From a virus: 55,417 nucleotides of DNA. The stretch lies in the IMG/VR virus record IMGVR_UViG_3300025674_000052, positions 1-55,417 of that record; one strand, given 5' to 3'. Positions 1 through 55,417 of this stretch are shown piece after piece. The position numbers were made by a program, and so were the translations under genes. Position 1 is the stretch's first letter. The number at the start of each line of letters is the position of its first letter. The notes under the pieces are model-generated. The model searched no databases and was not told where the DNA came from. It worked only from the letters and a program-made list of their open reading frames with translations.

Positions 1-142
1 TGTAGCAGAACAGGAACCCGCTCTCGGTCGGCGTGACAGCCGAGCCGGGGTTCTGGTGGCCGTCGAGGACCTGCACAACATCGTTGTCGTCGTAGGTCAA
101 GCCGCCGCTGGGCTTCGCGGTGATAATGAGGGCGTGTGCCAT
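1..142 (-). CDS. Partial copy of a duplicated small tail-region protein (first 47 codons)
   Basis: Reads leftward from ATG at 142 and runs off the left edge after 47 codons. Its protein is identical over that stretch to the first 47 residues of the complete 120-aa gene at 54121-54483; the two DNA differences inside the coding part are silent. It starts three bases after the stop of the M-like tail gene, as the other copy does after its own upstream tail gene. Function is unknown. Its position between the M-like and L-like tail genes suggests a tail-tip component or assembly helper. It may be a true second copy or the overlapping end of a circular assembly. Confidence 0.7.
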   Translation of the reverse strand, partial: MAHALIITAKPSGGLTYDDNDVVQVLDGHQNPGSAVTPTESGFLFCY

Positions 143-149
143 AGGTCAG
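1..149. repeat. Left copy of a near-identical terminal repeat (partner 54342-54490)
   Basis: Bases 1-124 match 54342-54465 exactly. The match continues to 149 with three substitutions at 125, 137 and 143. After 149 the flanks diverge into unrelated genes: an M-like protein here, a different tail gene at the right copy. The repeat starts exactly at base 1, as expected if the assembly broke at a repeat or closes into a circle there. Confidence 0.9.
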
Positions 150-2257
150 AGTTCTGGGTTGTAGGTCTGCGCGGAAAACACCTCGACCAGCTCAAACGAG
201 GCGTTGTAGCCGTAGTCGGCCTCGCCGTTCTCGGCAAACGACATCGTATCGTCACCGAACAAGACGGTGTGCGCCTCGCCGGTGTAGGGGTGCGTCCAGG
301 AGAACGGCGTGTGGCCCCCGTTCGCGGACAGCAGGGCGGTGAGGGCCTCCCACTGCTCGCGCTCCATGACGGCGCTGACCTGCCACACGCGGCGACCTAT
401 GGCTTGGTTCGCGATGGTCTGCTCCTTCCCACCCTCGAACGTGTGCCGCCAGTAGCCGGCCTTGACGGTCTCCCGCACAGTCGCGTCCAGGGGGATCGTC
501 AGCGACCCGGAGGCCGTGTCCGCCTCAGCGCTCACAGGGACCGACGCCTGCTCGTCAGGGCGGATGACAGGCGGATCTGTGAGGGTCAGGGCCTGGAACG
601 CGCCTGCTGCGACGAGCGGGCCGCCGGTACTCTGGGCGTCGACGGTCAGGAAGATGCCCGACGCGCCCCTGGTTCCCGTTGCGGCGCTCCTAGTGTCAAC
701 GAGGTAGCCGTCCTGCTCTTGGATGCCCGCAAGGTTCTCCGGCGTCGGCGTAATCTGGACGCTATCAACCTTCACGATGAGCGCCACGAAGGTGCCCTGC
801 CCGAACTGGTCTCCGTCGAAGTTCCGGGTCTCGACATCAAGGGTGAACGCTGTGCCGATGCTGAGCCCAGCAGTAGTCAGGTCCGCCGTTGCGAGCACCT
901 GCCCCTCGTAGGCGATGCTCGTTGCGGGCTCGAAGTGTCGGATCTCCAGAGACCAGACCGGCGAGGCTGATGCGTCATAGAGCACTGACACAGCGTAGCC
1001 GGTCTTGTTGCGACCGTTGATCTGGCTGGAACTTGGGCGAGTGCCAGAGCAATCGAAGATGCCTGTCGTGCCCTGCTCGCGGATGGTCAGGCGCGACAGG
1101 ATCCCCATGCGGGTGCGCGTGCTCAGGTCTTGATTCAGACGCACGAGGGTCGCCTGATATCGCTGCTCTGTGCCTGAGGGAGGGATCTGGTGAATGTGGA
1201 AACCGGGCCGCCCTGTTCCGCTGTTTGACCCCGTGTTCTGCTCGCCAGCGACTACGCGGTCAGCGGTAGCTGTGTCCCGTCGAAGCTGGCAGCGGATGAC
1301 ATTTGAGGATCCAGTCTCGCCGTCGCCCGCCCACGCGGTGCCGATGCTGTGCCCGGTGAGGACGCCGCTTGATACGTCGCGGCCCAGGCGAGGCTGCGAC
1401 CTCTCGAACGTGTCCGCGAAGATCAGCTCCGTGTTGCCTGAGTCGCGGATGGTGAACAGGTTGCAGACGCCGACACAGTCGCAGCCCTCCGATGTGATCC
1501 TGCGGGTCTGAAGCCCGAAGCCGCAACGACCGTCCGCTAGGCCAGACAAGGTGAAGAAGCCCGTGCCGAAGAGCTGCCTCTCCACTCCTGTCAGGTCGGT
1601 TCGGTAAGCCCGAACGCGGCGCTGCACGCCGACTTCCTGCACGTTGAGGCGAAGGGCTCCAGGGCGGAAGAAGTCGAACGCATTCCCCTGAGCGTGGATC
1701 TCGTCCGTCTCTTGGACTTCTTCATCTCCAAGGACCGTGATGGCACCTGCAGCCAGACGAAGGAGTAGCACCCGGTGGCGCGTTGCTGTCTCCTTCTCTT
1801 CGATCAGGAACAGGCCACTGACGTCTTCGTAGTAGTCGCCGGGTCGGCCCAGCCCCGTGTTCGTGACGAGGGTGCCGCCGCTAACGTGCGAGCAGATGCC
1901 GAACTGCTTGAAGCTATCGAAGTCGGGCGTGCCGTTGATGGCGTACAGGGCTGGAGCAAACGAGACGTTGCTGTTGGCTCTCTCGTTCTGGCGCTCAACG
2001 AACCACGCGGCGTCTCCGTCTGCGCCGAAGCCTGCGCCCGAGAGGGGCTGCGGTATCGCTCCGCCGACGCCACTGGACTGCCCTAGGGCTTGCTGAAAGA
2101 TGTCCGTCAGCGCTCCGTTCGTGACTCGCAGGCTGTAACCCGTAGTGGTCTCCGGCTGAGTCGACCACGGCTGCACCTTGACGTACAGGTTCGGGTTGGG
2201 GCCGTAGGCGGTTGCGCCGTCTGCGAATAGTTCGTCGCCCCATGTCTGGTCAACCAC
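146..2257 (-). CDS. Minor tail protein, lambda gpM-like C-terminus with a large N-terminal adhesin-like extension
   Basis: 703 aa from GTG 2257, overlapping the tape-measure stop by 8 bp. The last ~95 residues resemble the lambda gpM class of tail-tip proteins (around residue 655: FSWTHPYTG; then a closing beta-rich stretch). The preceding ~600 residues are beta-rich with a motif FADTFERS near residue 277, of the kind that opens lectin-like beta-sandwich domains. Lambda gpM is only ~110 aa, so the extension is phage-specific and may bind host surface. Synteny (tape measure, M, small gene, L, K, I-J) supports the role. The M assignment rests on remote similarity and position. Confidence 0.7.
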   Translation of the reverse strand: MVDQTWGDELFADGATAYGPNPNLYVKVQPWSTQPETTTGYSLRVTNGALTDIFQQALGQSSGVGGAIPQPLSGAGFGADGDAAWFVERQNERANSNVSFAPALYAINGTPDFDSFKQFGICSHVSGGTLVTNTGLGRPGDYYEDVSGLFLIEEKETATRHRVLLLRLAAGAITVLGDEEVQETDEIHAQGNAFDFFRPGALRLNVQEVGVQRRVRAYRTDLTGVERQLFGTGFFTLSGLADGRCGFGLQTRRITSEGCDCVGVCNLFTIRDSGNTELIFADTFERSQPRLGRDVSSGVLTGHSIGTAWAGDGETGSSNVIRCQLRRDTATADRVVAGEQNTGSNSGTGRPGFHIHQIPPSGTEQRYQATLVRLNQDLSTRTRMGILSRLTIREQGTTGIFDCSGTRPSSSQINGRNKTGYAVSVLYDASASPVWSLEIRHFEPATSIAYEGQVLATADLTTAGLSIGTAFTLDVETRNFDGDQFGQGTFVALIVKVDSVQITPTPENLAGIQEQDGYLVDTRSAATGTRGASGIFLTVDAQSTGGPLVAAGAFQALTLTDPPVIRPDEQASVPVSAEADTASGSLTIPLDATVRETVKAGYWRHTFEGGKEQTIANQAIGRRVWQVSAVMEREQWEALTALLSANGGHTPFSWTHPYTGEAHTVLFGDDTMSFAENGEADYGYNASFELVEVFSAQTYNPEL

Positions 2258-4463
2258 GCCCCACCGCCTGGACCAGCTTGCGGTCCTGCCCGCTCAGGAT
2301 CGCGTTTGCAACTCCGCTGGTGATGGTCGGCAAGTTTGCCTGGATGACCTCAGCGGCGGTCTTCGGGTCCAGCGACGGCACTGTGATGTTCACGGTCACG
2401 CCTTGGCCTCCGCCTTCCATCTTGACTGGGATGTTCTTGCCGTCCGGCAGGGGGACGAACGCTTCCGCTCCTCGGCCCTCCCCGAAGATCGCCATCTGCG
2501 GGCTGTTGGCAATGCCTCCGTTCGCGTAGCCATTGATGGGCAGGCTGTTGCTCATCTGGCCCTGCATGACGCCGCCGTTGGCGAGGCCCTTGATGCTGTC
2601 TCCGAAGCCGAAGCCGCTGAAGAGGCCGCCGGCGCTGAAGCCAAGGCCGTCCCTCAGGGCTCGCAAGATGTAGAACTGCGCGATGATCGAGCCGATGGAC
2701 CGTGCCACTCCTCGCGCGAACTCCGAGAACGACGACTCGCCTGCGATAAGAGCGTCGGTCACATCCGCGAGCCCTCGCGTAATTGTTTGGAAGACCGCCT
2801 GGGTCGCTCCTCTTGCGAGGTTGAACTCCGACAGGCTCTCCCCGAACGCGGTGAACGCATCCTGGGCTCCGGCTGTAGCACTCGCGAACTTGATCTCTTG
2901 GGCTACCACGCTGGTGATCTTGTCGATGAACGCGCCTGCGAACTCTGTCGCTTTCGCAAAGGCGCCAGCGGTCTCTTCGATGCTCTTGTCGAGGGCGGTG
3001 AGGCTCTTCTTTGCCTGCGACACGGCTCGGTTCAGGGCCGCGTCAAGGGCTCCGCCGAACTCCGGCAGGCCAGGGATCAGCCTGTCGAGGTTGCTGTCCT
3101 TGATGAGCTTGCCGAAGGCTGTGCTGATGTTGTCGAACCCTTCCTTCAGCTTGGCCGTCTCGATGCCCGCCCTGGCAATCCCGATCCCGAAGTCCTTGAC
3201 GGCCTCAGCGTTCGCCTTGACGCCATCCGCCACAATCTCCAGAACGCTGCCTGTCTCCTTGAAGTTGGCGGCGAGGTTGCTCACCTCCGTCGACCCTGCC
3301 AGCGTGTTGAATGCGTTGATCAGAACGTCGAGGCCAACTGCGATGGTCCTGAAGTTCTTGGACGCCAACCGAGCGATGATCTCGAAGTTGTTCTTGGCCG
3401 TGCGGCCAAGGAACACGATGGTCTCCACGAGCACCTGGAAGGCACCGGAGAGGACGGCGACTGCGGTGCCCACTCGTTTCAGGGATCCCACCGTGCCGTC
3501 TGATCCGCCGAAGGAATCTGCGAGCTGACGCCCGGCCTTGATTAGGCTCACGACTGCGCGGATGAAGCCAGCGGTCACGAAGGATGCGGCAGTCGCGACG
3601 AATCGGTAGTCGTTCGTAACCTCGGCGGCTCCTCCTAGCTCAACGATTGCGCCCTTGATCTCCTTGATGAGGTTCTGGCCCAGTTCGATGCGGACGTCCT
3701 TTGTGGACTCTCTGAGGGCACGCAGGCTGTTGGCGTAGCTGTCGGAGGTCCTCTGGACGTCGCCTAGGTCTTTGTCGAAGGCTGCGTAGATGATCGACAG
3801 CCGGGCAACAATCTTGTCCTGCTGCGTCAGCTCCTTGGCTGTGTCAGCAAGGCCAAGCTCTAGCGCCTTCTGCTGAACAGCGGCCTCGCGGATGTCCGCG
3901 CCATACTTCAGCAGCGGCTCGCTCTGCCCAACGAGACCAGAACGGATATCGCGGAGAACGTCCTCGAACTTGACGTTCCTGAAAGACTCAACGTCCTGGC
4001 TCAGGCGAGTGATCTCGAACGAAAGGCCAGCCGCCTCTTCTGCGGAAAAGCCGAGAGGCAGGATTAGCGCCTGCAGGTCGGACGCTGCGTTCTGAAGCGT
4101 TGATTGGCTGCGGCCCAGATTGGTCGCCAGCAATTCAAGCTGCGCATTCGCCTCAGGCAGTTGCCCCGAGAACAGCTCCTCGAATTTCGATCGTGACTCT
4201 TCAACGTCACCTGCCAACTCTACGAAGCCGAAGCCGGCGGTCACGGCAGCGCGGATGCCACGGATTGCGGACTGGATGCCGACGAACGCTACCGCGACTG
4301 CTCCAAGACGCTTGGCGAGTTTGCCTGCGGCGGTGTCGACCTTGTTGAACGCCTCCTTGCCTCGCCGGCCACTCCGAGTCGCGTTCTGCTCGAACTCCTT
4401 CAGCTCCTTCGTGGCGAGGTCGCGGAGCCTCAGCTCCACTGTGATCTTGTTCTTGTCCGCCAC
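2250..4463 (-). CDS. Tail tape measure protein
   Basis: 737 aa. Start is GTG 4463, chosen because a perfect AGGAGG lies 5 bases upstream and the preceding G-T frame ends immediately before it. The protein is Ala-rich and helical, with an N-terminal coiled coil (about residues 1-50), hydrophobic segments near 52-82 and again around 585-620, and a Gly-rich tail. These are usual tape-measure traits. It sits directly after the tail-assembly chaperone pair and before the tail-tip genes, as in lambda gene H. It sets tail length by spanning the tube lumen before ejection. The length predicts a tail of roughly 100 nm by the common ~1.5 angstrom per residue rule. Confidence 0.9.
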   Translation of the reverse strand: MADKNKITVELRLRDLATKELKEFEQNATRSGRRGKEAFNKVDTAAGKLAKRLGAVAVAFVGIQSAIRGIRAAVTAGFGFVELAGDVEESRSKFEELFSGQLPEANAQLELLATNLGRSQSTLQNAASDLQALILPLGFSAEEAAGLSFEITRLSQDVESFRNVKFEDVLRDIRSGLVGQSEPLLKYGADIREAAVQQKALELGLADTAKELTQQDKIVARLSIIYAAFDKDLGDVQRTSDSYANSLRALRESTKDVRIELGQNLIKEIKGAIVELGGAAEVTNDYRFVATAASFVTAGFIRAVVSLIKAGRQLADSFGGSDGTVGSLKRVGTAVAVLSGAFQVLVETIVFLGRTAKNNFEIIARLASKNFRTIAVGLDVLINAFNTLAGSTEVSNLAANFKETGSVLEIVADGVKANAEAVKDFGIGIARAGIETAKLKEGFDNISTAFGKLIKDSNLDRLIPGLPEFGGALDAALNRAVSQAKKSLTALDKSIEETAGAFAKATEFAGAFIDKITSVVAQEIKFASATAGAQDAFTAFGESLSEFNLARGATQAVFQTITRGLADVTDALIAGESSFSEFARGVARSIGSIIAQFYILRALRDGLGFSAGGLFSGFGFGDSIKGLANGGVMQGQMSNSLPINGYANGGIANSPQMAIFGEGRGAEAFVPLPDGKNIPVKMEGGGQGVTVNITVPSLDPKTAAEVIQANLPTITSGVANAILSGQDRKLVQAVGRG

Positions 4464-5293
4464 CTAGCCCTCCTTCTGCTGCTCGCGGATCGTCTCCGCC
4501 TTCTCGCGCTCGTACACCGCTCGGAAGTCCACGAAGCTGATCGTCTGCTCCCCGAGTCCGCCCTCCGCCGGCAAGATGTGATGTTGCGCCAGCCAAGTCA
4601 TCGAGTCCAGCGCGGCGAGCACATCTGGGCTGGCCTGAGAAGCCGGGCAGCGTCTCATGTGAACGAAACCTGGGTTTTCGTCCCCGCACATCCCGCACTC
4701 TGTGCCGTATGCGGCGGCTCCGTCGCACCTGGGGCAACGGATCGCGTAGTGGGACCTCTGGCCCTCAGGGATGGGCTCGTCGCAGCCGTGGCGCGTGCGG
4801 TGCCGCCTCTTGGCCTCAGGGAGTAGGTCAAGGCAGGCGTGCGGCCCTCCACACTCCTCCGGGCAAGCCGGTAGAGTTTCCAAGAAGAGGCCACGCGCCA
4901 CGGCTCTCACTTTCCCTTGTCCTCCTCCGACGCGAACGTGTCTTCGAGGATCGCGTCCATTAGCTCGCGCTTGGCCTCCCAGGGCAGCAGCGCAAGGCCC
5001 TCGTCCGTGATCTCGCCTCTGCTGTCCGTTGGGCACTCAACCTCCTGGCCTTTCTCGTCGCTGAGGTTGAGCCAGCCCCTCAGGCCGGCCTTGCAGGCGA
5101 TATAGACGCGCTGGCCCACGCCGCCGATGCTGCCCTCCCCGTCGCTGAGCTGGATCTGCAGGGCGTCCATGATGCGGACGCGATCCTTCTCCTTCAGGTC
5201 GTCCAGAAGGAACTTGGTCTGCTGGTTCTCAGGAAGGTCGCGCTCTTCTTCGAGGACGTATTCGCGGCGTCCTCGGGGTCGGGTGATGATCAT
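4464..5293 (-). CDS. Tail assembly chaperone, -1 frameshift fusion (G-T type)
   Basis: Predicted 276-aa fusion: the 128-aa upstream chaperone reads through the slippery GGGAAAG at 4916-4910 into the -1 frame, which stays open for 148 codons to the TAG at 4464. In lambda, gpG coats the tape measure and the rarer gpG-T recruits tube protein; the same arrangement just before the tape measure supports that role. The T extension is Cys-rich, with zinc-ribbon-like pairs (CPRC, CGMCG) plus a Cys-rich stretch near its start, which is unusual. A separate GTG start at 4910 overlapping the upstream TGA cannot be excluded as an alternative to frameshifting. Confidence 0.75.
4907..5293 (-). CDS. Tail assembly chaperone, lambda gpG-like (unshifted product)
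   Basis: 128 aa ending in Asp-Lys-Gly-Lys and TGA. Charged and mostly helical, with no transmembrane segment. It lies between the tail tube gene (ending at 5396) and the tape measure, the standard position of lambda gene G. Its last codons contain the slippery heptamer used to make the longer fusion. It is probably abundant and bound to the tape measure during tail assembly, and absent from the mature virion, as known for lambda gpG. Assigned from position plus the frameshift signal rather than sequence similarity. Confidence 0.75.
   Translation of the reverse strand: MIITRPRGRREYVLEEERDLPENQQTKFLLDDLKEKDRVRIMDALQIQLSDGEGSIGGVGQRVYIACKAGLRGWLNLSDEKGQEVECPTDSRGEITDEGLALLPWEAKRELMDAILEDTFASEEDKGK
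4910..4916 (-). other. Programmed -1 ribosomal frameshift site GGGAAAG
   Basis: Read on the minus strand the last codons of the upstream frame are AAG GGA AAG TGA, giving the heptamer GGGAAAG just before the stop. This is the same heptamer used by lambda G/G-T. Slipping by -1 gives GGG AAA GTG and enters the open T frame. Confidence 0.8.
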
Positions 5294-5329
5294 GCTTGGG
5301 AGCTTGGTCTGGGAGCTTGGGAGGACGAA

Positions 5330-5362
5330 CAGCGGCAGGCGCTCCCATCTGGCCTGCCGCTG
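5330..5362 (-). terminator. Perfect 11-bp inverted repeat after the tail tube gene
   Basis: CAGCGGCAGGC at 5330-5340 pairs with GCCTGCCGCTG at 5352-5362 around an 11-base loop. It fills most of the ~100-base gap between the tail tube gene and the chaperone pair. On the transcript it is followed by TTCGTCC rather than a run of U, so it may be a partial terminator or an RNA-stabilising hairpin that keeps tube mRNA more abundant than downstream mRNA. Confidence 0.6.
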
Positions 5363-5395
5363 TCCTGGGGGGCGTCTAGCAGCGCCCCCGTGCGG

Positions 5396-6895
5396 TCACG
5401 AGGTATGGTAAACGAGCACCAGCTCGTTGTCGCCGCCGATCGACGTCAGGTTCGTCGGCGTGTCCAGGTCGAACAGGTTGCCTCCGGTTAGACGGAACGT
5501 CATGTCCTGCGTGACGATGCCGTCCGTGTCGCCCTCGCTGTGCTGCGTGAACTGGATGCCAGGCATCGAGAACGTGAACCGGTTGCCATCCGTCGCCCCG
5601 ACCGAGCAGCGCAGGCGGACGCACTGGTTGTCTTGGATGCGGGTCAGCCAGCCGATGTCGGCCTCCAGCGCGTCCTCGACGTTCATCGTGCCTGAGCCGT
5701 CGCGGGCAGAGATGTAGACCTCGACGAGCCCATCTGCGGCTCCAGCGCACTTGCGGTCCACAAGCTGGTTGCCCATGTCGATGGTCAAGGTCTTGAGGCA
5801 CGGATCCAGTTCAGCGGACTCTGCCTGATCTGCCGCCGTCTCGTTGTCGGCGTAGCCGATGCTGCTGGTCTCCCAGAGCGGCGGGTCCGTGTTCTCGTAG
5901 TCGATCCCGGTGATGAGGGGCGCGTCCGCCACGCTGTCCAGCGTGCCTCGGAACGTGAAGTCCATTCTGACGGGCCTGTTGACCTCCAGGTTGAACGACA
6001 CGTTGCCACGGCACTGTCGTCCCGTGATCGACTTGCCGTCCGTGTAGAGCCTCAGAGCGAGCGGCGGCATGAGGTCGAACGACTCGCCGGTGTTGCTGGC
6101 GTTCAGCGAACCGATGTCAGCGTCAGCGTTTGGGCTGATTCGCTGCATCGTCTCCCCGGTCACGAAGGTGCCTCTGACGGGTCGATACTCGACGATCGTG
6201 TTCGGGCTGGGGCTCACTGCTTCGGTCACGATGCCGCGTGCGCCGGAGGTCACACCTGCGATCAAGTCGCCGGCGGCCAGCGCGTCGGTCAGGCCGGTCG
6301 CGTCAAACAGGATGACCTTCTCGACTTGGCTCGCGGGCCAGTAGGCGTAGCCCTCGCTGCTCGGGGAACTGGATGTCGTCGCGGTCGCACCGCTGTCGCT
6401 GCCGGTGATGTCCTCGGTGCCGTTGAACCCAGCGCCGCTCTCGTTGAAGAAGTAGATCTCCGAGGCTCCGTTATGGGTGTCCATTACGACGGTCGCGGTC
6501 GTGCTTGTTACGCTGCCCGTGATCGTCTCCAGGTGCCTGAAGGTCGTTGAGCCGCCTCCGCCTGCGGAGATCGCGCCGATGTCCATCGACTTGATCGCCT
6601 CGCCCTGGAACCCGCAGCTCTCCAACACCTTGGCCCAGTCCGGCTCAGCAGTGCCGTTGTTGCTGCCTCGCATCTCCAGGCCGAACGTGATGTCCACAGC
6701 CTTCTGCCCGGCAAGGTCCTTGATCGCGGTCAGGGACGATGTGGCGAAGTTGCGGTCAATCCTTTCGGCGTCGATGGTCGCGACAGCGTCGAGGGGGATG
6801 TTAGTCGCCGCTGTCCCGTTTCCGATGCCGGCGGGTAGCGCGGTCACTCGGTGCGGTTCGGCGGTCAGGACCTTCTTGCGGGTCAGAAGAGGCAT
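5396..6895 (-). CDS. Major tail tube protein
   Basis: 499 aa, beta-rich, rich in Thr, Ser, Gly and Asp, with no membrane segment. It lies immediately before the G/G-T chaperones and after the tail terminator candidate, which is the usual place of the major tail protein. It is long for the class (often 150-350 aa), so it probably carries one or more inserted surface domains. The Ser/Thr/Gly-rich section around residues 125-190 looks like a linker or inserted domain. A stable hairpin follows the gene. The call is mainly from synteny and composition. Confidence 0.75.
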   Translation of the reverse strand: MPLLTRKKVLTAEPHRVTALPAGIGNGTAATNIPLDAVATIDAERIDRNFATSSLTAIKDLAGQKAVDITFGLEMRGSNNGTAEPDWAKVLESCGFQGEAIKSMDIGAISAGGGGSTTFRHLETITGSVTSTTATVVMDTHNGASEIYFFNESGAGFNGTEDITGSDSGATATTSSSPSSEGYAYWPASQVEKVILFDATGLTDALAAGDLIAGVTSGARGIVTEAVSPSPNTIVEYRPVRGTFVTGETMQRISPNADADIGSLNASNTGESFDLMPPLALRLYTDGKSITGRQCRGNVSFNLEVNRPVRMDFTFRGTLDSVADAPLITGIDYENTDPPLWETSSIGYADNETAADQAESAELDPCLKTLTIDMGNQLVDRKCAGAADGLVEVYISARDGSGTMNVEDALEADIGWLTRIQDNQCVRLRCSVGATDGNRFTFSMPGIQFTQHSEGDTDGIVTQDMTFRLTGGNLFDLDTPTNLTSIGGDNELVLVYHTS

Positions 6896-6908
6896 AGCGG
6901 TGCTCCGG

Positions 6909-7385
6909 TTAGGTTGTGACGTCGGAGACCCCGACGCGGTACACGATTGAGGCGGTGACGACGCAAACGGCCAAGGTGCGCGAGCCCTCGGTGCTGGCGT
7001 CGGAGATGTCGAGGTTCTCCACCTCGACGTAGATCGCCTTGCCGCTCAGTTGGCGGTCGTTGGCGATGGTCTGCTGGATGTCGCCTGCGAGCAGGCTGAT
7101 CTTATCCTTCCAGGCGTTCGCGCTCGCGTCCACGCGCATGACTCCGATGATCTGCGCGGTCATCTGGTACTCGTCGCTGTCGCAGGTCAGCGCCCGGAGC
7201 CTCAGGTCGCCCACCGGCACGATGGCGATGGCCGGGTTCTGGCCGCCAAGGACGAGGCGCTGCGCTTGATACGTCAGGACTCGCTTCACCTCGATGCTGT
7301 TCGTCGGCGGTGCGATCGCAGCGAGGTTCGCGTGAAGCTGCGCCAGCACTTGGCTGCGCTTCGTGGTGCTGTTGGCGTAGGCCAT
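6909..7385 (-). CDS. Tail terminator / tail completion protein
   Basis: 158 aa from ATG 7385, which overlaps the TAA of the upstream gene by one base. It has alternating helix and strand segments of a compact alpha/beta fold, with a final strand-rich section (about 120-155). Placed between connector genes and the tail tube gene, where lambda gpU-type terminators sit. These cap the tail tube and join it to the head. I recognise no motif; the assignment is by gene order and size. Confidence 0.55.
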   Translation of the reverse strand: MAYANSTTKRSQVLAQLHANLAAIAPPTNSIEVKRVLTYQAQRLVLGGQNPAIAIVPVGDLRLRALTCDSDEYQMTAQIIGVMRVDASANAWKDKISLLAGDIQQTIANDRQLSGKAIYVEVENLDISDASTEGSRTLAVCVVTASIVYRVGVSDVTT

Positions 7386-7762
7386 TATCGCTGCTCCGTG
7401 AGCCGCCACTCCACCGCTGCGGTGTTTGCGGTCAGGTAGGTGATGAAGGGCGCGTCTGGGCCAAGCACAGTGACGGGCTCGTCGCCGTCGTCAGGCGTGT
7501 AGTAGAGAGGCAGCGTGCCCCTGCCCGCAGCTTCCCACAGCGTGTAGATACTCCGGGCCTCCTCGTGGGACAGGGCCACCCAACCGAGCAGGTACTCGCG
7601 CTTCGGCGTGTCGTAGATAGCGCGACCAAACACGGGGCCGCCGCTGCCGTCCGTCGTGACGACGCCGGCCTTCTGCACGACGCGCTGCGTCTCCGGTGCA
7701 AGCTCGCCAGAGAAGCCACGCTCGGTGCCCGCTCCGGGGTAGACGAGGCGCAGAAACGTCAC
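7385..7762 (-). CDS. Neck or tail-associated structural protein, unrecognised
   Basis: 125 aa, overlapping the upstream neck gene by 4 bp (ATGA). Beta-rich; the middle (WVALSHEEARSIYTLWEAA) and following short aromatic stretch loosely recall the C-terminal part of M-like tail proteins, where a helix precedes a PLYYTP-like strand. It lies among head-tail joining genes, so a neck or tail completion role is likely. No firm family assignment is possible. Confidence 0.5.
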   Translation of the reverse strand: MTFLRLVYPGAGTERGFSGELAPETQRVVQKAGVVTTDGSGGPVFGRAIYDTPKREYLLGWVALSHEEARSIYTLWEAAGRGTLPLYYTPDDGDEPVTVLGPDAPFITYLTANTAAVEWRLTEQR

Positions 7763-8394
7763 AGCAGCCCTGCTACCTTCAGGGTCTTGTCGATACGGAA
7801 CTGCAGCGTGCGCTGGATGTTGTTCCGGTTCTCCTCAGAGAACCAAGTCTTCTTGAATCCGAGCCTCGGCTTGATCTTGACCTGCTTCTTGAGCAGGAAG
7901 AGGAACTCCAGCCCCTCCCCGCTCGCGCTCTTGCGGACGAGGAAGGCTCGTCGGTCCACGCGCAGCACGAAGATGCTCTTGTCCGTCCTGGGCCGCTGGA
8001 CCCTCGTGCGGCCTGTCGGAGTCAGGTTCGCCGGCATCGGAATCGTGAGGAACCCTCCGGGCTTCTTCGCCCTGACGGTCCCGCCCTCTTCTTGGATCCG
8101 GGCATAGGGCGCAGTCGTGGCGTCGCCAATCGTGGCTCGCAGCTTCAGGTTGTTCAGGGTCGTGCCCGTCACCGGCTTGCGGATGCTGCGCCTGAGGTTG
8201 CCGTAGCGGTTGGCGAGCTTGTCCCCTTCGTTGCGTTTCCAGGGTCCGCTGAGCTGCCCGCTGAACTGCCCCTGCATCTGGTTCTCAAAGTCGAGCCCGA
8301 TCTGCTCGAAGCCTTCCTTCATGCTCGTGTTCAGCAGCTTCGGCACCTGCTTGAAGGCCAGCTTCAGCTTGGCTGTGTCGAACTCCAGCGGCAT
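7759..8394 (-). CDS. Neck protein, HK97 gp10-like
   Basis: 211 aa, basic, with an N-terminal helix typical of the HK97-gp10/neck type (LKLAFKQVPKLLNTSMKEGF) followed by strands and a PYARIQEEGG stretch. That YA-(R/I)-xxEEGG pattern is characteristic of gp10-like tail completion proteins. It overlaps both neighbours by a few bases in a tightly coupled connector block. Its role would be to complete the neck between the connector ring and the tail terminator. Confidence 0.7.
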   Translation of the reverse strand: MPLEFDTAKLKLAFKQVPKLLNTSMKEGFEQIGLDFENQMQGQFSGQLSGPWKRNEGDKLANRYGNLRRSIRKPVTGTTLNNLKLRATIGDATTAPYARIQEEGGTVRAKKPGGFLTIPMPANLTPTGRTRVQRPRTDKSIFVLRVDRRAFLVRKSASGEGLEFLFLLKKQVKIKPRLGFKKTWFSEENRNNIQRTLQFRIDKTLKVAGLL

Positions 8395-9014
8395 TAGACG
8401 ATCACCCGGCGATGCGCTTGCAGCGCCCTCCTGACCGTGGACAGCAGACCGTACTCGCCGGCGCTGAAGCTCGTGCCACCGCCCTGCGAGGTGTCCACGT
8501 TGCCGCCGAGGGTGTCCTGCCGCTGGAGGCGGTAGAGCACCTGCATTTCAGCGGCGTTGGTCAGCCACTCGTGCTTGCTGCCGATCTCGCCGGTGTTGGC
8601 GAAAAAGCCGCCGGTGTAGGTCACCTCTGCGAATGCTGGATCGTAGGGCTGCTGGTCGAACAGCATGATCGTGCCCGTGCGGGCATCCAGCCGGTAGGTC
8701 GTGTCGAGGGTCTCCGCCGTCGTGGTGGCGAGGTCGCTGGGAATCCTCGCCACCTTCAGCGTCGTCGTGCCGGTGATCGCGACTGCGTCCAGGGAGAACG
8801 TCTTCGAGAACCTTCTGACCTCGTACCGCTCAGTGCGCTCGGCCTGCAAGAGGTGCAGGCCGAGGTACTGCCCGATCTGGCTGCTCACCTCCTCGATCAT
8901 CGACTCGATGAACGCGGTGCGGCTGTCCCCAGCGTCGGACAGGTCCATCTTCGCGATGATCCGGGCCGCCGTGGACAGGTTGATCGGCTGGAGCGTGTTG
9001 GTCAGGTTCGGCAC
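8394..9014 (-). CDS. Head-tail connector (adaptor), gp6-like
   Basis: 206 aa. The N-terminal region is helical (FIESMIEEVSSQIGQYLGL), a central beta section follows, and a pattern EVTYTGGF near residue 130 precedes C-terminal helices that contact the portal in this class. This order matches gp6-like / gp15-type connector proteins. It follows two small head genes and precedes the gp10-like neck gene, the standard connector position. Adaptors of this family form a 12-subunit ring under the portal. Identification is by motif pattern and synteny. Confidence 0.7.
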   Translation of the reverse strand: MPNLTNTLQPINLSTAARIIAKMDLSDAGDSRTAFIESMIEEVSSQIGQYLGLHLLQAERTERYEVRRFSKTFSLDAVAITGTTTLKVARIPSDLATTTAETLDTTYRLDARTGTIMLFDQQPYDPAFAEVTYTGGFFANTGEIGSKHEWLTNAAEMQVLYRLQRQDTLGGNVDTSQGGGTSFSAGEYGLLSTVRRALQAHRRVIV

Positions 9015-9017
9015 GCT

Positions 9018-9245
9018 TTACTCCTCGGGGTCTCCAAGCCGCTCCAGCGGCTCCGGGCTCGTCTCCGGCTCCTCGGTCGTCTCGTCCGGCATCACGGCCT
9101 GGAAGAGGGCAGGGTGGGCCTGGACGACCGCTGAGGTCGCGGTGTATCGCAGTCCTGGGAAGAAGACCTGTCCACCGACGCGAACCGGCTCTCCGCCCAC
9201 GAGGACGACGTAGTCCGCGCCTCGCCATCGGAGTTGCTCAGTCAT
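9018..9245 (-). CDS. Small head-region protein, unrecognised
   Basis: 75 aa, overlapping the upstream gene's stop by 8 bp. The N-terminal half is beta-prone (YVVLVGGEPVRVGGQVFFP) and the C-terminal third is acidic and Pro/Glu-rich. It resembles small auxiliary head genes between capsid and connector, but I do not recognise a family. Coupled translation with its neighbours supports it being real. Confidence 0.6.
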   Translation of the reverse strand: MTEQLRWRGADYVVLVGGEPVRVGGQVFFPGLRYTATSAVVQAHPALFQAVMPDETTEEPETSPEPLERLGDPEE

Positions 9246-9720
9246 CAGAGGGCTCCTCCGGCTTCGGCTCGTAGGCGAGGTCCGCCGGCGGCTCGGGCAG
9301 AGACTCCTGAGCCGGAGCCTTGGCTTTCGCCTTCCGCTTGGGCTTCGGCTTGGCCTCGGGCTCCGGCGCTGCGCTCGGCAGCGCGGAGAAGTCGATCTGG
9401 CGGGCAGGCTCAGTGAAGCGTTGAGGGCTGTCTGCGGGCTTGCCTGCTTCGTACTCTTGGAGCCTGCTTCGGATCTCGTGCGGGATGTCGTCGATGCCGA
9501 TCAGTGCCGCGTCTGCGGGCACTTCCTCGACTTTTTCCAGCTTGTGATACTGGCCGGTCTTCTGAGCGATCTCGCACAGGTACGGCGAGCGCAGGTCGAC
9601 GACCTCGCCGGCTCGTGCCCAGATCATGGGCTTGCCGTCCTGGGACGGCCAGTGGAGAGCGCGGCCTCGCAGGACGCGGTAGAAGCCTTCACGGCCAGGG
9701 ACTTGCTGGAACTTGTTCAT
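9238..9720 (-). CDS. Head-associated protein with Lys/Pro-rich tail, unrecognised
   Basis: 160 aa from ATG 9720; an upstream in-frame extension would run through the hairpin at 9746-9781 and is rejected. Residues ~1-95 look globular. About 100-140 is a low-complexity Pro/Lys/Ala linker (KPKPKRKAKAKAPAQ) and the C-terminus is acidic. Lies between the decoration-like gene and connector genes. The basic linker could bind DNA or another virion protein inside the head; this is speculation. Confidence 0.6.
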   Translation of the reverse strand: MNKFQQVPGREGFYRVLRGRALHWPSQDGKPMIWARAGEVVDLRSPYLCEIAQKTGQYHKLEKVEEVPADAALIGIDDIPHEIRSRLQEYEAGKPADSPQRFTEPARQIDFSALPSAAPEPEAKPKPKRKAKAKAPAQESLPEPPADLAYEPKPEEPSDD

Positions 9721-9745
9721 GTCTTGCGGGCAGGTGTGGGGAGCA

Positions 9746-9781
9746 GAGGCCCCCAGAGCCCTGCCAAGCTCTGAGGGCCTC
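9746..9781 (-). terminator. Strong 14-bp hairpin (one mismatch) between head genes
   Basis: GAGGCCCCCAGAGC at 9746-9759 pairs with GCTCTGAGGGCCTC at 9768-9781 with a single mismatch and an 8-base loop. It fills the gap after the decoration-like gene (stop at 9791). There is no U-run on the leftward transcript, so it is probably an attenuating or mRNA-protecting hairpin that sets the high level of capsid and decoration mRNA relative to downstream genes. Confidence 0.6.
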
Positions 9782-9790
9782 CTAGGAAGA

Positions 9791-10234
9791 TCAGGTGAGG
9801 ACCGTGAAGGCCAGCTCATCAGCGCCACCGGCGGTGGCGTCGATGTACTCGGCGGTGTTGGCGCAACCGTACAGGACGCCGACGACGGAAATGTCCGTCG
9901 CCCCCGTCGCTCCGACCGTGCCTGCCACCTTGATGTAGCGGCTTTGCTGCTCCAGGTCGATCATGCCGTGCAGGACAGCTCCGTCGTCGCCGGCGGTCAG
10001 CGTGAAAGCTGCGCCAGTGATGTTAGCAAACGCGCCGCCGGAGGTCGTGGCCTCCTGAACTGTTACGCTGCCGTCGCCTGCCGTCGCCATCGTGCCGATG
10101 GTGATGGTGACATGGAGCCAGCGCCAGCCCTTGCTGTCTAGCTCGATTCCCGTCAGGGATCCGCCGCCGGACACAGCGTCCGGGGCAACTAGCGAGACCA
10201 CGCGGCCTGCTGAGGTGAAGTCGGTTGCAGCCAT
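9791..10234 (-). CDS. Probable capsid decoration (cement) protein
   Basis: 147 aa, rich in Gly, Ala, Thr and Val, almost wholly beta-strand, with no charged helical segments. It is transcribed just after the major capsid gene, and its mRNA is closed by a strong hairpin, a setting typical of abundant decoration proteins. A GGAG ribosome site lies 9 bases before the ATG. In many HK97-fold phages the gene next to the capsid stabilises the shell. No specific family motif was recognised; it could also be a head fibre. Confidence 0.55.
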   Translation of the reverse strand: MAATDFTSAGRVVSLVAPDAVSGGGSLTGIELDSKGWRWLHVTITIGTMATAGDGSVTVQEATTSGGAFANITGAAFTLTAGDDGAVLHGMIDLEQQSRYIKVAGTVGATGATDISVVGVLYGCANTAEYIDATAGGADELAFTVLT

Positions 10235-10249
10235 TGAAATGGTCTCCGA

Positions 10250-11494
10250 TCAGAGGTTAGTGGTGTCCAGGTTCTGCGTGACGCAGAACGCGGTCGGCTG
10301 GGTGACGGCCACATCAACGTCGATGTAAGCCACGATGTGCGTCTGGCGCTTCTGAAGAGCGTCGTCCGCGACGTTGGAAGCCTCGATGCTGAGGTTGTTC
10401 CAGGTAGCGAGCACGGCCTTCGAGAAGTCCCCGAAGATCGCCTCGGTGTTAGCGCCCGAAGCAAGCTGCGTCGTGCGGCGGTAGCGGTAGCCGAGGATGA
10501 AGTCCTCAGCGCCTGCCGAGAAGATCTTGCGGCCCATCTCCAGGTGATCGGCGGTGCTGTCCTCGCTCTTGATCTGGCGAGCAGCCCGCAGGAATCGGTT
10601 GGCGACGGCGAAGCCGAGCGACTGCGCTCCGGTGAGCGCGTTGGCGTCAGCCAGCGTGTCCTCCATCGCAAGCAGATCGGTGTAGAAGTCGGCGGTGACG
10701 ACTGCGCCGGAGCCCGAGGTCGCTGAGGTGAAGTCGACGGTATTCACGCCGGCGGTGTTGTAGATGCCGATCGGGTTGCCGTCAGCGCCGGTGCCCTTCA
10801 GGATCCACTCGTTCCACTTCAGCGCAAGCTCCTCCGCCATGCGACGGCGGATGAACTGGTCAGCGCCAACGCCGAGCTGCAGGAACCTGCGGCTGGCCTT
10901 GACGTAGGACTGAGCGCAGTGGGGCTCCAGGCGGTGGTTCCCGAAGCTGAGGTCCGTCGCCGTGTTGGCGGCGTTCTCGGCCACGTTGTCGACCGCCGGG
11001 CCGCTGACCTCGCGGGGGATCTCAACGACACCAGCGCCCGTCACGGGGAGCTGCGTGATGCCAAGGTCCATCGCGATCACCTGCGGACGCAGGAGCGGGA
11101 TGATCTGGTCTTCGAAGACCTGCGTGGGCACAAGGAAGCCTCCCGCAGTGTCCGGCACGGTGCCCATGTCGTACAGCTCGCGCGACATGGCAAGCTCCAT
11201 CGGGCACTCCTTCTCGGGGTTGCCCAGGGTGAGCCCTCGGAAGACGCGACCGAAGTTGTAGGTCTCGCCCTCGTGGGTCTCCTCCATCGAGCCGGGCAGG
11301 TTGTGCTTCCTGCCTTCCTTCTCGGCGGCGTCCTGCTCCGCCTCCCAGCGGTTCATGCGTTCGGTGACGACGGACATCGCGTTCGTGACGTCCACCATGT
11401 TGGCCTTGACGGCCTCCGAGACCTCGTCTCGAAGGAGCGTGCGGAACTCCTGCCGCTTCTCGTCCCGGCCCTTCTCGATGTTTTCGTCGAGCAT
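10250..11494 (-). CDS. Major capsid protein, HK97 fold
   Basis: 414 aa. Residues 1-~75 form a charged coiled coil, a scaffold-like delta domain presumably removed by the upstream protease. The mature body follows, with a GGFLVPTQVFEDQI pattern near residue 117 and a later SFGNHRLEPH/SYVKASRRFLQ stretch (E-loop and spine helix of HK97-type capsids), then the WNEWILKGTGADGNPIGIY pattern common in this family. Gene order portal, protease, capsid is canonical. No other capsid candidate exists in the window. Confidence 0.9.
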   Translation of the reverse strand: MLDENIEKGRDEKRQEFRTLLRDEVSEAVKANMVDVTNAMSVVTERMNRWEAEQDAAEKEGRKHNLPGSMEETHEGETYNFGRVFRGLTLGNPEKECPMELAMSRELYDMGTVPDTAGGFLVPTQVFEDQIIPLLRPQVIAMDLGITQLPVTGAGVVEIPREVSGPAVDNVAENAANTATDLSFGNHRLEPHCAQSYVKASRRFLQLGVGADQFIRRRMAEELALKWNEWILKGTGADGNPIGIYNTAGVNTVDFTSATSGSGAVVTADFYTDLLAMEDTLADANALTGAQSLGFAVANRFLRAARQIKSEDSTADHLEMGRKIFSAGAEDFILGYRYRRTTQLASGANTEAIFGDFSKAVLATWNNLSIEASNVADDALQKRQTHIVAYIDVDVAVTQPTAFCVTQNLDTTNL

Positions 11495-11501
11495 ATTGGG
11501 T

Positions 11502-12842
11502 TCAGTTGTCGGGCGTGAAGCCCAGGTCTCTGGCGAGGGTGTAGAGGTCCGAAGAGCCGTCGCCAGTTGCCGGCTCGTCGGTGGAAGGTGCGGCGCTCAG
11601 CTCAGTCAGCGCCTCGTACAGGTCTGTCTGGGACTGGACCTTGATGTCGTCCAACTCCTGACGGAGCGAAGCGATCTCGGTGCGGAGGTCGTCGAGTTGC
11701 TCTCGCGCCTTGACGTCTGCGAAGGTGATCGGGTTCTGCGCGTTGCTGATCTCGGTGCTGTCCCAGCTGACAGAAGCCTCGGCCTCCGGCTCAGGCATTT
11801 CGGGGACCGTGACCGAGAGCTTCGTGGCTGTTCCACGGTCTCGGGCCAGCGTCTCGCGGAACTCTCCGAGCACGCTATCCGCGTGGATGCCAGCCTCCGC
11901 GAACTCTGCGAGCTTCTGCTCCAGCAGGTCCGTGCCGTCTGCGCTGAGCAGACGGGCGTTCTTGTCGCGCCCGAGCGGCGTGATCGAGAACTCGATCAGG
12001 TTGGCTTTCTGGATGACGGCGGAGAACGGCTTCATACCCATCGTCTCCTGCTCGTCCTCGGTGGGCGGACGCATCTTCATGACGTCGAAGCCGACGCTGC
12101 CGTTGCTCAGGAGCTTGGCCTCCACGAGGTCCTCGACGAGGCCAGCGAAGTCATAGATCGCTCGGTCTGCGAACTCAACGTCGCCGGTCAGGGCCTTGAA
12201 GGTCTTGCCGCCCCTCCGCAGCTCAACGCCCTTCTGCATCGCCGTCACCTTGCCGATCGGCGGGCGCGACTCTTGGATGTTGTGGTCGTAGAGGACGTTG
12301 CTGCCTCGGTACACGAACTCCTTCGTGTCCCAGGCGCTCGCCATCACCTTGTCCTTGAGGGGCGGGATCAGGTCGTCGCTGACCATGACGTAGCCGTAGC
12401 TCCGCCGGCCCATCTTGTCCTCGTCATCCTTCTTGCCGCGACCGTAGCTCGCCTTGCCCTTGCTGATCTTCGTCAAGGTCGAGAACTTGTGACCCACGCG
12501 AGTGTCGCTGGGCTCGCCGTCTCGGTAGACCTGGATCAGGGCTGCCGGGTCGTCCTCAGTGCCCTTGACCTTGAAGTCGGCACCGGGGACGTTGATGGTC
12601 CCGTTGCGCTCAATGCGCTCGATGCGGCCCTCGGCGCTGCCGCCGGAGCTTCGCCAGCGGACCATGTCGCCGGTCTTCAGGCCGTCTGGGGCTGCGTATG
12701 CCTCATCGGTCAGGGCGTAGCGCAGGATGCCGTCACCAGCCTCCTGGCGTACCTGCATCCAATCCTCGGCACTGACGCCTGCAAGGTCGGCATCGGTGAC
12801 GGTGCCTGCGCGGAACTTCTCGACGAGCTGGGCGTACTTCAT
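11502..12842 (-). CDS. Prohead maturation protease with N-terminal Tudor-like domain and C-terminal scaffold region
   Basis: 446 aa, overlapping the portal fusion by 4 bp. Residues ~57-125 resemble the HVA1/DUF2945 Tudor-like fold (GDMVRWRSSGG opening, later DDPAALIQVY). Residues ~140-300 resemble the HK97-type serine protease: YDHNIQESRPPIGKV supplies the candidate catalytic His and LSNGSVGF the candidate Ser. The C-terminal ~110 residues are acidic with a coiled coil (about 380-415) and look like a scaffold. It would cleave the capsid delta domain and itself during maturation. Confidence 0.8.
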   Translation of the reverse strand: MKYAQLVEKFRAGTVTDADLAGVSAEDWMQVRQEAGDGILRYALTDEAYAAPDGLKTGDMVRWRSSGGSAEGRIERIERNGTINVPGADFKVKGTEDDPAALIQVYRDGEPSDTRVGHKFSTLTKISKGKASYGRGKKDDEDKMGRRSYGYVMVSDDLIPPLKDKVMASAWDTKEFVYRGSNVLYDHNIQESRPPIGKVTAMQKGVELRRGGKTFKALTGDVEFADRAIYDFAGLVEDLVEAKLLSNGSVGFDVMKMRPPTEDEQETMGMKPFSAVIQKANLIEFSITPLGRDKNARLLSADGTDLLEQKLAEFAEAGIHADSVLGEFRETLARDRGTATKLSVTVPEMPEPEAEASVSWDSTEISNAQNPITFADVKAREQLDDLRTEIASLRQELDDIKVQSQTDLYEALTELSAAPSTDEPATGDGSSDLYTLARDLGFTPDN

Positions 12843-15646
12843 GCGATTTCGATGTCAGGGTCGTCGAGCGCGTCTCGGCGCTCCACGGCGGTGTAGGTAC
12901 ACCGGCAGTTGATGACCTCGCTGGCACTGCCATTCGGGTCGTGCGGGTAGCGCAGGCCGTTCGGGAACAGCTCCCCCATTGTGCGGACGAGGCCGTTGGC
13001 GGAGATGTGCGTCGGGCGGGTGAACTTGTCGTTGCTGGCTCGCCACCGGATCTTCGTGACGTTGCTCGCCTCGTACTGGGTGAACTTGCCCTGGTTCTGA
13101 GCCTTGCCCGTCTCGGTCGCTGCGATAGTCGCCGCTCGCGCCTCCTTCGTGCCGAAGACTCGACGCAGCTCCTCCGTCAGCTCGGGGAGTGCCTGCTGTA
13201 CTACCTGCCGCAGGTTGCCCGGAGGGTGAAGTTTCGTGAACACGCCAGCGATGGCGTCTCGCACACGACGCTCAGTCACGCTATTCACGCCCTCGACGAG
13301 CCCGATGCGCTGAGTTGCGATGCGCTGGATGACGGTCGGGTCGGTGCTGCTCACCACGCCGGCCCCAAGCTCGCTGGCTGCGTCCTGCATCGCCTCCGCG
13401 AAGACCTCCGCAAGTCGGGCCTGCACGGCGACATCGAGCTTCTCAGCCCACTTGGGCGCGTCCAGGAGGATTGCAGCCCACGCCGTCGTCGTCAGCCCTT
13501 CGGGGTTGATGCTCTCGTCGAAGATGCTGAGCCGCCGGAAGCTGCCGTTGGCGATGCGTCGGAGCTTCGCGAGCTGGGCCTTCTCGTAGTCTTCGAGCCA
13601 CTCTAGGGCGGCGCTGTATAGTGGCTTGTCGACGTAGTCGTCGAGGCCCTCGTGGCGTGTGAGGGCAACGCCGACGCCATCATCCCACAGGTGCGCGTAT
13701 AGCTCGCCGGCGTCCCGTTCCAAGGCCACCGGCTCTCCCACTCCTTCTCCGCAGCACCCTTCGACGCCGGCGTTGCTCTCTAGGCTGTTGCGGCCCGATC
13801 CGGGGTCGTATCCCCAGTTCTTCAGCGAGATGTCGCGCTTGCTCGGGCAGTCTCCAACGGGCTTGCCCCGAGGCATCCCTCGCATCCGCGAGATGAACGA
13901 GATTGCCCTGTTGGCGGCCTTGACCTCGCGGGTGCCCCACTCGGACTTCTTTTTCCGCATCAGCGCCACGTTGCGCTTGATGACGGCTCCAGGGTTTAGC
14001 GAAGCCTTGCGGCTGCACTCGGTCTCGCCCCACGCCTCAAGGCTGCTGGCACTCATGTTGACGACCTTGCGCCACGCGGCGTACACCTCGTCGACCCTCT
14101 CCTTGTCGGCCAGAGTCGTGCGGCTGGCCTGCTCGGTGTCGTCGTCCTCGGGCTCCTGGGGCTCCGGCGCAGACTCCGGCGCAGGCTCAGGCGCGTCAAG
14201 GTCGATGAGCGTGGCGAGGCCCCACTTGCGGTCGCCTTTCTCCGGCTGCTCAACCTCGACGCCCTGCTGCTGAAGCACCTCGTTGTACGAGACACCGATG
14301 CCCTTGGCGGAGATGTTTGCAGCTCGCTCCAACTGCTCGCCCACGTCGCGCTGGAGCGCCTCAATGTGGCTACTGTTGAAGTAGGCGACGGTCCCCTGCG
14401 GGCTGCCGATCCGCAGCATCCGGGGCAGCAGATCATTCGTCAGAACGTCCGCTGTGCTGTTTGCCAGCGACAGGATCCCGTTGGGACCGGTCCACAACTC
14501 CCTGTGCGCTGTCTCGACGTTGTTGTAGGTCGCGTTGTCGTACACCCCCACACAAGGAGGCGGGACGCCGAGGCCGGCAAGGATGCTGTCCCTCAGCCAA
14601 GTCAGCAGCGTCTCGTACTGCATATCGCTCGGCTTCACCGGGTTCGGCACGAACTTGGCGCTGCTCTGCAAGAGCTTCATGCGGCGCTGATTCGGGCCGC
14701 TGAACTCGTCGTCAGCAAGCTCTTGCCGCCGCTGCATCTCCGCAGCGTCCACCTCGTGGTCGTAGATGATGAAGCCGCCAGGGTCCCCGCCGTTGCGGAC
14801 GCTGGCGTCCATCGCGCGGAACGCCTGGAAGTAGAGGTCAGTCTCCCGCTCCAGGGAGTCAACGTCGCCCAGACCTCGTGCGAAGTTGTAGGGGTCGTAG
14901 TCGCGGTAGTGGACGACCGAGCCCACGGGGAAGGCTGGGCTGACCTTGCTGCTCTGCCGGCTGTAGGAAGTCGTGTAGCGGTACGTCGCGGGCATCCCGC
15001 CGGCGTCGTACTGGATCTCGACAAGGCTGCCTCGCACAGGCACCACGCTGGCCGGCATCGCCCCGAGCAGGCGCGTCTGAGCGTTGCTCTGCACCGGGTC
15101 GCCGTTCTCGTCCATCATGAACCAGATGCACTCGCCATCGTGCTTCATGTTGATGGCGTGCGCCCTCCAGAACTGCGTCGGTGTCATGACGCGGTTCGGG
15201 TCCGCGAGCAGGTCGAGGAGCGGGTGCGAGGCCAGTGGCTCGACGCCCTGGTCCGGCTCCTGAGGGTAGAGCTGCAGCGGCATCCGCACGAAGCCCTCGC
15301 TGATCGCCTTGATGCCTGCTCGGACCCAGACGTTCTCCTCGTAGGGGCGATCCGACTCCTCGCGATCGGCTACTGGGTTCGCCAGCTTATAGAGGTCGCT
15401 GCTGCCGACGACGCTCAGAAGCTCGCTCGCGCCCTCCCGCAGCTTGCCGGTGTCGTCGAAGAACCGGCCCTCGCCCGTCTGAGCGGCCACCTTCTGTAGC
15501 AGACTCCTGCCTGCCTTGGCCTTCCAGAGAGGCTCCGCACGAGTTGCGCGGTGCCACTCAAGTCGGTCTCGGGACCTTGCGTCAGAGGACTCGTGGGCGA
15601 TCACAGCGCCTAGGAGGCCCCTCGCGCCTGCTGGAATCACGCGCAA
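12839..15646 (-). CDS. Portal protein fused to a middle domain and a C-terminal MuF-like head morphogenesis domain
   Basis: About 935 aa; the start is TTG 15646 or GTG 15640, since an in-frame stop lies just upstream and no ATG is near. Residues ~70-470 match HK97-type portals (VPPPCVGVYDNATYNNVE, RELWTGPNG). After an acidic Pro/Glu linker (about 485-505), residues ~510-630 form a Trp/Lys/Arg-rich domain with SKRDISLKNWGYDPG. The last ~110 residues match the Mu gpF-like (MuF) domain, ending with NCRCTY. Portal forms the DNA channel; MuF proteins are minor capsid proteins sometimes injected. Having all three in one chain is unusual. Confidence 0.85.
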   Translation of the reverse strand: MRVIPAGARGLLGAVIAHESSDARSRDRLEWHRATRAEPLWKAKAGRSLLQKVAAQTGEGRFFDDTGKLREGASELLSVVGSSDLYKLANPVADREESDRPYEENVWVRAGIKAISEGFVRMPLQLYPQEPDQGVEPLASHPLLDLLADPNRVMTPTQFWRAHAINMKHDGECIWFMMDENGDPVQSNAQTRLLGAMPASVVPVRGSLVEIQYDAGGMPATYRYTTSYSRQSSKVSPAFPVGSVVHYRDYDPYNFARGLGDVDSLERETDLYFQAFRAMDASVRNGGDPGGFIIYDHEVDAAEMQRRQELADDEFSGPNQRRMKLLQSSAKFVPNPVKPSDMQYETLLTWLRDSILAGLGVPPPCVGVYDNATYNNVETAHRELWTGPNGILSLANSTADVLTNDLLPRMLRIGSPQGTVAYFNSSHIEALQRDVGEQLERAANISAKGIGVSYNEVLQQQGVEVEQPEKGDRKWGLATLIDLDAPEPAPESAPEPQEPEDDDTEQASRTTLADKERVDEVYAAWRKVVNMSASSLEAWGETECSRKASLNPGAVIKRNVALMRKKKSEWGTREVKAANRAISFISRMRGMPRGKPVGDCPSKRDISLKNWGYDPGSGRNSLESNAGVEGCCGEGVGEPVALERDAGELYAHLWDDGVGVALTRHEGLDDYVDKPLYSAALEWLEDYEKAQLAKLRRIANGSFRRLSIFDESINPEGLTTTAWAAILLDAPKWAEKLDVAVQARLAEVFAEAMQDAASELGAGVVSSTDPTVIQRIATQRIGLVEGVNSVTERRVRDAIAGVFTKLHPPGNLRQVVQQALPELTEELRRVFGTKEARAATIAATETGKAQNQGKFTQYEASNVTKIRWRASNDKFTRPTHISANGLVRTMGELFPNGLRYPHDPNGSASEVINCRCTYTAVERRDALDDPDIEIA

Positions 15647-15659
15647 ACTCTAGATTTTC

Positions 15660-16202
15660 TCAGCGGTTGATCGTGTAGATCAAGGCTGCCCCCACGACGC
15701 CGACCTGCCCGGTCAGCTCCGTACCGTCCGCGATGGCTGTTCGCGTGAGCACCCCCACGATCTGCCCTGCCGTTGCGGAGGCGTACACTGCCGTACTCAG
15801 AGGGATCGTCACGATTTGCAGCGTGCCTGCCGTGGCCCCAAGGGCGATGTCGCCCGAGGCGGCAGACTGCGCTCCGGTGCCCGCGACCGGGTTGGCGCTC
15901 GCCGTCACGGTGTCTGACGCGAAGGTGAGGGCGGCCTCCTTGCTTGTCTCCGTCGTCAGGGGCATCAGCGCGACCTGGAGGGACGGGGCCGCCGTGATGT
16001 CCGCCCTTGGGGGGATCGGAACGGTCACGCTGAGCGTCTCAGAGAGGTCGAACGCCCACGCTGCGACGAAGGCCGTGTTCAGGCTCGCTGGGCTGCCTGG
16101 GCCTGTCAGGAGCGAGCACGGGACCGCTCTGGAGGTGACTCCGTTGAGGATGTCGGGGATCTCCGAGACGAGCGTGCTGGCGGTCAGGGTCGTGTAGGCC
16201 AT
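15660..16202 (-). CDS. First gene of the late operon, structural-type protein of unknown function
   Basis: 180 aa from ATG 16202 with a good AGGAGG about 9 bases upstream. Rich in Ala, Thr, Ser and Val; predicted beta-strand throughout with no charged helices, resembling virion surface or head-fibre proteins. It directly precedes the portal fusion and lies 34 bases beyond a strong terminator. No family recognised. A longer upstream frame would run through the terminator and is rejected. Confidence 0.65.
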   Translation of the reverse strand: MAYTTLTASTLVSEIPDILNGVTSRAVPCSLLTGPGSPASLNTAFVAAWAFDLSETLSVTVPIPPRADITAAPSLQVALMPLTTETSKEAALTFASDTVTASANPVAGTGAQSAASGDIALGATAGTLQIVTIPLSTAVYASATAGQIVGVLTRTAIADGTELTGQVGVVGAALIYTINR

Positions 16203-16235
16203 GCGGCCACCCTCCTGGGCCGCTGGGCCGGCGTC

Positions 16236-16268
16236 AACGAAAAAAGGCCGCCCGGTGAGGGCGGCCTT
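16236..16268 (-). terminator. Strong rho-independent terminator between early and late regions
   Basis: On the leftward transcript GGCCGCCC, a 5-base loop and GGGCGGCC are followed directly by TTTTTTCG. It follows the small gene ending at 16291 and stands just before the late operon. Only 34 bases lie between it and the first late start codon. Confidence 0.9.
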
Positions 16269-16290
16269 GGCCGAGGGCGGCGGAGGGCGA

Positions 16291-16641
16291 TCAGCGCTGG
16301 GTGACGCGCTCCATCGCACTGATGGCGTCGTCCAGCTCGGAGCGGATCTCAAGGATTCGTTCCGCAGCGCGGCTGTACCCGTCACACTCAAGGATGTCCC
16401 AGATGTCGGTGAGCACCGAGCGCAGGAACACCGTGCGGGACTTGCCCTCGACGAGGTCTGCGAACTTCCAGTTGACGTTGATGCCGCGAGCGCGGCGGTA
16501 AACCTCAACGGCGGGGACGTTTTCGCAGGAGGCCGTGTCGAAGATCGACTCCGCGCGGAGGTAGGTCAGCGCAGTACGCGCCATCGCGTTCCAGCAGAAG
16601 GAGGGGATCCGAATCGAGGGGCCGGGGTGGTTGGCAGTCAT
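16291..16641 (-). CDS. Small early-type protein, unknown function
   Basis: 116 aa from ATG 16641; an in-frame extension runs upstream through the promoter-like element and is rejected. Mixed helical protein with a charged C-terminal helix (AAERILEIRSELDDAISAMER). It has its own copy of the repeated promoter and hairpin and is closed by a strong terminator, so it is effectively a single-gene unit. No family recognised. Placement among short, individually promoted genes fits host-takeover or regulatory functions, which is inference only. Confidence 0.65.
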   Translation of the reverse strand: MTANHPGPSIRIPSFCWNAMARTALTYLRAESIFDTASCENVPAVEVYRRARGINVNWKFADLVEGKSRTVFLRSVLTDIWDILECDGYSRAAERILEIRSELDDAISAMERVTQR

Positions 16642-16661
16642 TGCTTCGTAGGGGTTGCTGG

Positions 16662-16728
16662 CGAGGGCTGATTCCCTCGACACACTTACTTTCGGCTCTT
16701 CGGCTCGTTTCCGCAAGCCCTTTTTCTG
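16662..16728 (-). promoter_or_regulatory. Repeated promoter element with leader hairpin, copy 1
   Basis: Leftward: AGAAAAAG box, CTTGCGG (-35 TTGCGG at 16716-16711), 17-bp spacer, -10 GAAAGT at 16693-16688, then hairpin CGAGGG-AATCAG-CCCTCG at 16679-16662, 20 bases before the start codon at 16641. It belongs to a set of seven with identical spacing. Confidence 0.75.
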
Positions 16729-16746
16729 ATTCTGCCTGGGAAATCC

Positions 16747-17115
16747 TCAGAGGTCAAAGTCCTCCGCCTCGATGACCAGCTCCGCAGCGCCCTCCGCTGC
16801 TCGCCGGATGTCGAAGTGACTGTGACTCGGGCAGGTGTCGTGCGGGTCCGGGTTGACCTCGCCGGCCTCGTGCCTCTCCACAGCCGCCACGAGCGCCTCT
16901 CCTGCGTGCGGATAGTTGAAACGGATCTCGGCTCGCTGCACCGGGCAGAGCCGGGAGAGGAGCACCCAGCACGACTCTAGGGAGTCGTCCAGCAACTCGG
17001 TGTTCTGGATTTCCTCGATGTCGCTGTCTCGGTCTTGGGTCCACGAGAACAGGAAGCCATGCGCCTCGTGCTCGCACCAGTATTCGGTCGGGTCGTGTCG
17101 CTCAGGAAGAGGCAT
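16747..17115 (-). CDS. Small acidic early-type protein, unknown function
   Basis: 122 aa from ATG 17115, overlapping the upstream stop by ATGA. Strongly acidic, with central ESCWVLLSRLCPVQRAEIRF and a His-containing C-terminal part (DPHDTCPSHSHFDIRRA). The acidic character and early position recall DNA-mimic or host-inhibitor proteins, but nothing specific supports that. Last gene of a three-gene unit started by the promoter copy at 17709-17775. Confidence 0.6.
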   Translation of the reverse strand: MPLPERHDPTEYWCEHEAHGFLFSWTQDRDSDIEEIQNTELLDDSLESCWVLLSRLCPVQRAEIRFNYPHAGEALVAAVERHEAGEVNPDPHDTCPSHSHFDIRRAAEGAAELVIEAEDFDL

Positions 17116-17444
17116 CAGAGCACCTCCGGCTTGCTGCTCATGGCTGCTTGGATCTTGGCGCGGATGCGCTTGCAGTAGCTCCGGCGGCGGCTGGGGCTCG
17201 TGCCGTAGCGGTGCGGGTAGCTCTCCACATGATCCAGGTGATCGAGGAGGTCCCACCATGTCGAGCGGGTGAGGAGATTCATGCCGGTCACGGTGCGGGA
17301 CTCAATGCAGCACCAGCGGCGCTCGGCGCTGGTGAGGCGAAGTCCGTGGATCTGGCGGTCACGCTCCTGGCGCTCGGCCTTCTGGCGGTCGTCGGCCTTG
17401 CGGTCGGCTGCGGTGAGGATGATCTGGCGGAAGGGGTCGTTCAT
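17115..17444 (-). CDS. Small basic early-type protein, unknown function
   Basis: 109 aa, Arg-rich, with a helical N-terminal half (ADRKADDRQKAERQERDRQ), central Trp residues and a basic C-terminal helix (RRRSYCKRIRAKIQAAM). The basic helices could bind nucleic acid. Middle gene of a three-gene unit, coupled to the following gene by ATGA. No family recognised. Confidence 0.6.
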   Translation of the reverse strand: MNDPFRQIILTAADRKADDRQKAERQERDRQIHGLRLTSAERRWCCIESRTVTGMNLLTRSTWWDLLDHLDHVESYPHRYGTSPSRRRSYCKRIRAKIQAAMSSKPEVL

Positions 17445-17472
17445 GGGATCTTGCTAGAGAGGTGGAAGGGGA

Positions 17473-17688
17473 TCAGGCACCGTGCGCGGCGGCTTGCTCT
17501 TCGGTGATGGCTCCTGCGGCAAGAGCGGCTTGCGCGAGGATTGCGCGGACGTGTGCAGCGCTTCCGGCTTGGCTCCAGTTCGCTCCGTAGCAACCGTCGC
17601 GGCTGTCGAGGATGGCTTGGGCAAGTTGCTCGATCGCGAAGTTGTGTTGGGCGAGTGCGGCGTCGGCGGTCTTAGTGGTGTCGGTCAT
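17473..17688 (-). CDS. Small early-type protein, unknown function
   Basis: 71 aa from ATG 17688. Ala-rich, mostly helical (FAIEQLAQAILDSRD and an AAHVRAILAQAALAAGAITE helix pair). First gene after the promoter copy at 17709-17775, with the same leader sequence as the gene at 16291-16641, including a TACGAA stretch just before the ATG. No family recognised. Confidence 0.6.
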   Translation of the reverse strand: MTDTTKTADAALAQHNFAIEQLAQAILDSRDGCYGANWSQAGSAAHVRAILAQAALAAGAITEEQAAAHGA

Positions 17689-17708
17689 CGGTTCGTAGGG
17701 GTTGCTGG

Positions 17709-17775
17709 CGAGGGCTGATTCCCTCGACACACCTACCTTCGGCTCTTCGGCTCGTTTCCGCAAGGTCTTTTTCGG
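17709..17775 (-). promoter_or_regulatory. Repeated promoter element with leader hairpin, copy 2
   Basis: Leftward: CCGAAAAAG box, CTTGCGG (-35 at 17763-17758), 17-bp spacer, -10 GAAGGT at 17740-17735, hairpin CGAGGG-AATCAG-CCCTCG at 17726-17709. From CTTGCGG through the leader it differs from copy 1 at only a few positions. Confidence 0.75.
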
Positions 17776-17802
17776 ATTCTTTTGGGAGCGGGCCTCCAGG
17801 GC

Positions 17803-17832
17803 ACGAAGAAGGCCGCCCCGTCAAGGGCGGCC
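17803..17832 (-). terminator. Rho-independent terminator
   Basis: On the leftward transcript GGCCGCCC, loop TTGACG, GGGCGGCC and then TTCTTCG. It lies just beyond the stop of the small gene at 17852-18058 and upstream of the next promoter copy, isolating the two units. Its stem sequence is nearly the same as the terminator at 16236-16268. Confidence 0.8.
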
Positions 17833-17851
17833 TGTTGTGGGTCGAGCGGGA

Positions 17852-18058
17852 TCAGCGAGCGGCGTAGAAGTCGTAGTCGTAGCCGCCGTCCTTGAGTCCG
17901 TAGCTCGGGCTGAGGTCGCGGCGCTGTCCGAGGTAGACTTCCTTGCCGCCGGGGAGGACAGCGTGCCAGCGGCTCATGCCGTCTTGGTAGACGACGGTGC
18001 CATCCGCGAGAAGGATGTCCGTCTGGCCGGTGTAAGCGTCAGCGGGGATGATGGTCAT
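17852..18058 (-). CDS. Small early-type protein, unknown function
   Basis: 68 aa, beta-rich in the first half (ILLADGTVVYQDG, WHAVLPGGKEVYLG) with a Tyr/Asp-rich C-terminus (YGLKDGGYDYDFYAAR). It has its own promoter copy and its own terminator. No family recognised. The tight promoter-gene-terminator layout supports it being real. Confidence 0.6.
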   Translation of the reverse strand: MTIIPADAYTGQTDILLADGTVVYQDGMSRWHAVLPGGKEVYLGQRRDLSPSYGLKDGGYDYDFYAAR

Positions 18059-18087
18059 CGCGTTCTTGGGTTCGAGTTGTCAGGGTC

Positions 18088-18157
18088 GTCGAGGGCTCGT
18101 TCCCCCGACCTCCTAACCTTCGGCTTTGCTGTCCGTTTCCGCAAGTCCCTTTTCCGA
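18088..18157 (-). promoter_or_regulatory. Repeated promoter element with leader hairpin, copy 3
   Basis: Leftward: CGGAAAAG box, CTTGCGG (-35 at 18144-18139), 17-bp spacer, -10 GAAGGT at 18121-18116, then GTCGGGGG-AACGAG-CCCTCGAC at 18109-18088. The hairpin differs from other copies but keeps pairing (a G-U replaces A-U), indicating that the structure is conserved. The -35 lies inside the 3' end of the upstream HTH gene. Confidence 0.75.
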
Positions 18158-18346
18158 TTTCTCGTCTACGTGCCTCCATGTCTTCCGAGTCACGACGTAA
18201 TGAATCGCCACATGGCTGACGCCGTACTTCTGCCCGAGGGCTGCTAGGGTCGCGCCCTGGGCGGCCTGCTTGCGGATCGCGCGGACACTCTGGGCCGTCA
18301 GGCGGGCCATGCCGTTCTTCTCGCCTTTGCGGTTCTCAAGTTTCAT
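18113..18346 (-). CDS. Small helix-turn-helix DNA-binding protein
   Basis: 77 aa, ATGA overlap with the cytosine methyltransferase. Residues ~15-60 form a typical resolvase/sigma-like HTH: LTAQSVRAIRKQA, then ALGQKYGVSHVAIHYVV and a closing TWRHV. This pattern is common in phage HTH domains that accompany homing or regulatory proteins. It may regulate neighbouring early promoters; copy 3 of the repeated element overlaps its 3' end. An alternative start is Met-13. Confidence 0.7.
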   Translation of the reverse strand: MKLENRKGEKNGMARLTAQSVRAIRKQAAQGATLAALGQKYGVSHVAIHYVVTRKTWRHVDEKSEKGLAETDSKAEG

Positions 18347-19239
18347 GCGGTCACCTCAATGTCCATGCGAGCTCTCACGAACGCCTCCGCTTGCGGAGCG
18401 CAGAGGGCGTTGCCGTAGGCGCGCAGGCGTCCCACTCGGGCGGCAATCCCATCAGCCAACGGGAAAGAGCCGGGTTCAATCGGACGCCATCGGGGACCGC
18501 TCGGGTCGTTACAGTAGACCCACTCCGCACAATCCCAGAACGTGCTACTCCCGCAGGTCCCGCCAGCCGAGACTTCTTCACTAGGTGCTCTAGGTCCAGA
18601 GCCTGTCCTGTGTCCTTGTGATCTCGCGCTGTCGGGGTCGGCCACGCAGCTCGACTTGCGGGAACCGCTAGGCGCGACTTGGACTGCTGGGTTTCTGGAT
18701 CGAAGTTGGTCCAGCTGTCCTTGTGATCTCGTGAACACGGCGTCGGCCACGAAATACAGTCGCTGCCGCCTGTGCGGAGCCCCGACGCCCGCAGCGCAGG
18801 TATCAAGGCCGCTGACGGTGTAGCCCTCTCGGTCCATGTCAGATTGAACAATGTCGAACCAGCCGAGGCCGTCCTTGCTTGAAACCTGCTCGCCAAAGAT
18901 CGTGCGCGGGCGTCGTGCTTGAGCGAGCCAAAGAACGGCAGGCCATGCGTGCCGCTCGTCAGCAAGCCCTGCTCCCTTGCCTGCGCTGCTGAAAGGCTGG
19001 CACGGACAGGAGGCGGTCCAGACAGGTCGGTCGTCGGGCCAGCCTGCGGATCGCAGGGCGTGGCTCCAGACTCCGATCCCTGCGAAGAAGTGGCATTGTG
19101 TGTATCCATCAAGTTCCTCAGGTGCGATGTCCCAGATTGAACGCTCGTCCACGACGCCGGGGGCGATGTTCCCCGCGTCGATCAGGTTCCGCAGCCACTG
19201 CGCTGCGAACGGGTCGATTTCGTTGTAAAAGGCGGCCAT
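18343..19239 (-). CDS. DNA (cytosine-5) methyltransferase
   Basis: 298 aa. Motif I FAGIGVWSHAL near residue 50, catalytic PCQPFS near 77, GEQV (replacing the usual ENV) near 117, GAPHRRQRLYFVAD near 160 and the C-terminal RLRAYGNAL motif. Together these define a C5 methyltransferase; it probably protects phage DNA from host restriction. The target-recognition part (about 185-235) is short and Ser/Arg-rich. A second open frame overlaps 18375-19112. The EQV variant occurs in phage members of this family and need not mean loss of function. Confidence 0.9.
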   Translation of the reverse strand: MAAFYNEIDPFAAQWLRNLIDAGNIAPGVVDERSIWDIAPEELDGYTQCHFFAGIGVWSHALRSAGWPDDRPVWTASCPCQPFSSAGKGAGLADERHAWPAVLWLAQARRPRTIFGEQVSSKDGLGWFDIVQSDMDREGYTVSGLDTCAAGVGAPHRRQRLYFVADAVFTRSQGQLDQLRSRNPAVQVAPSGSRKSSCVADPDSARSQGHRTGSGPRAPSEEVSAGGTCGSSTFWDCAEWVYCNDPSGPRWRPIEPGSFPLADGIAARVGRLRAYGNALCAPQAEAFVRARMDIEVTA

Positions 19240-19241
19240 CT

Positions 19242-19829
19242 TTACTCAGGCGCTGACAGCGCATGGATCACGCCGGTGTACCGTTCGAGGCGCTCGTGGT
19301 TTCTGCGGCCTTGGCTCAGCACGCTCCCCACGCGGTCCTGCGCGTCAAGGTGCGCGTCCTCCACCAAGGCAAGGTACTCGTCCGCCGACAGGTCGAGCAG
19401 GTTCTTGCCGCCCGACGAGTATCCGTCGATGGCTGCGTGATGCGCCACCTCTTCCTTCAGGCGGGCACAGGAGGCCGCTGTCGCGATCTCGACGAACATC
19501 ACCGCCTCGGCCTCGGTCCACTCCGCCGTGCGCTCCAGAAGCTCACAGCGGCTGATAAGCTGCGCTCGCAGCATCGTGACGACGTCGCGGCTCGCGCGGA
19601 GCGCCTCGCGCCGGATCATCGACTTCCTGCCCTTGCCTGTCTTGTTGCGCTCCAGGGCCGCCAGGAGCGTCTTGCGGACGTTCTCGGGGAGCCGTCCGTG
19701 GATGCCGTCGTCGTCGAGGTAGATCGCTCCTGCCCCATCCGTGTTGCCGTCCTTGGCGGACAGCAGCTCCTCAAGGATCTCGTCGAAGGATCGGGCCGGC
19801 TGGTCTTCTTGGTTCTCGTGCTCGCTCAT
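19242..19829 (-). CDS. Unknown helical protein upstream of the cytosine methyltransferase
   Basis: 195 aa, acidic N-terminus (about 1-50) followed by a long predominantly helical part. A stretch SSGGKNLLDLSADEYLALVEDA near residue 140 may form a small domain. ATGA overlap with the upstream gene and two-base spacing to the methyltransferase place it in one operon. No family recognised. Confidence 0.6.
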   Translation of the reverse strand: MSEHENQEDQPARSFDEILEELLSAKDGNTDGAGAIYLDDDGIHGRLPENVRKTLLAALERNKTGKGRKSMIRREALRASRDVVTMLRAQLISRCELLERTAEWTEAEAVMFVEIATAASCARLKEEVAHHAAIDGYSSGGKNLLDLSADEYLALVEDAHLDAQDRVGSVLSQGRRNHERLERYTGVIHALSAPE

Positions 19830-20074
19830 GTCAGGTCCTCTGTTGCTTCGTAGGTGATGCGCGGCGCTTCATAGCGCACGCCGTAGTAGTCGTTCTCCGT
19901 CAGCTCCTCGTGCAGGACACGAAGGGCTCGGCGTACAGCGGTCCTGCGGCGACCGGTCAGCACCGGCTGTGCCCACAAGACCTCTTTCTTCTTGCTGCCC
20001 TTGGCCTTGGCCTCAATGCGGACTATGCCCTCGACGCCCGGTCGCGGACTGTGCCCGTGCCACTTGACCATCAT
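19826..20074 (-). CDS. Small basic protein, unknown function
   Basis: 82 aa from ATG 20074 (ATGA overlap with the upstream stop); a longer frame extending into the upstream gene is rejected. Beta-prone N-terminus with basic residues (EAKAKGSKKKEVLW), then an Arg-rich helix (RRRTAVRRALRVLHEEL) that could bind nucleic acid. No family recognised. Confidence 0.6.
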   Translation of the reverse strand: MMVKWHGHSPRPGVEGIVRIEAKAKGSKKKEVLWAQPVLTGRRRTAVRRALRVLHEELTENDYYGVRYEAPRITYEATEDLT

Positions 20075-20688
20075 CACGAGGCGTCGCCGCCCTCGGCGCT
20101 GCCAGCGGAAAACTCTCTCAGCATCCGCTGCAGGCTCGCCTCCTTGACGCCGACCCTGCGGGCTGCGTCGAAGGTCTCCTCGATCATCTCCCTCGTCGGG
20201 CCGAAGTCGAGCAGAGCAGCCACGGGCAGGCCGACGTCGGCGCACATTTCCTTCGTCGCCTTCAGGATCGTCCTGATCTCAGCGCGAACGAGGTGCTGCT
20301 TCGCCATGCGGAATCGCTCCAGCTTGGCCTCGACCTCCGGCATCTCGTCTGGGTGCCCGTCGAGGACATCGACGACAAAGCCGGCGGCCTCGTTGAGGGC
20401 GCACAGGCAAAGCTGCCACTCGGAGCGGCTGAGCCGAGCGATGGTGCTCGACTCACCAGCGCGGTCTCGGTCGATCATGCGCTGGAGCTGCTTGGCGTGA
20501 CCCTGCTTCACGACGTCCATGACGCCGCTGATGTACTGCGCGGCTCGCTGGCAGAAGTCGATGTCCTCCTTGCCGCCGGTCGGGTGATACGCCCGAAGAA
20601 GGAACGCCTCTCCGATCAGCGATGCTCGGGTCTCGTGAAGTTCGGCCTCCACCTGCACCTGCCTCTTGATGTAGTCGGGAATCTTCAT
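20074..20688 (-). CDS. Unknown helical protein, first gene of a leftward operon
   Basis: 204 aa, almost entirely helical, with no transmembrane segment. It starts a leftward run (20688 to 18113) across a divergent 140-base gap from the rightward lipoprotein gene. Some features (N-terminal IPDYIKRQVQVEAELHETRA; C-terminal ARRVGVKEASLQRMLREF, HTH-like) suggest a DNA-binding element. No family recognised. Immediately upstream (20689-20828) I see no copy of the repeated promoter. Confidence 0.6.
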   Translation of the reverse strand: MKIPDYIKRQVQVEAELHETRASLIGEAFLLRAYHPTGGKEDIDFCQRAAQYISGVMDVVKQGHAKQLQRMIDRDRAGESSTIARLSRSEWQLCLCALNEAAGFVVDVLDGHPDEMPEVEAKLERFRMAKQHLVRAEIRTILKATKEMCADVGLPVAALLDFGPTREMIEETFDAARRVGVKEASLQRMLREFSAGSAEGGDAS

Positions 20689-20828
20689 GCTGCTCTTATC
20701 GCCTGATCGGCCCTGGCTGGGTTGAACTTTCTGTCCTTTCTGGCAAAGGTTGCCCCCGAAACCTGTCGATGAACGGAGTCAGGTACGGCGCGTTTGCCGC
20801 TGGCCCTCACTTCAACCAACACATCGAC

Positions 20829-21398
20829 ATGAAGCACCGCAACTCTGACCCTGATTCCTTTGCCATTCTCGCCACTGTTGCCCTGTGGCTTGCCGCAGCC
20901 GCCGCTCTCCTCCTGCCGGCCTGCTCGCCTGTGGGCGAGGGCTCCGGGCCGGGCTCCGGCAGCGGAGGCCCAGGCGGCTCTCCTGACGCCTACGAGCAGG
21001 AGCCCAACGACACCGTGACGACGCCCGACCGGCTGCCCCTCCTGCTCACGCCGGGATCCGTCCTGCGCGTCCGTGGCACCCTCGGCGGCGACACCATCAA
21101 CGCCAACGGCCACCCCGGCACCCGCGACTGGTTCCGCATCGACGCGGCTGCGCCCTGCACCTGCAACGTCAGGGTCTGGATCGACGGGATCGGCTTCGTG
21201 CAGGTCGCCCTCGTCGAATGGGAGGCGGAGGGCGACTACCGCCTCGTGGCCTCGGACCACTCCGGCTCCGGCTACATCGAGCAGACGGTCACGCTCGCGG
21301 GAGCTGCGTTCGGCTCGGGCCTCGGCATCGGGATCCTGGAGTCGAGCCTCAGCGCCGATCCAGGCACTGTCTACGACATCGAGGTCTCCGTCTGGTGA
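20829..21398 (+). CDS. Secreted lipoprotein with a PPC-type (pre-peptidase C-terminal) domain
   Basis: 189 aa from ATG 20829, chosen because it places a classical lipoprotein signal at residues 1-32 (hydrophobic core 11-29, lipobox LPAC, Cys32); an ATG at 20769 would add 20 residues. A Gly/Ser/Pro linker (33-52) leads to a beta domain opening with EQEPND (56-61) and containing DWFRID, the signature of bacterial PPC domains. Probably anchored in the outer membrane of the infected cell. Rightward, against nearly all neighbours. It could block superinfection or alter the surface; this is inference. No clear ribosome site precedes either start. Confidence 0.75.
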   Translation: MKHRNSDPDSFAILATVALWLAAAAALLLPACSPVGEGSGPGSGSGGPGGSPDAYEQEPNDTVTTPDRLPLLLTPGSVLRVRGTLGGDTINANGHPGTRDWFRIDAAAPCTCNVRVWIDGIGFVQVALVEWEAEGDYRLVASDHSGSGYIEQTVTLAGAAFGSGLGIGILESSLSADPGTVYDIEVSVW

Positions 21399-21402
21399 TT
21401 TT

Positions 21403-21470
21403 TGGAAAAGAGGCTTGCGGAATCCTGCGGGATTGCCGACAGTATGCGTGTCGAGGGAATCAGCCCTCGG
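21403..21470 (+). promoter_or_regulatory. Repeated promoter element with leader hairpin, copy 4 (rightward)
   Basis: TGGAAAAG box, CTTGCGG (-35 at 21415-21420), 17-bp spacer, -10 GACAGT at 21438-21443, then hairpin CGAGGG-AATCAG-CCCTCG at 21452-21469. It starts 5 bases after the lipoprotein stop and drives the small gene at 21504. The hairpin is identical to copies 1 and 2 although the strand is opposite. Confidence 0.75.
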
Positions 21471-21503
21471 CCTTCCCCCCCCCCCAGCCTCAGGAGGCTT
21501 CCC

Positions 21504-21761
21504 ATGAGCAACTGCTCCCCCACCCTCTCCTTCCTCTCCGGCGCTGAGAAGCGCCCGACCGTTGGCTCCCTTGTCGAGGCTCCGGTCATCGGCTGCGCTG
21601 GGACCTTCCGGGTCATCAGGAACCCTCTCCGCCACAAGGGCATCGAGACTCGCGAGGGTCACGTCTGGCTCCGCGAGACGGGGCTGCACATCTGCAAGGG
21701 CTACGAGCCCTTCGTGATCGAGTGGCCGATCGACGACATCCACGTCATCGAGCAAGCCTGA
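21504..21761 (+). CDS. Small protein with own promoter, unknown function
   Basis: 85 aa from ATG 21504; an AGGAGG lies 6 bases upstream and decides the start against longer in-frame extensions that run through the promoter. Compact beta-rich protein with two Cys (positions 4 and 31) and conserved-looking aromatic positions (HVWLRETGLHICKGYEPFVIEW). Convergent with the large terminase gene. No family recognised. Confidence 0.7.
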   Translation: MSNCSPTLSFLSGAEKRPTVGSLVEAPVIGCAGTFRVIRNPLRHKGIETREGHVWLRETGLHICKGYEPFVIEWPIDDIHVIEQA

Positions 21762-21764
21762 TCG

Positions 21765-21786
21765 CCTCCGGGCGCAGCAGCGGAGG
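21765..21786. terminator. Small hairpin between convergent genes
   Basis: CCTCCG at 21765-21770 and CGGAGG at 21781-21786, with a 10-base loop, lie in the 33-base gap between the rightward small gene and the leftward large terminase gene. There is no U-run on either strand, so a weak two-way terminator is only possible. Confidence 0.35.
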
Positions 21787-21794
21787 TCGCCGGC

Positions 21795-23591
21795 TCACCC
21801 GATCCGGCGGCCTCCCTTCAGTTTGGTCGGGCGCAGCCGCCCGTTCCGCACCGGCTGCCCACTGTGAGGCGTGAGCACCGGCGGACCCTCCTGCCGGATG
21901 ATGCTGTCCCGAGCCGGCAGGCGCATCGCCAGGATGTCGGCGTCGAACGTGTCAGGGCTGTGCCCGTGACGCTTCACGACCTTCTCCTTCGGCTCCAGCT
22001 TCAGCACCGGCCCCTTGCTGTCCCAGGACCGCTCGTACAGCGTCCAGGTCGCTTCGGACCAGCTGCGGGTGAACTGTCGCGGGATCACGAAGACGCCCTC
22101 CTGAAGGCCACGGCGGGCGACCCAGTGCATCTCCGTGCGCTGGTTTACGCATCGCTGAGTCCCGACGAGGTCGCGCCACTGGCCGCTCGCGCCTCGGGCG
22201 AAGTTCACTCGGTCGACGAGGCAGCCTCGGCTCGCGAGGATGTCGCACACGCCGACGAGCCCTGAGTCGTCAATGCTGATGCGGTCGCCTGGGATCGGGC
22301 TGCCGTCCCAGGTCGAGTTGCCAGGGCCGGTGCCCTCGACCTCAGATCCCCACTTCTCCGCCAGCGCGAGGATCGTCGTCGCGATGGTGATCTGGCCCTC
22401 GCGGTCATCCATACTCGGAGCGAATCGGTGCTCCTGGCGCTTCTCGCCGTCGACGAACAGCGAGGCCACGCACATATCTGGGTTCCCCGTGCCGATGTCC
22501 ACGCCCATCCTCGGGCCGATGGGCCGGAGGTTCTGACGTTTCGTCCCGAGGGCCGCCTCCAGGGCTGTCCTGGGCACCACGTTCCAATCGGTGCTGCCGC
22601 TCGGGAAGGTGCCTCCCCAGTCCGCCAGCAGGATCGGGTCGTCCTCGTCGTACTGCCTCAGGGCGGCCTCGATGTCGGTGGACTGCACGAGGTACTGCGG
22701 CACCGGATGGTAGACCGAGTCGTACACGACACCTGAGGGTGCCGGGAACTTGTCCGGGTCTAAGCTGCTGACTCGGATCCGGTGCCAGTGGCTGCCGTCG
22801 CGGAACGCTCGGACGTACTCGTGATCCTCGTCGGCACCGAGGGTCGGGTTGCCTGTCATCACAAAGTAGACGTTCGGCTTCGTCAGCATCCCGTCGAGGA
22901 CGCGGAACGCTTCGGTGCTGACGCCGGCGGCCTCGTCCACCACGACGAGTAGCCTCGTGCTGTCGTCGTCGCCCTGCTCCGCCAGCCACGCGAGGTCCTC
23001 CTCGGACATCGTATCGGCGTCGGGGTCGCCGGGCACTGCCGGGCTCGCGTGGAAGCCACGCATCGCGTCTGGGTCGCGGCTCGGCAGGGCAAGGCACCAG
23101 TGCCGCTCGTCGATGCGGATCTCGCTGGCGTTGTTCACCTCCAGCGGCAGCTCTGTCGTCGCGTTTGCGATGGCCGCCCTGGCCTCCCCGAGCACGCCCT
23201 TCTGCGCCTGCCGCATCGTCGGGCTGATGACGAGCACGCGGCTTGGCTCTTGGAAGAGGAAGGCGGCTACGAGATGCCCGAGAGCGTGCGTCTTGCCGGT
23301 GGATCGGCTAGAGGTCACGGCCACCCGCCGGCGGCGGTACACCGCGCGGATCAGGTCCCGCTGGAACCTCCACATCTGGAGGCCGCCTGTCCTCGGGTGC
23401 CGCAGGCCCAGCCTTTCACGCACGAAGCGCAGGCACCCGTCTCCAGGCTCATCGTCTTCAAGATCGCGATACTGTACACAGAAAGGGCCTGCCGTCGCGG
23501 CAGGGTCAGGTGTGGAGCTGCTAGTCCCGAGCCTCCTCCTGAGCTTCTCCACTGCCGCTGGTGAGACCCAGGGCTCCTCCGCAGACCTCAT
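21795..23591 (-). CDS. terL: Terminase large subunit
   Basis: 598 aa from ATG 23591, overlapping the small subunit gene by 71 bp; an upstream start at 23645 is less likely. ATPase: Walker A-like SRSTGKT near residues 95-103 and Walker B LLVVVDEAAG near 214. C-terminal RNase H-like nuclease: GVDIGTGNPD near 362 (first catalytic Asp), later acidic residues including ISIDDSG. It pumps DNA into the prohead with the portal and cuts concatemers. The packaging genes sit about 5.6 kb from the portal, separated by early genes and promoters, which is atypical. Confidence 0.92.
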   Translation of the reverse strand: MRSAEEPWVSPAAVEKLRRRLGTSSSTPDPAATAGPFCVQYRDLEDDEPGDGCLRFVRERLGLRHPRTGGLQMWRFQRDLIRAVYRRRRVAVTSSRSTGKTHALGHLVAAFLFQEPSRVLVISPTMRQAQKGVLGEARAAIANATTELPLEVNNASEIRIDERHWCLALPSRDPDAMRGFHASPAVPGDPDADTMSEEDLAWLAEQGDDDSTRLLVVVDEAAGVSTEAFRVLDGMLTKPNVYFVMTGNPTLGADEDHEYVRAFRDGSHWHRIRVSSLDPDKFPAPSGVVYDSVYHPVPQYLVQSTDIEAALRQYDEDDPILLADWGGTFPSGSTDWNVVPRTALEAALGTKRQNLRPIGPRMGVDIGTGNPDMCVASLFVDGEKRQEHRFAPSMDDREGQITIATTILALAEKWGSEVEGTGPGNSTWDGSPIPGDRISIDDSGLVGVCDILASRGCLVDRVNFARGASGQWRDLVGTQRCVNQRTEMHWVARRGLQEGVFVIPRQFTRSWSEATWTLYERSWDSKGPVLKLEPKEKVVKRHGHSPDTFDADILAMRLPARDSIIRQEGPPVLTPHSGQPVRNGRLRPTKLKGGRRIG

Positions 23592-24222
23592 GGTCCGTGC
23601 GCTCCAGAATCCGTCTCGCTGCATCTCTGTCCACCTCCGTCTCAATGATGTCCGCCATGCGGAACATGAGTGCCATGAACTCCTCAGGGCTGATCGCCCG
23701 AGCCGCGTGCATGGCCGTCTGCCAGTATCGGATCTGGCTCTTGTTGAGCTTGTCCGCTGCCTCGTGCATCCCGAGCAGCGCCCGGCTCTCCTCCACGCCT
23801 CGCTCGACGTAGCCGGTCAGCCGGCGAAGGATCGAGAGACCCTCCGCTGGGTCCTCCTTCATCTTCTCAAGGCCCTCGCGGAGCTGAGTCTTGACGCCCT
23901 GCCGGAACTCCGGGCTGTCGGCCTGCTCCACAAGATCCGCGAGCCGAGCCATCGTGGCCTCCTGCACCGCCATGCTGCGCCTTGGGTCAAGCAGCTTCGG
24001 GTCGTTCACTCGGTCGCTGAAGTCGTCGTCGAGCTTCTGGAGCGCCTTGGAGTAACGCCCAGTCTTGAAGTTCGGGGCCTGGAGCCCGCTGAGGCTCTTG
24101 CCACCGTGGTTGCGGCAGCGCCCGTTGGGCATGGCCTTGGCGTGGCAGATTCCGCCTGCGCGGTTCTTCGCTCCACAGATCCCGCCGGTGGGCGAGGACT
24201 CATCCTCTCCTCGCTTGTTCAT
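23521..24222 (-). CDS. Terminase small subunit
   Basis: 233 aa. The N-terminus has a Cys/His motif typical of small-terminase-type phage proteins: CGAKNRAGG, a further Cys, then GRCRNHGGKSLSG and a TGRYSKAL box (residues ~15-60). A long helical body follows with coiled-coil tendency (about 90-190). Directly upstream of and overlapping the large subunit. It would recognise the packaging site and form a ring that loads the large subunit. Coupled by ATGA to the upstream ParB-domain gene. Confidence 0.75.
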   Translation of the reverse strand: MNKRGEDESSPTGGICGAKNRAGGICHAKAMPNGRCRNHGGKSLSGLQAPNFKTGRYSKALQKLDDDFSDRVNDPKLLDPRRSMAVQEATMARLADLVEQADSPEFRQGVKTQLREGLEKMKEDPAEGLSILRRLTGYVERGVEESRALLGMHEAADKLNKSQIRYWQTAMHAARAISPEEFMALMFRMADIIETEVDRDAARRILERTDHEVCGGALGLTSGSGEAQEEARD

Positions 24223-24836
24223 AGGGCTCTGGGCCGGATGGCCGAAGCTCGGCCCAGGTCGCCATCCTTTACGAACTGGCGCACGGCCTCAGCGCCTTCC
24301 TCGGTGTGACACACTACCGTAGTGGCAAAACACTGCGCGGTCGAACCTGACAGCTCAGATTCGCCCTTGCCGCTGGTCTGCACGGTGCCCTCTGGGTCCT
24401 CACCATCGCCCTCCAGTGCCCTCCTGATGCCTTCCAGGTCCGCCTCGTCAAACCCCGTCGCCTCCAGCATCTCGGCTTCCTGAGCGGCGTCCAGGGCTCG
24501 AAGGAGCTGCGCGTCGTTCCAGTACGCCAGCTCTGCCGTGCGGTTGTCTGCCACAGCAAACGCTCGTGCCTGAGCCGGGGACAGGTCCGCGACTTGGCAC
24601 TCCAGGGCCTCCCATCCGAGCATCTTGGCAGCGTCGAGGGTCCCGTTGCCAGCGATGACGACTCCGCCCTCGGTGACGACGATGGGCTTCTGCTGACCGA
24701 AGGCATCGAGGCTCCGAGCGATGGCTTCGACGGCACGAGGCCCTCTGGCGCGAGCGTTGTCGGGGTCGTGGGTCAGGCGATGAACCGAGATGCGAGCAAG
24801 ACGCATCTGGCTGGGCTGGCTTGCTTCGCTGCTCAT
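24219..24836 (-). CDS. ParB/Srx-type nuclease-domain protein without methyltransferase domain
   Basis: 205 aa. Residues ~12-110 match the ParB N-terminal nuclease-like fold also seen in the two following (upstream-transcribed) genes: DPDNAR near 25, FGQQKPIVV near 46, a GNGTL motif near 63 and FAVADNRTAEL near 92. The methyltransferase half is absent; the C-terminal ~90 residues are acidic and unrecognised. ATGA overlaps tie it to both neighbours. It may be a shortened relative of the ParB-methyltransferase pair or a DNA-site selector acting with terminase; neither is proven. Confidence 0.75.
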   Translation of the reverse strand: MSSEASQPSQMRLARISVHRLTHDPDNARARGPRAVEAIARSLDAFGQQKPIVVTEGGVVIAGNGTLDAAKMLGWEALECQVADLSPAQARAFAVADNRTAELAYWNDAQLLRALDAAQEAEMLEATGFDEADLEGIRRALEGDGEDPEGTVQTSGKGESELSGSTAQCFATTVVCHTEEGAEAVRQFVKDGDLGRASAIRPRAL

Positions 24837-26053
24837 TGTTGGAGGACCGCCTTCTCTCCGGTGAGGTTCTCCCAGCGGCGAACGATCACATCGCAGTACG
24901 CAGGGCTCAGCTCCATGCCGTAGCAGGAACGGCCAAGCTGTTCGGCGGCGATCAAGGTCGTGCCTGATCCGAGGAAGAGGTCAAGGACAGAGCCTTCTGG
25001 GCCGGATCCGTGCTCGATGGCGTTAGCCACCAGCGCAACGGGCTTCATTGTTGGGTGCAGGTCGTTTTTGTTTGTTCGATCGAACTCCCAAACATCATCT
25101 TCTGAATACGGAGTGCCGAAGAAGTCACCAGAGAAGTTGCCATAAACGATGGGTTCATATCGGCGGCGATATGCTCCACCACCCATAGGCGACTGGTTTT
25201 TGACCCAAATGACAATCGACTTGTACCCGATTGAATCAGAGACAGGAGTTAGCAGTTCGTGCAAATTGCCGCTACTGAAAGAGATGTAGTATGCCCCAGA
25301 GCAGTGCTGCCGGATGGCTGAGGCGATGGATTGAATGAATGCTCGAAACTCCTCTGGTGTCTTTTTGTCGTTTTGCATGGCTGCGTGCAGGCCGTTGGCT
25401 CCAACGTGAGGGATAAGCTCCCCATCTTTGGTTGTGTTGCTCATCGTTCCCTGGAACGCAATGTTGTACGGCGGGTCCGTAAACACCATGTCGGCCTTGC
25501 CAGCATTCATCAAGCGACTCACGTCGGCCTCATTCGTTGAGTCCCCGCAGAGCAGCCGATGTCTTCCCAAGATCCAGAGGTCGCCCACCTTTGCGACAGG
25601 CTCCTCTACCGCGTTCGGTATATCGTCCTGGACCACTTCGCCGGTCTTCTGACCGCCCGCCGCCTTCTGAACCTCTGCCAACTCCTCCGCTGTGAAGCCG
25701 GTGTCCTCTAGGGGGACATCAGCCTCTTCCAAGGCCCGAAGCGTTGCCACCAGCACCTCGTCATCCCACTCGGCCAGCTCAGCGGTTCGGTTGTCCGCAA
25801 TAGCAAAGGCCGTCATCTCGTCGTCGCTGAGGTCGGACTCAACGACGGCCACTTCGGTCCAGCCGAGATTCTTCGCCGCCTCAAGCGTGCCGTTTCCTGC
25901 TCGGACCACACCTGAAGAGTCCACCACGATCGGCTTTTGCTGCCCAAACCTTCGCAGGCTGGCAGCGATGGCTTCGAGGTTGCGCGGCGAGTGCTTCCGA
26001 GCGTTGCTCGGGTCTGAGCGAAGCTCTCCTACTGATTTCTTCGTCGTCTTCAT
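24833..26053 (-). CDS. ParB-domain fused to beta-class DNA methyltransferase (second copy)
   Basis: 406 aa from ATG 26053 (ATGA overlap). N-terminal ParB-like domain (about 1-100: DPSNAR, FGQQKPIVV, GNGTL, FAIADNRTAEL), then an amino-methyltransferase with catalytic TDPPY near residue 191 before the AdoMet motif FLGSGTT near 360, the beta-class order (N6-adenine or N4-cytosine). The last ~45 residues are nearly identical to the neighbouring gene. The central part (about 25020-25500) is visibly richer in A+T than its surroundings, suggesting a swapped specificity region. Likely modifies phage DNA. Confidence 0.85.
   Translation of the reverse strand: MKTTKKSVGELRSDPSNARKHSPRNLEAIAASLRRFGQQKPIVVDSSGVVRAGNGTLEAAKNLGWTEVAVVESDLSDDEMTAFAIADNRTAELAEWDDEVLVATLRALEEADVPLEDTGFTAEELAEVQKAAGGQKTGEVVQDDIPNAVEEPVAKVGDLWILGRHRLLCGDSTNEADVSRLMNAGKADMVFTDPPYNIAFQGTMSNTTKDGELIPHVGANGLHAAMQNDKKTPEEFRAFIQSIASAIRQHCSGAYYISFSSGNLHELLTPVSDSIGYKSIVIWVKNQSPMGGGAYRRRYEPIVYGNFSGDFFGTPYSEDDVWEFDRTNKNDLHPTMKPVALVANAIEHGSGPEGSVLDLFLGSGTTLIAAEQLGRSCYGMELSPAYCDVIVRRWENLTGEKAVLQQ
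24841..24960. repeat. Direct repeat shared by two methyltransferase 3' ends (partner about 26060-26180)
   Basis: About 120 bases encoding the AdoMet-binding C-terminus are around 90 percent identical by eye to 26060-26180 in the upstream paralogue, in the same orientation. The intervening central regions of the two genes differ strongly. This is the footprint of tandem duplication followed by divergence or exchange of the middle. Confidence 0.8.
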
Positions 26054-27267
26054 GCCAACACGGCCTTCTCTCCGGTGAGGTTCTCCCAGCGGCGGACGAT
26101 CACATCGCAGTAGGCCGGGCTCAACTCCATGCCGTAGCAAGAGCGGCCCAGCTGTTCAGCGGCGATCAAGGTCGTGCCGGAGCCAAGGAACGGGTCATAC
26201 ACATCGCCTGAATGGTTCCGCATCAGGTTGCTCATGCAAGCCAGGGCCTTCTGCGTCGGGTGAGGCGTGCGCTCCTCTTTGGAGCCAGACATGATGTGGT
26301 TCGGAGGAGCCGCGTCGATCACAGTGGTCTGCTTGCGATCTCCGATCCAGTCGTGGGTCGCGCCCTTGCGGACACAATACCAGCACGGCTCATGCTTGAA
26401 GTGGTAACTGCTACGGCCAAGGATCAGCACGCTCTTGTTCCAGATGATCTGTTGGGTTGGGATCAAGTCTACCGCTCGTAGGCTGTCCATAACCACGTCG
26501 GTGAACGCAGATGCGTGCCAGACGTAGGCGATGTCACCTTTGAACAGGCCCCAGACGCCTCTCCAATCCGCGACATCGTCTGACTGAATAATGTCGCTGT
26601 TTGCCTTTCCAAGCGCCTTGTCGCCTAGTGCCTTGTCTCTCCAGGCTGGCCTGTAGTTCACGCCATACGGCGGATCGGTGACCATCATGTTTGGATTGTC
26701 GCCGTTCATGAGTCTCTCGACATCATCTGCCTTTGTCGAGTCTCCGCACAGAAGGCGGTGCTTACCAAGTAACCAGAGGTCGCCCACCTTCGTGATCGGC
26801 TCGTCCGGCGTCTCCGGCACCTCGTCCTCGACGACGTCGCCTGCCGATGCCACGCCTGCCGCTTTCTTGACCTCCGCAAGTTCCTCTGCCGTGAAGCCAG
26901 TGTCTTCCATCGGAACCTCAGCCTCCTCCAGTGCTTGGAGAGTTGCTGCGAGGACCTCTGCGTCCCACTCGGCCAGCTCCGCGCTGCGGTTGTCCGCAAT
27001 GGCAAAGGCGGTCATCTCGTCTCCTGAGAGGTCAGAGACGACCACGCTCAGCTCCTCCCACCCAAGGGACCGCGCAGCTTCGAGCGTGCCGTTCCCGGCT
27101 CGCACAACACCGGCAGAGTCCACGACGATGGGCTTCTGCTGCCCAAAGCGTTGCAGGCTGCGCCTGATGGCGTCGAGGTTTGCTTCTGAGTGGGTCCGCG
27201 CGTTGGCCGGGTCACAGGATAGGCTTGCCACATCCCGTCTTTCGACTCTGAGGCTGGTCGTGTTCAT
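26050..27267 (-). CDS. ParB-domain fused to beta-class DNA methyltransferase (first copy)
   Basis: 405 aa. ParB-like domain in residues ~5-100 (DPANAR, FGQQKPIVV, GNGTL, FAIADNRSAEL). A linker follows, then TDPPYGVNY near 197 and DPFLGSGTT near 360, a beta-class amino-methyltransferase. It differs from its paralogue mainly between these motifs, where the specificity determinants lie and where its DNA is also less GC-rich. It probably methylates a different sequence. The next gene downstream starts within its stop codon. Confidence 0.85.
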   Translation of the reverse strand: MNTTSLRVERRDVASLSCDPANARTHSEANLDAIRRSLQRFGQQKPIVVDSAGVVRAGNGTLEAARSLGWEELSVVVSDLSGDEMTAFAIADNRSAELAEWDAEVLAATLQALEEAEVPMEDTGFTAEELAEVKKAAGVASAGDVVEDEVPETPDEPITKVGDLWLLGKHRLLCGDSTKADDVERLMNGDNPNMMVTDPPYGVNYRPAWRDKALGDKALGKANSDIIQSDDVADWRGVWGLFKGDIAYVWHASAFTDVVMDSLRAVDLIPTQQIIWNKSVLILGRSSYHFKHEPCWYCVRKGATHDWIGDRKQTTVIDAAPPNHIMSGSKEERTPHPTQKALACMSNLMRNHSGDVYDPFLGSGTTLIAAEQLGRSCYGMELSPAYCDVIVRRWENLTGEKAVLA

Positions 27268-27276
27268 GCAAGGAGT

Positions 27277-27825
27277 CTAGCAACTGCTCGGCGGCGTAAG
27301 GCTGGCAAGCCGAGCCGTCGCAGCAATAAGCGCAGCATCCGCGAGCCCCCACCGAGCTTTCACCTGGAGGTCTGCCGTTAGCTCAGGCCACCGCTCGCCA
27401 GCGACGAGTGCGGCGCTCGCCTTGATCTGCTCGCGGCTGCCCTTGCGGTGCCCTCGGAGGAACGTGCGCTGCCAGTCCTTCGGGCTGATCTCGACCGTAG
27501 CGGCACCGATGGCTTCCGCGAAGTCAAAGCAGACCTGGAGGCTGCGCCCGAAGCTGAAGGCCGAGACCACTCCGTCGCTCGGAGCGGAGGAGACGCGCTC
27601 AATGGCGACGGTCACGGTCTCGTGCGGTGTCGCGGCGTCTCGGTATCTGATGCCCTCCTGGGTTGCCTCTAGCCAACGGAGGAGCAGGGCGAGGCTGGGT
27701 CGGGAGCGTTTCGTGCCCTTGCCCACCACCGGCATGAGGCTGTGCCCGACGAGCCGGCCACCCCTGTCGAGGATGACCAGCCCGCCGGTCTTGCCGGGGT
27801 CGATACCGATCCACAAGTCGGTCAC
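27277..27825 (-). CDS. RuvC-like Holliday junction resolvase
   Basis: 182 aa from GTG 27825 (GTGA overlap). RNase H-fold resolvase: first acidic residue in WIGIDPGKTGG (residues 5-15), Glu in VAIERVS near 74, and C-terminal WGLADAALIAATA near 161-173 supplying the last Asp. Spacing fits RuvC. It would cut branched replication or recombination intermediates before packaging. It sits between the beta-helix gene and the methyltransferases in one coupled operon. Confidence 0.85.
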   Translation of the reverse strand: MTDLWIGIDPGKTGGLVILDRGGRLVGHSLMPVVGKGTKRSRPSLALLLRWLEATQEGIRYRDAATPHETVTVAIERVSSAPSDGVVSAFSFGRSLQVCFDFAEAIGAATVEISPKDWQRTFLRGHRKGSREQIKASAALVAGERWPELTADLQVKARWGLADAALIAATARLASLTPPSSC

Positions 27826-29054
27826 CCGATCGGCTGGCCGGTGATGCCGTCGAACACAAGCTCTCCGCCGGGGCAGTCGATGTCGTGCTTGACGGACTGC
27901 TGCTGCCCCTGAGCGTTGGCGGCGAGCAGGATGTTCAGCCGAACGCCCTTGCTGCGGCAGTTGCGGAACACGATGCGCTTGGTCTTCGTGCCGTCCAGGT
28001 TGCCGTAGTCCTTGTCGACGCTGATGAAGGGCAAGTTGTGATCCCGAGCAATGAACGCACAGTCCTCGAAGACGACCTCGTCCACCGAGCGCAGCTCGGC
28101 TAGGGCGCGGTCGCCTGCCGTGAAGTCGAACAGGCAATTCTTCAGGAACACCTCCCGCATCATGTTCTGCCCTGCGAGCGGCTCGTTCCCCTGCGAGGGC
28201 GTGACGACGAGGCCGCCGGTGCTTCGCTTGCCTGACCGCTCTTCGTCCCACCGGCAGACGAAGCTGCTGTCCTCAATGGCAATCGAGCCGGGGAACTCTG
28301 AGGTGCCAGGGCTGAAGTACGTCAGGTTGAAGCTCGGTCGGGTGCCTCCATCGGCGCAGTCGACGAAGTGCGAGTCGAGCACAATGTGCTCTGGCTCCGC
28401 GTCGTACGGCATATTGTCGCCGTCGTACTGCTGGTAAGGCAGCGGTCGATATGCCCACTGCGCTCCCTGGCTCCCGACACGCAGGAAGGTGCAGCCATCG
28501 AGCCTTGTGTTGCCGCTGTTGGAGACGTACAGGCCGTGCTCCTGCGTGATCTCCGTGAAGTCGCAGTCGATGAACGAGCGGTCGGGAGTGTTGTACTCGC
28601 GGGTGCCCCACTTGAGCTGTCGCGCGTCTTCAGCGGCGGTCACGCCGATGTTCCGCCACTCGTAGCTGCCGCCTCGGCGCTTCAGCTCGCCTCGGTGCAT
28701 ATTGGAAGACCACTGGGCGTAGCCCTGCGGGACGAGCGACTCCTTGTTCTGCCACACGAGGTCTTCGCCGGTCTGCCAGTCGTTGGCGCGGATGTCCCCG
28801 AGGGTGCCGACGTCCTCACGCGCAGCGCGGCTCTCCCTGAGCGCCGGCAACCTGACCAGCTTGTTGGTCTCGACGTCGTTGTCGATGCAGTCAAGCGCCT
28901 TGAACTCTCCGGGCACCGGCTCGGGCGGGTCCGGCGGTTCGGGCGGGTCGGGCGGCTGCGGAGGGTCAGGCGGGTTGATCGCAGGGAGGATCGGTTTCGC
29001 GAGCGCGGCCTCGATGCGGGCCACCCTCCGGCTGAGGTCGTTGATGTTGCTCAT
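27822..29054 (-). CDS. Right-handed beta-helix protein with Pro-rich stalk
   Basis: 410 aa. Residues 1-20 are a short coiled coil (INDLSRRVARIEAALAK); 22-48 is a PPDPP/PPEPP linker; ~95-400 has repeated short strands with Asn/Asp turns (FIDCDFTEITQEHGLYVSNS, then VFEDCAFIARDH and IVFRNCRSKG), typical of a pectate-lyase-like parallel beta-helix. This looks like a trimeric virion spike or depolymerase, yet it lies inside the replication operon between a helicase and a resolvase. No catalytic residues were identified. Confidence 0.75.
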   Translation of the reverse strand: MSNINDLSRRVARIEAALAKPILPAINPPDPPQPPDPPEPPDPPEPVPGEFKALDCIDNDVETNKLVRLPALRESRAAREDVGTLGDIRANDWQTGEDLVWQNKESLVPQGYAQWSSNMHRGELKRRGGSYEWRNIGVTAAEDARQLKWGTREYNTPDRSFIDCDFTEITQEHGLYVSNSGNTRLDGCTFLRVGSQGAQWAYRPLPYQQYDGDNMPYDAEPEHIVLDSHFVDCADGGTRPSFNLTYFSPGTSEFPGSIAIEDSSFVCRWDEERSGKRSTGGLVVTPSQGNEPLAGQNMMREVFLKNCLFDFTAGDRALAELRSVDEVVFEDCAFIARDHNLPFISVDKDYGNLDGTKTKRIVFRNCRSKGVRLNILLAANAQGQQQSVKHDIDCPGGELVFDGITGQPIG

Positions 29055-29064
29055 GGTTTCTGGG

Positions 29065-29172
29065 CTACAGGGTTTCTCGGATGGCGGCGGTGCATTGCGA
29101 TGCCATGAGGCAGAGCAGTGCCACGATAAGGTAGGGGATGCACCCGCTTCGGGGCTCGTCTTCGATCTTCAC
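29065..29172 (-). CDS. Very small membrane protein
   Basis: 35 aa from GTG 29172, which overlaps the helicase TGA as GTGA, a coupling used repeatedly in this genome. A short charged N-terminus (KIEDEPRSG) precedes one hydrophobic span (about 12-24: IPYLIVALLCLMA) and a short tail. Ends 10 bases before the beta-helix gene. Too short for homology; function unknown. Confidence 0.5.
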   Translation of the reverse strand: MKIEDEPRSGCIPYLIVALLCLMASQCTAAIRETL

Positions 29173-30983
29173 AGGTCTGCGTACTGCCTCTTGCGGCGGT
29201 ACTTCGGGGCTGGGTCCAAGAGAAAGAGCCGCGAGCTTGCCCTTGTCGCGCCAACGTACATCAGGCGGATGATCTCGTCATGGCCGTCTGGTGACTGCGT
29301 AAACTCCTCGTGGTGTTTCTTCAGGAGGTCTGGTGCTAGGAACACGCTGCCGGCGGTGCCTCCCTTCACACTGTGGATGGTGCCGACGATGAGCCTCGGC
29401 TCGGTCGTCAGGGCTCGAAGGTCCTTGCGGGCCACCTGGATCGGGTAGCGGAGCCGGGCGGCGTTGGCCGGCGTCATGTGCGCCACGAGCCAGTCGAGCG
29501 CCTTCTGCTCAAGGTGCGGGTCGCGGACCATCGGCAGGAGGTAGTTCGCGACGAAGCCGGGGTCCACGAAGATCCGGGCGAGGTCGGCCTTGTCGATGAT
29601 GGCCCTGGGGCGCTTCTTCGCCCACTCGGGGATCAGCCGTGTCTTGGCTCCCTTCACAAACAGGTCCTTCGCGGCGCAGATGCTCGCCCAGTCGTGCAGC
29701 TCGCCCCACCTCCATATGCGAGGCTCAGAAGGATCCGGTGCGCCTTCTGAGATCGAGTCCGACATCGCGTTACTGATGGCGAAAAAGGATCCGATGTGCC
29801 TGTGGGCCGTCTTCAGCGGGTTCCAATCACCTCGGGCGAGGGCGTAGGGGTTGTAGAACCGCATCCCTCGTCGCCTCAGCTCCGCGAGCAGGCTGTTGAG
29901 CAGGAATCCGGCGGAGGCCAGCACCATGACTCGTGCGTTGTCGCCGGTCGCGCCCTCGCGGTCGAGCCGCCTCACCTCCTCGTCGACCAGGCTGGCGAGG
30001 TCGTAGTGTCCTCGGACCTTGCCGGTGATGGAGCAGGCAGGCCGGAGCACCTCGCCGGGGTCGCCGGGCTTGGGCTGGTAGCTGACCGGAACGTGCCGGT
30101 GTGCCCGTTTCGCAAGGCTCTCCGCGAACGTCTGGATGGCCGGCGGCAACCGGAAGGACTGGCCGAGCACCTCGGTCTGCTCCTCAGGGAACGTCGCCGG
30201 GTCGTGGAACGCGGCCCTGGCCGCTCCTCGGAACCCGTAGATGGACTGGTTCGGGTCGCCGGCGAGGGCGAGGAGGTCAATGCCCTCTGCCCACTGCCGG
30301 ATCAGGGCCACCTCCAGCTCGGTGCAATCCTGAGCCTCGTCGACGATCAGGGCCTTGACTGGCGTGTCGTCGTACAGCGGCATCTCAGCGCCCTCGTCGA
30401 GGCACCGCTCGATCAGGTCGGTGAAGTCGGTCATCTGGTTCTGGAGCTTGAAGTCGCTCCAGGCGGCCCAGAACGGCTTGACGTCCGCCGGCCATTGCTC
30501 CGGCGGAACGCGGCGCTGCCGGAGCACCTCGATGCGGGCCAGGGTCGAGTCGCCCGTGATGGGCCTGTAAGCCGCTCTGCCGCGTCTTGGGCCGTTCGCG
30601 ACTCCGTGGTCGACTTGTTCCGCCGCAGCGGCCTCAGGGTCGTCCAGAGCCCTTCCAGCGGATGATGTGAGCTGGAGCAGCGGATCAAGGCCAGCGTGCT
30701 CGTTCCAGGCGGCGAGGCCCTCAGGCGTCTGGATGAGCACAGGTGCCCCCATGAAGTCCGCCAGAGCCCTTCGGGCGAGACTGTGCAGGGTCGCCACCCG
30801 CTCCTTCGGCAGGTGGACGCCAGGGCGGGATGCAATCTCCTTGGCGGCGGCTCGGGTGAGCGAGACCACAGCCACAGCGTGCGGCCCGTACTTCTCGATG
30901 GCCCTTGGAATCCAGCGTGCGGCGAGACGGGTCGTCTTGCCGGTGCCCGGCGGCCCGATCAGGTGATATTCAGTCGCGGTCAT
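29169..30983 (-). CDS. UvrD/Rep-type superfamily 1 DNA helicase
   Basis: 604 aa. Motif I GPPGTGKTT (10-18), motif II DEAQD near 213, motif III GDPNQSIYGFRGA near 242, motif V GTIHSVKGG near 535 and motif VI YVGATRA near 575: complete SF1A set. ATG 30983 follows a strong GGGGGAGG ribosome site whose bases lie in a small hairpin (30990-31003). Likely unwinds DNA at phage forks in place of a replicative hexameric helicase, since none other is seen. It overlaps the small gene upstream by 14 bp. Confidence 0.92.
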   Translation of the reverse strand: MTATEYHLIGPPGTGKTTRLAARWIPRAIEKYGPHAVAVVSLTRAAAKEIASRPGVHLPKERVATLHSLARRALADFMGAPVLIQTPEGLAAWNEHAGLDPLLQLTSSAGRALDDPEAAAAEQVDHGVANGPRRGRAAYRPITGDSTLARIEVLRQRRVPPEQWPADVKPFWAAWSDFKLQNQMTDFTDLIERCLDEGAEMPLYDDTPVKALIVDEAQDCTELEVALIRQWAEGIDLLALAGDPNQSIYGFRGAARAAFHDPATFPEEQTEVLGQSFRLPPAIQTFAESLAKRAHRHVPVSYQPKPGDPGEVLRPACSITGKVRGHYDLASLVDEEVRRLDREGATGDNARVMVLASAGFLLNSLLAELRRRGMRFYNPYALARGDWNPLKTAHRHIGSFFAISNAMSDSISEGAPDPSEPRIWRWGELHDWASICAAKDLFVKGAKTRLIPEWAKKRPRAIIDKADLARIFVDPGFVANYLLPMVRDPHLEQKALDWLVAHMTPANAARLRYPIQVARKDLRALTTEPRLIVGTIHSVKGGTAGSVFLAPDLLKKHHEEFTQSPDGHDEIIRLMYVGATRASSRLFLLDPAPKYRRKRQYADL

Positions 30984-31179
30984 GATAAAGCCTCCCCCGA
31001 GGCTCGGTTTTTCGCTGCTTCAGGTGGTCAAATCGCTGCTTCAGATTGCGCCCGATGGGCCTTCTTGGGGTCACGAAGGCCGATTCGCTGAAAACGCTGA
31101 GTGCATTGGCCCCCCCCCCATTCTCGTGTGCGTTTTCGAATCGTCCCCTCATTTCCCCCCCTATAAAGGCTGCGGTCAC
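30970..31179 (-). CDS. Small basic protein between primase and helicase
   Basis: 69 aa from GTG 31179 (GTGA overlap with the primase stop); an internal ATG at 31152 follows a run of G and is an alternative. Basic, with an internal repeat LKQRFDHLKQRK (two LKQR units) encoded by two 12-base direct repeats. The DNA also carries two long G-tracts. Function unknown; it could bind DNA, or the stretch could instead be a cis element that happens to be open. Confidence 0.5.
   Translation of the reverse strand: MTAAFIGGEMRGRFENAHENGGGANALSVFSESAFVTPRRPIGRNLKQRFDHLKQRKTEPRGRLYHDRD
31012..31044. repeat. Two 12-base direct repeats at 21-bp spacing
   Basis: TCGCTGCTTCAG occurs at 31012-31023 and 31033-31044. 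The 21-bp period equals two helical turns, so a protein could bind both on one face. They lie between primase and helicase genes, next to G/C homopolymer tracts at about 31110-31119 and 31154-31160. Possible origin iterons or operator; they also encode the LKQR repeat. Confidence 0.5.
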
Positions 31180-33176
31180 GCTGCCTCGTCCGTCAGGCCG
31201 TCCTCGAAGGCGGTGTCGAGCCACTGCCCGATCTCCGGCGGCCCATGCTCTTGGAGCACAGCTCGCGGCACCCGGAGGTAGCCGGAGCGGCTCGTGCGCT
31301 TGCCTGAGCCGTCCACGCACTGCACGGCGATGAACTTGCAGCCAGCGTTGGCGCTCTCGATCAGCAGCCTCAGCGTCCGCCGGGCCATCGCGGGGCACTG
31401 CGGATCCTCGTCGATCCAGTTCGTGAGGGCTTGCCCGTCGATGACGACGCTGCGCCCCTCCTTCCCCTTACCGTTCTCGTACAGCAGGCAGGGCTGACGG
31501 AGCGCCACCTGATGGCCCCAGCTCTTGGTCTTGGGCAGCCACGCCGGCTGGCCCACCCCGAGGAGGCGGTCCACAGCAAATCGGACGACGCTCCTGAGGA
31601 TCTGGCTCGCCTCGTCGCCTGAGTCGAACTCCACCGAGGCCAGCCGGATCGCCGTGAGCACCGGTGCCCACTGGCGCTTCTTCCCGGGCTTCGTCGTGAA
31701 CGGCTCCACGATGGCCCCCGTGGCGCTCCAAAGGTTCGACAGGAAGTCGTGACTCGATGCGAACAGGCTCTGGCTCGTGCACTCAAACATCGCCCCTGGG
31801 CCGGTCTGGAAGATCCAGACGCTCCTGGCCGCTGCGGTCGCGGCGCTGAACTTGACCAGTGCGATCTCCCGCTCGTCCTTCAAGCCCAGCGCGCTGTTGA
31901 GCGCCTCCAGGGCTCGCTGCCGAACCGTCGCGTCCAAGCTCTCCGTCTCCACGAGGATGACCTGCGCTCGCTCCTTAGCCGCCGGCGGTGCCGCTGGGTC
32001 TTGGGCCACCTTCTCAGCCTCCTCGCGGCGCTCGACGATCTTGGCGCACTCCTCGATGGCCTGCTTGTTCCTCTGATCCTCGTCCACGGCGCGGAGCGCC
32101 TTCTGGATCGTCCCGAGGTAGTAGTCGGCGCGGTGGACCTTCTTGCTGTCGGTCGCGTTGCCCTGCATCCGGTGGTAGCGGAGCAGGTCCACGATCTCCT
32201 GCACAGGCATATCCGTCGCCGCGAGCCTCGTGGCAAGGCTCAGGTCCATCTCGCTCTGCGAGGGTAGGCTGCGGCGCTTGCGGTCCCAGACGATCCTCAG
32301 GTCGTCGTCGATCTCGCACAGGTCGTAGATCCGCTCCTTCAGCTCCTGAGAGATCGCGCTCGGGTCCTTGTCGAGCGTGAACTGGATGCGGTCGTCGAAC
32401 TGGGCAGCGGCCTCCTGGGCGACCGACTTGGGCGCGGCCAGCGTCAGGTCGCTCGGCACGCTCATCCACAGGGTGTCGATGCTGTAGCGCGGCCCTGTCT
32501 CCTTCCATGTCACCGGCCTCGGATCGCCGTGCGACAGGTTCTGGCCGCCGGGGATCCGCATGACTCGGGGCAACGCCCAGGTCTGGTCATCGGCCCAGCC
32601 GTTGGCGGCAAGCTCGTCGCGGACCATCGCCTGGATGCTCTGGCAGAGCCGCTCCAGCGCCTCGCGGCTGCGCTCGGTGCCCTCCTCGAACTCGACGACG
32701 CCCTCCTCAAACAGGTAGTAGGCGTGGATGCCTCCGCCGGTCCACACGGTGATCGTCGGCGGCCCGATGGGCACGGCGCGGAGCAGGGCCGCGTACGCCT
32801 CGTCGGTGTCAGGGCAGAGGTGCTTCTTCTTGTGCCCGTCGCTTCGGATGTCGATGTCGACCCAGACGCCGGGCATCGCGCAGAGGTCCTCCGTGGCCCC
32901 TTGGAGCTGCTCGATGTTCTTGCCCTGGTCTCGGGCCTTCTCGCGCAGGGCTCGGTCGTCGCGGGCGCAGACGCCGAAGTAGCTGACGTTCTCGAACCCT
33001 CCGGTGAACGCCTTGTCGGCGGCGTCGTCGGCGGAGTAGGAGAGCCGGGTCAGCTTGCTGGCCTTGCTCCAGACCGTGATGCAGCCCTTCGGGAGCCGCT
33101 CTCCGTCCGGCTCAAAGATCAGGGCAAGGAACTTGCGGGCGACGGCGGCGGGGCTACGATCTTCAGTGCTGGTCAT
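31176..33176 (-). CDS. Archaeo-eukaryotic-type (AEP / RepB-like) DNA primase
   Basis: 666 aa from ATG 33176; an upstream in-frame extension runs through a hairpin and is rejected. Primase core: GVWVDIDI near residue 103 (metal-binding Asp pair), WTGGGIHAYY near 144 and RIPGGQNLSHGD near 206, the three AEP signatures. Residues ~330-400 resemble a primase C-terminal helical (PriCT-like) part. The last ~250 residues are unrecognised, and no Walker A motif is present, so unlike many phage primases it has no fused helicase. Works with the SF1 helicase downstream. Confidence 0.85.
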   Translation of the reverse strand: MTSTEDRSPAAVARKFLALIFEPDGERLPKGCITVWSKASKLTRLSYSADDAADKAFTGGFENVSYFGVCARDDRALREKARDQGKNIEQLQGATEDLCAMPGVWVDIDIRSDGHKKKHLCPDTDEAYAALLRAVPIGPPTITVWTGGGIHAYYLFEEGVVEFEEGTERSREALERLCQSIQAMVRDELAANGWADDQTWALPRVMRIPGGQNLSHGDPRPVTWKETGPRYSIDTLWMSVPSDLTLAAPKSVAQEAAAQFDDRIQFTLDKDPSAISQELKERIYDLCEIDDDLRIVWDRKRRSLPSQSEMDLSLATRLAATDMPVQEIVDLLRYHRMQGNATDSKKVHRADYYLGTIQKALRAVDEDQRNKQAIEECAKIVERREEAEKVAQDPAAPPAAKERAQVILVETESLDATVRQRALEALNSALGLKDEREIALVKFSAATAAARSVWIFQTGPGAMFECTSQSLFASSHDFLSNLWSATGAIVEPFTTKPGKKRQWAPVLTAIRLASVEFDSGDEASQILRSVVRFAVDRLLGVGQPAWLPKTKSWGHQVALRQPCLLYENGKGKEGRSVVIDGQALTNWIDEDPQCPAMARRTLRLLIESANAGCKFIAVQCVDGSGKRTSRSGYLRVPRAVLQEHGPPEIGQWLDTAFEDGLTDEAA

Positions 33177-33228
33177 GTACGGCTTCGGCTGTCTTGAACG
33201 GTGCGAATTGTGCTTCCCCCTCTGCACG

Positions 33229-33264
33229 GCGAGCCGCCAGGGTCCCCCCACCCTGACGGCTCGC
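33229..33264. terminator. Long near-perfect hairpin upstream of the primase gene
   Basis: GCGAGCCGCCAGGGT at 33229-33243 pairs with ACCCTGACGGCTCGC at 33250-33264 (14 of 15) around a CCCCCC loop. It lies between the Cys-rich protein gene and the primase start. The U-rich side (TTCTTT) is on the rightward strand. On the leftward transcript it is more likely an attenuator or processing hairpin. Confidence 0.6.
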
Positions 33265-33271
33265 TTCTTTG

Positions 33272-33988
33272 TCAGGCCCTTTGCGCGGCGTCGGCAAGGA
33301 TGCCCGACAGCTCTGCGAGGCGGCCAGTCTCGTCCTCGGTGAGGTCGCGGACGAAGCTGAACTCGACGGTGTAGTAGTCCGGGGATCCGCTTTGCTTCGC
33401 GAGCGACAGCCTCGTGACGGATCGGCTGAGGCGCTTACGTCCGTTCACTAGCTTCATCTTGTACTGCTTGAACGGCTTCAGCGTGGCCGCCGGGATCTGC
33501 AACACCATCGGCAGGAGTGCGTCTCCGTTGAAGATCACGAGCCTGACGCGCTGCTTGCACGCCTGCCCCTTCCCTCCGCCGAGGTCGCTGCCGAACTTGC
33601 TGAACGCGCAGGACGCGCAGTCCTGCTCGGTCACGGGCAGGTCGTCGTTGCTGGCGCTCGCATGGATGGCGTCGATGTCTCGACACCCGTGCCCGACGCG
33701 ACCGTCAGCGCTGGAGCAGTGCGGCGGCCCTCCGTCGCCCTCGTCGATGCCGGTGGCGTAGAAGCTCCGCTCGATGGGCGACTCGTAGGCCACTACAACG
33801 TCGAGGGTCTTCTCGAACCGCTCGCCGTCGAGCGACTCGATGACGAAGGCTGCGCCTCCGGCGCCTGACGGCACCACGAGCTTCTGGAGGTCCGCCGGCG
33901 TCGGCTGCACTTCTGCGATCATTGCAGCGGCCTCCGGGTCGGTCAGGGAGAGGAACGTGTCGGCTTTCTTGGCTACTTCTTTGGTCAT
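33272..33988 (-). CDS. Cys-rich phage DNA-metabolism protein (candidate ssDNA-binding protein)
   Basis: 238 aa from ATG 33988. A central motif CASCAFSKFGS near residue 122, preceded by other Cys and followed by GKGQACKQR, then LPMVLQIPAATLKPFKQY. This C-x2-C...C / LP...(S/T)xxxFxxY pattern recurs in a widespread phage family near primases and helicases and is sometimes annotated as ssDNA-binding or zinc-binding. Strand-rich elsewhere. It sits first among the large replication genes. The exact function is inferred from context. Confidence 0.6.
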   Translation of the reverse strand: MTKEVAKKADTFLSLTDPEAAAMIAEVQPTPADLQKLVVPSGAGGAAFVIESLDGERFEKTLDVVVAYESPIERSFYATGIDEGDGGPPHCSSADGRVGHGCRDIDAIHASASNDDLPVTEQDCASCAFSKFGSDLGGGKGQACKQRVRLVIFNGDALLPMVLQIPAATLKPFKQYKMKLVNGRKRLSRSVTRLSLAKQSGSPDYYTVEFSFVRDLTEDETGRLAELSGILADAAQRA

Positions 33989-34052
33989 GGTTCTGGGTGG
34001 GTTGGGCCGCCCTGGGCGGCGGTGTGCAACCTCAGCGTTCGCTGAAGCTGTG

Positions 34053-34232
34053 CTAGTAGTCGCCGTAGTAGGAGTCGGGCGGCTCGGGGTTGTAGTCGTT
34101 GAACTTGCGGTCCTGATATCCACGGTCGTAGGCGGCCTTCCGGTGGCGTGCGTTGCACTCGCCCACAAACCAGAGGAGAACAAAGACGGCGATGAGGAGG
34201 CCGCAGCCTCCGTCCTTGGGTTGGTAGGTCAT
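34053..34232 (-). CDS. Small single-span membrane protein
   Basis: 59 aa from ATG 34232. One hydrophobic span (about residues 11-24: GLLIAVFVLLWFVG) and a charged, Tyr/Asp/Pro-rich tail. It starts 3 bases after the stop of another tiny membrane protein gene, so both are probably translated together. Function unknown; tandem tiny membrane proteins in early operons are often host-takeover factors (inference). Confidence 0.55.
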   Translation of the reverse strand: MTYQPKDGGCGLLIAVFVLLWFVGECNARHRKAAYDRGYQDRKFNDYNPEPPDSYYGDY

Positions 34233-34234
34233 GG

Positions 34235-34342
34235 TTACTCGGGGCCTCTGTACCAGATGGGAGCGGTGACTCCTGCCAGGAGGACGAACAAGCCGAGGGC
34301 TGCGGCTGCTCCAAACGCGATCAGCTTGAGGGCGAACAACAT
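34235..34342 (-). CDS. Tiny single-span membrane protein
   Basis: 35 aa; ATG 34342 shares its first base with the upstream TGA (ATGA). Nearly all of it is one hydrophobic helix (about 6-28) with a short WYRGPE tail. Too short for homology searching. Reality is supported by exact coupling on both sides. Confidence 0.5.
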   Translation of the reverse strand: MLFALKLIAFGAAAALGLFVLLAGVTAPIWYRGPE

Positions 34343-34800
34343 CAGACCCTCTTGATCCCGAGGGTCAACGTCGTGTCCACCTTGAGGACCTCACCCAGCT
34401 TGCCGGGCAGGGCCTCCGCGATCACAGACGCGGTCGCGTCCCTCACGTTAGCCTCGTCGGCCATTTCGCGCACGATGGCGCTCAGGCTGTTCGTGTTGAC
34501 GGACTCCTTGATGAGGTGCTCGTAGCCCTGCTCGCGGAGGGCGTCGAGGAACGCGCCCTCGTCGGCGTCCTTGTTGCGCCGGGCGAACAGCCGGTTGATC
34601 GGGTAGACGCGGGCGCGGCCTCCGTCTGGGGCGAACACCTCGACGCTGGGGGCCTCGGCGTACAGCATCTCGTCGACGAGCTGGTCCCGCATTCCGTCGC
34701 GGGTCTTCTTGGCGGCCTTGAGTTTCTCTTCGAGGACGCGGACATCCTCGTCGGCGGCAACGAAGTCGCGAGCAAGGTCTTGGACTGAATTGAGTGTCAT
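34342..34800 (-). CDS. Conserved-type phage protein near the primase, unknown function
   Basis: 152 aa from ATG 34800; the longer in-frame extension crosses an intergenic hairpin and is rejected. The N-terminal third is a coiled coil (VRVLEEKLKAAKKTRDGMRDQ). The remainder is mixed, with a stretch ESVNTNSLSAIVREM near residue 100 that recalls small accessory proteins encoded next to phage primases. No firm family. Confidence 0.6.
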   Translation of the reverse strand: MTLNSVQDLARDFVAADEDVRVLEEKLKAAKKTRDGMRDQLVDEMLYAEAPSVEVFAPDGGRARVYPINRLFARRNKDADEGAFLDALREQGYEHLIKESVNTNSLSAIVREMADEANVRDATASVIAEALPGKLGEVLKVDTTLTLGIKRV

Positions 34801-34855
34801 GGGTTGGAACGGGTGCGAGGATGAGCTTTGCAGCTCAGCCTCAAGGGATGGGAGC

Positions 34856-34879
34856 CCTCCGGCGGCGGTGCGCCGGAGG
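34856..34879. other. Perfect 9-bp intergenic hairpin
   Basis: CCTCCGGCG at 34856-34864 and CGCCGGAGG at 34871-34879 with loop GCGGTG. It lies in the 94-base gap between two small early genes. No U-run follows on the leftward transcript, so an RNA-stability or attenuation role is more likely than simple termination. I see nothing else in this gap. Confidence 0.6.
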
Positions 34880-34894
34880 CGTGCGGGTCGCGGG

Positions 34895-35125
34895 CTATGC
34901 CCAGTCGCAGGAGGTCTTGCCGCGCTCAAAGCCGCCACCCTCAAGTTGGCCCTGCCACTCGGACCAAGCATCCCGAGCCAGCTGAGCTGAGGCAAAGGCT
35001 TGGCGTCGGAGACATTCGTTTGCCCCTCCCGCTGTGTTCACGAGGAAAAGGGTGCAGGTCTTCGAGTTGAAGGACAGGCGGCGGACGTTGACGTTGTTGC
35101 GGGTGAACTTGCGGGTGATGGTCAT
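34895..35125 (-). CDS. Small early-type protein, unknown function
   Basis: 76 aa from ATG 35125, the first gene after promoter copy 5. N-terminal part basic and beta-prone (ITRKFTRNNVNVRRLSF), C-terminal half helical (ASAQLARDAWSEW) with a Cys near the end. An upstream in-frame extension runs back through the promoter and is rejected. No family recognised. Confidence 0.6.
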   Translation of the reverse strand: MTITRKFTRNNVNVRRLSFNSKTCTLFLVNTAGGANECLRRQAFASAQLARDAWSEWQGQLEGGGFERGKTSCDWA

Positions 35126-35145
35126 GGCTGGATCCGTGTTGCTGG

Positions 35146-35216
35146 CGAGGGCTGATTCCCTTGACCTCCTTACCTTCGGCTGTTCGGCTCGTTTCCGCAA
35201 GACTCTTTCGGAAAAA
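35146..35216 (-). promoter_or_regulatory. Repeated promoter element with leader hairpin, copy 5
   Basis: Leftward: TTTTTCCGAAAGAG box, CTTGCGG (-35 at 35200-35195), 17-bp spacer, -10 GAAGGT at 35177-35172, then CAAGGG-AATCAG-CCCTCG at 35163-35146 (one mismatch in the stem). It lies directly after the SNF2 helicase stop and could serve the replication genes that follow. Confidence 0.75.
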
Positions 35217-35219
35217 CAG

Positions 35220-36635
35220 TCAGCGGACGCCCTTCAAGACCCCTGAGACCAGTTCCTCCCTCCGGCCCAAAACGCGGTAGACGACCTCGTCGATGGTCTC
35301 CCTGGCGTGAACGTGGTAGTAGGTCACTGGCCGGCCCTGCCCTGGCCGATGGACGCGGGCAAGGCTCTGGAGGTAGAGCCCGAGGTTGAACCCAGTGCTC
35401 AGGTAGACGCAGATCCGGGCTCGGGTCAGGTCGATGCCTTCAGCGCCGCTCGCGATCTGGACGACAAGCACGCGGGCTCCGCCGTTGCGCCACAGCTCCA
35501 GGTCGTTCGCCTCGCCGGACAGCTCCGCAACACTGGTGCCGGCCAGGGCTGCCGCCTCGCGCGTCACGCGGATGTCTTGGCGGAACTGCCCGAAGACCAC
35601 GACCGGCTCGTCGGTGCTTTCTAGGATGTCGATCAGCGCCTGCTTCTTCGCCGTACACACCTCGACCTCCTCTCGGTCTTCGTGGCCCAGCAGGTTCGCT
35701 ACCAGCGAGGCATCGTCTGTGCCGGTGGGCTCGTTCCGCTCAACGACGGCGAGTCCGCTGCACAGTTGCTGCATCCTGAGGAGCCGCACGAGGCCGTTCT
35801 GCGCGTTGATCTCGCCCTCCGCGATGGCGGCCTGGAGGTCGTTCGCGAGGGCGTCGTATAGCCTCCTGGCCTTGCTGTCGAGGTCCACTGTGATCGTCTC
35901 GTGACGAGCCTCCGGCAGGTTGAGCTGCACAGCATCGTCAGGCGGGCTGTGCATGAGGGCCGACATCCGGTCAGTCATCTCCTCTTGGCGCTGGTAGCCG
36001 ACGACCTGCTTCGCCTTGTACCCGCCCATCTGGGCGTACCGTGCGCGGAACGACACGAAGCTCCGCCCGAATACGCTGGGGTCCAGCGTGCGGAACTGGG
36101 CGAAGACGTCCATCGGGGAGTGCGGCATAGGCGTACCCGAGAGCATGACCACGCGCCCGGCGGTCTGCGTGAGCCGCGCTGCCGCCTTGCTGGTCTTGCC
36201 GTGCGGGCTCTTCAGTTTCTGGGCCTCGTCGAAGACCACGAGGTCGAAGGCGACGGTCCTGAGCCACGCGGTCGCCTCGCGGGACAGCAGCATCTGGTAG
36301 TTGATGACGGCGACGAACGGCGCTCGGTCGTACCGGGCTCGCTCGTACTGCTTCTTCATGCCGCCGACGCGGGCCTTCACGCTGCGGCCCAGCTTGGTCG
36401 CGGGTGCGACTCGCCAGGGCCGCTCGCTCCAGGTCGAGAACTGGTTCGGCCACACAGACGCGACCACGCTCTTGGGCGCGACGATCAGGACAGCCTGAGC
36501 GTGCGTTTCGTCGGCGGCGCTGACAACGCAACGGCTCTTGCCTGCGCCCATCGTCAGGTGCAGGTAGCTCGCTCGGCGCTCGCGCACCCAGTCGATGGCG
36601 GCACGCTGATGCGGCCAAGGCTCGGGGATCGGCAT
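35220..36635 (-). CDS. SNF2-family superfamily 2 helicase/translocase
   Basis: 471 aa from ATG 36635, whose first base is the last base of the upstream TGA (TGATG). Motif I TMGAGKS near residue 28, motif II DEAQ near 136, motif III SGTPMP near 165, motif V ASGAEGIDL near 400 and motif VI ARVHRPGQGRP near 427. The RPGQ ending is typical of SNF2 enzymes. Small phage SNF2 proteins of this type may remodel protein-DNA complexes or aid recombination. Transcribed after the HTH gene, with the same coupling. Confidence 0.9.
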   Translation of the reverse strand: MPIPEPWPHQRAAIDWVRERRASYLHLTMGAGKSRCVVSAADETHAQAVLIVAPKSVVASVWPNQFSTWSERPWRVAPATKLGRSVKARVGGMKKQYERARYDRAPFVAVINYQMLLSREATAWLRTVAFDLVVFDEAQKLKSPHGKTSKAAARLTQTAGRVVMLSGTPMPHSPMDVFAQFRTLDPSVFGRSFVSFRARYAQMGGYKAKQVVGYQRQEEMTDRMSALMHSPPDDAVQLNLPEARHETITVDLDSKARRLYDALANDLQAAIAEGEINAQNGLVRLLRMQQLCSGLAVVERNEPTGTDDASLVANLLGHEDREEVEVCTAKKQALIDILESTDEPVVVFGQFRQDIRVTREAAALAGTSVAELSGEANDLELWRNGGARVLVVQIASGAEGIDLTRARICVYLSTGFNLGLYLQSLARVHRPGQGRPVTYYHVHARETIDEVVYRVLGRREELVSGVLKGVR

Positions 36636-36961
36636 CAGCGAGCGAACACGACCTTCATGTCGTCGAAGTCTCGGGCGAGGTCCTTGGGCTTGATCCTCCT
36701 GCCGAGCTTCTCGGTCAGGAGCTGAGCGACGGCTGCGGCCTGATCGACGGTGGGCTTCCTCCCCACGCGGGCGGATTGCCAGCAATACACGAGGTGCGTC
36801 GAGACGCCGATCTCCTGAGCCATCTGGGCCGGACTAAAGCCAGCCATCTGAGCGAGGAACTTGTAGGTGCCTGGGCTCCACTCCGCGCGTTCGAGCCGGG
36901 GTCGCCCGACTCGTGCGGGCTTGCTGGCGGTCTTGCGGGGAGTCTTCTTGCGGGTCGTCAT
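36635..36961 (-). CDS. Small HTH (Cro/C1-like) DNA-binding protein with basic N-terminal arm
   Basis: 108 aa from ATG 36961; upstream starts at 37012 or 37039 are possible. A basic N-terminal tail with AT-hook-like residues (KKTPRK, then GRPRLE) precedes an HTH at ~40-70: FLAQMAGFSPAQMAQEIGVS followed by THLVYCWQ. It faces away from the CobS-like gene across 200 bases that contain promoter copy 6. Probable regulator of that divergent region. There is no integrase nearby, so a lysogenic repressor role is not supported. Confidence 0.65.
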   Translation of the reverse strand: MTTRKKTPRKTASKPARVGRPRLERAEWSPGTYKFLAQMAGFSPAQMAQEIGVSTHLVYCWQSARVGRKPTVDQAAAVAQLLTEKLGRRIKPKDLARDFDDMKVVFAR

Positions 36962-37051
36962 AGGGCTTGGCCGGCGCTGCCGGCGTCTCGGGGTGATCTG
37001 CACGGCCTCCATCATGGGGCGGTGCTGGGCGTTCAACAAGCCCCAGAGCGC

Positions 37052-37119
37052 CTTTTCGGAAAATACCCTTGCGAATGCCTCGCTGAGGTCCGATGGTTGT
37101 GTCAGTGCCGGTCACCGGC
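37052..37119 (+). promoter_or_regulatory. Repeated promoter element with leader hairpin, copy 6 (rightward)
   Basis: TTTTCGGAAAA box, CTTGCGA (-35 TTGCGA at 37069-37074), 17-bp spacer, -10 GATGGT at 37092-37097, then hairpin GCCGG-TCA-CCGGC at 37107-37119. The hairpin sequence differs from the other copies while its position is kept. It lies in the divergent gap and drives the AAA+ gene. Confidence 0.7.
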
Positions 37120-37161
37120 GCAGCAACAACAACACCGACCCTTAGCCAACGAGGTTCCACG

Positions 37162-38451
37162 ATGACTCCCTACACCTGCTTCTCTTCCTCTCACCAGGGC
37201 TGCGGCTCTGTCCACCGCACCCTCAAGGCCGCCTACGGATGCTGCAAGGTCGCAGAAACGCGATTCGGTGAGGTGCGCCAGCCGGTGCCCGTCGCCAGCC
37301 GTGCAGAGAAGGACGAGAAGTACCCGGCATCCGAGGCGGCTGCTGCTCGTTACGCCGAGTGGGCCGCGAAGAACGGCGTCAACACGAAGGGCAAGCCGAC
37401 TGCCTCCAGCGAAGCGCCTTCCGCCGAGCCCGCTCAGGAGCCCGAGCCCGCTGAGGCGGAGGCGGGTCCGGGCGCTCTCAACGGCGCGGACATCGCCGTT
37501 GCCGCTGCCGCTGCGGCTGCGACCGACGCCCACCCGCTCGCCGGCCTCGCGGAGCAGCTCCAGCCGCTCCTGGCTCCGCCGATCATCGAGGACGTCTGCG
37601 GCTCCGTCCAGACGATGCTCGACTCCGCGATGAAGCAGGTCGAGGTCAAGCCGAAGGTGATCGAGGTCGTCACGCCCGACGCTGAGCCGGTGCAGATCGA
37701 AGGCGACCAGCATGAGAATTTCGAGCTGCTCCTCAAGCTCGTCGGCGCTGGCGAGAACGTGTTCATGTCCGGCCCTGCCGGCTCGGGCAAGACGACCGGC
37801 GCGAAGAACGTCGCGGAGGCGCTCGGCTTGGACTTGATCGTCCAGCCGGTCGCCCTCGACAAGTTCGAGGCCACGGGCTTCGTCGACGCTGGCGGCAGCT
37901 ACCGCGAGTCGGCGGTGTACCGCTGGGCCACCTCCGAGAAGCCGGCGCTCCTCCTGCTCGACGAGGTGGACGGCTGGATGCCTCAGGCGCTCGTCGCCCT
38001 CAACCCGATCCTCGACAATTGCCTTGGCATCTTCCCTGGCGGTCAGCAGTTCGAGATCGACCCTCGCCACCGGGTCATCGCCACGGCGAACACCTGGGGC
38101 CTCGGTGCCGACGCCGAGTACGTCGGGCGGAACCGCCTCGACGCGGCCTCGCTCGATCGGTTCGGCGCTCGCATCGGCTGGGGCTACGACGAGAAGTTTG
38201 AGCGCAAGATGGTCAAGGCCAAGTTCGGCCACGAGATCGGAAAGGCCGCCGTGGACGCCTCCCTGCAGGTCCGCAAGCGCCTGAAGGACACCGGCACGAA
38301 GGTGCTCTGGGGGCCTCGCCAGACGCTCGGGCTGGCAGCCCGACTCGCGGCCAAGTTCACCCTCGCTGAGGCGTTCGAGGTTTCCGCCCTGGCTCAGCTT
38401 GCGGACGCCAACCGCAAGCGCATCCTCGAAGGTATCGCTGGCGCGAGCTGA
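37162..38451 (+). CDS. CobS/MoxR-type AAA+ ATPase
   Basis: 429 aa from ATG 37162. An upstream start at 37093 lies inside promoter copy 6 and is rejected. Residues 1-35 are Cys-rich (possible metal site); ~85-120 is an Ala/Glu/Pro linker. AAA+ core: Walker A GPAGSGKTT (204-212), Walker B LLLLDEVD near 264, sensor ATANTWGLG near 308, then YVGRNRLDAASLDRF, a signature of phage CobS-like ATPases. Bacterial CobS acts with CobT in cobalt chelation and MoxR with VWA proteins. Here it probably remodels a target chosen by the partner gene. Alone among the large enzymes it is rightward. Confidence 0.85.
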   Translation: MTPYTCFSSSHQGCGSVHRTLKAAYGCCKVAETRFGEVRQPVPVASRAEKDEKYPASEAAAARYAEWAAKNGVNTKGKPTASSEAPSAEPAQEPEPAEAEAGPGALNGADIAVAAAAAAATDAHPLAGLAEQLQPLLAPPIIEDVCGSVQTMLDSAMKQVEVKPKVIEVVTPDAEPVQIEGDQHENFELLLKLVGAGENVFMSGPAGSGKTTGAKNVAEALGLDLIVQPVALDKFEATGFVDAGGSYRESAVYRWATSEKPALLLLDEVDGWMPQALVALNPILDNCLGIFPGGQQFEIDPRHRVIATANTWGLGADAEYVGRNRLDAASLDRFGARIGWGYDEKFERKMVKAKFGHEIGKAAVDASLQVRKRLKDTGTKVLWGPRQTLGLAARLAAKFTLAEAFEVSALAQLADANRKRILEGIAGAS

Positions 38452-38473
38452 TTCTCGCGCGGTGTGTTGTTGC

Positions 38474-38515
38474 GGCGGCGGCGGTCCTTCGGGGTCGTCG
38501 CCGCCTTTCTTTTTC
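38474..38515 (+). terminator. Very stable UUCG-capped rho-independent terminator
   Basis: GGCGGCGGCGGTCC at 38474-38487 pairs along all 14 positions (including G-T pairs) with GGGTCGTCGCCGCC at 38492-38505 around a TTCG tetraloop, followed by TTTCTTTTT. It closes the AAA+ gene and runs directly into the next promoter copy. Confidence 0.9.
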
Positions 38516-38561
38516 GGAAAAGGCCCTTGCGAGATCCTGCGGAGTTGCCGATGGTTAGGTC
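38512..38561 (+). promoter_or_regulatory. Repeated promoter element, copy 7 (rightward, no leader hairpin)
   Basis: TTTCGGAAAAG box, CTTGCGA (-35 TTGCGA at 38527-38532), 17-bp spacer, -10 GATGGT at 38550-38555. The start codon at 38562 follows only 6 bases later, so transcription would begin at or next to the ATG (leaderless), unless translation uses ATG 38595. Confidence 0.7.
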
Positions 38562-39551
38562 ATGCAGAAGCAACAGCACACCCCCTCCACCGTCATGGTC
38601 TCCGACGAAGACGGCTCGCAGCACCGCTGCCTCAACGGAAACGTCCTCGCGGACATCTTCGCCAACTCGCCCGTCTACCGTCGCGAGACCCCTCCCGAGA
38701 CCATCGCGCCTGACCTCAGCCGGATTGGCTACGAGGCCAACGGCGAGCGCATCGTGCGCGTCTTCGGGGACTACGAGTCGGCCTTGGCTCGCATGGAGGA
38801 CATCTGGGGCACCCGCGACCAAGACACCCTCAAGGGCTTGCTGGCTGACCGCTACAAGCCCGTGCTCGGCGCAACGAAGGCTGCGGAGGCGCTCTTCGAT
38901 CGCGTGCAGCGCGAGGTCCCCATCGAGACCCTGCGCTCGCAGATGGAGGCGTCCGTCTGCGGCGGCTCTCCTCGCATCGGCGCGTACCTCGCCAACGAGC
39001 CACTCTCGATGAACCGCTTCGTCAGCCAGCTCAACGAGCAGGGCGCGATCCGAGTCTTCTACGATCTGAGCACCTCCGCCTCGACGGCGTCAGACACCGT
39101 GCTCGGTCGCGGCGTTGCCGCCCTGGCCTTGGTCACCTGCCTCCAGCAGGTCCGCCCGGTGGAGCTGTGGATCACGACCAGCGGCACCGCTCGGAGCGCC
39201 TCAGGCGGCCAGTGCCACACCCTCTTCGGCCTCCGCCTCAGCACAGCACCGCTCGACCTGTCGGTTGCGTCTCGCGCCCTAGCGGACTACCGGATGCGGA
39301 ACTTCCTCTACCGGGGCGAGATGCGGATGATCGGCGCTGGGTTGCACGAGCCGAGCCGCCTCGCATGGTCCCCGATCCCTTACGCTGTCAAGTGTGGCGC
39401 GACCCCGAACGACATCGTGATCGGGCCACACAAGGAGGGCGAGAAGAACAGCGTCTCCCCGACGCACTCGCCGGTGGACTGGATCAAACGGGAACTTGAA
39501 CTGTGGCTGACGAACAGCGGGAACAGCGCGGCGATGGCCTCGCTCGGGTGA
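38562..39551 (+). CDS. Partner protein of the CobS-like ATPase (possible VWA-like fold)
   Basis: 329 aa from ATG 38562 (ATG 38595 possible). Unlike typical enzymes it lacks an obvious active site. The segment AIRVFYDLSTSASTASDTV, then GRGVAALALVTCLQQV and VELWITTSG (about 165-210), resembles phage proteins (DUF7192-like, from memory) found near CobS-like ATPases, and has the strand-helix-strand pattern of a VWA core. It would act as substrate adaptor for the ATPase. It has its own promoter behind the ATPase terminator, so the two can be produced in different amounts. Family identity is moderately certain; the VWA fold is inference. Confidence 0.6.
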   Translation: MQKQQHTPSTVMVSDEDGSQHRCLNGNVLADIFANSPVYRRETPPETIAPDLSRIGYEANGERIVRVFGDYESALARMEDIWGTRDQDTLKGLLADRYKPVLGATKAAEALFDRVQREVPIETLRSQMEASVCGGSPRIGAYLANEPLSMNRFVSQLNEQGAIRVFYDLSTSASTASDTVLGRGVAALALVTCLQQVRPVELWITTSGTARSASGGQCHTLFGLRLSTAPLDLSVASRALADYRMRNFLYRGEMRMIGAGLHEPSRLAWSPIPYAVKCGATPNDIVIGPHKEGEKNSVSPTHSPVDWIKRELELWLTNSGNSAAMASLG

Positions 39552-39793
39552 GCGCGGAATGGCAAGCCCAGCTCCTCCGGCACGCGCTCGAACACGCGGC
39601 GGAGGGGCTGGCTCACATTCAGGAGGCGTCTGCTGCGCTCCAGGCGGCGTTGGACGGCTCGCCGGGCTCAGCGGTCGCGGAAGCGCCCGGATCGCCTGAG
39701 GGCGAACCCAGGGCGCTTCTGCGGATAGGCGACGTCGAGCTTGTCGACGGCGACGAGGGCGTGGAGCTTCGCCCGGCTACTCCGGCACGGTGA
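39548..39793 (+). CDS. Small acidic protein after the ATPase partner
   Basis: 81 aa from GTG 39548, which overlaps the preceding stop as GTGA; ATG 39503 would add 15 residues. The first ~40 residues form a helix (WQAQLLRHALEHAAEGLAHI); the rest is Pro/Gly/Glu-rich with a short ALLRIGDVELVDGDEG strand pair. Its 3' end overlaps the convergent lipoprotein gene by 17 bp. No family recognised. Confidence 0.5.
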   Translation: MSAEWQAQLLRHALEHAAEGLAHIQEASAALQAALDGSPGSAVAEAPGSPEGEPRALLRIGDVELVDGDEGVELRPATPAR

Positions 39794-40031
39794 CCGGGGC
39801 GCTCGGGTCGTCTGCCACGATGGCTCGAAGGAGGGCGCTCTCGCCCCTCCAGGTCTCGTACTCGACGGCGTTCATGTCGTTATGCTGAACGGCAAGATCC
39901 AGAAGCTCGTCGAACTTGCCGGTGACGGCTTCCACGCTGGGGGCGATGGCGTCTCGGCGGATCATCCCCTTCCCGCCAGGGCAGGCGGTCAGAAGGAGGC
40001 ACGCGGCTGCTGCGGTGAGGGCTCGTCTCAT
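39777..40031 (-). CDS. Small lipoprotein, candidate spanin-type lysis protein
   Basis: 84 aa. Signal peptide 1-17 with lipobox LLTAC (Cys17), then a charged helical segment (VEAVTGKFDELLDLAVQHND). Last gene of the leftward late operon, coupled by ATGA to a holin-like gene. Small lipoproteins next to holins are often outer-membrane spanin subunits (Rz1-like), though these are usually Pro-rich and this one is not. Role inferred from position. Confidence 0.6.
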   Translation of the reverse strand: MRRALTAAAACLLLTACPGGKGMIRRDAIAPSVEAVTGKFDELLDLAVQHNDMNAVEYETWRGESALLRAIVADDPSAPVTVPE

Positions 40032-40240
40032 TTCTTCCTCGGGGCCTTCTTGGCCGGCTCGGGCTTCTCCTGCGTGACGGCTCGGTAGCCGAGCACGCCG
40101 ACCACGGCGGCGATGATGGTGCCGCCGGCGGTCTGGGTCGTGACGTCTTCGGCCTTGCCGCCCATGACGAGGAGCACTGCTCCAGTCACGAGGGCGGCGA
40201 TGGACAGGCCGTAGCGTTGCTTGGGGCTGAGGTCACTCAT
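40028..40240 (-). CDS. Holin-like small membrane protein
   Basis: 70 aa from ATG 40240, overlapping the esterase stop by 8 bp; a longer upstream start inside that gene is rejected. Two predicted membrane helices (about 8-24 and 36-54) separated by a short charged turn (GKAEDVTTQ), and a Lys-rich C-terminus (EPAKKAPRKK). Size, two spans and basic tail match class II holins. Between a carbohydrate esterase and a lipoprotein in the lysis region. Confidence 0.6.
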   Translation of the reverse strand: MSDLSPKQRYGLSIAALVTGAVLLVMGGKAEDVTTQTAGGTIIAAVVGVLGYRAVTQEKPEPAKKAPRKK

Positions 40241-41222
40241 CGGTGTCAATCGGCACGACTGCCGTGCGTACGTCTGCGGTGGCCTGGATCGGCTGGCTGC
40301 CAGTTCTCTGGCGTGCGGCATACAACGCCTCTCCCACGCGGAGCATCGCCTCAGCGGTGTAGTGGGCGTCGTCCGTCTTCAGGGTGAAGTCGTTACCGTC
40401 AATGACCTGCGCTGGGTTGGGCGTGATTTGCAGGAATCGGTCGTACTGGTCTCGGACGTCGCGGATGTCCTGAAGCCCAGTCGTGGCATTGACCTGCGCG
40501 TTGATGATGTATTGCACCGGCGGCTTCACGCCGACAAACGGGAGGCTGCCTCGCGGCACGGAAAGATAGAACTCCGTGGCGGCGACCATGTCCTGGAGGC
40601 CCCCAGCGACCATGAACCGAGTCTTCTGCGAGGCGAAAGCTCCTGGCACTGCAACAGTGCCAGGGTCGTAGGCGGCGGTCTCGTCTCCGAGGTAGTAGAA
40701 CCCGTCGTACAGGATCCGGTCGATGCTTGGGTCGTCCTGAAGGTTCTGGATCGCCTCGGTCATGTATCCCTCCGCGAAGATTTGCCACAGCGGAGTGTCG
40801 GAGACGTTCTCGCTGCCTGGGTGGATCGCGCTGTTCGGGCTCACCTCCGTCGCGGTGTCGAGAGGGCATCGCATCGTGCTGAACGCGAACTGGATGATGT
40901 AGACGTTCTTGGGCGCGGAGACCGGCTGGCCTTTGGCTGCGGGCGAATAGAACCGCTCGTAATACTTCCTGCCGATGGCGTAAGGCGGAGCCATCCCGGT
41001 GGCCTGGAAGTTCCGCGTGCTCGTCATGTCCTCCCAGTCGTAGCTGCCGTTGAGGTTGCCCTTGTTGCCGCTGTTGTACCGCCCCCACATCTTGATGTTG
41101 GGCAAGGTCGCCGGCGTCAGCGTGTCGCTGACAACCAGATCGTTGTCGGTCTGCCACCCCGCCATGTTGGAGGAGCCGACGCACATGATGACCAGCGCGT
41201 CTCGGTCGGTGTATTGGGTCAT
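40233..41222 (-). CDS. SGNH/SASA-type carbohydrate esterase
   Basis: 329 aa. N-terminal GSSNMAG (residues 16-22) carries the Ser of the SGNH block I as in sialate O-acetylesterase-like (SASA) proteins (usual form GQSNMxG). DDAHYTAEAM near 284 supplies the Asp-x-x-His of block V, followed by LRVGEALY. A full-length hydrolase lies between. It probably removes O-acetyl groups from a host polysaccharide. No signal peptide. Located between tail-fibre and holin-like genes: it could be a virion deacetylase or take part in lysis. Confidence 0.8.
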   Translation of the reverse strand: MTQYTDRDALVIMCVGSSNMAGWQTDNDLVVSDTLTPATLPNIKMWGRYNSGNKGNLNGSYDWEDMTSTRNFQATGMAPPYAIGRKYYERFYSPAAKGQPVSAPKNVYIIQFAFSTMRCPLDTATEVSPNSAIHPGSENVSDTPLWQIFAEGYMTEAIQNLQDDPSIDRILYDGFYYLGDETAAYDPGTVAVPGAFASQKTRFMVAGGLQDMVAATEFYLSVPRGSLPFVGVKPPVQYIINAQVNATTGLQDIRDVRDQYDRFLQITPNPAQVIDGNDFTLKTDDAHYTAEAMLRVGEALYAARQRTGSQPIQATADVRTAVVPIDTDE

Positions 41223-41223
41223 G

Positions 41224-41574
41224 TCAGGGTGCGGCGATCGTTGCGCCTTTGGTCATGAGGGTCGTGATGATCCGCAGGCTGACTCCTGCGGCCTTGCTGA
41301 CGACGGCGTAGAACGTGTCCCACGCGGCGTCGTTGGCGCGGATGCGTTGCAGCTCCGCGAGCAGTCGCGCCTGTCGCCCGGCGCTCGCGAGGATGTCTTC
41401 GTTTCCTGTCTGGTGAGCGTAGATCACCTGCGCGGCGAGCCTGTTCGCGAAGAGGTTGAGGTCCTGCTGGCCCACCTCCAGGAACTCTCTCGCGGCCTCG
41501 CGGATGAGAGTCTCAATCTCCCCGAGGACGTCTCCGCCCTCCATGAGGTTCGCGATATCAGAGGTGTCGGTCAT
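41224..41574 (-). CDS. Unknown helical protein before the lysis genes
   Basis: 116 aa, helical nearly throughout with an acidic first half and a weakly hydrophobic C-terminal stretch (VVSKAAGVSLRIITTLMTKGA). ATGA overlap with the upstream membrane protein, one base to the esterase gene. No convincing transmembrane span. Function unknown; neighbouring lysis-type genes suggest a link. Confidence 0.55.
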   Translation of the reverse strand: MTDTSDIANLMEGGDVLGEIETLIREAAREFLEVGQQDLNLFANRLAAQVIYAHQTGNEDILASAGRQARLLAELQRIRANDAAWDTFYAVVSKAAGVSLRIITTLMTKGATIAAP

Positions 41575-41942
41575 TTCGTGAAGAAGGTGATGATGGCAAT
41601 GACGAGCGCCGTGATCGAGCTGAGCACGGCTGGGATCATGGCTGCGCGGAAGGTCGCCGTCAGCCTTCGCCGCTCGGCGCTGGATGCTTTCTGGTCCTGC
41701 ACGAAGGTCTCAATCATCATGGTGAGCTGCGGCACCGCCTGCGAGAGCGGAGGCTGCTGCCCTCGACCGGTCAGCACGATCTCATCGAGCACCTGCACCG
41801 TGTCGGCAACGTGCTTGATCTCGACCTTGATCTCGGCCATGTCAAGCGAAACGGCCTTCAGCGTCTCGCTGTCTTTGTCGAGTTGCCTGGACAGACTCTT
41901 AATGAGGGCCGCCAGCTCGTCGTGGGTCATTTCAGGCATCAC
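41571..41942 (-). CDS. Coiled-coil membrane protein, hemolysin XhlA/holin-like
   Basis: About 122 aa from ATG 41939 or GTG 41942. N-terminal coiled coil (LIKSLSRQLDKDSETLKAV, IKVEIKHVADTVQVLDEIV; about 8-55), a soluble middle, and a C-terminal hydrophobic helix (about 100-119) followed by a Lys end. This resembles XhlA-like phage proteins that accompany holins. It starts inside the stop of the fibre gene. Assignment is by topology and position. Confidence 0.55.
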   Translation of the reverse strand: MMPEMTHDELAALIKSLSRQLDKDSETLKAVSLDMAEIKVEIKHVADTVQVLDEIVLTGRGQQPPLSQAVPQLTMMIETFVQDQKASSAERRRLTATFRAAMIPAVLSSITALVIAIITFFTK

Positions 41943-43210
41943 GAGTACGTCAGGGCCTGCACTGCCGCAAGCGTCGTGGGGAGGTTGCTGGTCTGCACCG
42001 CTGTCTGGGCCATGCCCGCCGACCCGGCGCGTGTCGCCTTCCAGTTACCGTTGGCACCGTAGACGGTGTAGACGTAGCCGTTGGTAGCGTCGAAGAACTG
42101 GTTCTGCGGGAGGACGTTGCGCCCCTGGTGCTTGATGGAATCCTCGAAGTCGGCGCTGCCGCTCGGCGTGATCGTCCAGTTCGTCGTGCCCTGATTCACG
42201 CCACTAAGATCGCCGTAGTATTCGCCGCCAAGGCAGGTCACCAGCGGACCCTGCGAAAGGCTCATCCGCGTACCGAAGTAGCTGATGTTCGATACCCCGA
42301 CGCGATTGCCTGTATCCGACGATTGCGGCGTCATGGTCAACTCGATGTCGGTCACGTAGTTGCCGCCAAGCTGCACGGACCAACTGTTGATGTACGTCTG
42401 GTTCTGCGGGCTTGAGCTGTGCTCCTTACGCACCGTGCGGGTCGTCCAGTTGCCATTCCGGTCCTTCGTGCGAGCGGTCATGGCGGTCGGCGTCCATGCG
42501 GAATAGAACGAGACCAGCACCCATCCCTGCGCGTAGGTGAAGCCGTTGCTGCTCGTCAGCCCGTTCGTTGTGAAGTTGATGTTCAACACAGCGTCTGGGT
42601 CGCCCGCGTTCGCCATCGTCACGGCGGACCAGACTTGGTTGAACATCGCGTTCTTCGAGTTTTCCGACAGCGTGCTGCCATTTAGCGTGCAGTGCAGTTC
42701 GCTGGACCTGCCGAGGAAGCGGCAGTTGTAGAACGTGTTGAGCGGCTTTCGTGGGAAGCCGAAGTAGGCCCCGCTGATCGTCTGCCCAGTCCAGGGCTTC
42801 AGCGGTTCCTGCGCCCCCTCGTTGTACAGGAACTTTGCTTCAAGACTGGGTTCCAACTTTGCGGTGGTCACGTTGCCGGTCGCAATCTTGTCTGCCGTCA
42901 CTGCGCCAGTGTCGATCTTGATGGAACTTATCGAGTAGCTGCCGATCTTGTCCTGGGTGACGGCACCACTGGCGAGCTTGGCTGTCGTAATCGCACCGTC
43001 GCTTACGGTCGTGGTGCCAGAAGGCCCCTGTGGCCCCTGAGGCCCTTGCGGACCCTGCGGACCCTGCGGACCCGTACCAGCGGACGCGAACTCAAGGGAG
43101 CCGTCTGCTCCCGCACGCAAGAACAGGCCGTCGTTCAAGGCGCTGGCGTCAGGCATCCCGGTGCGGCGCTTCATGCGCTGCAGGGCATCTCTGCTAGGGT
43201 TCGTCGCCAT
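41939..43210 (-). CDS. Tail fibre with collagen-like repeat
   Basis: 423 aa. Residues ~47-63 contain six Gly-x-y units (repeated GPQ), a short collagen-like triple helix that trimerises fibres. Next come repeats of the AITTAKLASG / AVTADKIATG type (about 66-115), common in phage fibre shafts. The rest is a beta-rich head (to 423) with many aromatic and polar residues, probably the receptor-contacting part. Follows the small virion protein gene after the I-J fusion. The tip is probably receptor-binding. Confidence 0.8.
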   Translation of the reverse strand: MATNPSRDALQRMKRRTGMPDASALNDGLFLRAGADGSLEFASAGTGPQGPQGPQGPQGPQGPSGTTTVSDGAITTAKLASGAVTQDKIGSYSISSIKIDTGAVTADKIATGNVTTAKLEPSLEAKFLYNEGAQEPLKPWTGQTISGAYFGFPRKPLNTFYNCRFLGRSSELHCTLNGSTLSENSKNAMFNQVWSAVTMANAGDPDAVLNINFTTNGLTSSNGFTYAQGWVLVSFYSAWTPTAMTARTKDRNGNWTTRTVRKEHSSSPQNQTYINSWSVQLGGNYVTDIELTMTPQSSDTGNRVGVSNISYFGTRMSLSQGPLVTCLGGEYYGDLSGVNQGTTNWTITPSGSADFEDSIKHQGRNVLPQNQFFDATNGYVYTVYGANGNWKATRAGSAGMAQTAVQTSNLPTTLAAVQALTYS

Positions 43211-43629
43211 CAGTAGATTGAGGTCCCCCTTGTCCGAACAACGTAGCCCGTGATTTTGAGGCGGCCTACATCTGCGGCGTCGACGTAGCCGGTGATCGTC
43301 GTGGTGTTGCTGCCCCGCAGGCGGAAGGAGTCCCCTTGTAGCACCCAGAGGCTGTCATGCTGCGGGATGATGACATCCGTGGTTACGCTGTCGATGGCGG
43401 AGGTGCTCGTGTCGTCGGATGGGTTTAGGACAAGGCTGAGCGTGACGTTATGGGCGCTCGCGTTGTGGACCTGCACCCAGACCGAATCAACGTGCCCGGC
43501 GGTCACATGATGAATCGGCGTGACGTCTGCCGCGTTGGTGTAGTCGGCATCCACGCTGATCGCCCCTCCACTGCTCGCGGCGCTTAGGTGATCTCGGCGG
43601 CTGTCTTGTTCGTTGAGCTGGATCGGCAT
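43210..43629 (-). CDS. Small beta-rich virion protein
   Basis: 139 aa, nearly all beta-strand, with Thr/Ser/Val/Asp-rich composition. It lies between the I-J-like tail-tip gene and the collagen-like fibre, with start and stop codons shared with both neighbours. This suggests a small tail-tip or fibre-attachment domain. No family recognised. Confidence 0.55.
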   Translation of the reverse strand: MPIQLNEQDSRRDHLSAASSGGAISVDADYTNAADVTPIHHVTAGHVDSVWVQVHNASAHNVTLSLVLNPSDDTSTSAIDSVTTDVIIPQHDSLWVLQGDSFRLRGSNTTTITGYVDAADVGRLKITGYVVRTRGTSIY

Positions 43630-46600
43630 CAGAAAAGCTCGTTGCGGCTGTGCAGCTCGGTCGGGCCTTGCTCGACGTTGCTCCGCCTTGGGACGATGAT
43701 GTTTGTGTGGAACCGTTTGATCCGCACGTTGTAGGTGTCGTTGGGCCGCGTTGCGATGAGCCTCATCCTGACCATCACAGCCGTGTAGACCCCGCAGGTG
43801 AACGGCTGCCAGTCAGACCAGCCCGATGCCGTGCCGTCCACGTTCGTGCGGATCTGAACCTTGAGCGTGCAGTTCGCTGGGTCGTCCGCCGCCACCTCAG
43901 TCGGGCCTTCAAAGCTCCACCGCTGAAGATCCAGCGAGTCGAGCGGCAACGCCGTTCCTCCGATAGTCCTTGGGTGGACCTGCTCAGCCTCAGCGGCAGC
44001 AGTCACGAGGAGGCGGCGAGGGGCCTGGGCGCTCGTGTCCACGATCGTCGTGTTGTCCCAGCGCGTGATGTAGGTCCCGACGAGCCCGCTGCCGGTGAAC
44101 TCCAGTTCGCCGTCCGCGTTCTGCGTCAGGGCACCCGACACTGCCGGGCCGTCAACGTCAGGGAAGCCTGGGTACCACGAACCGGCGGAGTAGGTCTCCC
44201 AGGTCGCGGTGCCACCCATCGCGAAGTTCACGCTGTCGTAGGCGGCTGCGAGGACCGAGAGGCTCGGGTCCACTGTGGCCTCTGCTGAGAACGTGTCGCT
44301 CCGGGCCTTGCTCCGGGCGTGGAGCCGGCCAACGCTGGCGTCCGACACAGGGACGAACAGGTCCGGCGTGATCGCGGTCAGCTGCCCCTCGCGGGTCTCG
44401 GCTACACGTTGCCCGAGGACCCATCCACCTCGTCGGGTCTCAATCGTCAGCACTCGACGCCGCTCAGGACCATCATTGCTCGGGATGTAGGCCGCCGTGT
44501 AGGTTGCCAGCAGGTCCTCCGCCTCGGCTGTCAGCGAGGCCGGTGCCTCGGGCCGGAACGACAGCCCCTTGATCCGGTGGACCGCCCGAGTGCCTGACTG
44601 AGGAGGCTGCGCCGGGAAGGCCGCTGTAATGGGCACCACGCTCGTTTCAATGAGCTGCCCGACCAGGGCTCCAGGCAGGACGCAGGATGCCGTAGAGGAG
44701 AGCCCAGAGACCTCTGAGCCCAGTGTCCAGCCGCCTTGCGCTGAACCGGCGCTCTCGAACACTCGCCAGAACACGCGGCACCCCGTCTGGGTCGCTGCCG
44801 TCGTAGGGCTGTTCGTCCACGTCACGCTGAGCTGGAGCTGGAAGTTGCCGGGCGTCGGCTCCGTGTTGTTGTCCGTGGCGCTGGAGGCCAGCGGCGAAGT
44901 TGGCTGAAGGTTCGGCGCTGGCTTCTGGTCAGGGAGCTGCCGGATCGCTCCTCCGGGCGTGTCCTCGATGGCGTCATCCGCGAACACGCCCTCGTTGTAT
45001 TCGACCCACTCAAAGTCGGCGCTCATGTCGCGCTTCCGGCTAATACCGCTGACCTCCACGATCAGCTCCTCAGCGGAGGAGGCCACAATGTACGCGGAGC
45101 CTCGGACGGCGATCGTGTTCAGCGTGTTGCTCGTGAACAGCGTGCTGCCCGCCTCGTAGGTGCCGGGCGGCGTCAGGGTCGTATCGAGGCTCGCGGAGAC
45201 GCTGTTGCCACGGAAGTCCTGCACGAACAGGGTGTAGTTCGTCGCAGCCTCAATTGTGACAGGCCGGTCGATGATGGCTCCCTTCGTCGGGATCGGGATC
45301 GCGCCGTACTCGCCCTGCGTGGCGTTGGCGAAGCTGAACCTCGCTGAGCCTGAGGCTCCGCCCGCCCTCGGGTAGATCCGCAAGGTGACCGAGGCCGTCT
45401 TCTCGCGGCCATCTGGGGCCTTGACGAAGAACGATGCGGAGAGGTATCGGTTGAAGCCGCCGAGGTCTTGGATGGAGCCTCGCGTCGGCTGGTCGAACGA
45501 GTCGTCGGCGGAGGCAGTGACTGCGCTGAGGTCAAAGGTCACCCCCGTCGTCGCCCGGTCGGTCACCAGCTCAATGCGCGGCGATGCGTTGAGGATCTGC
45601 TCGGCGCAAACGGTGACGCTCACCCACCCGTCGCTCTTGTCGGAGAAGCCGATCGCCTGCTCAACGTAGCCGGTGCCGTCGATTGTATCGGCGGTGCTGC
45701 CCCCGAACGGGTCCGCGCCCGTGTTCGCCGTCACCGTCACCGAGGAGGCGGTCCAGGAGCCGCCTGTGAAGTCTTGACGGTCCTGAAGGGCTTCGGGCTC
45801 GGATGGAGCGGCGGACGCAGCACAGCGGCCTGACGCGCCCCTGGGAAGGACCTCGCTCGACACGCGCAGGAGGTCGCCCACCTGATACGGCAGCGCGTCC
45901 ATCGCGGCGCTGAACTTGCCGCTCCTCTTCTGGAGCTGGTTAGTTAGCAGGATGTAGTTCCCGTGGCGCTCCGCCTGCCCTGCATCGGTGACCCCAAACA
46001 GTTGGCTGTTCTCCTGCCGGATGAACGTCTGGTTCGTGACGGAGTCCAGCTCCTCGCTCTGCACCTGCACGGGGACGGGCTCGAATCCCTGCTGAGCGTC
46101 AAGAATGTTCAGCGTGAGGGCGTTCGGGCGGGTCTTGGCGCTGCTGAAGTCGATCTCGAAGCTGCCCTCGATCATGTTGCTCGCCGTCAGCACACCGATG
46201 GGCGTCCTGGGCCGCGAGAATCGCACGCTAAGGCTGCTGCCGACAGGCACCGGTGCCGCTCGGCCCACCGCGCAAATCTCCAGCAGGGCGTCCCACGCGG
46301 ATCCTGTCCGGTCGAACACGCCGTTGAACTCGAACCGACGCTGGCCGCCCTCCACTGAGGCACCGTTGAGATCGGTGGGAGTCAGAACGTCTGCCCCGAG
46401 GCGCTGCCCGCTGGTCCACGGATCCGGCTCCGTCAGCCGGTCCCAGTAGCACTTGATGGTCCACACGCCGTCGAGTAGCTGGGCCTCGATGATCTCGTAT
46501 CCAGCCCCCGTGCCGCTGTTGATGTCGTTGCTGACGCCCGGCGTCGTCGCCGTAGGAAACCCAGCGAGTCGAAGGAAGTAGCCCGCCTTCCATGTGTCAG

Positions 46601-49097
46601 GCAGGACGCTCAGCTCTTGGATACCGATCTCGAACCAGATTGCGCCTCGGATCTCCCCAGAGGCCGGGTCGGTCGTCGTGTTGTCGAAGTAGATGTCTGC
46701 GTCATCCACGGCACCAGGGTTGGCGATGACCGTCCTGGGGCGTCCGTCGTAGACGACCTCGTCGCAGTAGTCTCCCCATGCCTTCCACTGCTCAAGGTCA
46801 ATGTCGGCTAGGTCGTAGAACCTGCCGAGGCCGTACCGCCGGTTGAGCACGAGGTCGAGCGCGACCCAGGCCGGGTTTGCCGTGAAGGTCAGCACCGTCG
46901 TGGGCAGCGTCGTGCTGATCCCGTCCCAGACTGGCACAGGGCGTCCCTTGACGATTGCCGTGGTTGTCGGGAGGCCACCGTTGAGCTGCTCGCTGGAGTC
47001 CACCTCGATGCCGAGGATGGGCGTGTTCGGGTAGGTGAAGTTCTGGCTCAGGACGCTGCTGATCGCCTGCACCTCGACGGCGTTGGCGATGCTGGCTCGG
47101 TTGCTGCGCTTCGTCGTGCGGAGGATCTCGACGCGCCACTTGCTGCGTTTGTAGGCCCCTGCTGCGCCAACGCGCACGACGCCCCCAGTAACGCCAGAGG
47201 TCGCGCCGACGTTCAGGGTCGGCGTTGCGGCCCACCACTCCTCTGCTGTGCTATGCGAGGAGGTGCCTGCCGAGTCCTCGAAGGGTGACCGGAAGCAGAG
47301 GAAGAGGCTGTTGCCTGCGACTGCCCCAGGGATACCGAACCCGTTGTTGTACTCGGCTGCGGCGAAGGTCTGATCGACGTAGATCGTGTAGCACTTCACC
47401 TCGTCGAAGCTGACGGACGAGCCAGGGTGTACGGCGTTTCTGTTGCCGACGACCAGCGGTGTGCCTGACCAGTTGAACCGGACGTTGTCGGTGACAGGGA
47501 TGAACGGCACTGACTGTCCGTTGATGAAGAGGCTGATGCGCTCGTTGCCCTGAGTGTCCCAGCTCGCACCGATGTGCAGCCACTGACCTTCTGCGCTCGA
47601 ATCGAACCGCCCCTCCGCAGGCGTTGCCGGAGGCGTGTCGGGGATGCAGGTCTCAAACCCTCCGCTAAGGAAGCAGAATGCGTTGCCCGCTCGGAACTGG
47701 AAGGTCGACGAACCTCTCTGCAGCGTGAGCGTCAGCACCGGCACCGTGCCGCCTGAGTTGAACGACACGTTCTCAACGGAAAGCGCCCAGCCGGTTCGGC
47801 TGCTCCCCGTCGTCGGGCCGAGGTTCGAGATCAAGTCCTGAGGGCCGCCGGTCGCGATCTTGACCCAGCCAAACACAGAGAACGTGAACGCCTCCTGCCC
47901 TGCGGCGTAGCCTCCCGTGCTCGATGCGTAGGACAAGTTGCTGCCGTTCGACCCAGTCGTGAGTGCCTTGTTGCCCGGCGTGGCTGGCACGTTGACCTGC
48001 GGGTCCTCAAACCTGTAGCTGTCTTGGATCTGGAAGCCTTCACGCTGGGCAAGGGCGATCGGGTCAACGACGGGCAATCGGACGTACCCGTCGTTGTTGT
48101 AGCCTCCGCTGGTGATCGGATTGCCGACGTTATCCAGCTCGATGTACCGGATCTGGTAGCCGAGGAACGCGCTCTGAATGGCTCCGCTGCTCGTGTTCTG
48201 AGCGTAGTACCCTCCGGGGAAGCTCAGGGTCCACACGAACCCGTCAACGTCCTCTGCCGTGAAGTCGTAGGTGACGGCGTTCGCCTCCCAGAGCGGATCG
48301 TTTACCGCTGTGAACTCGTCGTCGCCAGCGGTGCTGAAGCCGGTGATGAGGTTCGCAGTCTGAGCTGGAGAGAAGTTGCCGAAGTCATCCTCGGGCACGG
48401 TCAGGTCCGACTCGATCGGGAACGTCACGCGCGTCTCGTTGAAGCCAGGGACCGACTCCTGCTCGTTGTTGCCCATCCGCAGCCACACCTTCAGGTCCGG
48501 CGTGTTCTGCGCGTTGTTCCCGTTGATGAACACTTGGTTCGGGATGTTGCCGCCGGTCAGCGGCACCGTCGCCGGGGTGTCTGTCTCGATGCCTCCGATG
48601 GCGGTGATCGGCCCCTCTCCGAATCCGATCAACTGCCGGAGCGTGCTCTTCGGCGGGAGCCCCTGCACGCTTACGAACTCGTTGATGATCGTGCCGCCGA
48701 CTCGCATCGTTCCGTAGATGATCGGCAGCGGGTTGCCCTCAGCGCGGTCGTTGCTGACGCCTGCGAAGCCGTAGACCGCAGACGACTCATCGTCTCGGCG
48801 CTGCTTCGGCTTGGGCGGCGGGAAGAGCAGCGCGAAGGCTGCGCTGACGGCGATGGAGATCAGGAGGTTCTGAGCGACGAACGCAACCGTCAGCAGGTCC
48901 TCCGGCACCCGGAACACGACGACCATATCGTCCTCGCGCAGGCGGTAGTCGTCGGCCTCCTCGATGCCGTTGACGCGAACGGACACTGCGCCCCAGCCCT
49001 CCGGCTTCAGGCTCTCCACCGTCGCCCCGACCTCCGCAACGCTGATCTCTCGCTCGTCGCAGCGCAGCGGGTTGCTGATCGAGACGACTACAGGCAC
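43629..49097 (-). CDS. Tail-tip host-specificity protein: gpI-like N-terminus fused to gpJ-like body with an inserted LamG-like domain
   Basis: 1822 aa from GTG 49097. Residues 1-~60 resemble the beta-grasp part of lambda gpI; ~68-92 is a hydrophobic span as in gpI; then GNPLPIIYGTMRVGGTII (about 120-140), the gpI/gpJ junction motif. The remaining ~1680 residues follow the gpJ tail-tip fold (tail-tip hub, several fibronectin-like domains). About 375-605 is an inserted concanavalin/LamG-like domain (FSVFGWVKI, WLHIGASWDTQGNERISLFING). The C-terminus is the usual receptor-binding end. Two lambda genes are thus one polypeptide. Confidence 0.85.
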   Translation of the reverse strand: MPVVVSISNPLRCDEREISVAEVGATVESLKPEGWGAVSVRVNGIEEADDYRLREDDMVVVFRVPEDLLTVAFVAQNLLISIAVSAAFALLFPPPKPKQRRDDESSAVYGFAGVSNDRAEGNPLPIIYGTMRVGGTIINEFVSVQGLPPKSTLRQLIGFGEGPITAIGGIETDTPATVPLTGGNIPNQVFINGNNAQNTPDLKVWLRMGNNEQESVPGFNETRVTFPIESDLTVPEDDFGNFSPAQTANLITGFSTAGDDEFTAVNDPLWEANAVTYDFTAEDVDGFVWTLSFPGGYYAQNTSSGAIQSAFLGYQIRYIELDNVGNPITSGGYNNDGYVRLPVVDPIALAQREGFQIQDSYRFEDPQVNVPATPGNKALTTGSNGSNLSYASSTGGYAAGQEAFTFSVFGWVKIATGGPQDLISNLGPTTGSSRTGWALSVENVSFNSGGTVPVLTLTLQRGSSTFQFRAGNAFCFLSGGFETCIPDTPPATPAEGRFDSSAEGQWLHIGASWDTQGNERISLFINGQSVPFIPVTDNVRFNWSGTPLVVGNRNAVHPGSSVSFDEVKCYTIYVDQTFAAAEYNNGFGIPGAVAGNSLFLCFRSPFEDSAGTSSHSTAEEWWAATPTLNVGATSGVTGGVVRVGAAGAYKRSKWRVEILRTTKRSNRASIANAVEVQAISSVLSQNFTYPNTPILGIEVDSSEQLNGGLPTTTAIVKGRPVPVWDGISTTLPTTVLTFTANPAWVALDLVLNRRYGLGRFYDLADIDLEQWKAWGDYCDEVVYDGRPRTVIANPGAVDDADIYFDNTTTDPASGEIRGAIWFEIGIQELSVLPDTWKAGYFLRLAGFPTATTPGVSNDINSGTGAGYEIIEAQLLDGVWTIKCYWDRLTEPDPWTSGQRLGADVLTPTDLNGASVEGGQRRFEFNGVFDRTGSAWDALLEICAVGRAAPVPVGSSLSVRFSRPRTPIGVLTASNMIEGSFEIDFSSAKTRPNALTLNILDAQQGFEPVPVQVQSEELDSVTNQTFIRQENSQLFGVTDAGQAERHGNYILLTNQLQKRSGKFSAAMDALPYQVGDLLRVSSEVLPRGASGRCAASAAPSEPEALQDRQDFTGGSWTASSVTVTANTGADPFGGSTADTIDGTGYVEQAIGFSDKSDGWVSVTVCAEQILNASPRIELVTDRATTGVTFDLSAVTASADDSFDQPTRGSIQDLGGFNRYLSASFFVKAPDGREKTASVTLRIYPRAGGASGSARFSFANATQGEYGAIPIPTKGAIIDRPVTIEAATNYTLFVQDFRGNSVSASLDTTLTPPGTYEAGSTLFTSNTLNTIAVRGSAYIVASSAEELIVEVSGISRKRDMSADFEWVEYNEGVFADDAIEDTPGGAIRQLPDQKPAPNLQPTSPLASSATDNNTEPTPGNFQLQLSVTWTNSPTTAATQTGCRVFWRVFESAGSAQGGWTLGSEVSGLSSTASCVLPGALVGQLIETSVVPITAAFPAQPPQSGTRAVHRIKGLSFRPEAPASLTAEAEDLLATYTAAYIPSNDGPERRRVLTIETRRGGWVLGQRVAETREGQLTAITPDLFVPVSDASVGRLHARSKARSDTFSAEATVDPSLSVLAAAYDSVNFAMGGTATWETYSAGSWYPGFPDVDGPAVSGALTQNADGELEFTGSGLVGTYITRWDNTTIVDTSAQAPRRLLVTAAAEAEQVHPRTIGGTALPLDSLDLQRWSFEGPTEVAADDPANCTLKVQIRTNVDGTASGWSDWQPFTCGVYTAVMVRMRLIATRPNDTYNVRIKRFHTNIIVPRRSNVEQGPTELHSRNELF

Positions 49098-49465
49098 TGG
49101 GTCTCCGGGTCGCGGTAGATGCCCTGGACGTCCTTGACCGTGCTGAGGCGCTGCGCGTACACCCCGTAGCCCGTGGCCGCTGAAACCACGAGCGTCGGGC
49201 TCGTCGCCGCCACTCCGCTCACATGGAGCCCGTCTCCCGCAAGGCTTAGTACCACATCGCCTAGCCTCGCTGGTCCCTCGACCCGAATCCAGTTGTGCGT
49301 GGGTTTCTTCAGCAGGCCCAGGAATCTGTCCCTGGCTGCCTCCCCGTGCGCTCGGGCGACGATCTCGGCAGTCGCCCCATAGCAGTCCAACGCGCCGTTC
49401 TCGGGGTCATGAGAGCCTGCCTCGTACCGGAGCGCGAGCAGGTCGTCGTAGCGCATCATGCCCAT
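49088..49465 (-). CDS. Tail assembly protein gpK-like, NlpC/P60 peptidase
   Basis: 125 aa from ATG 49465 (GTG 49468 also possible). Catalytic Cys in LDCYGATAEIV near residue 28, and His in LGDVVLSLAGDGLHVSGV near 80, the NlpC/P60 pattern of lambda gpK, which may nick peptidoglycan during ejection or process tail-tip protein. Shorter than lambda gpK (~200 aa), lacking the N-terminal JAB-type part. The gene order L, K, I-J is exactly as in lambda. Confidence 0.8.
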   Translation of the reverse strand: MGMMRYDDLLALRYEAGSHDPENGALDCYGATAEIVARAHGEAARDRFLGLLKKPTHNWIRVEGPARLGDVVLSLAGDGLHVSGVAATSPTLVVSAATGYGVYAQRLSTVKDVQGIYRDPETQCL

Positions 49466-52400
49466 CACTGGCCGGCTCGCGGGATGCCGGGGAATGCTCC
49501 GAACCGGGCAGGGTGCGCTCGGGCGAAGCCCTGGGCGACCTCGTCGTCCCCCCGCTCCTCGCAGTTCTCCAGGGTCTTGTTGCAGGTTGAGAACCCTGCG
49601 CCAGCCACCTCAGTGTTGTAGCCGCACTCGGCGGAGCCGAAGATCCACCGGCATCGCCTCCGGCTGTGAATGAAGGGCGGGAACTGGAGCTGGTACAGGT
49701 TGAAGGCTGACACCTGAAGAACGATGGCCTCGCTCTTCACAGCCGCCGAGACGACCTCCCCCTGCTGCGACACCGCTGGCTTACCGCTCGCGATGTCCAG
49801 GGCGCTCACCAGCATGATGCGCACAGGGAGGCCGACGAACCCGTCTGCCGCGTCCATCGTCGCACCTACCAGCGGCCCCGCGTGCCCGAGGGTGATCGGG
49901 ATGGTCGGCAGGCTGCCGTCCGTGCCCTCCTCCACGTTCCCGTGCGTGATCGGGGCCGGGGAGTAGGTCAAGGGCTGCCCGCTGGCGTTCAGGCCGAACT
50001 GGACGCTCTGCGTGAAGTTCGTCAGCCTGTACCGCCGGGGCGGGTCCTCGTTAGTCTGCAGCTCGTAGAGCCAGATCCAGGGGATCTGAGTCTCAAGCTG
50101 GTTCGCGTGGAGGGCCGAGTTGTTGCCAAGGGTCGACGAGACAGCGACCGCAATCACAGCGGCGGCCTCAAAGGCTCCGGGGTTGGCTGAGCCCGCTCCT
50201 CGCACAACGCCGAGGATGTCCAGCTTGGGCACTCCGGCGGTAGATGTGCCAGCACCGGCCTGCCAGACGGCGTTGCTCTCTAGGTCGTAGAGCTGCCCGG
50301 TGTCGGCGTCGTAGATCGCGAGGTCTGCGCCGGTCGCGAGGGTGTTCGTCGTCGGCGTGATCGGGTACGGGGAGCCCTGGAGGGCGGCGGGGAAGGCGAA
50401 ACTCGCATTCACTCGCGGGCCAAAGTTATTTGACCCAGAGAGCGCCACTGTGCCGGAGGACACAAAATCATAGTCCGCATCAAGGACGAGGTTATTGACG
50501 ACTTCTGCTGCTAACGTGCCTGTGCTGGTGTTGAAGGGATGGATCCCAGCGGTGCTAGACCCGGTGGTGCTGACCGTGTTGTTGACGATACGCACGGACC
50601 CATCAGCAGTCACGGCGCTGGTTCTTCGCGCAAGAATCGCACCGCCTTGCGCCAAGACTCGGCAGTTCTCAATGACCATCGGCGCAGAAGGTGAGCCGCC
50701 GTTCCCAGTCGCGTAGATACCGATCGACCCAGCGGACTGATCGACGATCAAGTTGCGGAGCACAATGCCCTCATCTCCACGCGGCTGCACGCCGTTTGAA
50801 TCCGTGACAGCGAACACAAGTCCGTCGAACGTCACGAAGCTGTCGTTGATGATAGGAGCGAGCCAAGTGCAGCGAACACCCGAGGCGGGGTCGCCGCCGT
50901 GATTGCTTCCCGCCGCGTAGGTCCATGTCACGTTCCTCGTCGCATCGCTCACAAGCGAGCTTGTGAAGCTCACATTTGCGCCGCTCTCCGAGTACGTCGC
51001 CGCATCCGCCAAGAACTCAATCCGCTCGTTCTCAAACACGAGGTCCGCGCTCCCGCCGATGTTCTCCACATCAGCCTCAGCCGCCGTGAACGTCGCGTAG
51101 TCTCGACCGACCGGCCCGATGGTCCTCGTCAGCACCGCTGTCGCCTGCGCCAGCGCGAACGCACCGGGGTTCGTCGTCGTACCCGACCGAGTGTCGCCAA
51201 GGATGTCGGTCGTCGGCACATCGCTGTTGGAGGCCGGGCCGACGCCACCGTTGATCACGTCGTTGTGCGGCGAGTCGAGGAGCGCCCCGTTCTTGCCGAC
51301 GTACAGCGCGAAGTCGCCGGAGCCAGGGTCGTAGGCGGTGGATGGCGTGAACTGCGCCCCGATCCCGAAGTGCGCGAACGTGAAGACAGAGGTCGGCGCA
51401 CCAGCGTTGCCGATGTTGTTCGAGCCCTGGACGTTTTTGCCGCCGCCGCCGATGTTGCAGTCGCTTGAGTTCGGCTCAAGAATGATGCAGTTGACGATCT
51501 CGTACAGGTCTGCCGTGACGCCCGATCCCCGCGAGGTGTTGAACACATTGGAGCCAACGCCTCGCCCCAAGTGGGTGCAGTTCAGGAACCGCTCGAAGCT
51601 CGGAAGATTTGCGCCGCCACCGCCTCCGGTAAAGGTCTGAACCTTGCAGACGAGGTTGCGGTAAGTGATCGGGAACAGATCGGTGCCGATGCTTCCAGGC
51701 GCGTAGTTGTTTCGGATCTCCACCATTTTTCCGCCAATCGCGCCGTTCGTCTCGTGTTCGCAGTCCTCGAAGATCATCCCCTCGACAGTCGGATGCGTTG
51801 CGTTGTTACCGATCCAAAAGCCACGGTGGGTGATGCTGTTGCTGTAGGCGTTTATGCCCGTCCAGCGAGTGAAGCTGTCCTGCACAGGGATATCGACATA
51901 ACCTGCACTGTAGACGCGCGGCGACTCTCCGGGTGCGGCCTTCCACCAGACATATCGCGTCGGGTCAGCCACGATGTCGCTGATGATGCCCACGTTGCTA
52001 AAGTCCGAGTCGGCGTAGCAGACGAACTCGATGCGCTCATTGCTGCGGGTGAGGTCTGCGCCACTGCTGCCGATGTTCTCAACGTCAGCCTCGGCCAACG
52101 CTAGCGAGGCGTAGTCCCGCGAAGCCGTGCCGACCGTCCTCGTGATGACCGTAGGCGCAACGAACCCGTCCGCCTCGAACGCCCCAGGGTTACAGCTCGC
52201 CCCGCTCCGCGCCACGCCGTTGATGTCCGTGGTGGGCACGTCGCTGTTGGTTCCAGGGCCGACGCCCTGTTGCCAGACATCGTTCCCGGTGACATCTGCA
52301 AGAGCTCCGGTCGCGCCCATGTAGACCGCGTAGTCCCCGGAGCCGAGGGGCGTGGAGAAGCTCGTGGTTGCGGTGATCGGGTAGGGGGAGCCTTGGAGGG

Positions 52401-54117
52401 CGGCGGGGAAGGGGTTGGTCGCGCCGCCGAAGTTGTTGGAGCCTGTAGGCGTCACTCCGGCGTTCGTCATGACACGATCAACTTCCAGCGCAAGGCAGTT
52501 GATGAATTCCGCGCCGACACTTGCTGTCCCTGAGGCGGACATAAAGATTGCCCTTTTGCCCGTTGCGGCGGCAGGTGCCCGCAGGAAGGTGCAGTTGACG
52601 ACGCTAAAGGTGGTCGTGCCCGAAGACTCCAGAATGTAAATGCTTTCCTGCGAGGGGGTGCTGAATACGCAGTTGACCAGCGACAGCGACGACACGTCCT
52701 CGTTGATTCTCACCGCCTTGTAGCTAGGGTTGCTTATAAGGCCCCGAGTGACACTAACTCCCGTTGTGGAAGGTTGAACTTGCAGGACCGATCCAATGAC
52801 TCCCGAAGCTGTGAACTCCAAACCGTCTAGGGTCATGTAATCGTCTTGGAGTTGATTATCTGTCCCTCCGGTAGCCGTAAGGACTACACCGCCTCCGAAC
52901 ACGCCGCCGTGCTCACTCCCAGCCGCAGGCTTATACGTCACCTGCCGCGTGGCATCTGTCGTCAGCGAGCTGCTGAACGTCACGCTCTCCGAGTACGTCC
53001 CCGCATCCGCCTCGAACACAAACGCTCGGTTCGTGAACGTGATGTCCTCCGCAGGAAGCGAAGCCTCAGCCAGCGTGAACGTCGCGAAGTCCCGGCCCAC
53101 AGGACCGATCGTCTGCGTCGTCACCGTGGGCGCAACAAACCCATCGGCCTCGAACGCGCCGGGGTTGCAGGTCGCTCCGCTTCGCGCCACGCCGTTGATG
53201 TCCGTGGTCGGAACGTCGGAGTTCGAGCCTGGGCCCACGCCCTGTTGCCACACGTCGTTGCCGGTGACGTTCGCGAGCGAGCCGTTGCTGCCCATGTAGA
53301 CAGCGAAGTCGCCAGCACCGAGCGGAGTGCTGAAGCTCGTGGTCGGCGTCTTCTCGGAGCCCACTCCATTCGTCGAGAAGCTCTGCCCCGAGACGCCCCC
53401 GAGCACGCCGATGTTGTTGCTGCCCGTGACGGTCGCGGTCGCTGCGAGTTGGCGGTCGGCGCGACTGTCGAGCACGATGCAGTTGACCAGTTTGCAGGCG
53501 CTCGATCCGGTGGCGAAAAACTGGTAATTAGTCTGCCCGGCGGGACTCGTCGTGCCTGGGAGGAATGTGCAGTTGATCACATCCACGAACAAGTCTACGC
53601 CGCTCGCGTTGACGCCAAACCGAGACTTTGTCACGACGTTGCGGACCACGCACGGAGCGGCTGCGGATCCGATATTCGCCCCGCTCTTGTTGAGGTACAC
53701 GCCTGCTCCGTCGCTCGTCGCTTCGCAGTTCTCGACGATGATCCCCACCTGAGAGTCGAACAGCTTGAACGCGCCGCCACTCGTATCGAAGGAGTCAATG
53801 CCATCAAAGCGCGTGAAGTCGTCACGCATTCGGACGGTCGTGCTCTGCGTGCCGTTCCCGATGACTGGACGGTTGGATCGGTCAGCGCAGCGATAGGTAG
53901 CGTTCCTCGTCGCGTCTGATACGAGCGTCGAGTCCACATTGAGGATCTCGACATAGGTGCCCGCGTCCGCCTCGAAGACGATGGCCCCGTCGTTGGCCAC
54001 CAGATCCGTCGAGCCGAACTCCGCAGTCGCGATGCTTCCCACCGCAGCTTCCGCCAGCGTGAACGTCGTGTAGTCGCGCCCCGTGGGGCCGATGGTCTTC
54101 GTGACGACGGTGACCAC
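49465..54117 (-). CDS. Giant L-like minor tail protein with four tandem beta-helix modules
   Basis: 1550 aa. Four modules of roughly 330 residues (~1-329, 330-655, 656-997, 998-1317) each begin with a TIGP.GRDYATFTLAEA-like opening and end with NPGAFE. They show short repeated strands with Asn/Asp turns typical of a parallel beta-helix. Residues ~1340-1550 match lambda gpL, ending with a four-Cys iron-sulphur-type motif (CRW...ECGYN, then STCNKTLENC). gpL is normally ~230 aa, so the modules are an N-terminal addition, probably adhesive or polysaccharide-binding. The modules share near-identical DNA blocks. Confidence 0.85.
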   Translation of the reverse strand: MVTVVTKTIGPTGRDYTTFTLAEAAVGSIATAEFGSTDLVANDGAIVFEADAGTYVEILNVDSTLVSDATRNATYRCADRSNRPVIGNGTQSTTVRMRDDFTRFDGIDSFDTSGGAFKLFDSQVGIIVENCEATSDGAGVYLNKSGANIGSAAAPCVVRNVVTKSRFGVNASGVDLFVDVINCTFLPGTTSPAGQTNYQFFATGSSACKLVNCIVLDSRADRQLAATATVTGSNNIGVLGGVSGQSFSTNGVGSEKTPTTSFSTPLGAGDFAVYMGSNGSLANVTGNDVWQQGVGPGSNSDVPTTDINGVARSGATCNPGAFEADGFVAPTVTTQTIGPVGRDFATFTLAEASLPAEDITFTNRAFVFEADAGTYSESVTFSSSLTTDATRQVTYKPAAGSEHGGVFGGGVVLTATGGTDNQLQDDYMTLDGLEFTASGVIGSVLQVQPSTTGVSVTRGLISNPSYKAVRINEDVSSLSLVNCVFSTPSQESIYILESSGTTTFSVVNCTFLRAPAAATGKRAIFMSASGTASVGAEFINCLALEVDRVMTNAGVTPTGSNNFGGATNPFPAALQGSPYPITATTSFSTPLGSGDYAVYMGATGALADVTGNDVWQQGVGPGTNSDVPTTDINGVARSGASCNPGAFEADGFVAPTVITRTVGTASRDYASLALAEADVENIGSSGADLTRSNERIEFVCYADSDFSNVGIISDIVADPTRYVWWKAAPGESPRVYSAGYVDIPVQDSFTRWTGINAYSNSITHRGFWIGNNATHPTVEGMIFEDCEHETNGAIGGKMVEIRNNYAPGSIGTDLFPITYRNLVCKVQTFTGGGGGANLPSFERFLNCTHLGRGVGSNVFNTSRGSGVTADLYEIVNCIILEPNSSDCNIGGGGKNVQGSNNIGNAGAPTSVFTFAHFGIGAQFTPSTAYDPGSGDFALYVGKNGALLDSPHNDVINGGVGPASNSDVPTTDILGDTRSGTTTNPGAFALAQATAVLTRTIGPVGRDYATFTAAEADVENIGGSADLVFENERIEFLADAATYSESGANVSFTSSLVSDATRNVTWTYAAGSNHGGDPASGVRCTWLAPIINDSFVTFDGLVFAVTDSNGVQPRGDEGIVLRNLIVDQSAGSIGIYATGNGGSPSAPMVIENCRVLAQGGAILARRTSAVTADGSVRIVNNTVSTTGSSTAGIHPFNTSTGTLAAEVVNNLVLDADYDFVSSGTVALSGSNNFGPRVNASFAFPAALQGSPYPITPTTNTLATGADLAIYDADTGQLYDLESNAVWQAGAGTSTAGVPKLDILGVVRGAGSANPGAFEAAAVIAVAVSSTLGNNSALHANQLETQIPWIWLYELQTNEDPPRRYRLTNFTQSVQFGLNASGQPLTYSPAPITHGNVEEGTDGSLPTIPITLGHAGPLVGATMDAADGFVGLPVRIMLVSALDIASGKPAVSQQGEVVSAAVKSEAIVLQVSAFNLYQLQFPPFIHSRRRCRWIFGSAECGYNTEVAGAGFSTCNKTLENCEERGDDEVAQGFARAHPARFGAFPGIPRAGQ
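50346..50396. repeat. Repeated block between beta-helix modules (partner about 52373-52421)
   Basis: A run of about 45-50 bases centred on GGAGGGCGGCGGGGAAGG recurs with few differences at 52373-52421, in the same gene and frame. It encodes the same FPAALQGSPYPIT stretch in modules 2 and 4. Confidence 0.7.
52140..52300. repeat. Repeated module border (partner about 53110-53270)
   Basis: About 150 bases, with core CGCCACGCCGTTGATGTCCG, recur nearly unchanged about 970 bases away. They encode the NDVWQQGVGPG...NSDVPTTDINGVARSG end of modules 1 and 2. This shows recent tandem duplication within the gene; recombination here could add or lose modules. Confidence 0.8.
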
Positions 54118-54120
54118 GGA

Positions 54121-54483
54121 TCACGCCTCCTTGTCGGTCGTGATCGCCTGGATCTCGGCCCAGGTCTTTTCGATCCCCGCGTCGTGCGCCTCGTCCTCCG
54201 GCACCCAGGTCTCAAACTCGGAGCCCGTCAACGTGACCTGATACCGACGCTTGCCGAGTTGCTCAGGCGGGTCCTGAGTGTCGTCCTCCCACGGCTCCAT
54301 GAGCGCCACGACCTCAGGGTCGTCGTGCTCCTTGTCGCTGATGTAGCAGAACAGGAACCCGCTCTCGGTCGGCGTGACAGCCGAGCCGGGGTTCTGGTGG
54401 CCGTCGAGGACCTGCACAACATCGTTGTCGTCGTAGGTCAAGCCGCCGCTGGGCTTCGCGGTGATGATGAGGGCGTGGGCCAT
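54121..54483 (-). CDS. Small tail-region protein (complete copy of the duplicated gene)
   Basis: 120 aa, acidic, beta-prone N-terminus (AHALIITAKPSGGLTYDD) and an acidic middle rich in Asp, Glu and Pro, ending in a short helix. It stands between a partial tail gene and the L-like gene. Its first 47 residues are also encoded at the left edge after the M-like gene, so the same small gene may follow two different tail genes. It may be a tail-tip subunit or a fibre chaperone; no family recognised. Confidence 0.6.
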   Translation of the reverse strand: MAHALIITAKPSGGLTYDDNDVVQVLDGHQNPGSAVTPTESGFLFCYISDKEHDDPEVVALMEPWEDDTQDPPEQLGKRRYQVTLTGSEFETWVPEDEAHDAGIEKTWAEIQAITTDKEA

Positions 54484-54490
54484 GGGTCAG
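54342..54490. repeat. Right copy of the near-identical terminal repeat (partner 1-149)
   Basis: Identical to 1-124 over its first 124 bases, with three substitutions in the rest. It covers the start of the duplicated small gene and the stop region of its upstream neighbour. Confidence 0.9.
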
Positions 54491-55417
54491 TCGGGGTCGA
54501 TGTAGGTCTGAACGAAGTCGTTCGGGTTCGTCGTGTCTGTCGTGGAGTCGGTCCAGATCATGCTCCGGCGGATTGCAGTCTGCGCCGCGCCGAAGCTGTT
54601 CTCCGCGTTGCCGTCGTGAGTCCAGAGGCCCATCTCCTTCGTGCCTCGAGTGAACAGGCCCTCGACCACTTCGTCCACGCTCGAGCCCGTAGCTGCCAGC
54701 CCCAGGCACGCTCGCTCGAAGAGGTCGTTCAGGACAATCGTATCCGTGTCCACCTGCCGCACAGTCAGGCGCTTGATCCCTTCGATCACGTTCACAAGCG
54801 CCGTGCTCGTCCCCGTCCACTCGCTCACGTCCACGATGCGGTCGCGGCCCAAGAGCACGCCGAAGGTCTGGTCCGCGAAGGTGGCGATCTTGCCTGAGCC
54901 GCTATCGGTGACGACGCCCGTGGTCGTGCTCACCGCTCCGTCGCCCGAAGGCCCGACCGTGATCGTCTCCCCCGTCCAAGCGCTGGCGACGAACACCTGC
55001 CGATCCTGCCCCCCGATCGGCCCGATGAACGCCTTCAGCTCCACGTCACCCCCGCCGTTCGTGTCCACCTCGAGGCGCAGCCGGAGCTCCTCGCGGAACT
55101 TGATCAGCTTGAAGCCATCTGCCACGACTTGCTTCGCGAGGAGCGTAGGGACGCCCACGCTGCCGCTGGCGCCGAAGTTCATGCGCCAGACCTCGAGGTA
55201 GAGGTCGATCGCGCTGGCGTTCTTCAGCGGGTAGGCGACGAACAGGTAGCCGTTGACGCCTGCCACGCTGTATTCGTTCTCGGAGCTCGTCGCGCTCACC
55301 GCAGGATGCCCGCCGCCTGCTCGCAGGAAGACCCCGTTCCCGAGCCATCCGTTGTAGATCGGCACCGGGTCGATCGGATCCTGGCCGATCATGCTCCCCG
55401 AGAAGTTGGCGCGACGA
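54487..55417 (-). CDS. C-terminal part of an unidentified tail protein, truncated by the right edge
   Basis: At least 301 aa after Met at 55392; the frame stays open for eight more codons to the window edge, so this Met may be internal. Beta-rich with Gly/Ser/Thr linkers and a final helical section (about 205-285). The N-terminal PVPIYNGWLGNGVFLRAGGG part looks like the middle of a longer virion protein. It does not resemble the M-like C-terminus of the gene at 146-2257, although both are followed by the same small gene. Function unknown; tail-tip or adhesin is likely from context. Confidence 0.6.
   Translation of the reverse strand, partial: RRANFSGSMIGQDPIDPVPIYNGWLGNGVFLRAGGGHPAVSATSSENEYSVAGVNGYLFVAYPLKNASAIDLYLEVWRMNFGASGSVGVPTLLAKQVVADGFKLIKFREELRLRLEVDTNGGGDVELKAFIGPIGGQDRQVFVASAWTGETITVGPSGDGAVSTTTGVVTDSGSGKIATFADQTFGVLLGRDRIVDVSEWTGTSTALVNVIEGIKRLTVRQVDTDTIVLNDLFERACLGLAATGSSVDEVVEGLFTRGTKEMGLWTHDGNAENSFGAAQTAIRRSMIWTDSTTDTTNPNDFVQTYIDPD

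Follow-up and report, generated by a model that had tools for sequence, protein, structure and literature searches.

Exchange of the central core between conserved ends in ParB-fused DNA methyltransferase genes of phages

Why would a phage carry, side by side and directly ahead of its terminase genes, two ParB-fused DNA methyltransferase genes whose ends are alike and whose middles are not? Phages face a major barrier in restriction, and their adjustment to changing host specificities has mostly been inferred from the gain and loss of whole genes. We examined such a locus in the viral record IMGVR_UViG_3300025674_000052, all 55,417 nucleotides of which are referred to here as the window. An initial annotation, made from the letters alone, had proposed that the two genes arose by duplication together with import or shuffling of specificity regions, and that a third, shorter gene had lost its methyltransferase.

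Results

The three open reading frames (g1, g2, and g3) lie on the minus strand at the positions first annotated, and stop and start codons overlap by 4 bp at 26050-26053, 24833-24836, and 24219-24222. The features of the locus are as follows.

27277..27900, minus: RuvC-like Holliday junction resolvase, directly upstream of g1 (PHROG 1770, 1.3e-22)
26050..27267, minus: g1, ParB-fold domain plus beta-class DNA methyltransferase, 405 aa (PHROG 498, E 3e-123; Pfam N6_N4_Mtase, 5.8e-15)
26938..27255, minus: g1 ParB-fold domain (proposed 5' socket), Box II reading GNGT (weak Pfam ParB_N match; profile match to solved Noc/Spo0J/ParB chains)
26197..26676, minus: g1 exchangeable core, motif IV (DPPY) to motif I (without a DNA match to g2; different core in contig L005)
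26050..26196, minus: g1 C-terminal proposed socket, motif I to end (90% DNA and 96% protein identity to g2)
24833..26053, minus: g2, ParB-fold domain plus beta-class DNA methyltransferase, 406 aa (PHROG 498, E 2e-118; N6_N4_Mtase, 8.2e-27)
25700..26053, minus: g2 ParB-fold domain (proposed 5' socket; the domain is 73% identical to that of g1 as protein)
24983..25477, minus: g2 exchangeable core, low third-position GC (0.588; synonymous-codon comparison with L006)
24833..24982, minus: g2 C-terminal proposed socket (near identity to the g1 C-end)
24219..24836, minus: g3, stand-alone ParB-like protein, 205 aa (PHROG 620, E 1.5e-37; clade with the L291 stand-alone ParBs, support 0.979)
23521..24222, minus: HGGxSTG zinc-finger protein, likely the small terminase subunit (match to NCBIfam HGG_STG above its cut-off, 9e-9; role suggested by its position before the large subunit)
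21795..23645, minus: terminase large subunit (PHROG 2, terminase large subunit, 1.7e-23)

Both g1 and g2 match PHROG 498 over their full lengths and combine a ParB fold with an N6/N4 methyltransferase in one protein; motif IV precedes motif I in each, as in beta-class enzymes, in agreement with the class first assigned to them. The structure model of g1 resembles M1.HpyAVI, M.BceJIV, and CcrM, and its N-terminal domain resembles Noc/ParB. TDPPY is found in 182 of 223 family members, with FxGSGT downstream. We regard g1 and g2, from their sequences, as predicted phage DNA methyltransferases of the m6A or m4C type. Among the part of the window's proteins that was scanned, no res-like gene was found.

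The ParB motifs FGQQKPIVV, GNGTL, and ADNR noted initially are present in all three proteins. Their Box II reads GNGT and not GxxR, the form in the surveyed ParB-CTPase-fold fusions (PMC12704722); at the arginine position, 152/223 family members have R and 64/223 have T. Loss of this arginine abolished nucleotide binding in tested homologues (PMC12704722), so the ParB domains of the window may not work as nucleotide switches.

Over the C-terminal 47 columns, g1 and g2 have 96% protein identity and about 90% DNA identity (138 bp), which bears out the initial reading of the last ~45 residues as nearly identical. The ParB regions are 73% identical as protein. The difference first seen between DPPY and the AdoMet motif was likewise found: the cores are about 20% identical as protein, cannot be aligned as DNA, and begin to diverge slightly ahead of DPPY. 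The claim of duplication fared less well. The two ParB domains are each other's nearest relatives in the ParB tree, with a support of 0.33, so that recent duplication within this genome is weakly supported and was not established.

Base composition also gave a divided answer. Total GC is lower in both cores (0.575 in g1 and 0.521 in g2, versus 0.60 to 0.64 in the ends), as the initial annotation had stated, yet third-position GC dips only in g2 (0.588 versus 0.71 to 0.76). In g1 it is unchanged (core 0.725, ParB 0.724), so the lower GC of that core is driven by amino acid content, and GC content was rejected as a sign of import in the case of g1. Uniform composition, which had been named as a sign against exchange, thus holds at third positions in g1 and not in g2, and is outweighed by the direct evidence of exchange.

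That evidence comes from close relatives. Contig L005, 98.7 to 98.9% identical to the window phage, has g2, g3, and the terminase in common with it, as well as the two ends of g1, but a different g1 core. Its gene 1' is truncated by the edge of the contig; about 130 nt at the ParB start are fully identical to g1, and its C-end is a nearly perfect match; the differences between its gene 2 and g2 are confined to near the C-end. The g2-like stretch in L005 begins after a common run of about 9 bp. The g2 core presents the reverse case: it differs from L006 at 10.7% of synonymous codons, against about 30% in both flanks (Fisher p = 9e-6), and its common ancestor with L006 is recent, whereas the flanks on either side are older.

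Core exchange extends beyond this phage. Among 141 gene pairs with both ends in common at the DNA level, the cores aligned fully in 102, not at all in 38, and partly in 1. Different cores between matching ends occur in ten groups of related phages, most of them with long flanks on both sides; whole-locus alignments at roughly 85 to 97% break off at the core, and several phage pairs agree at 90 to 97% of DNA over kilobases past the gene. In most cases the breakpoint on one side is no more than about 10 codons from DPPY and that on the other 0 to 1 codon from motif I (FxGSGT). The converse also occurs: L024 and L087 agree at 91% in the core and at 38% in the ParB domain. The separate phylogenies of ParB, core, and C-end, suggested initially with congruence as the outcome that would speak against shuffling, were incongruent: the three trees reject one another (AU p < 0.006), and the core tree contradicts 43/49 well-supported ParB splits (4/30 in an odd/even control). 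The proposed exchange of the central part is thus well supported by the allelic swap in L005, by the incongruent domain trees, and by recurrent core-only replacement in other groups.

Tandem pairs have different cores in 23/23 cases (19 to 26% identity) and similar ParB halves, which reach 98% DNA identity across 546 bp in L210. For the majority of pairs the closest ParB is found elsewhere than in the partner gene, so homogenisation of the ParB ends is not general. The tandem form is also found in alphaproteobacterial prophages from genome assemblies, isolates included; these pairs share ancestry, so the 23 cases represent fewer than 23 independent events. Streptococcus phage Javan492, marked "(x2)", was set aside as a candidate since it seems to have a single gene that the annotation has split and not a tandem pair.

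The origin of g3 differs from the one first proposed. Its nearest relatives are the stand-alone ParBs of L291 (support 0.979), which sit upstream of terminase subunits 88 to 93% identical to those of the window, and its C-terminal 63 aa matched no methyltransferase family. An origin of g3 by truncation of g1 or g2 was accordingly rejected, and local loss of a methyltransferase is unsupported. The direct coupling of g3 to the terminase genes was confirmed.

Discussion

As a whole, we think it quite probable that g1 and g2 are a methylating pair with an exchangeable cassette between motif IV and motif I, flanked by sockets, acting at two motifs against restriction. One overlapping operon would yield g1 and g2 and run on into the terminase genes; the two enzymes probably methylate phage DNA before packaging, at two different motifs, and this methylation would protect it from host restriction. 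The stretch that runs from motif IV to AdoMet motif I and contains the target recognition region would be the specificity cassette, and the ParB half and the last 45 to 50 codons the conserved sockets, at which homologous recombination may import new cores from other phages and the neighbouring copies may exchange sequence. Core exchange and its breakpoints are observed by comparison; that a swap changes target specificity is inferred, and since the cores hold catalytic motifs besides the recognition region, a swap could alter more than specificity. Guidance of the modifier by the ParB domain to DNA or to a packaging site is the least certain part of the model.

Could the pattern have arisen without replacement of cores? 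In situ divergence of duplicated genes, driven by rapid evolution or positive selection, would explain why cores of one broad class retain their motif order and some similarity, but we consider it the least credible of the explanations: core similarity is all or none, breakpoints are sharp, the L024 and L087 cores are joined to very different ParB domains, and graded intermediates between end-sharing genes were seen in a single pair. Assembly chimeras, which shared ends could produce by drawing false joins, also have very little probability. L005 begins inside gene 1', and no second contig with its exact core was found in the viral contigs searched; however, the run of about 9 bp at its switch between g1-like and g2-like sequence is shorter than an ordinary assembler join would need, the same pattern recurs in ten phage groups, and the tandem form is present in assembled genomes. 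Separate import of whole genes from different phages, with strong constraint on the protein keeping the ends alike, is highly improbable. The C-end does span AdoMet motif I, conserved across the family, and C-ends of the same core class average 65% protein identity. Yet the agreement of the ends is in DNA, continuing for kilobases past the gene and breaking at the core, and the synonymous divergence between g2 and L006 is unequal in core and flanks; the locus alignments already contradict this explanation.

A role chiefly in packaging or gene expression, in which methylation marks mature DNA, ParB guides the enzymes, and anti-restriction is secondary, is unlikely but deserves more weight. Loci of this type occupy a fixed place before the terminase, and ParB-like proteins have been suggested to guide modification to packaging sites (PMC6536676); g3 itself overlaps the small terminase gene. 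Such a role predicts constant specificity, however, and nearly identical phages that share a terminase differ in their cores. In L291, moreover, the methyltransferase slot holds a Tet_JBP oxygenase and a TET-associated glycosyltransferase. The odds appear even that the locus is a general DNA modification platform of phages, in which fixed ParB-type sockets beside the terminase receive swapped cores or whole enzymes, for instance a TET-like oxygenase with a glycosyltransferase, and tandem copies maintain two different cores together and serve as recombination partners with ends homogenised by gene conversion.

The arrangement itself belongs to a published type, the ParB-Tls locus, reported from Paracoccus phages in PMC6536676 with reference to earlier work. 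ParB-fused m6A/m4C methyltransferase genes lie directly upstream of terminase genes there, and ParB-like proteins accompany other DNA modification genes, just as g1, g2, g3, and the two terminase genes overlap in series here. The available portion of that source reports diversity at the level of genes and gives no description of core-only replacement or of tandems with matching ends. The domain architecture agrees with PHROG 498 fusions and with a survey of ParB-CTPase-fold proteins, in which N6_N4_Mtase fusions are enriched in phages (PMC12704722). Similar fusions are the ParB-methyltransferase of Wolbachia phage WO and the ParB-methylase Bce_0392 of Bacillus cereus, whose ParB domain is reported to nick DNA nonspecifically (both points on Bce_0392 as cited in PMC5512222).

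By analogy, the exchange resembles that of type III modA alleles in Neisseria and Haemophilus (PMC3311624), where conserved ends bear DPPY and FxGxG and the variable DNA recognition block between them moves en bloc through recombination in the flanks; here, too, those motifs lie in conserved ends and the middle is replaced as a block. modA differs in belonging to a phase-variable bacterial restriction-modification system without a ParB domain, whereas the window enzymes appear to be orphan phage enzymes, sometimes in tandem. What would be new is the occurrence of such exchange in ParB-fused enzymes of phages. Near-identical cryoconite phages likewise trade variants at fixed places, also beside the terminase, and methyltransferases are the most frequently exchanged of their genes with known function (PMC7468147); those exchanges are whole-gene variants, insertions, and deletions, whereas catalytic motifs delimit the smaller unit described here.

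Relatives in at least ten phage groups differ almost only in the middle of the gene, so phages appear to alter their choice of marked sequences through the exchange of a block of about 400 to 500 bases. This unit appears to be bounded by two catalytic motifs and exists in many natural variants within otherwise near-identical phages. Those variants are matched sets with which to ask which residues set methyltransferase specificity and whether the turnover of specificity follows host restriction systems.

Results

Organization of the ParB-terminase cluster

Three ParB-domain genes directly upstream of the terminase genes are linked by 4-bp stop/start overlaps, in a series that continues into the terminase genes themselves.

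Genes of the ParB-terminase cluster in the window
26050-27267, minus strand: g1, ParB-methyltransferase fusion; matches PHROG 498 and Pfam N6_N4_Mtase
24833-26053, minus strand: g2, ParB-methyltransferase fusion; matches PHROG 498 and Pfam N6_N4_Mtase
24219-24836, minus strand: g3; match to PHROG 620, a family of stand-alone ParBs
23521-24222, minus strand: likely terminase small subunit, the next gene after g3
21795-23645, minus strand: terminase large subunit

For the g1 product, the predicted structure (mean pLDDT 77.5) has an N-terminal domain similar to Noc/ParB and a methyltransferase half similar to M1.HpyAVI, M.BceJIV and CcrM, and the sequence profile agrees with the model in both parts. 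An additional DNA methyltransferase gene lies at 18346-19245 on the minus strand (PHROG 363, 3.9e-77), so that with g1 and g2 the phage carries at least three methyltransferases; similar genes are present in the related contigs L005 and L006. An ATPase-like gene at 37093-38448 (plus strand) matches PHROG 249, “porphyrin biosynthesis,” at 4.8e-49.

Residue identity between g1 and g2 was 73% in the ParB half, 20% in the core (the block from motif IV, DPPY, to motif I, FxGSGT) and 96% across the 47 C-terminal columns, and the C-terminal DNA was ~90% identical across 138 bp, almost all differences being synonymous. At third codon positions, the low-GC cores proposed in the initial annotation were borne out in g2, with a GC of 0.588 vs 0.71-0.76, but not in g1, where there was no third-position fall and the GC dip is due to amino-acid use.

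Near relatives of the window

Identity to the window is 100% through g1, g2 and g3 in contig L004, and 98.7% across 4.8 kb and 98.9% across 1.5 kb in the IMG/VR contig L005. In L005, g2 is identical to that of the window save near the C-terminal end, and the counterpart of g1 (gene 1') has ~130 nt of ParB sequence identical to g1, continues with ~120 nt nearly identical to g2, and then has a different core followed again by g1-like sequence at the C-terminal end. Only ~9 bases are common at the g1-like to g2-like switch, so this is no ordinary assembly join. No second contig with the gene 1' core was found among the viral contigs searched. Downstream of the terminase, ~300 bp of intergenic L005 sequence (5697-6014) is unaligned against window positions 21400-21480.

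The more distant relative L006 has a single gene of the g1/g2 type, the orthologue of g2. Synonymous-codon differences between the two numbered 16/150 in the core vs 44/145 and 13/42 in the flanks (Fisher p = 9e-6), and by this measure the core of the L006 gene is younger than its flanks.

Core exchange across phage groups

Relatives gathered from IMG/VR and GTDB genomes show core replacement to be general, with the ends conserved, and not confined to the window phage. Trees of the ParB, core and C-terminal parts mutually reject (AU p < 0.006 for all cross-comparisons), and well-supported core splits contradict 43 of 49 well-supported ParB splits, vs 4 of 30 in a control in which the ParB columns were split in two. 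A survey of 175 unique genes gave 141 cross-locus pairs with both ends common as DNA; their cores aligned fully in 102 pairs, partially in 1 and not at all in 38, frequencies that are not population estimates, since loci were gathered by conserved peptide patterns. More than one core occurred within eight end-sharing groups, including an 8-gene group with 6 core types; with window/L005 and L310/L320 (related phages), the multi-core groups total ten.

On the 5' side, breakpoints fall around DPPY, at codon offsets of -7 to +10. Most of those on the 3' side sit at motif I; the few exceptions have codon offsets of -21, +4 to +5 or +10. The core is the main break in whole-locus alignments, interrupting identities of 95.5% across 1.7 kb and 96.9% across 6.8 kb in the pair L026/L036 and of 94% across 4.4 and 2.9 kb in L107/L123. 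The reverse also occurs: of 515 pairs whose cores were at least 80% identical, 136 had ParB DNA that was less alike by 15 points or more (in L024/L087, core 91% and ParB 38%).

Adjacent full-length copies were found at 23 loci, mostly in alphaproteobacterial prophages, and their cores differ in 23/23 (19-26% identity); the loci have common ancestry and so do not represent 23 independent events. ParB domains were more alike between tandem partners than between loci (0.71 vs 0.55; permutation p = 0.0005). At three loci, DNA identity between partners makes it plain that the ParB half was recently duplicated or underwent gene conversion (L210, 98% across 546 bp; L250, 91% across 400; L061, 87% across 544). 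Neither holds as a general rule, as in most tandem pairs the closest ParB is one other than the partner's.

Contents of the ParB-terminase slot

The g3 protein groups with two stand-alone ParBs of contig L291 (support 0.979) rather than as sister of g1 or g2, and no methyltransferase match was found for its last 63 residues. The L291 terminase subunits are 93% and 88% identical to those of the window. Its slot, seen only from the contig start immediately before the first ParB, holds the two ParBs and, replacing the methyltransferases, a TET/JBP-like oxygenase and a TET-associated glycosyltransferase (L291:1448-3060); the two matches, to Tet_JBP at 8.9e-11 and to the glycosyltransferase at 2.2e-8, exceed the Pfam cut-offs. 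L310 and L320 (91-93% identity) each have a stand-alone ParB followed by two ParB-less methyltransferases, and these four enzymes have common C-terminal ends (85-94%) and different cores. Taken as a whole, the slot thus accommodates varied DNA-modification enzymes behind ParB proteins.

At L078:202-2519, too, two methyltransferase genes that lack ParB follow a separate ParB gene, and a single ParB apparently serves two enzymes. In Microbacterium phage Hendrix (L289, 1-2007), three consecutive genes annotated as ParB-like, without methyltransferase fusion, directly precede the terminase large subunit region and set a precedent for a run of three ParBs.

Discussion

The ParB-terminase layout (PMC6536676), ParB-methyltransferase fusion (PMC12704722) and methyltransferase variability between near-identical phages (PMC7468147) were already known. 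We found no description of motif IV-motif I exchange in phage ParB-methyltransferases in the literature searched, of which coverage was partial, and priority is not proven.

Tested ParB nucleotide binders require GxxR in Box II (PMC12704722). This motif reads GNGT in g1, g2 and g3, and a nucleotide switch is therefore unlikely in these ParBs, unless another residue substitutes; T occupies the same position in 64 of 223 relatives.

Comparison of the genes demonstrates that cores are replaced between conserved ends, where the breakpoints fall, that such replacement recurs, and that tandem copies differ in their cores. The core would set methyltransferase specificity, as is standard for beta-class enzymes. 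In modA alleles of bacterial Type III methyltransferases, a variable block dictates specificity, and motif-bounded exchange of this recognition block is already known (PMC3311624). In the phages, recombination would use the conserved ends, the ParB domain would guide or tether the enzyme, and the benefit of core exchange would be protection against host restriction.
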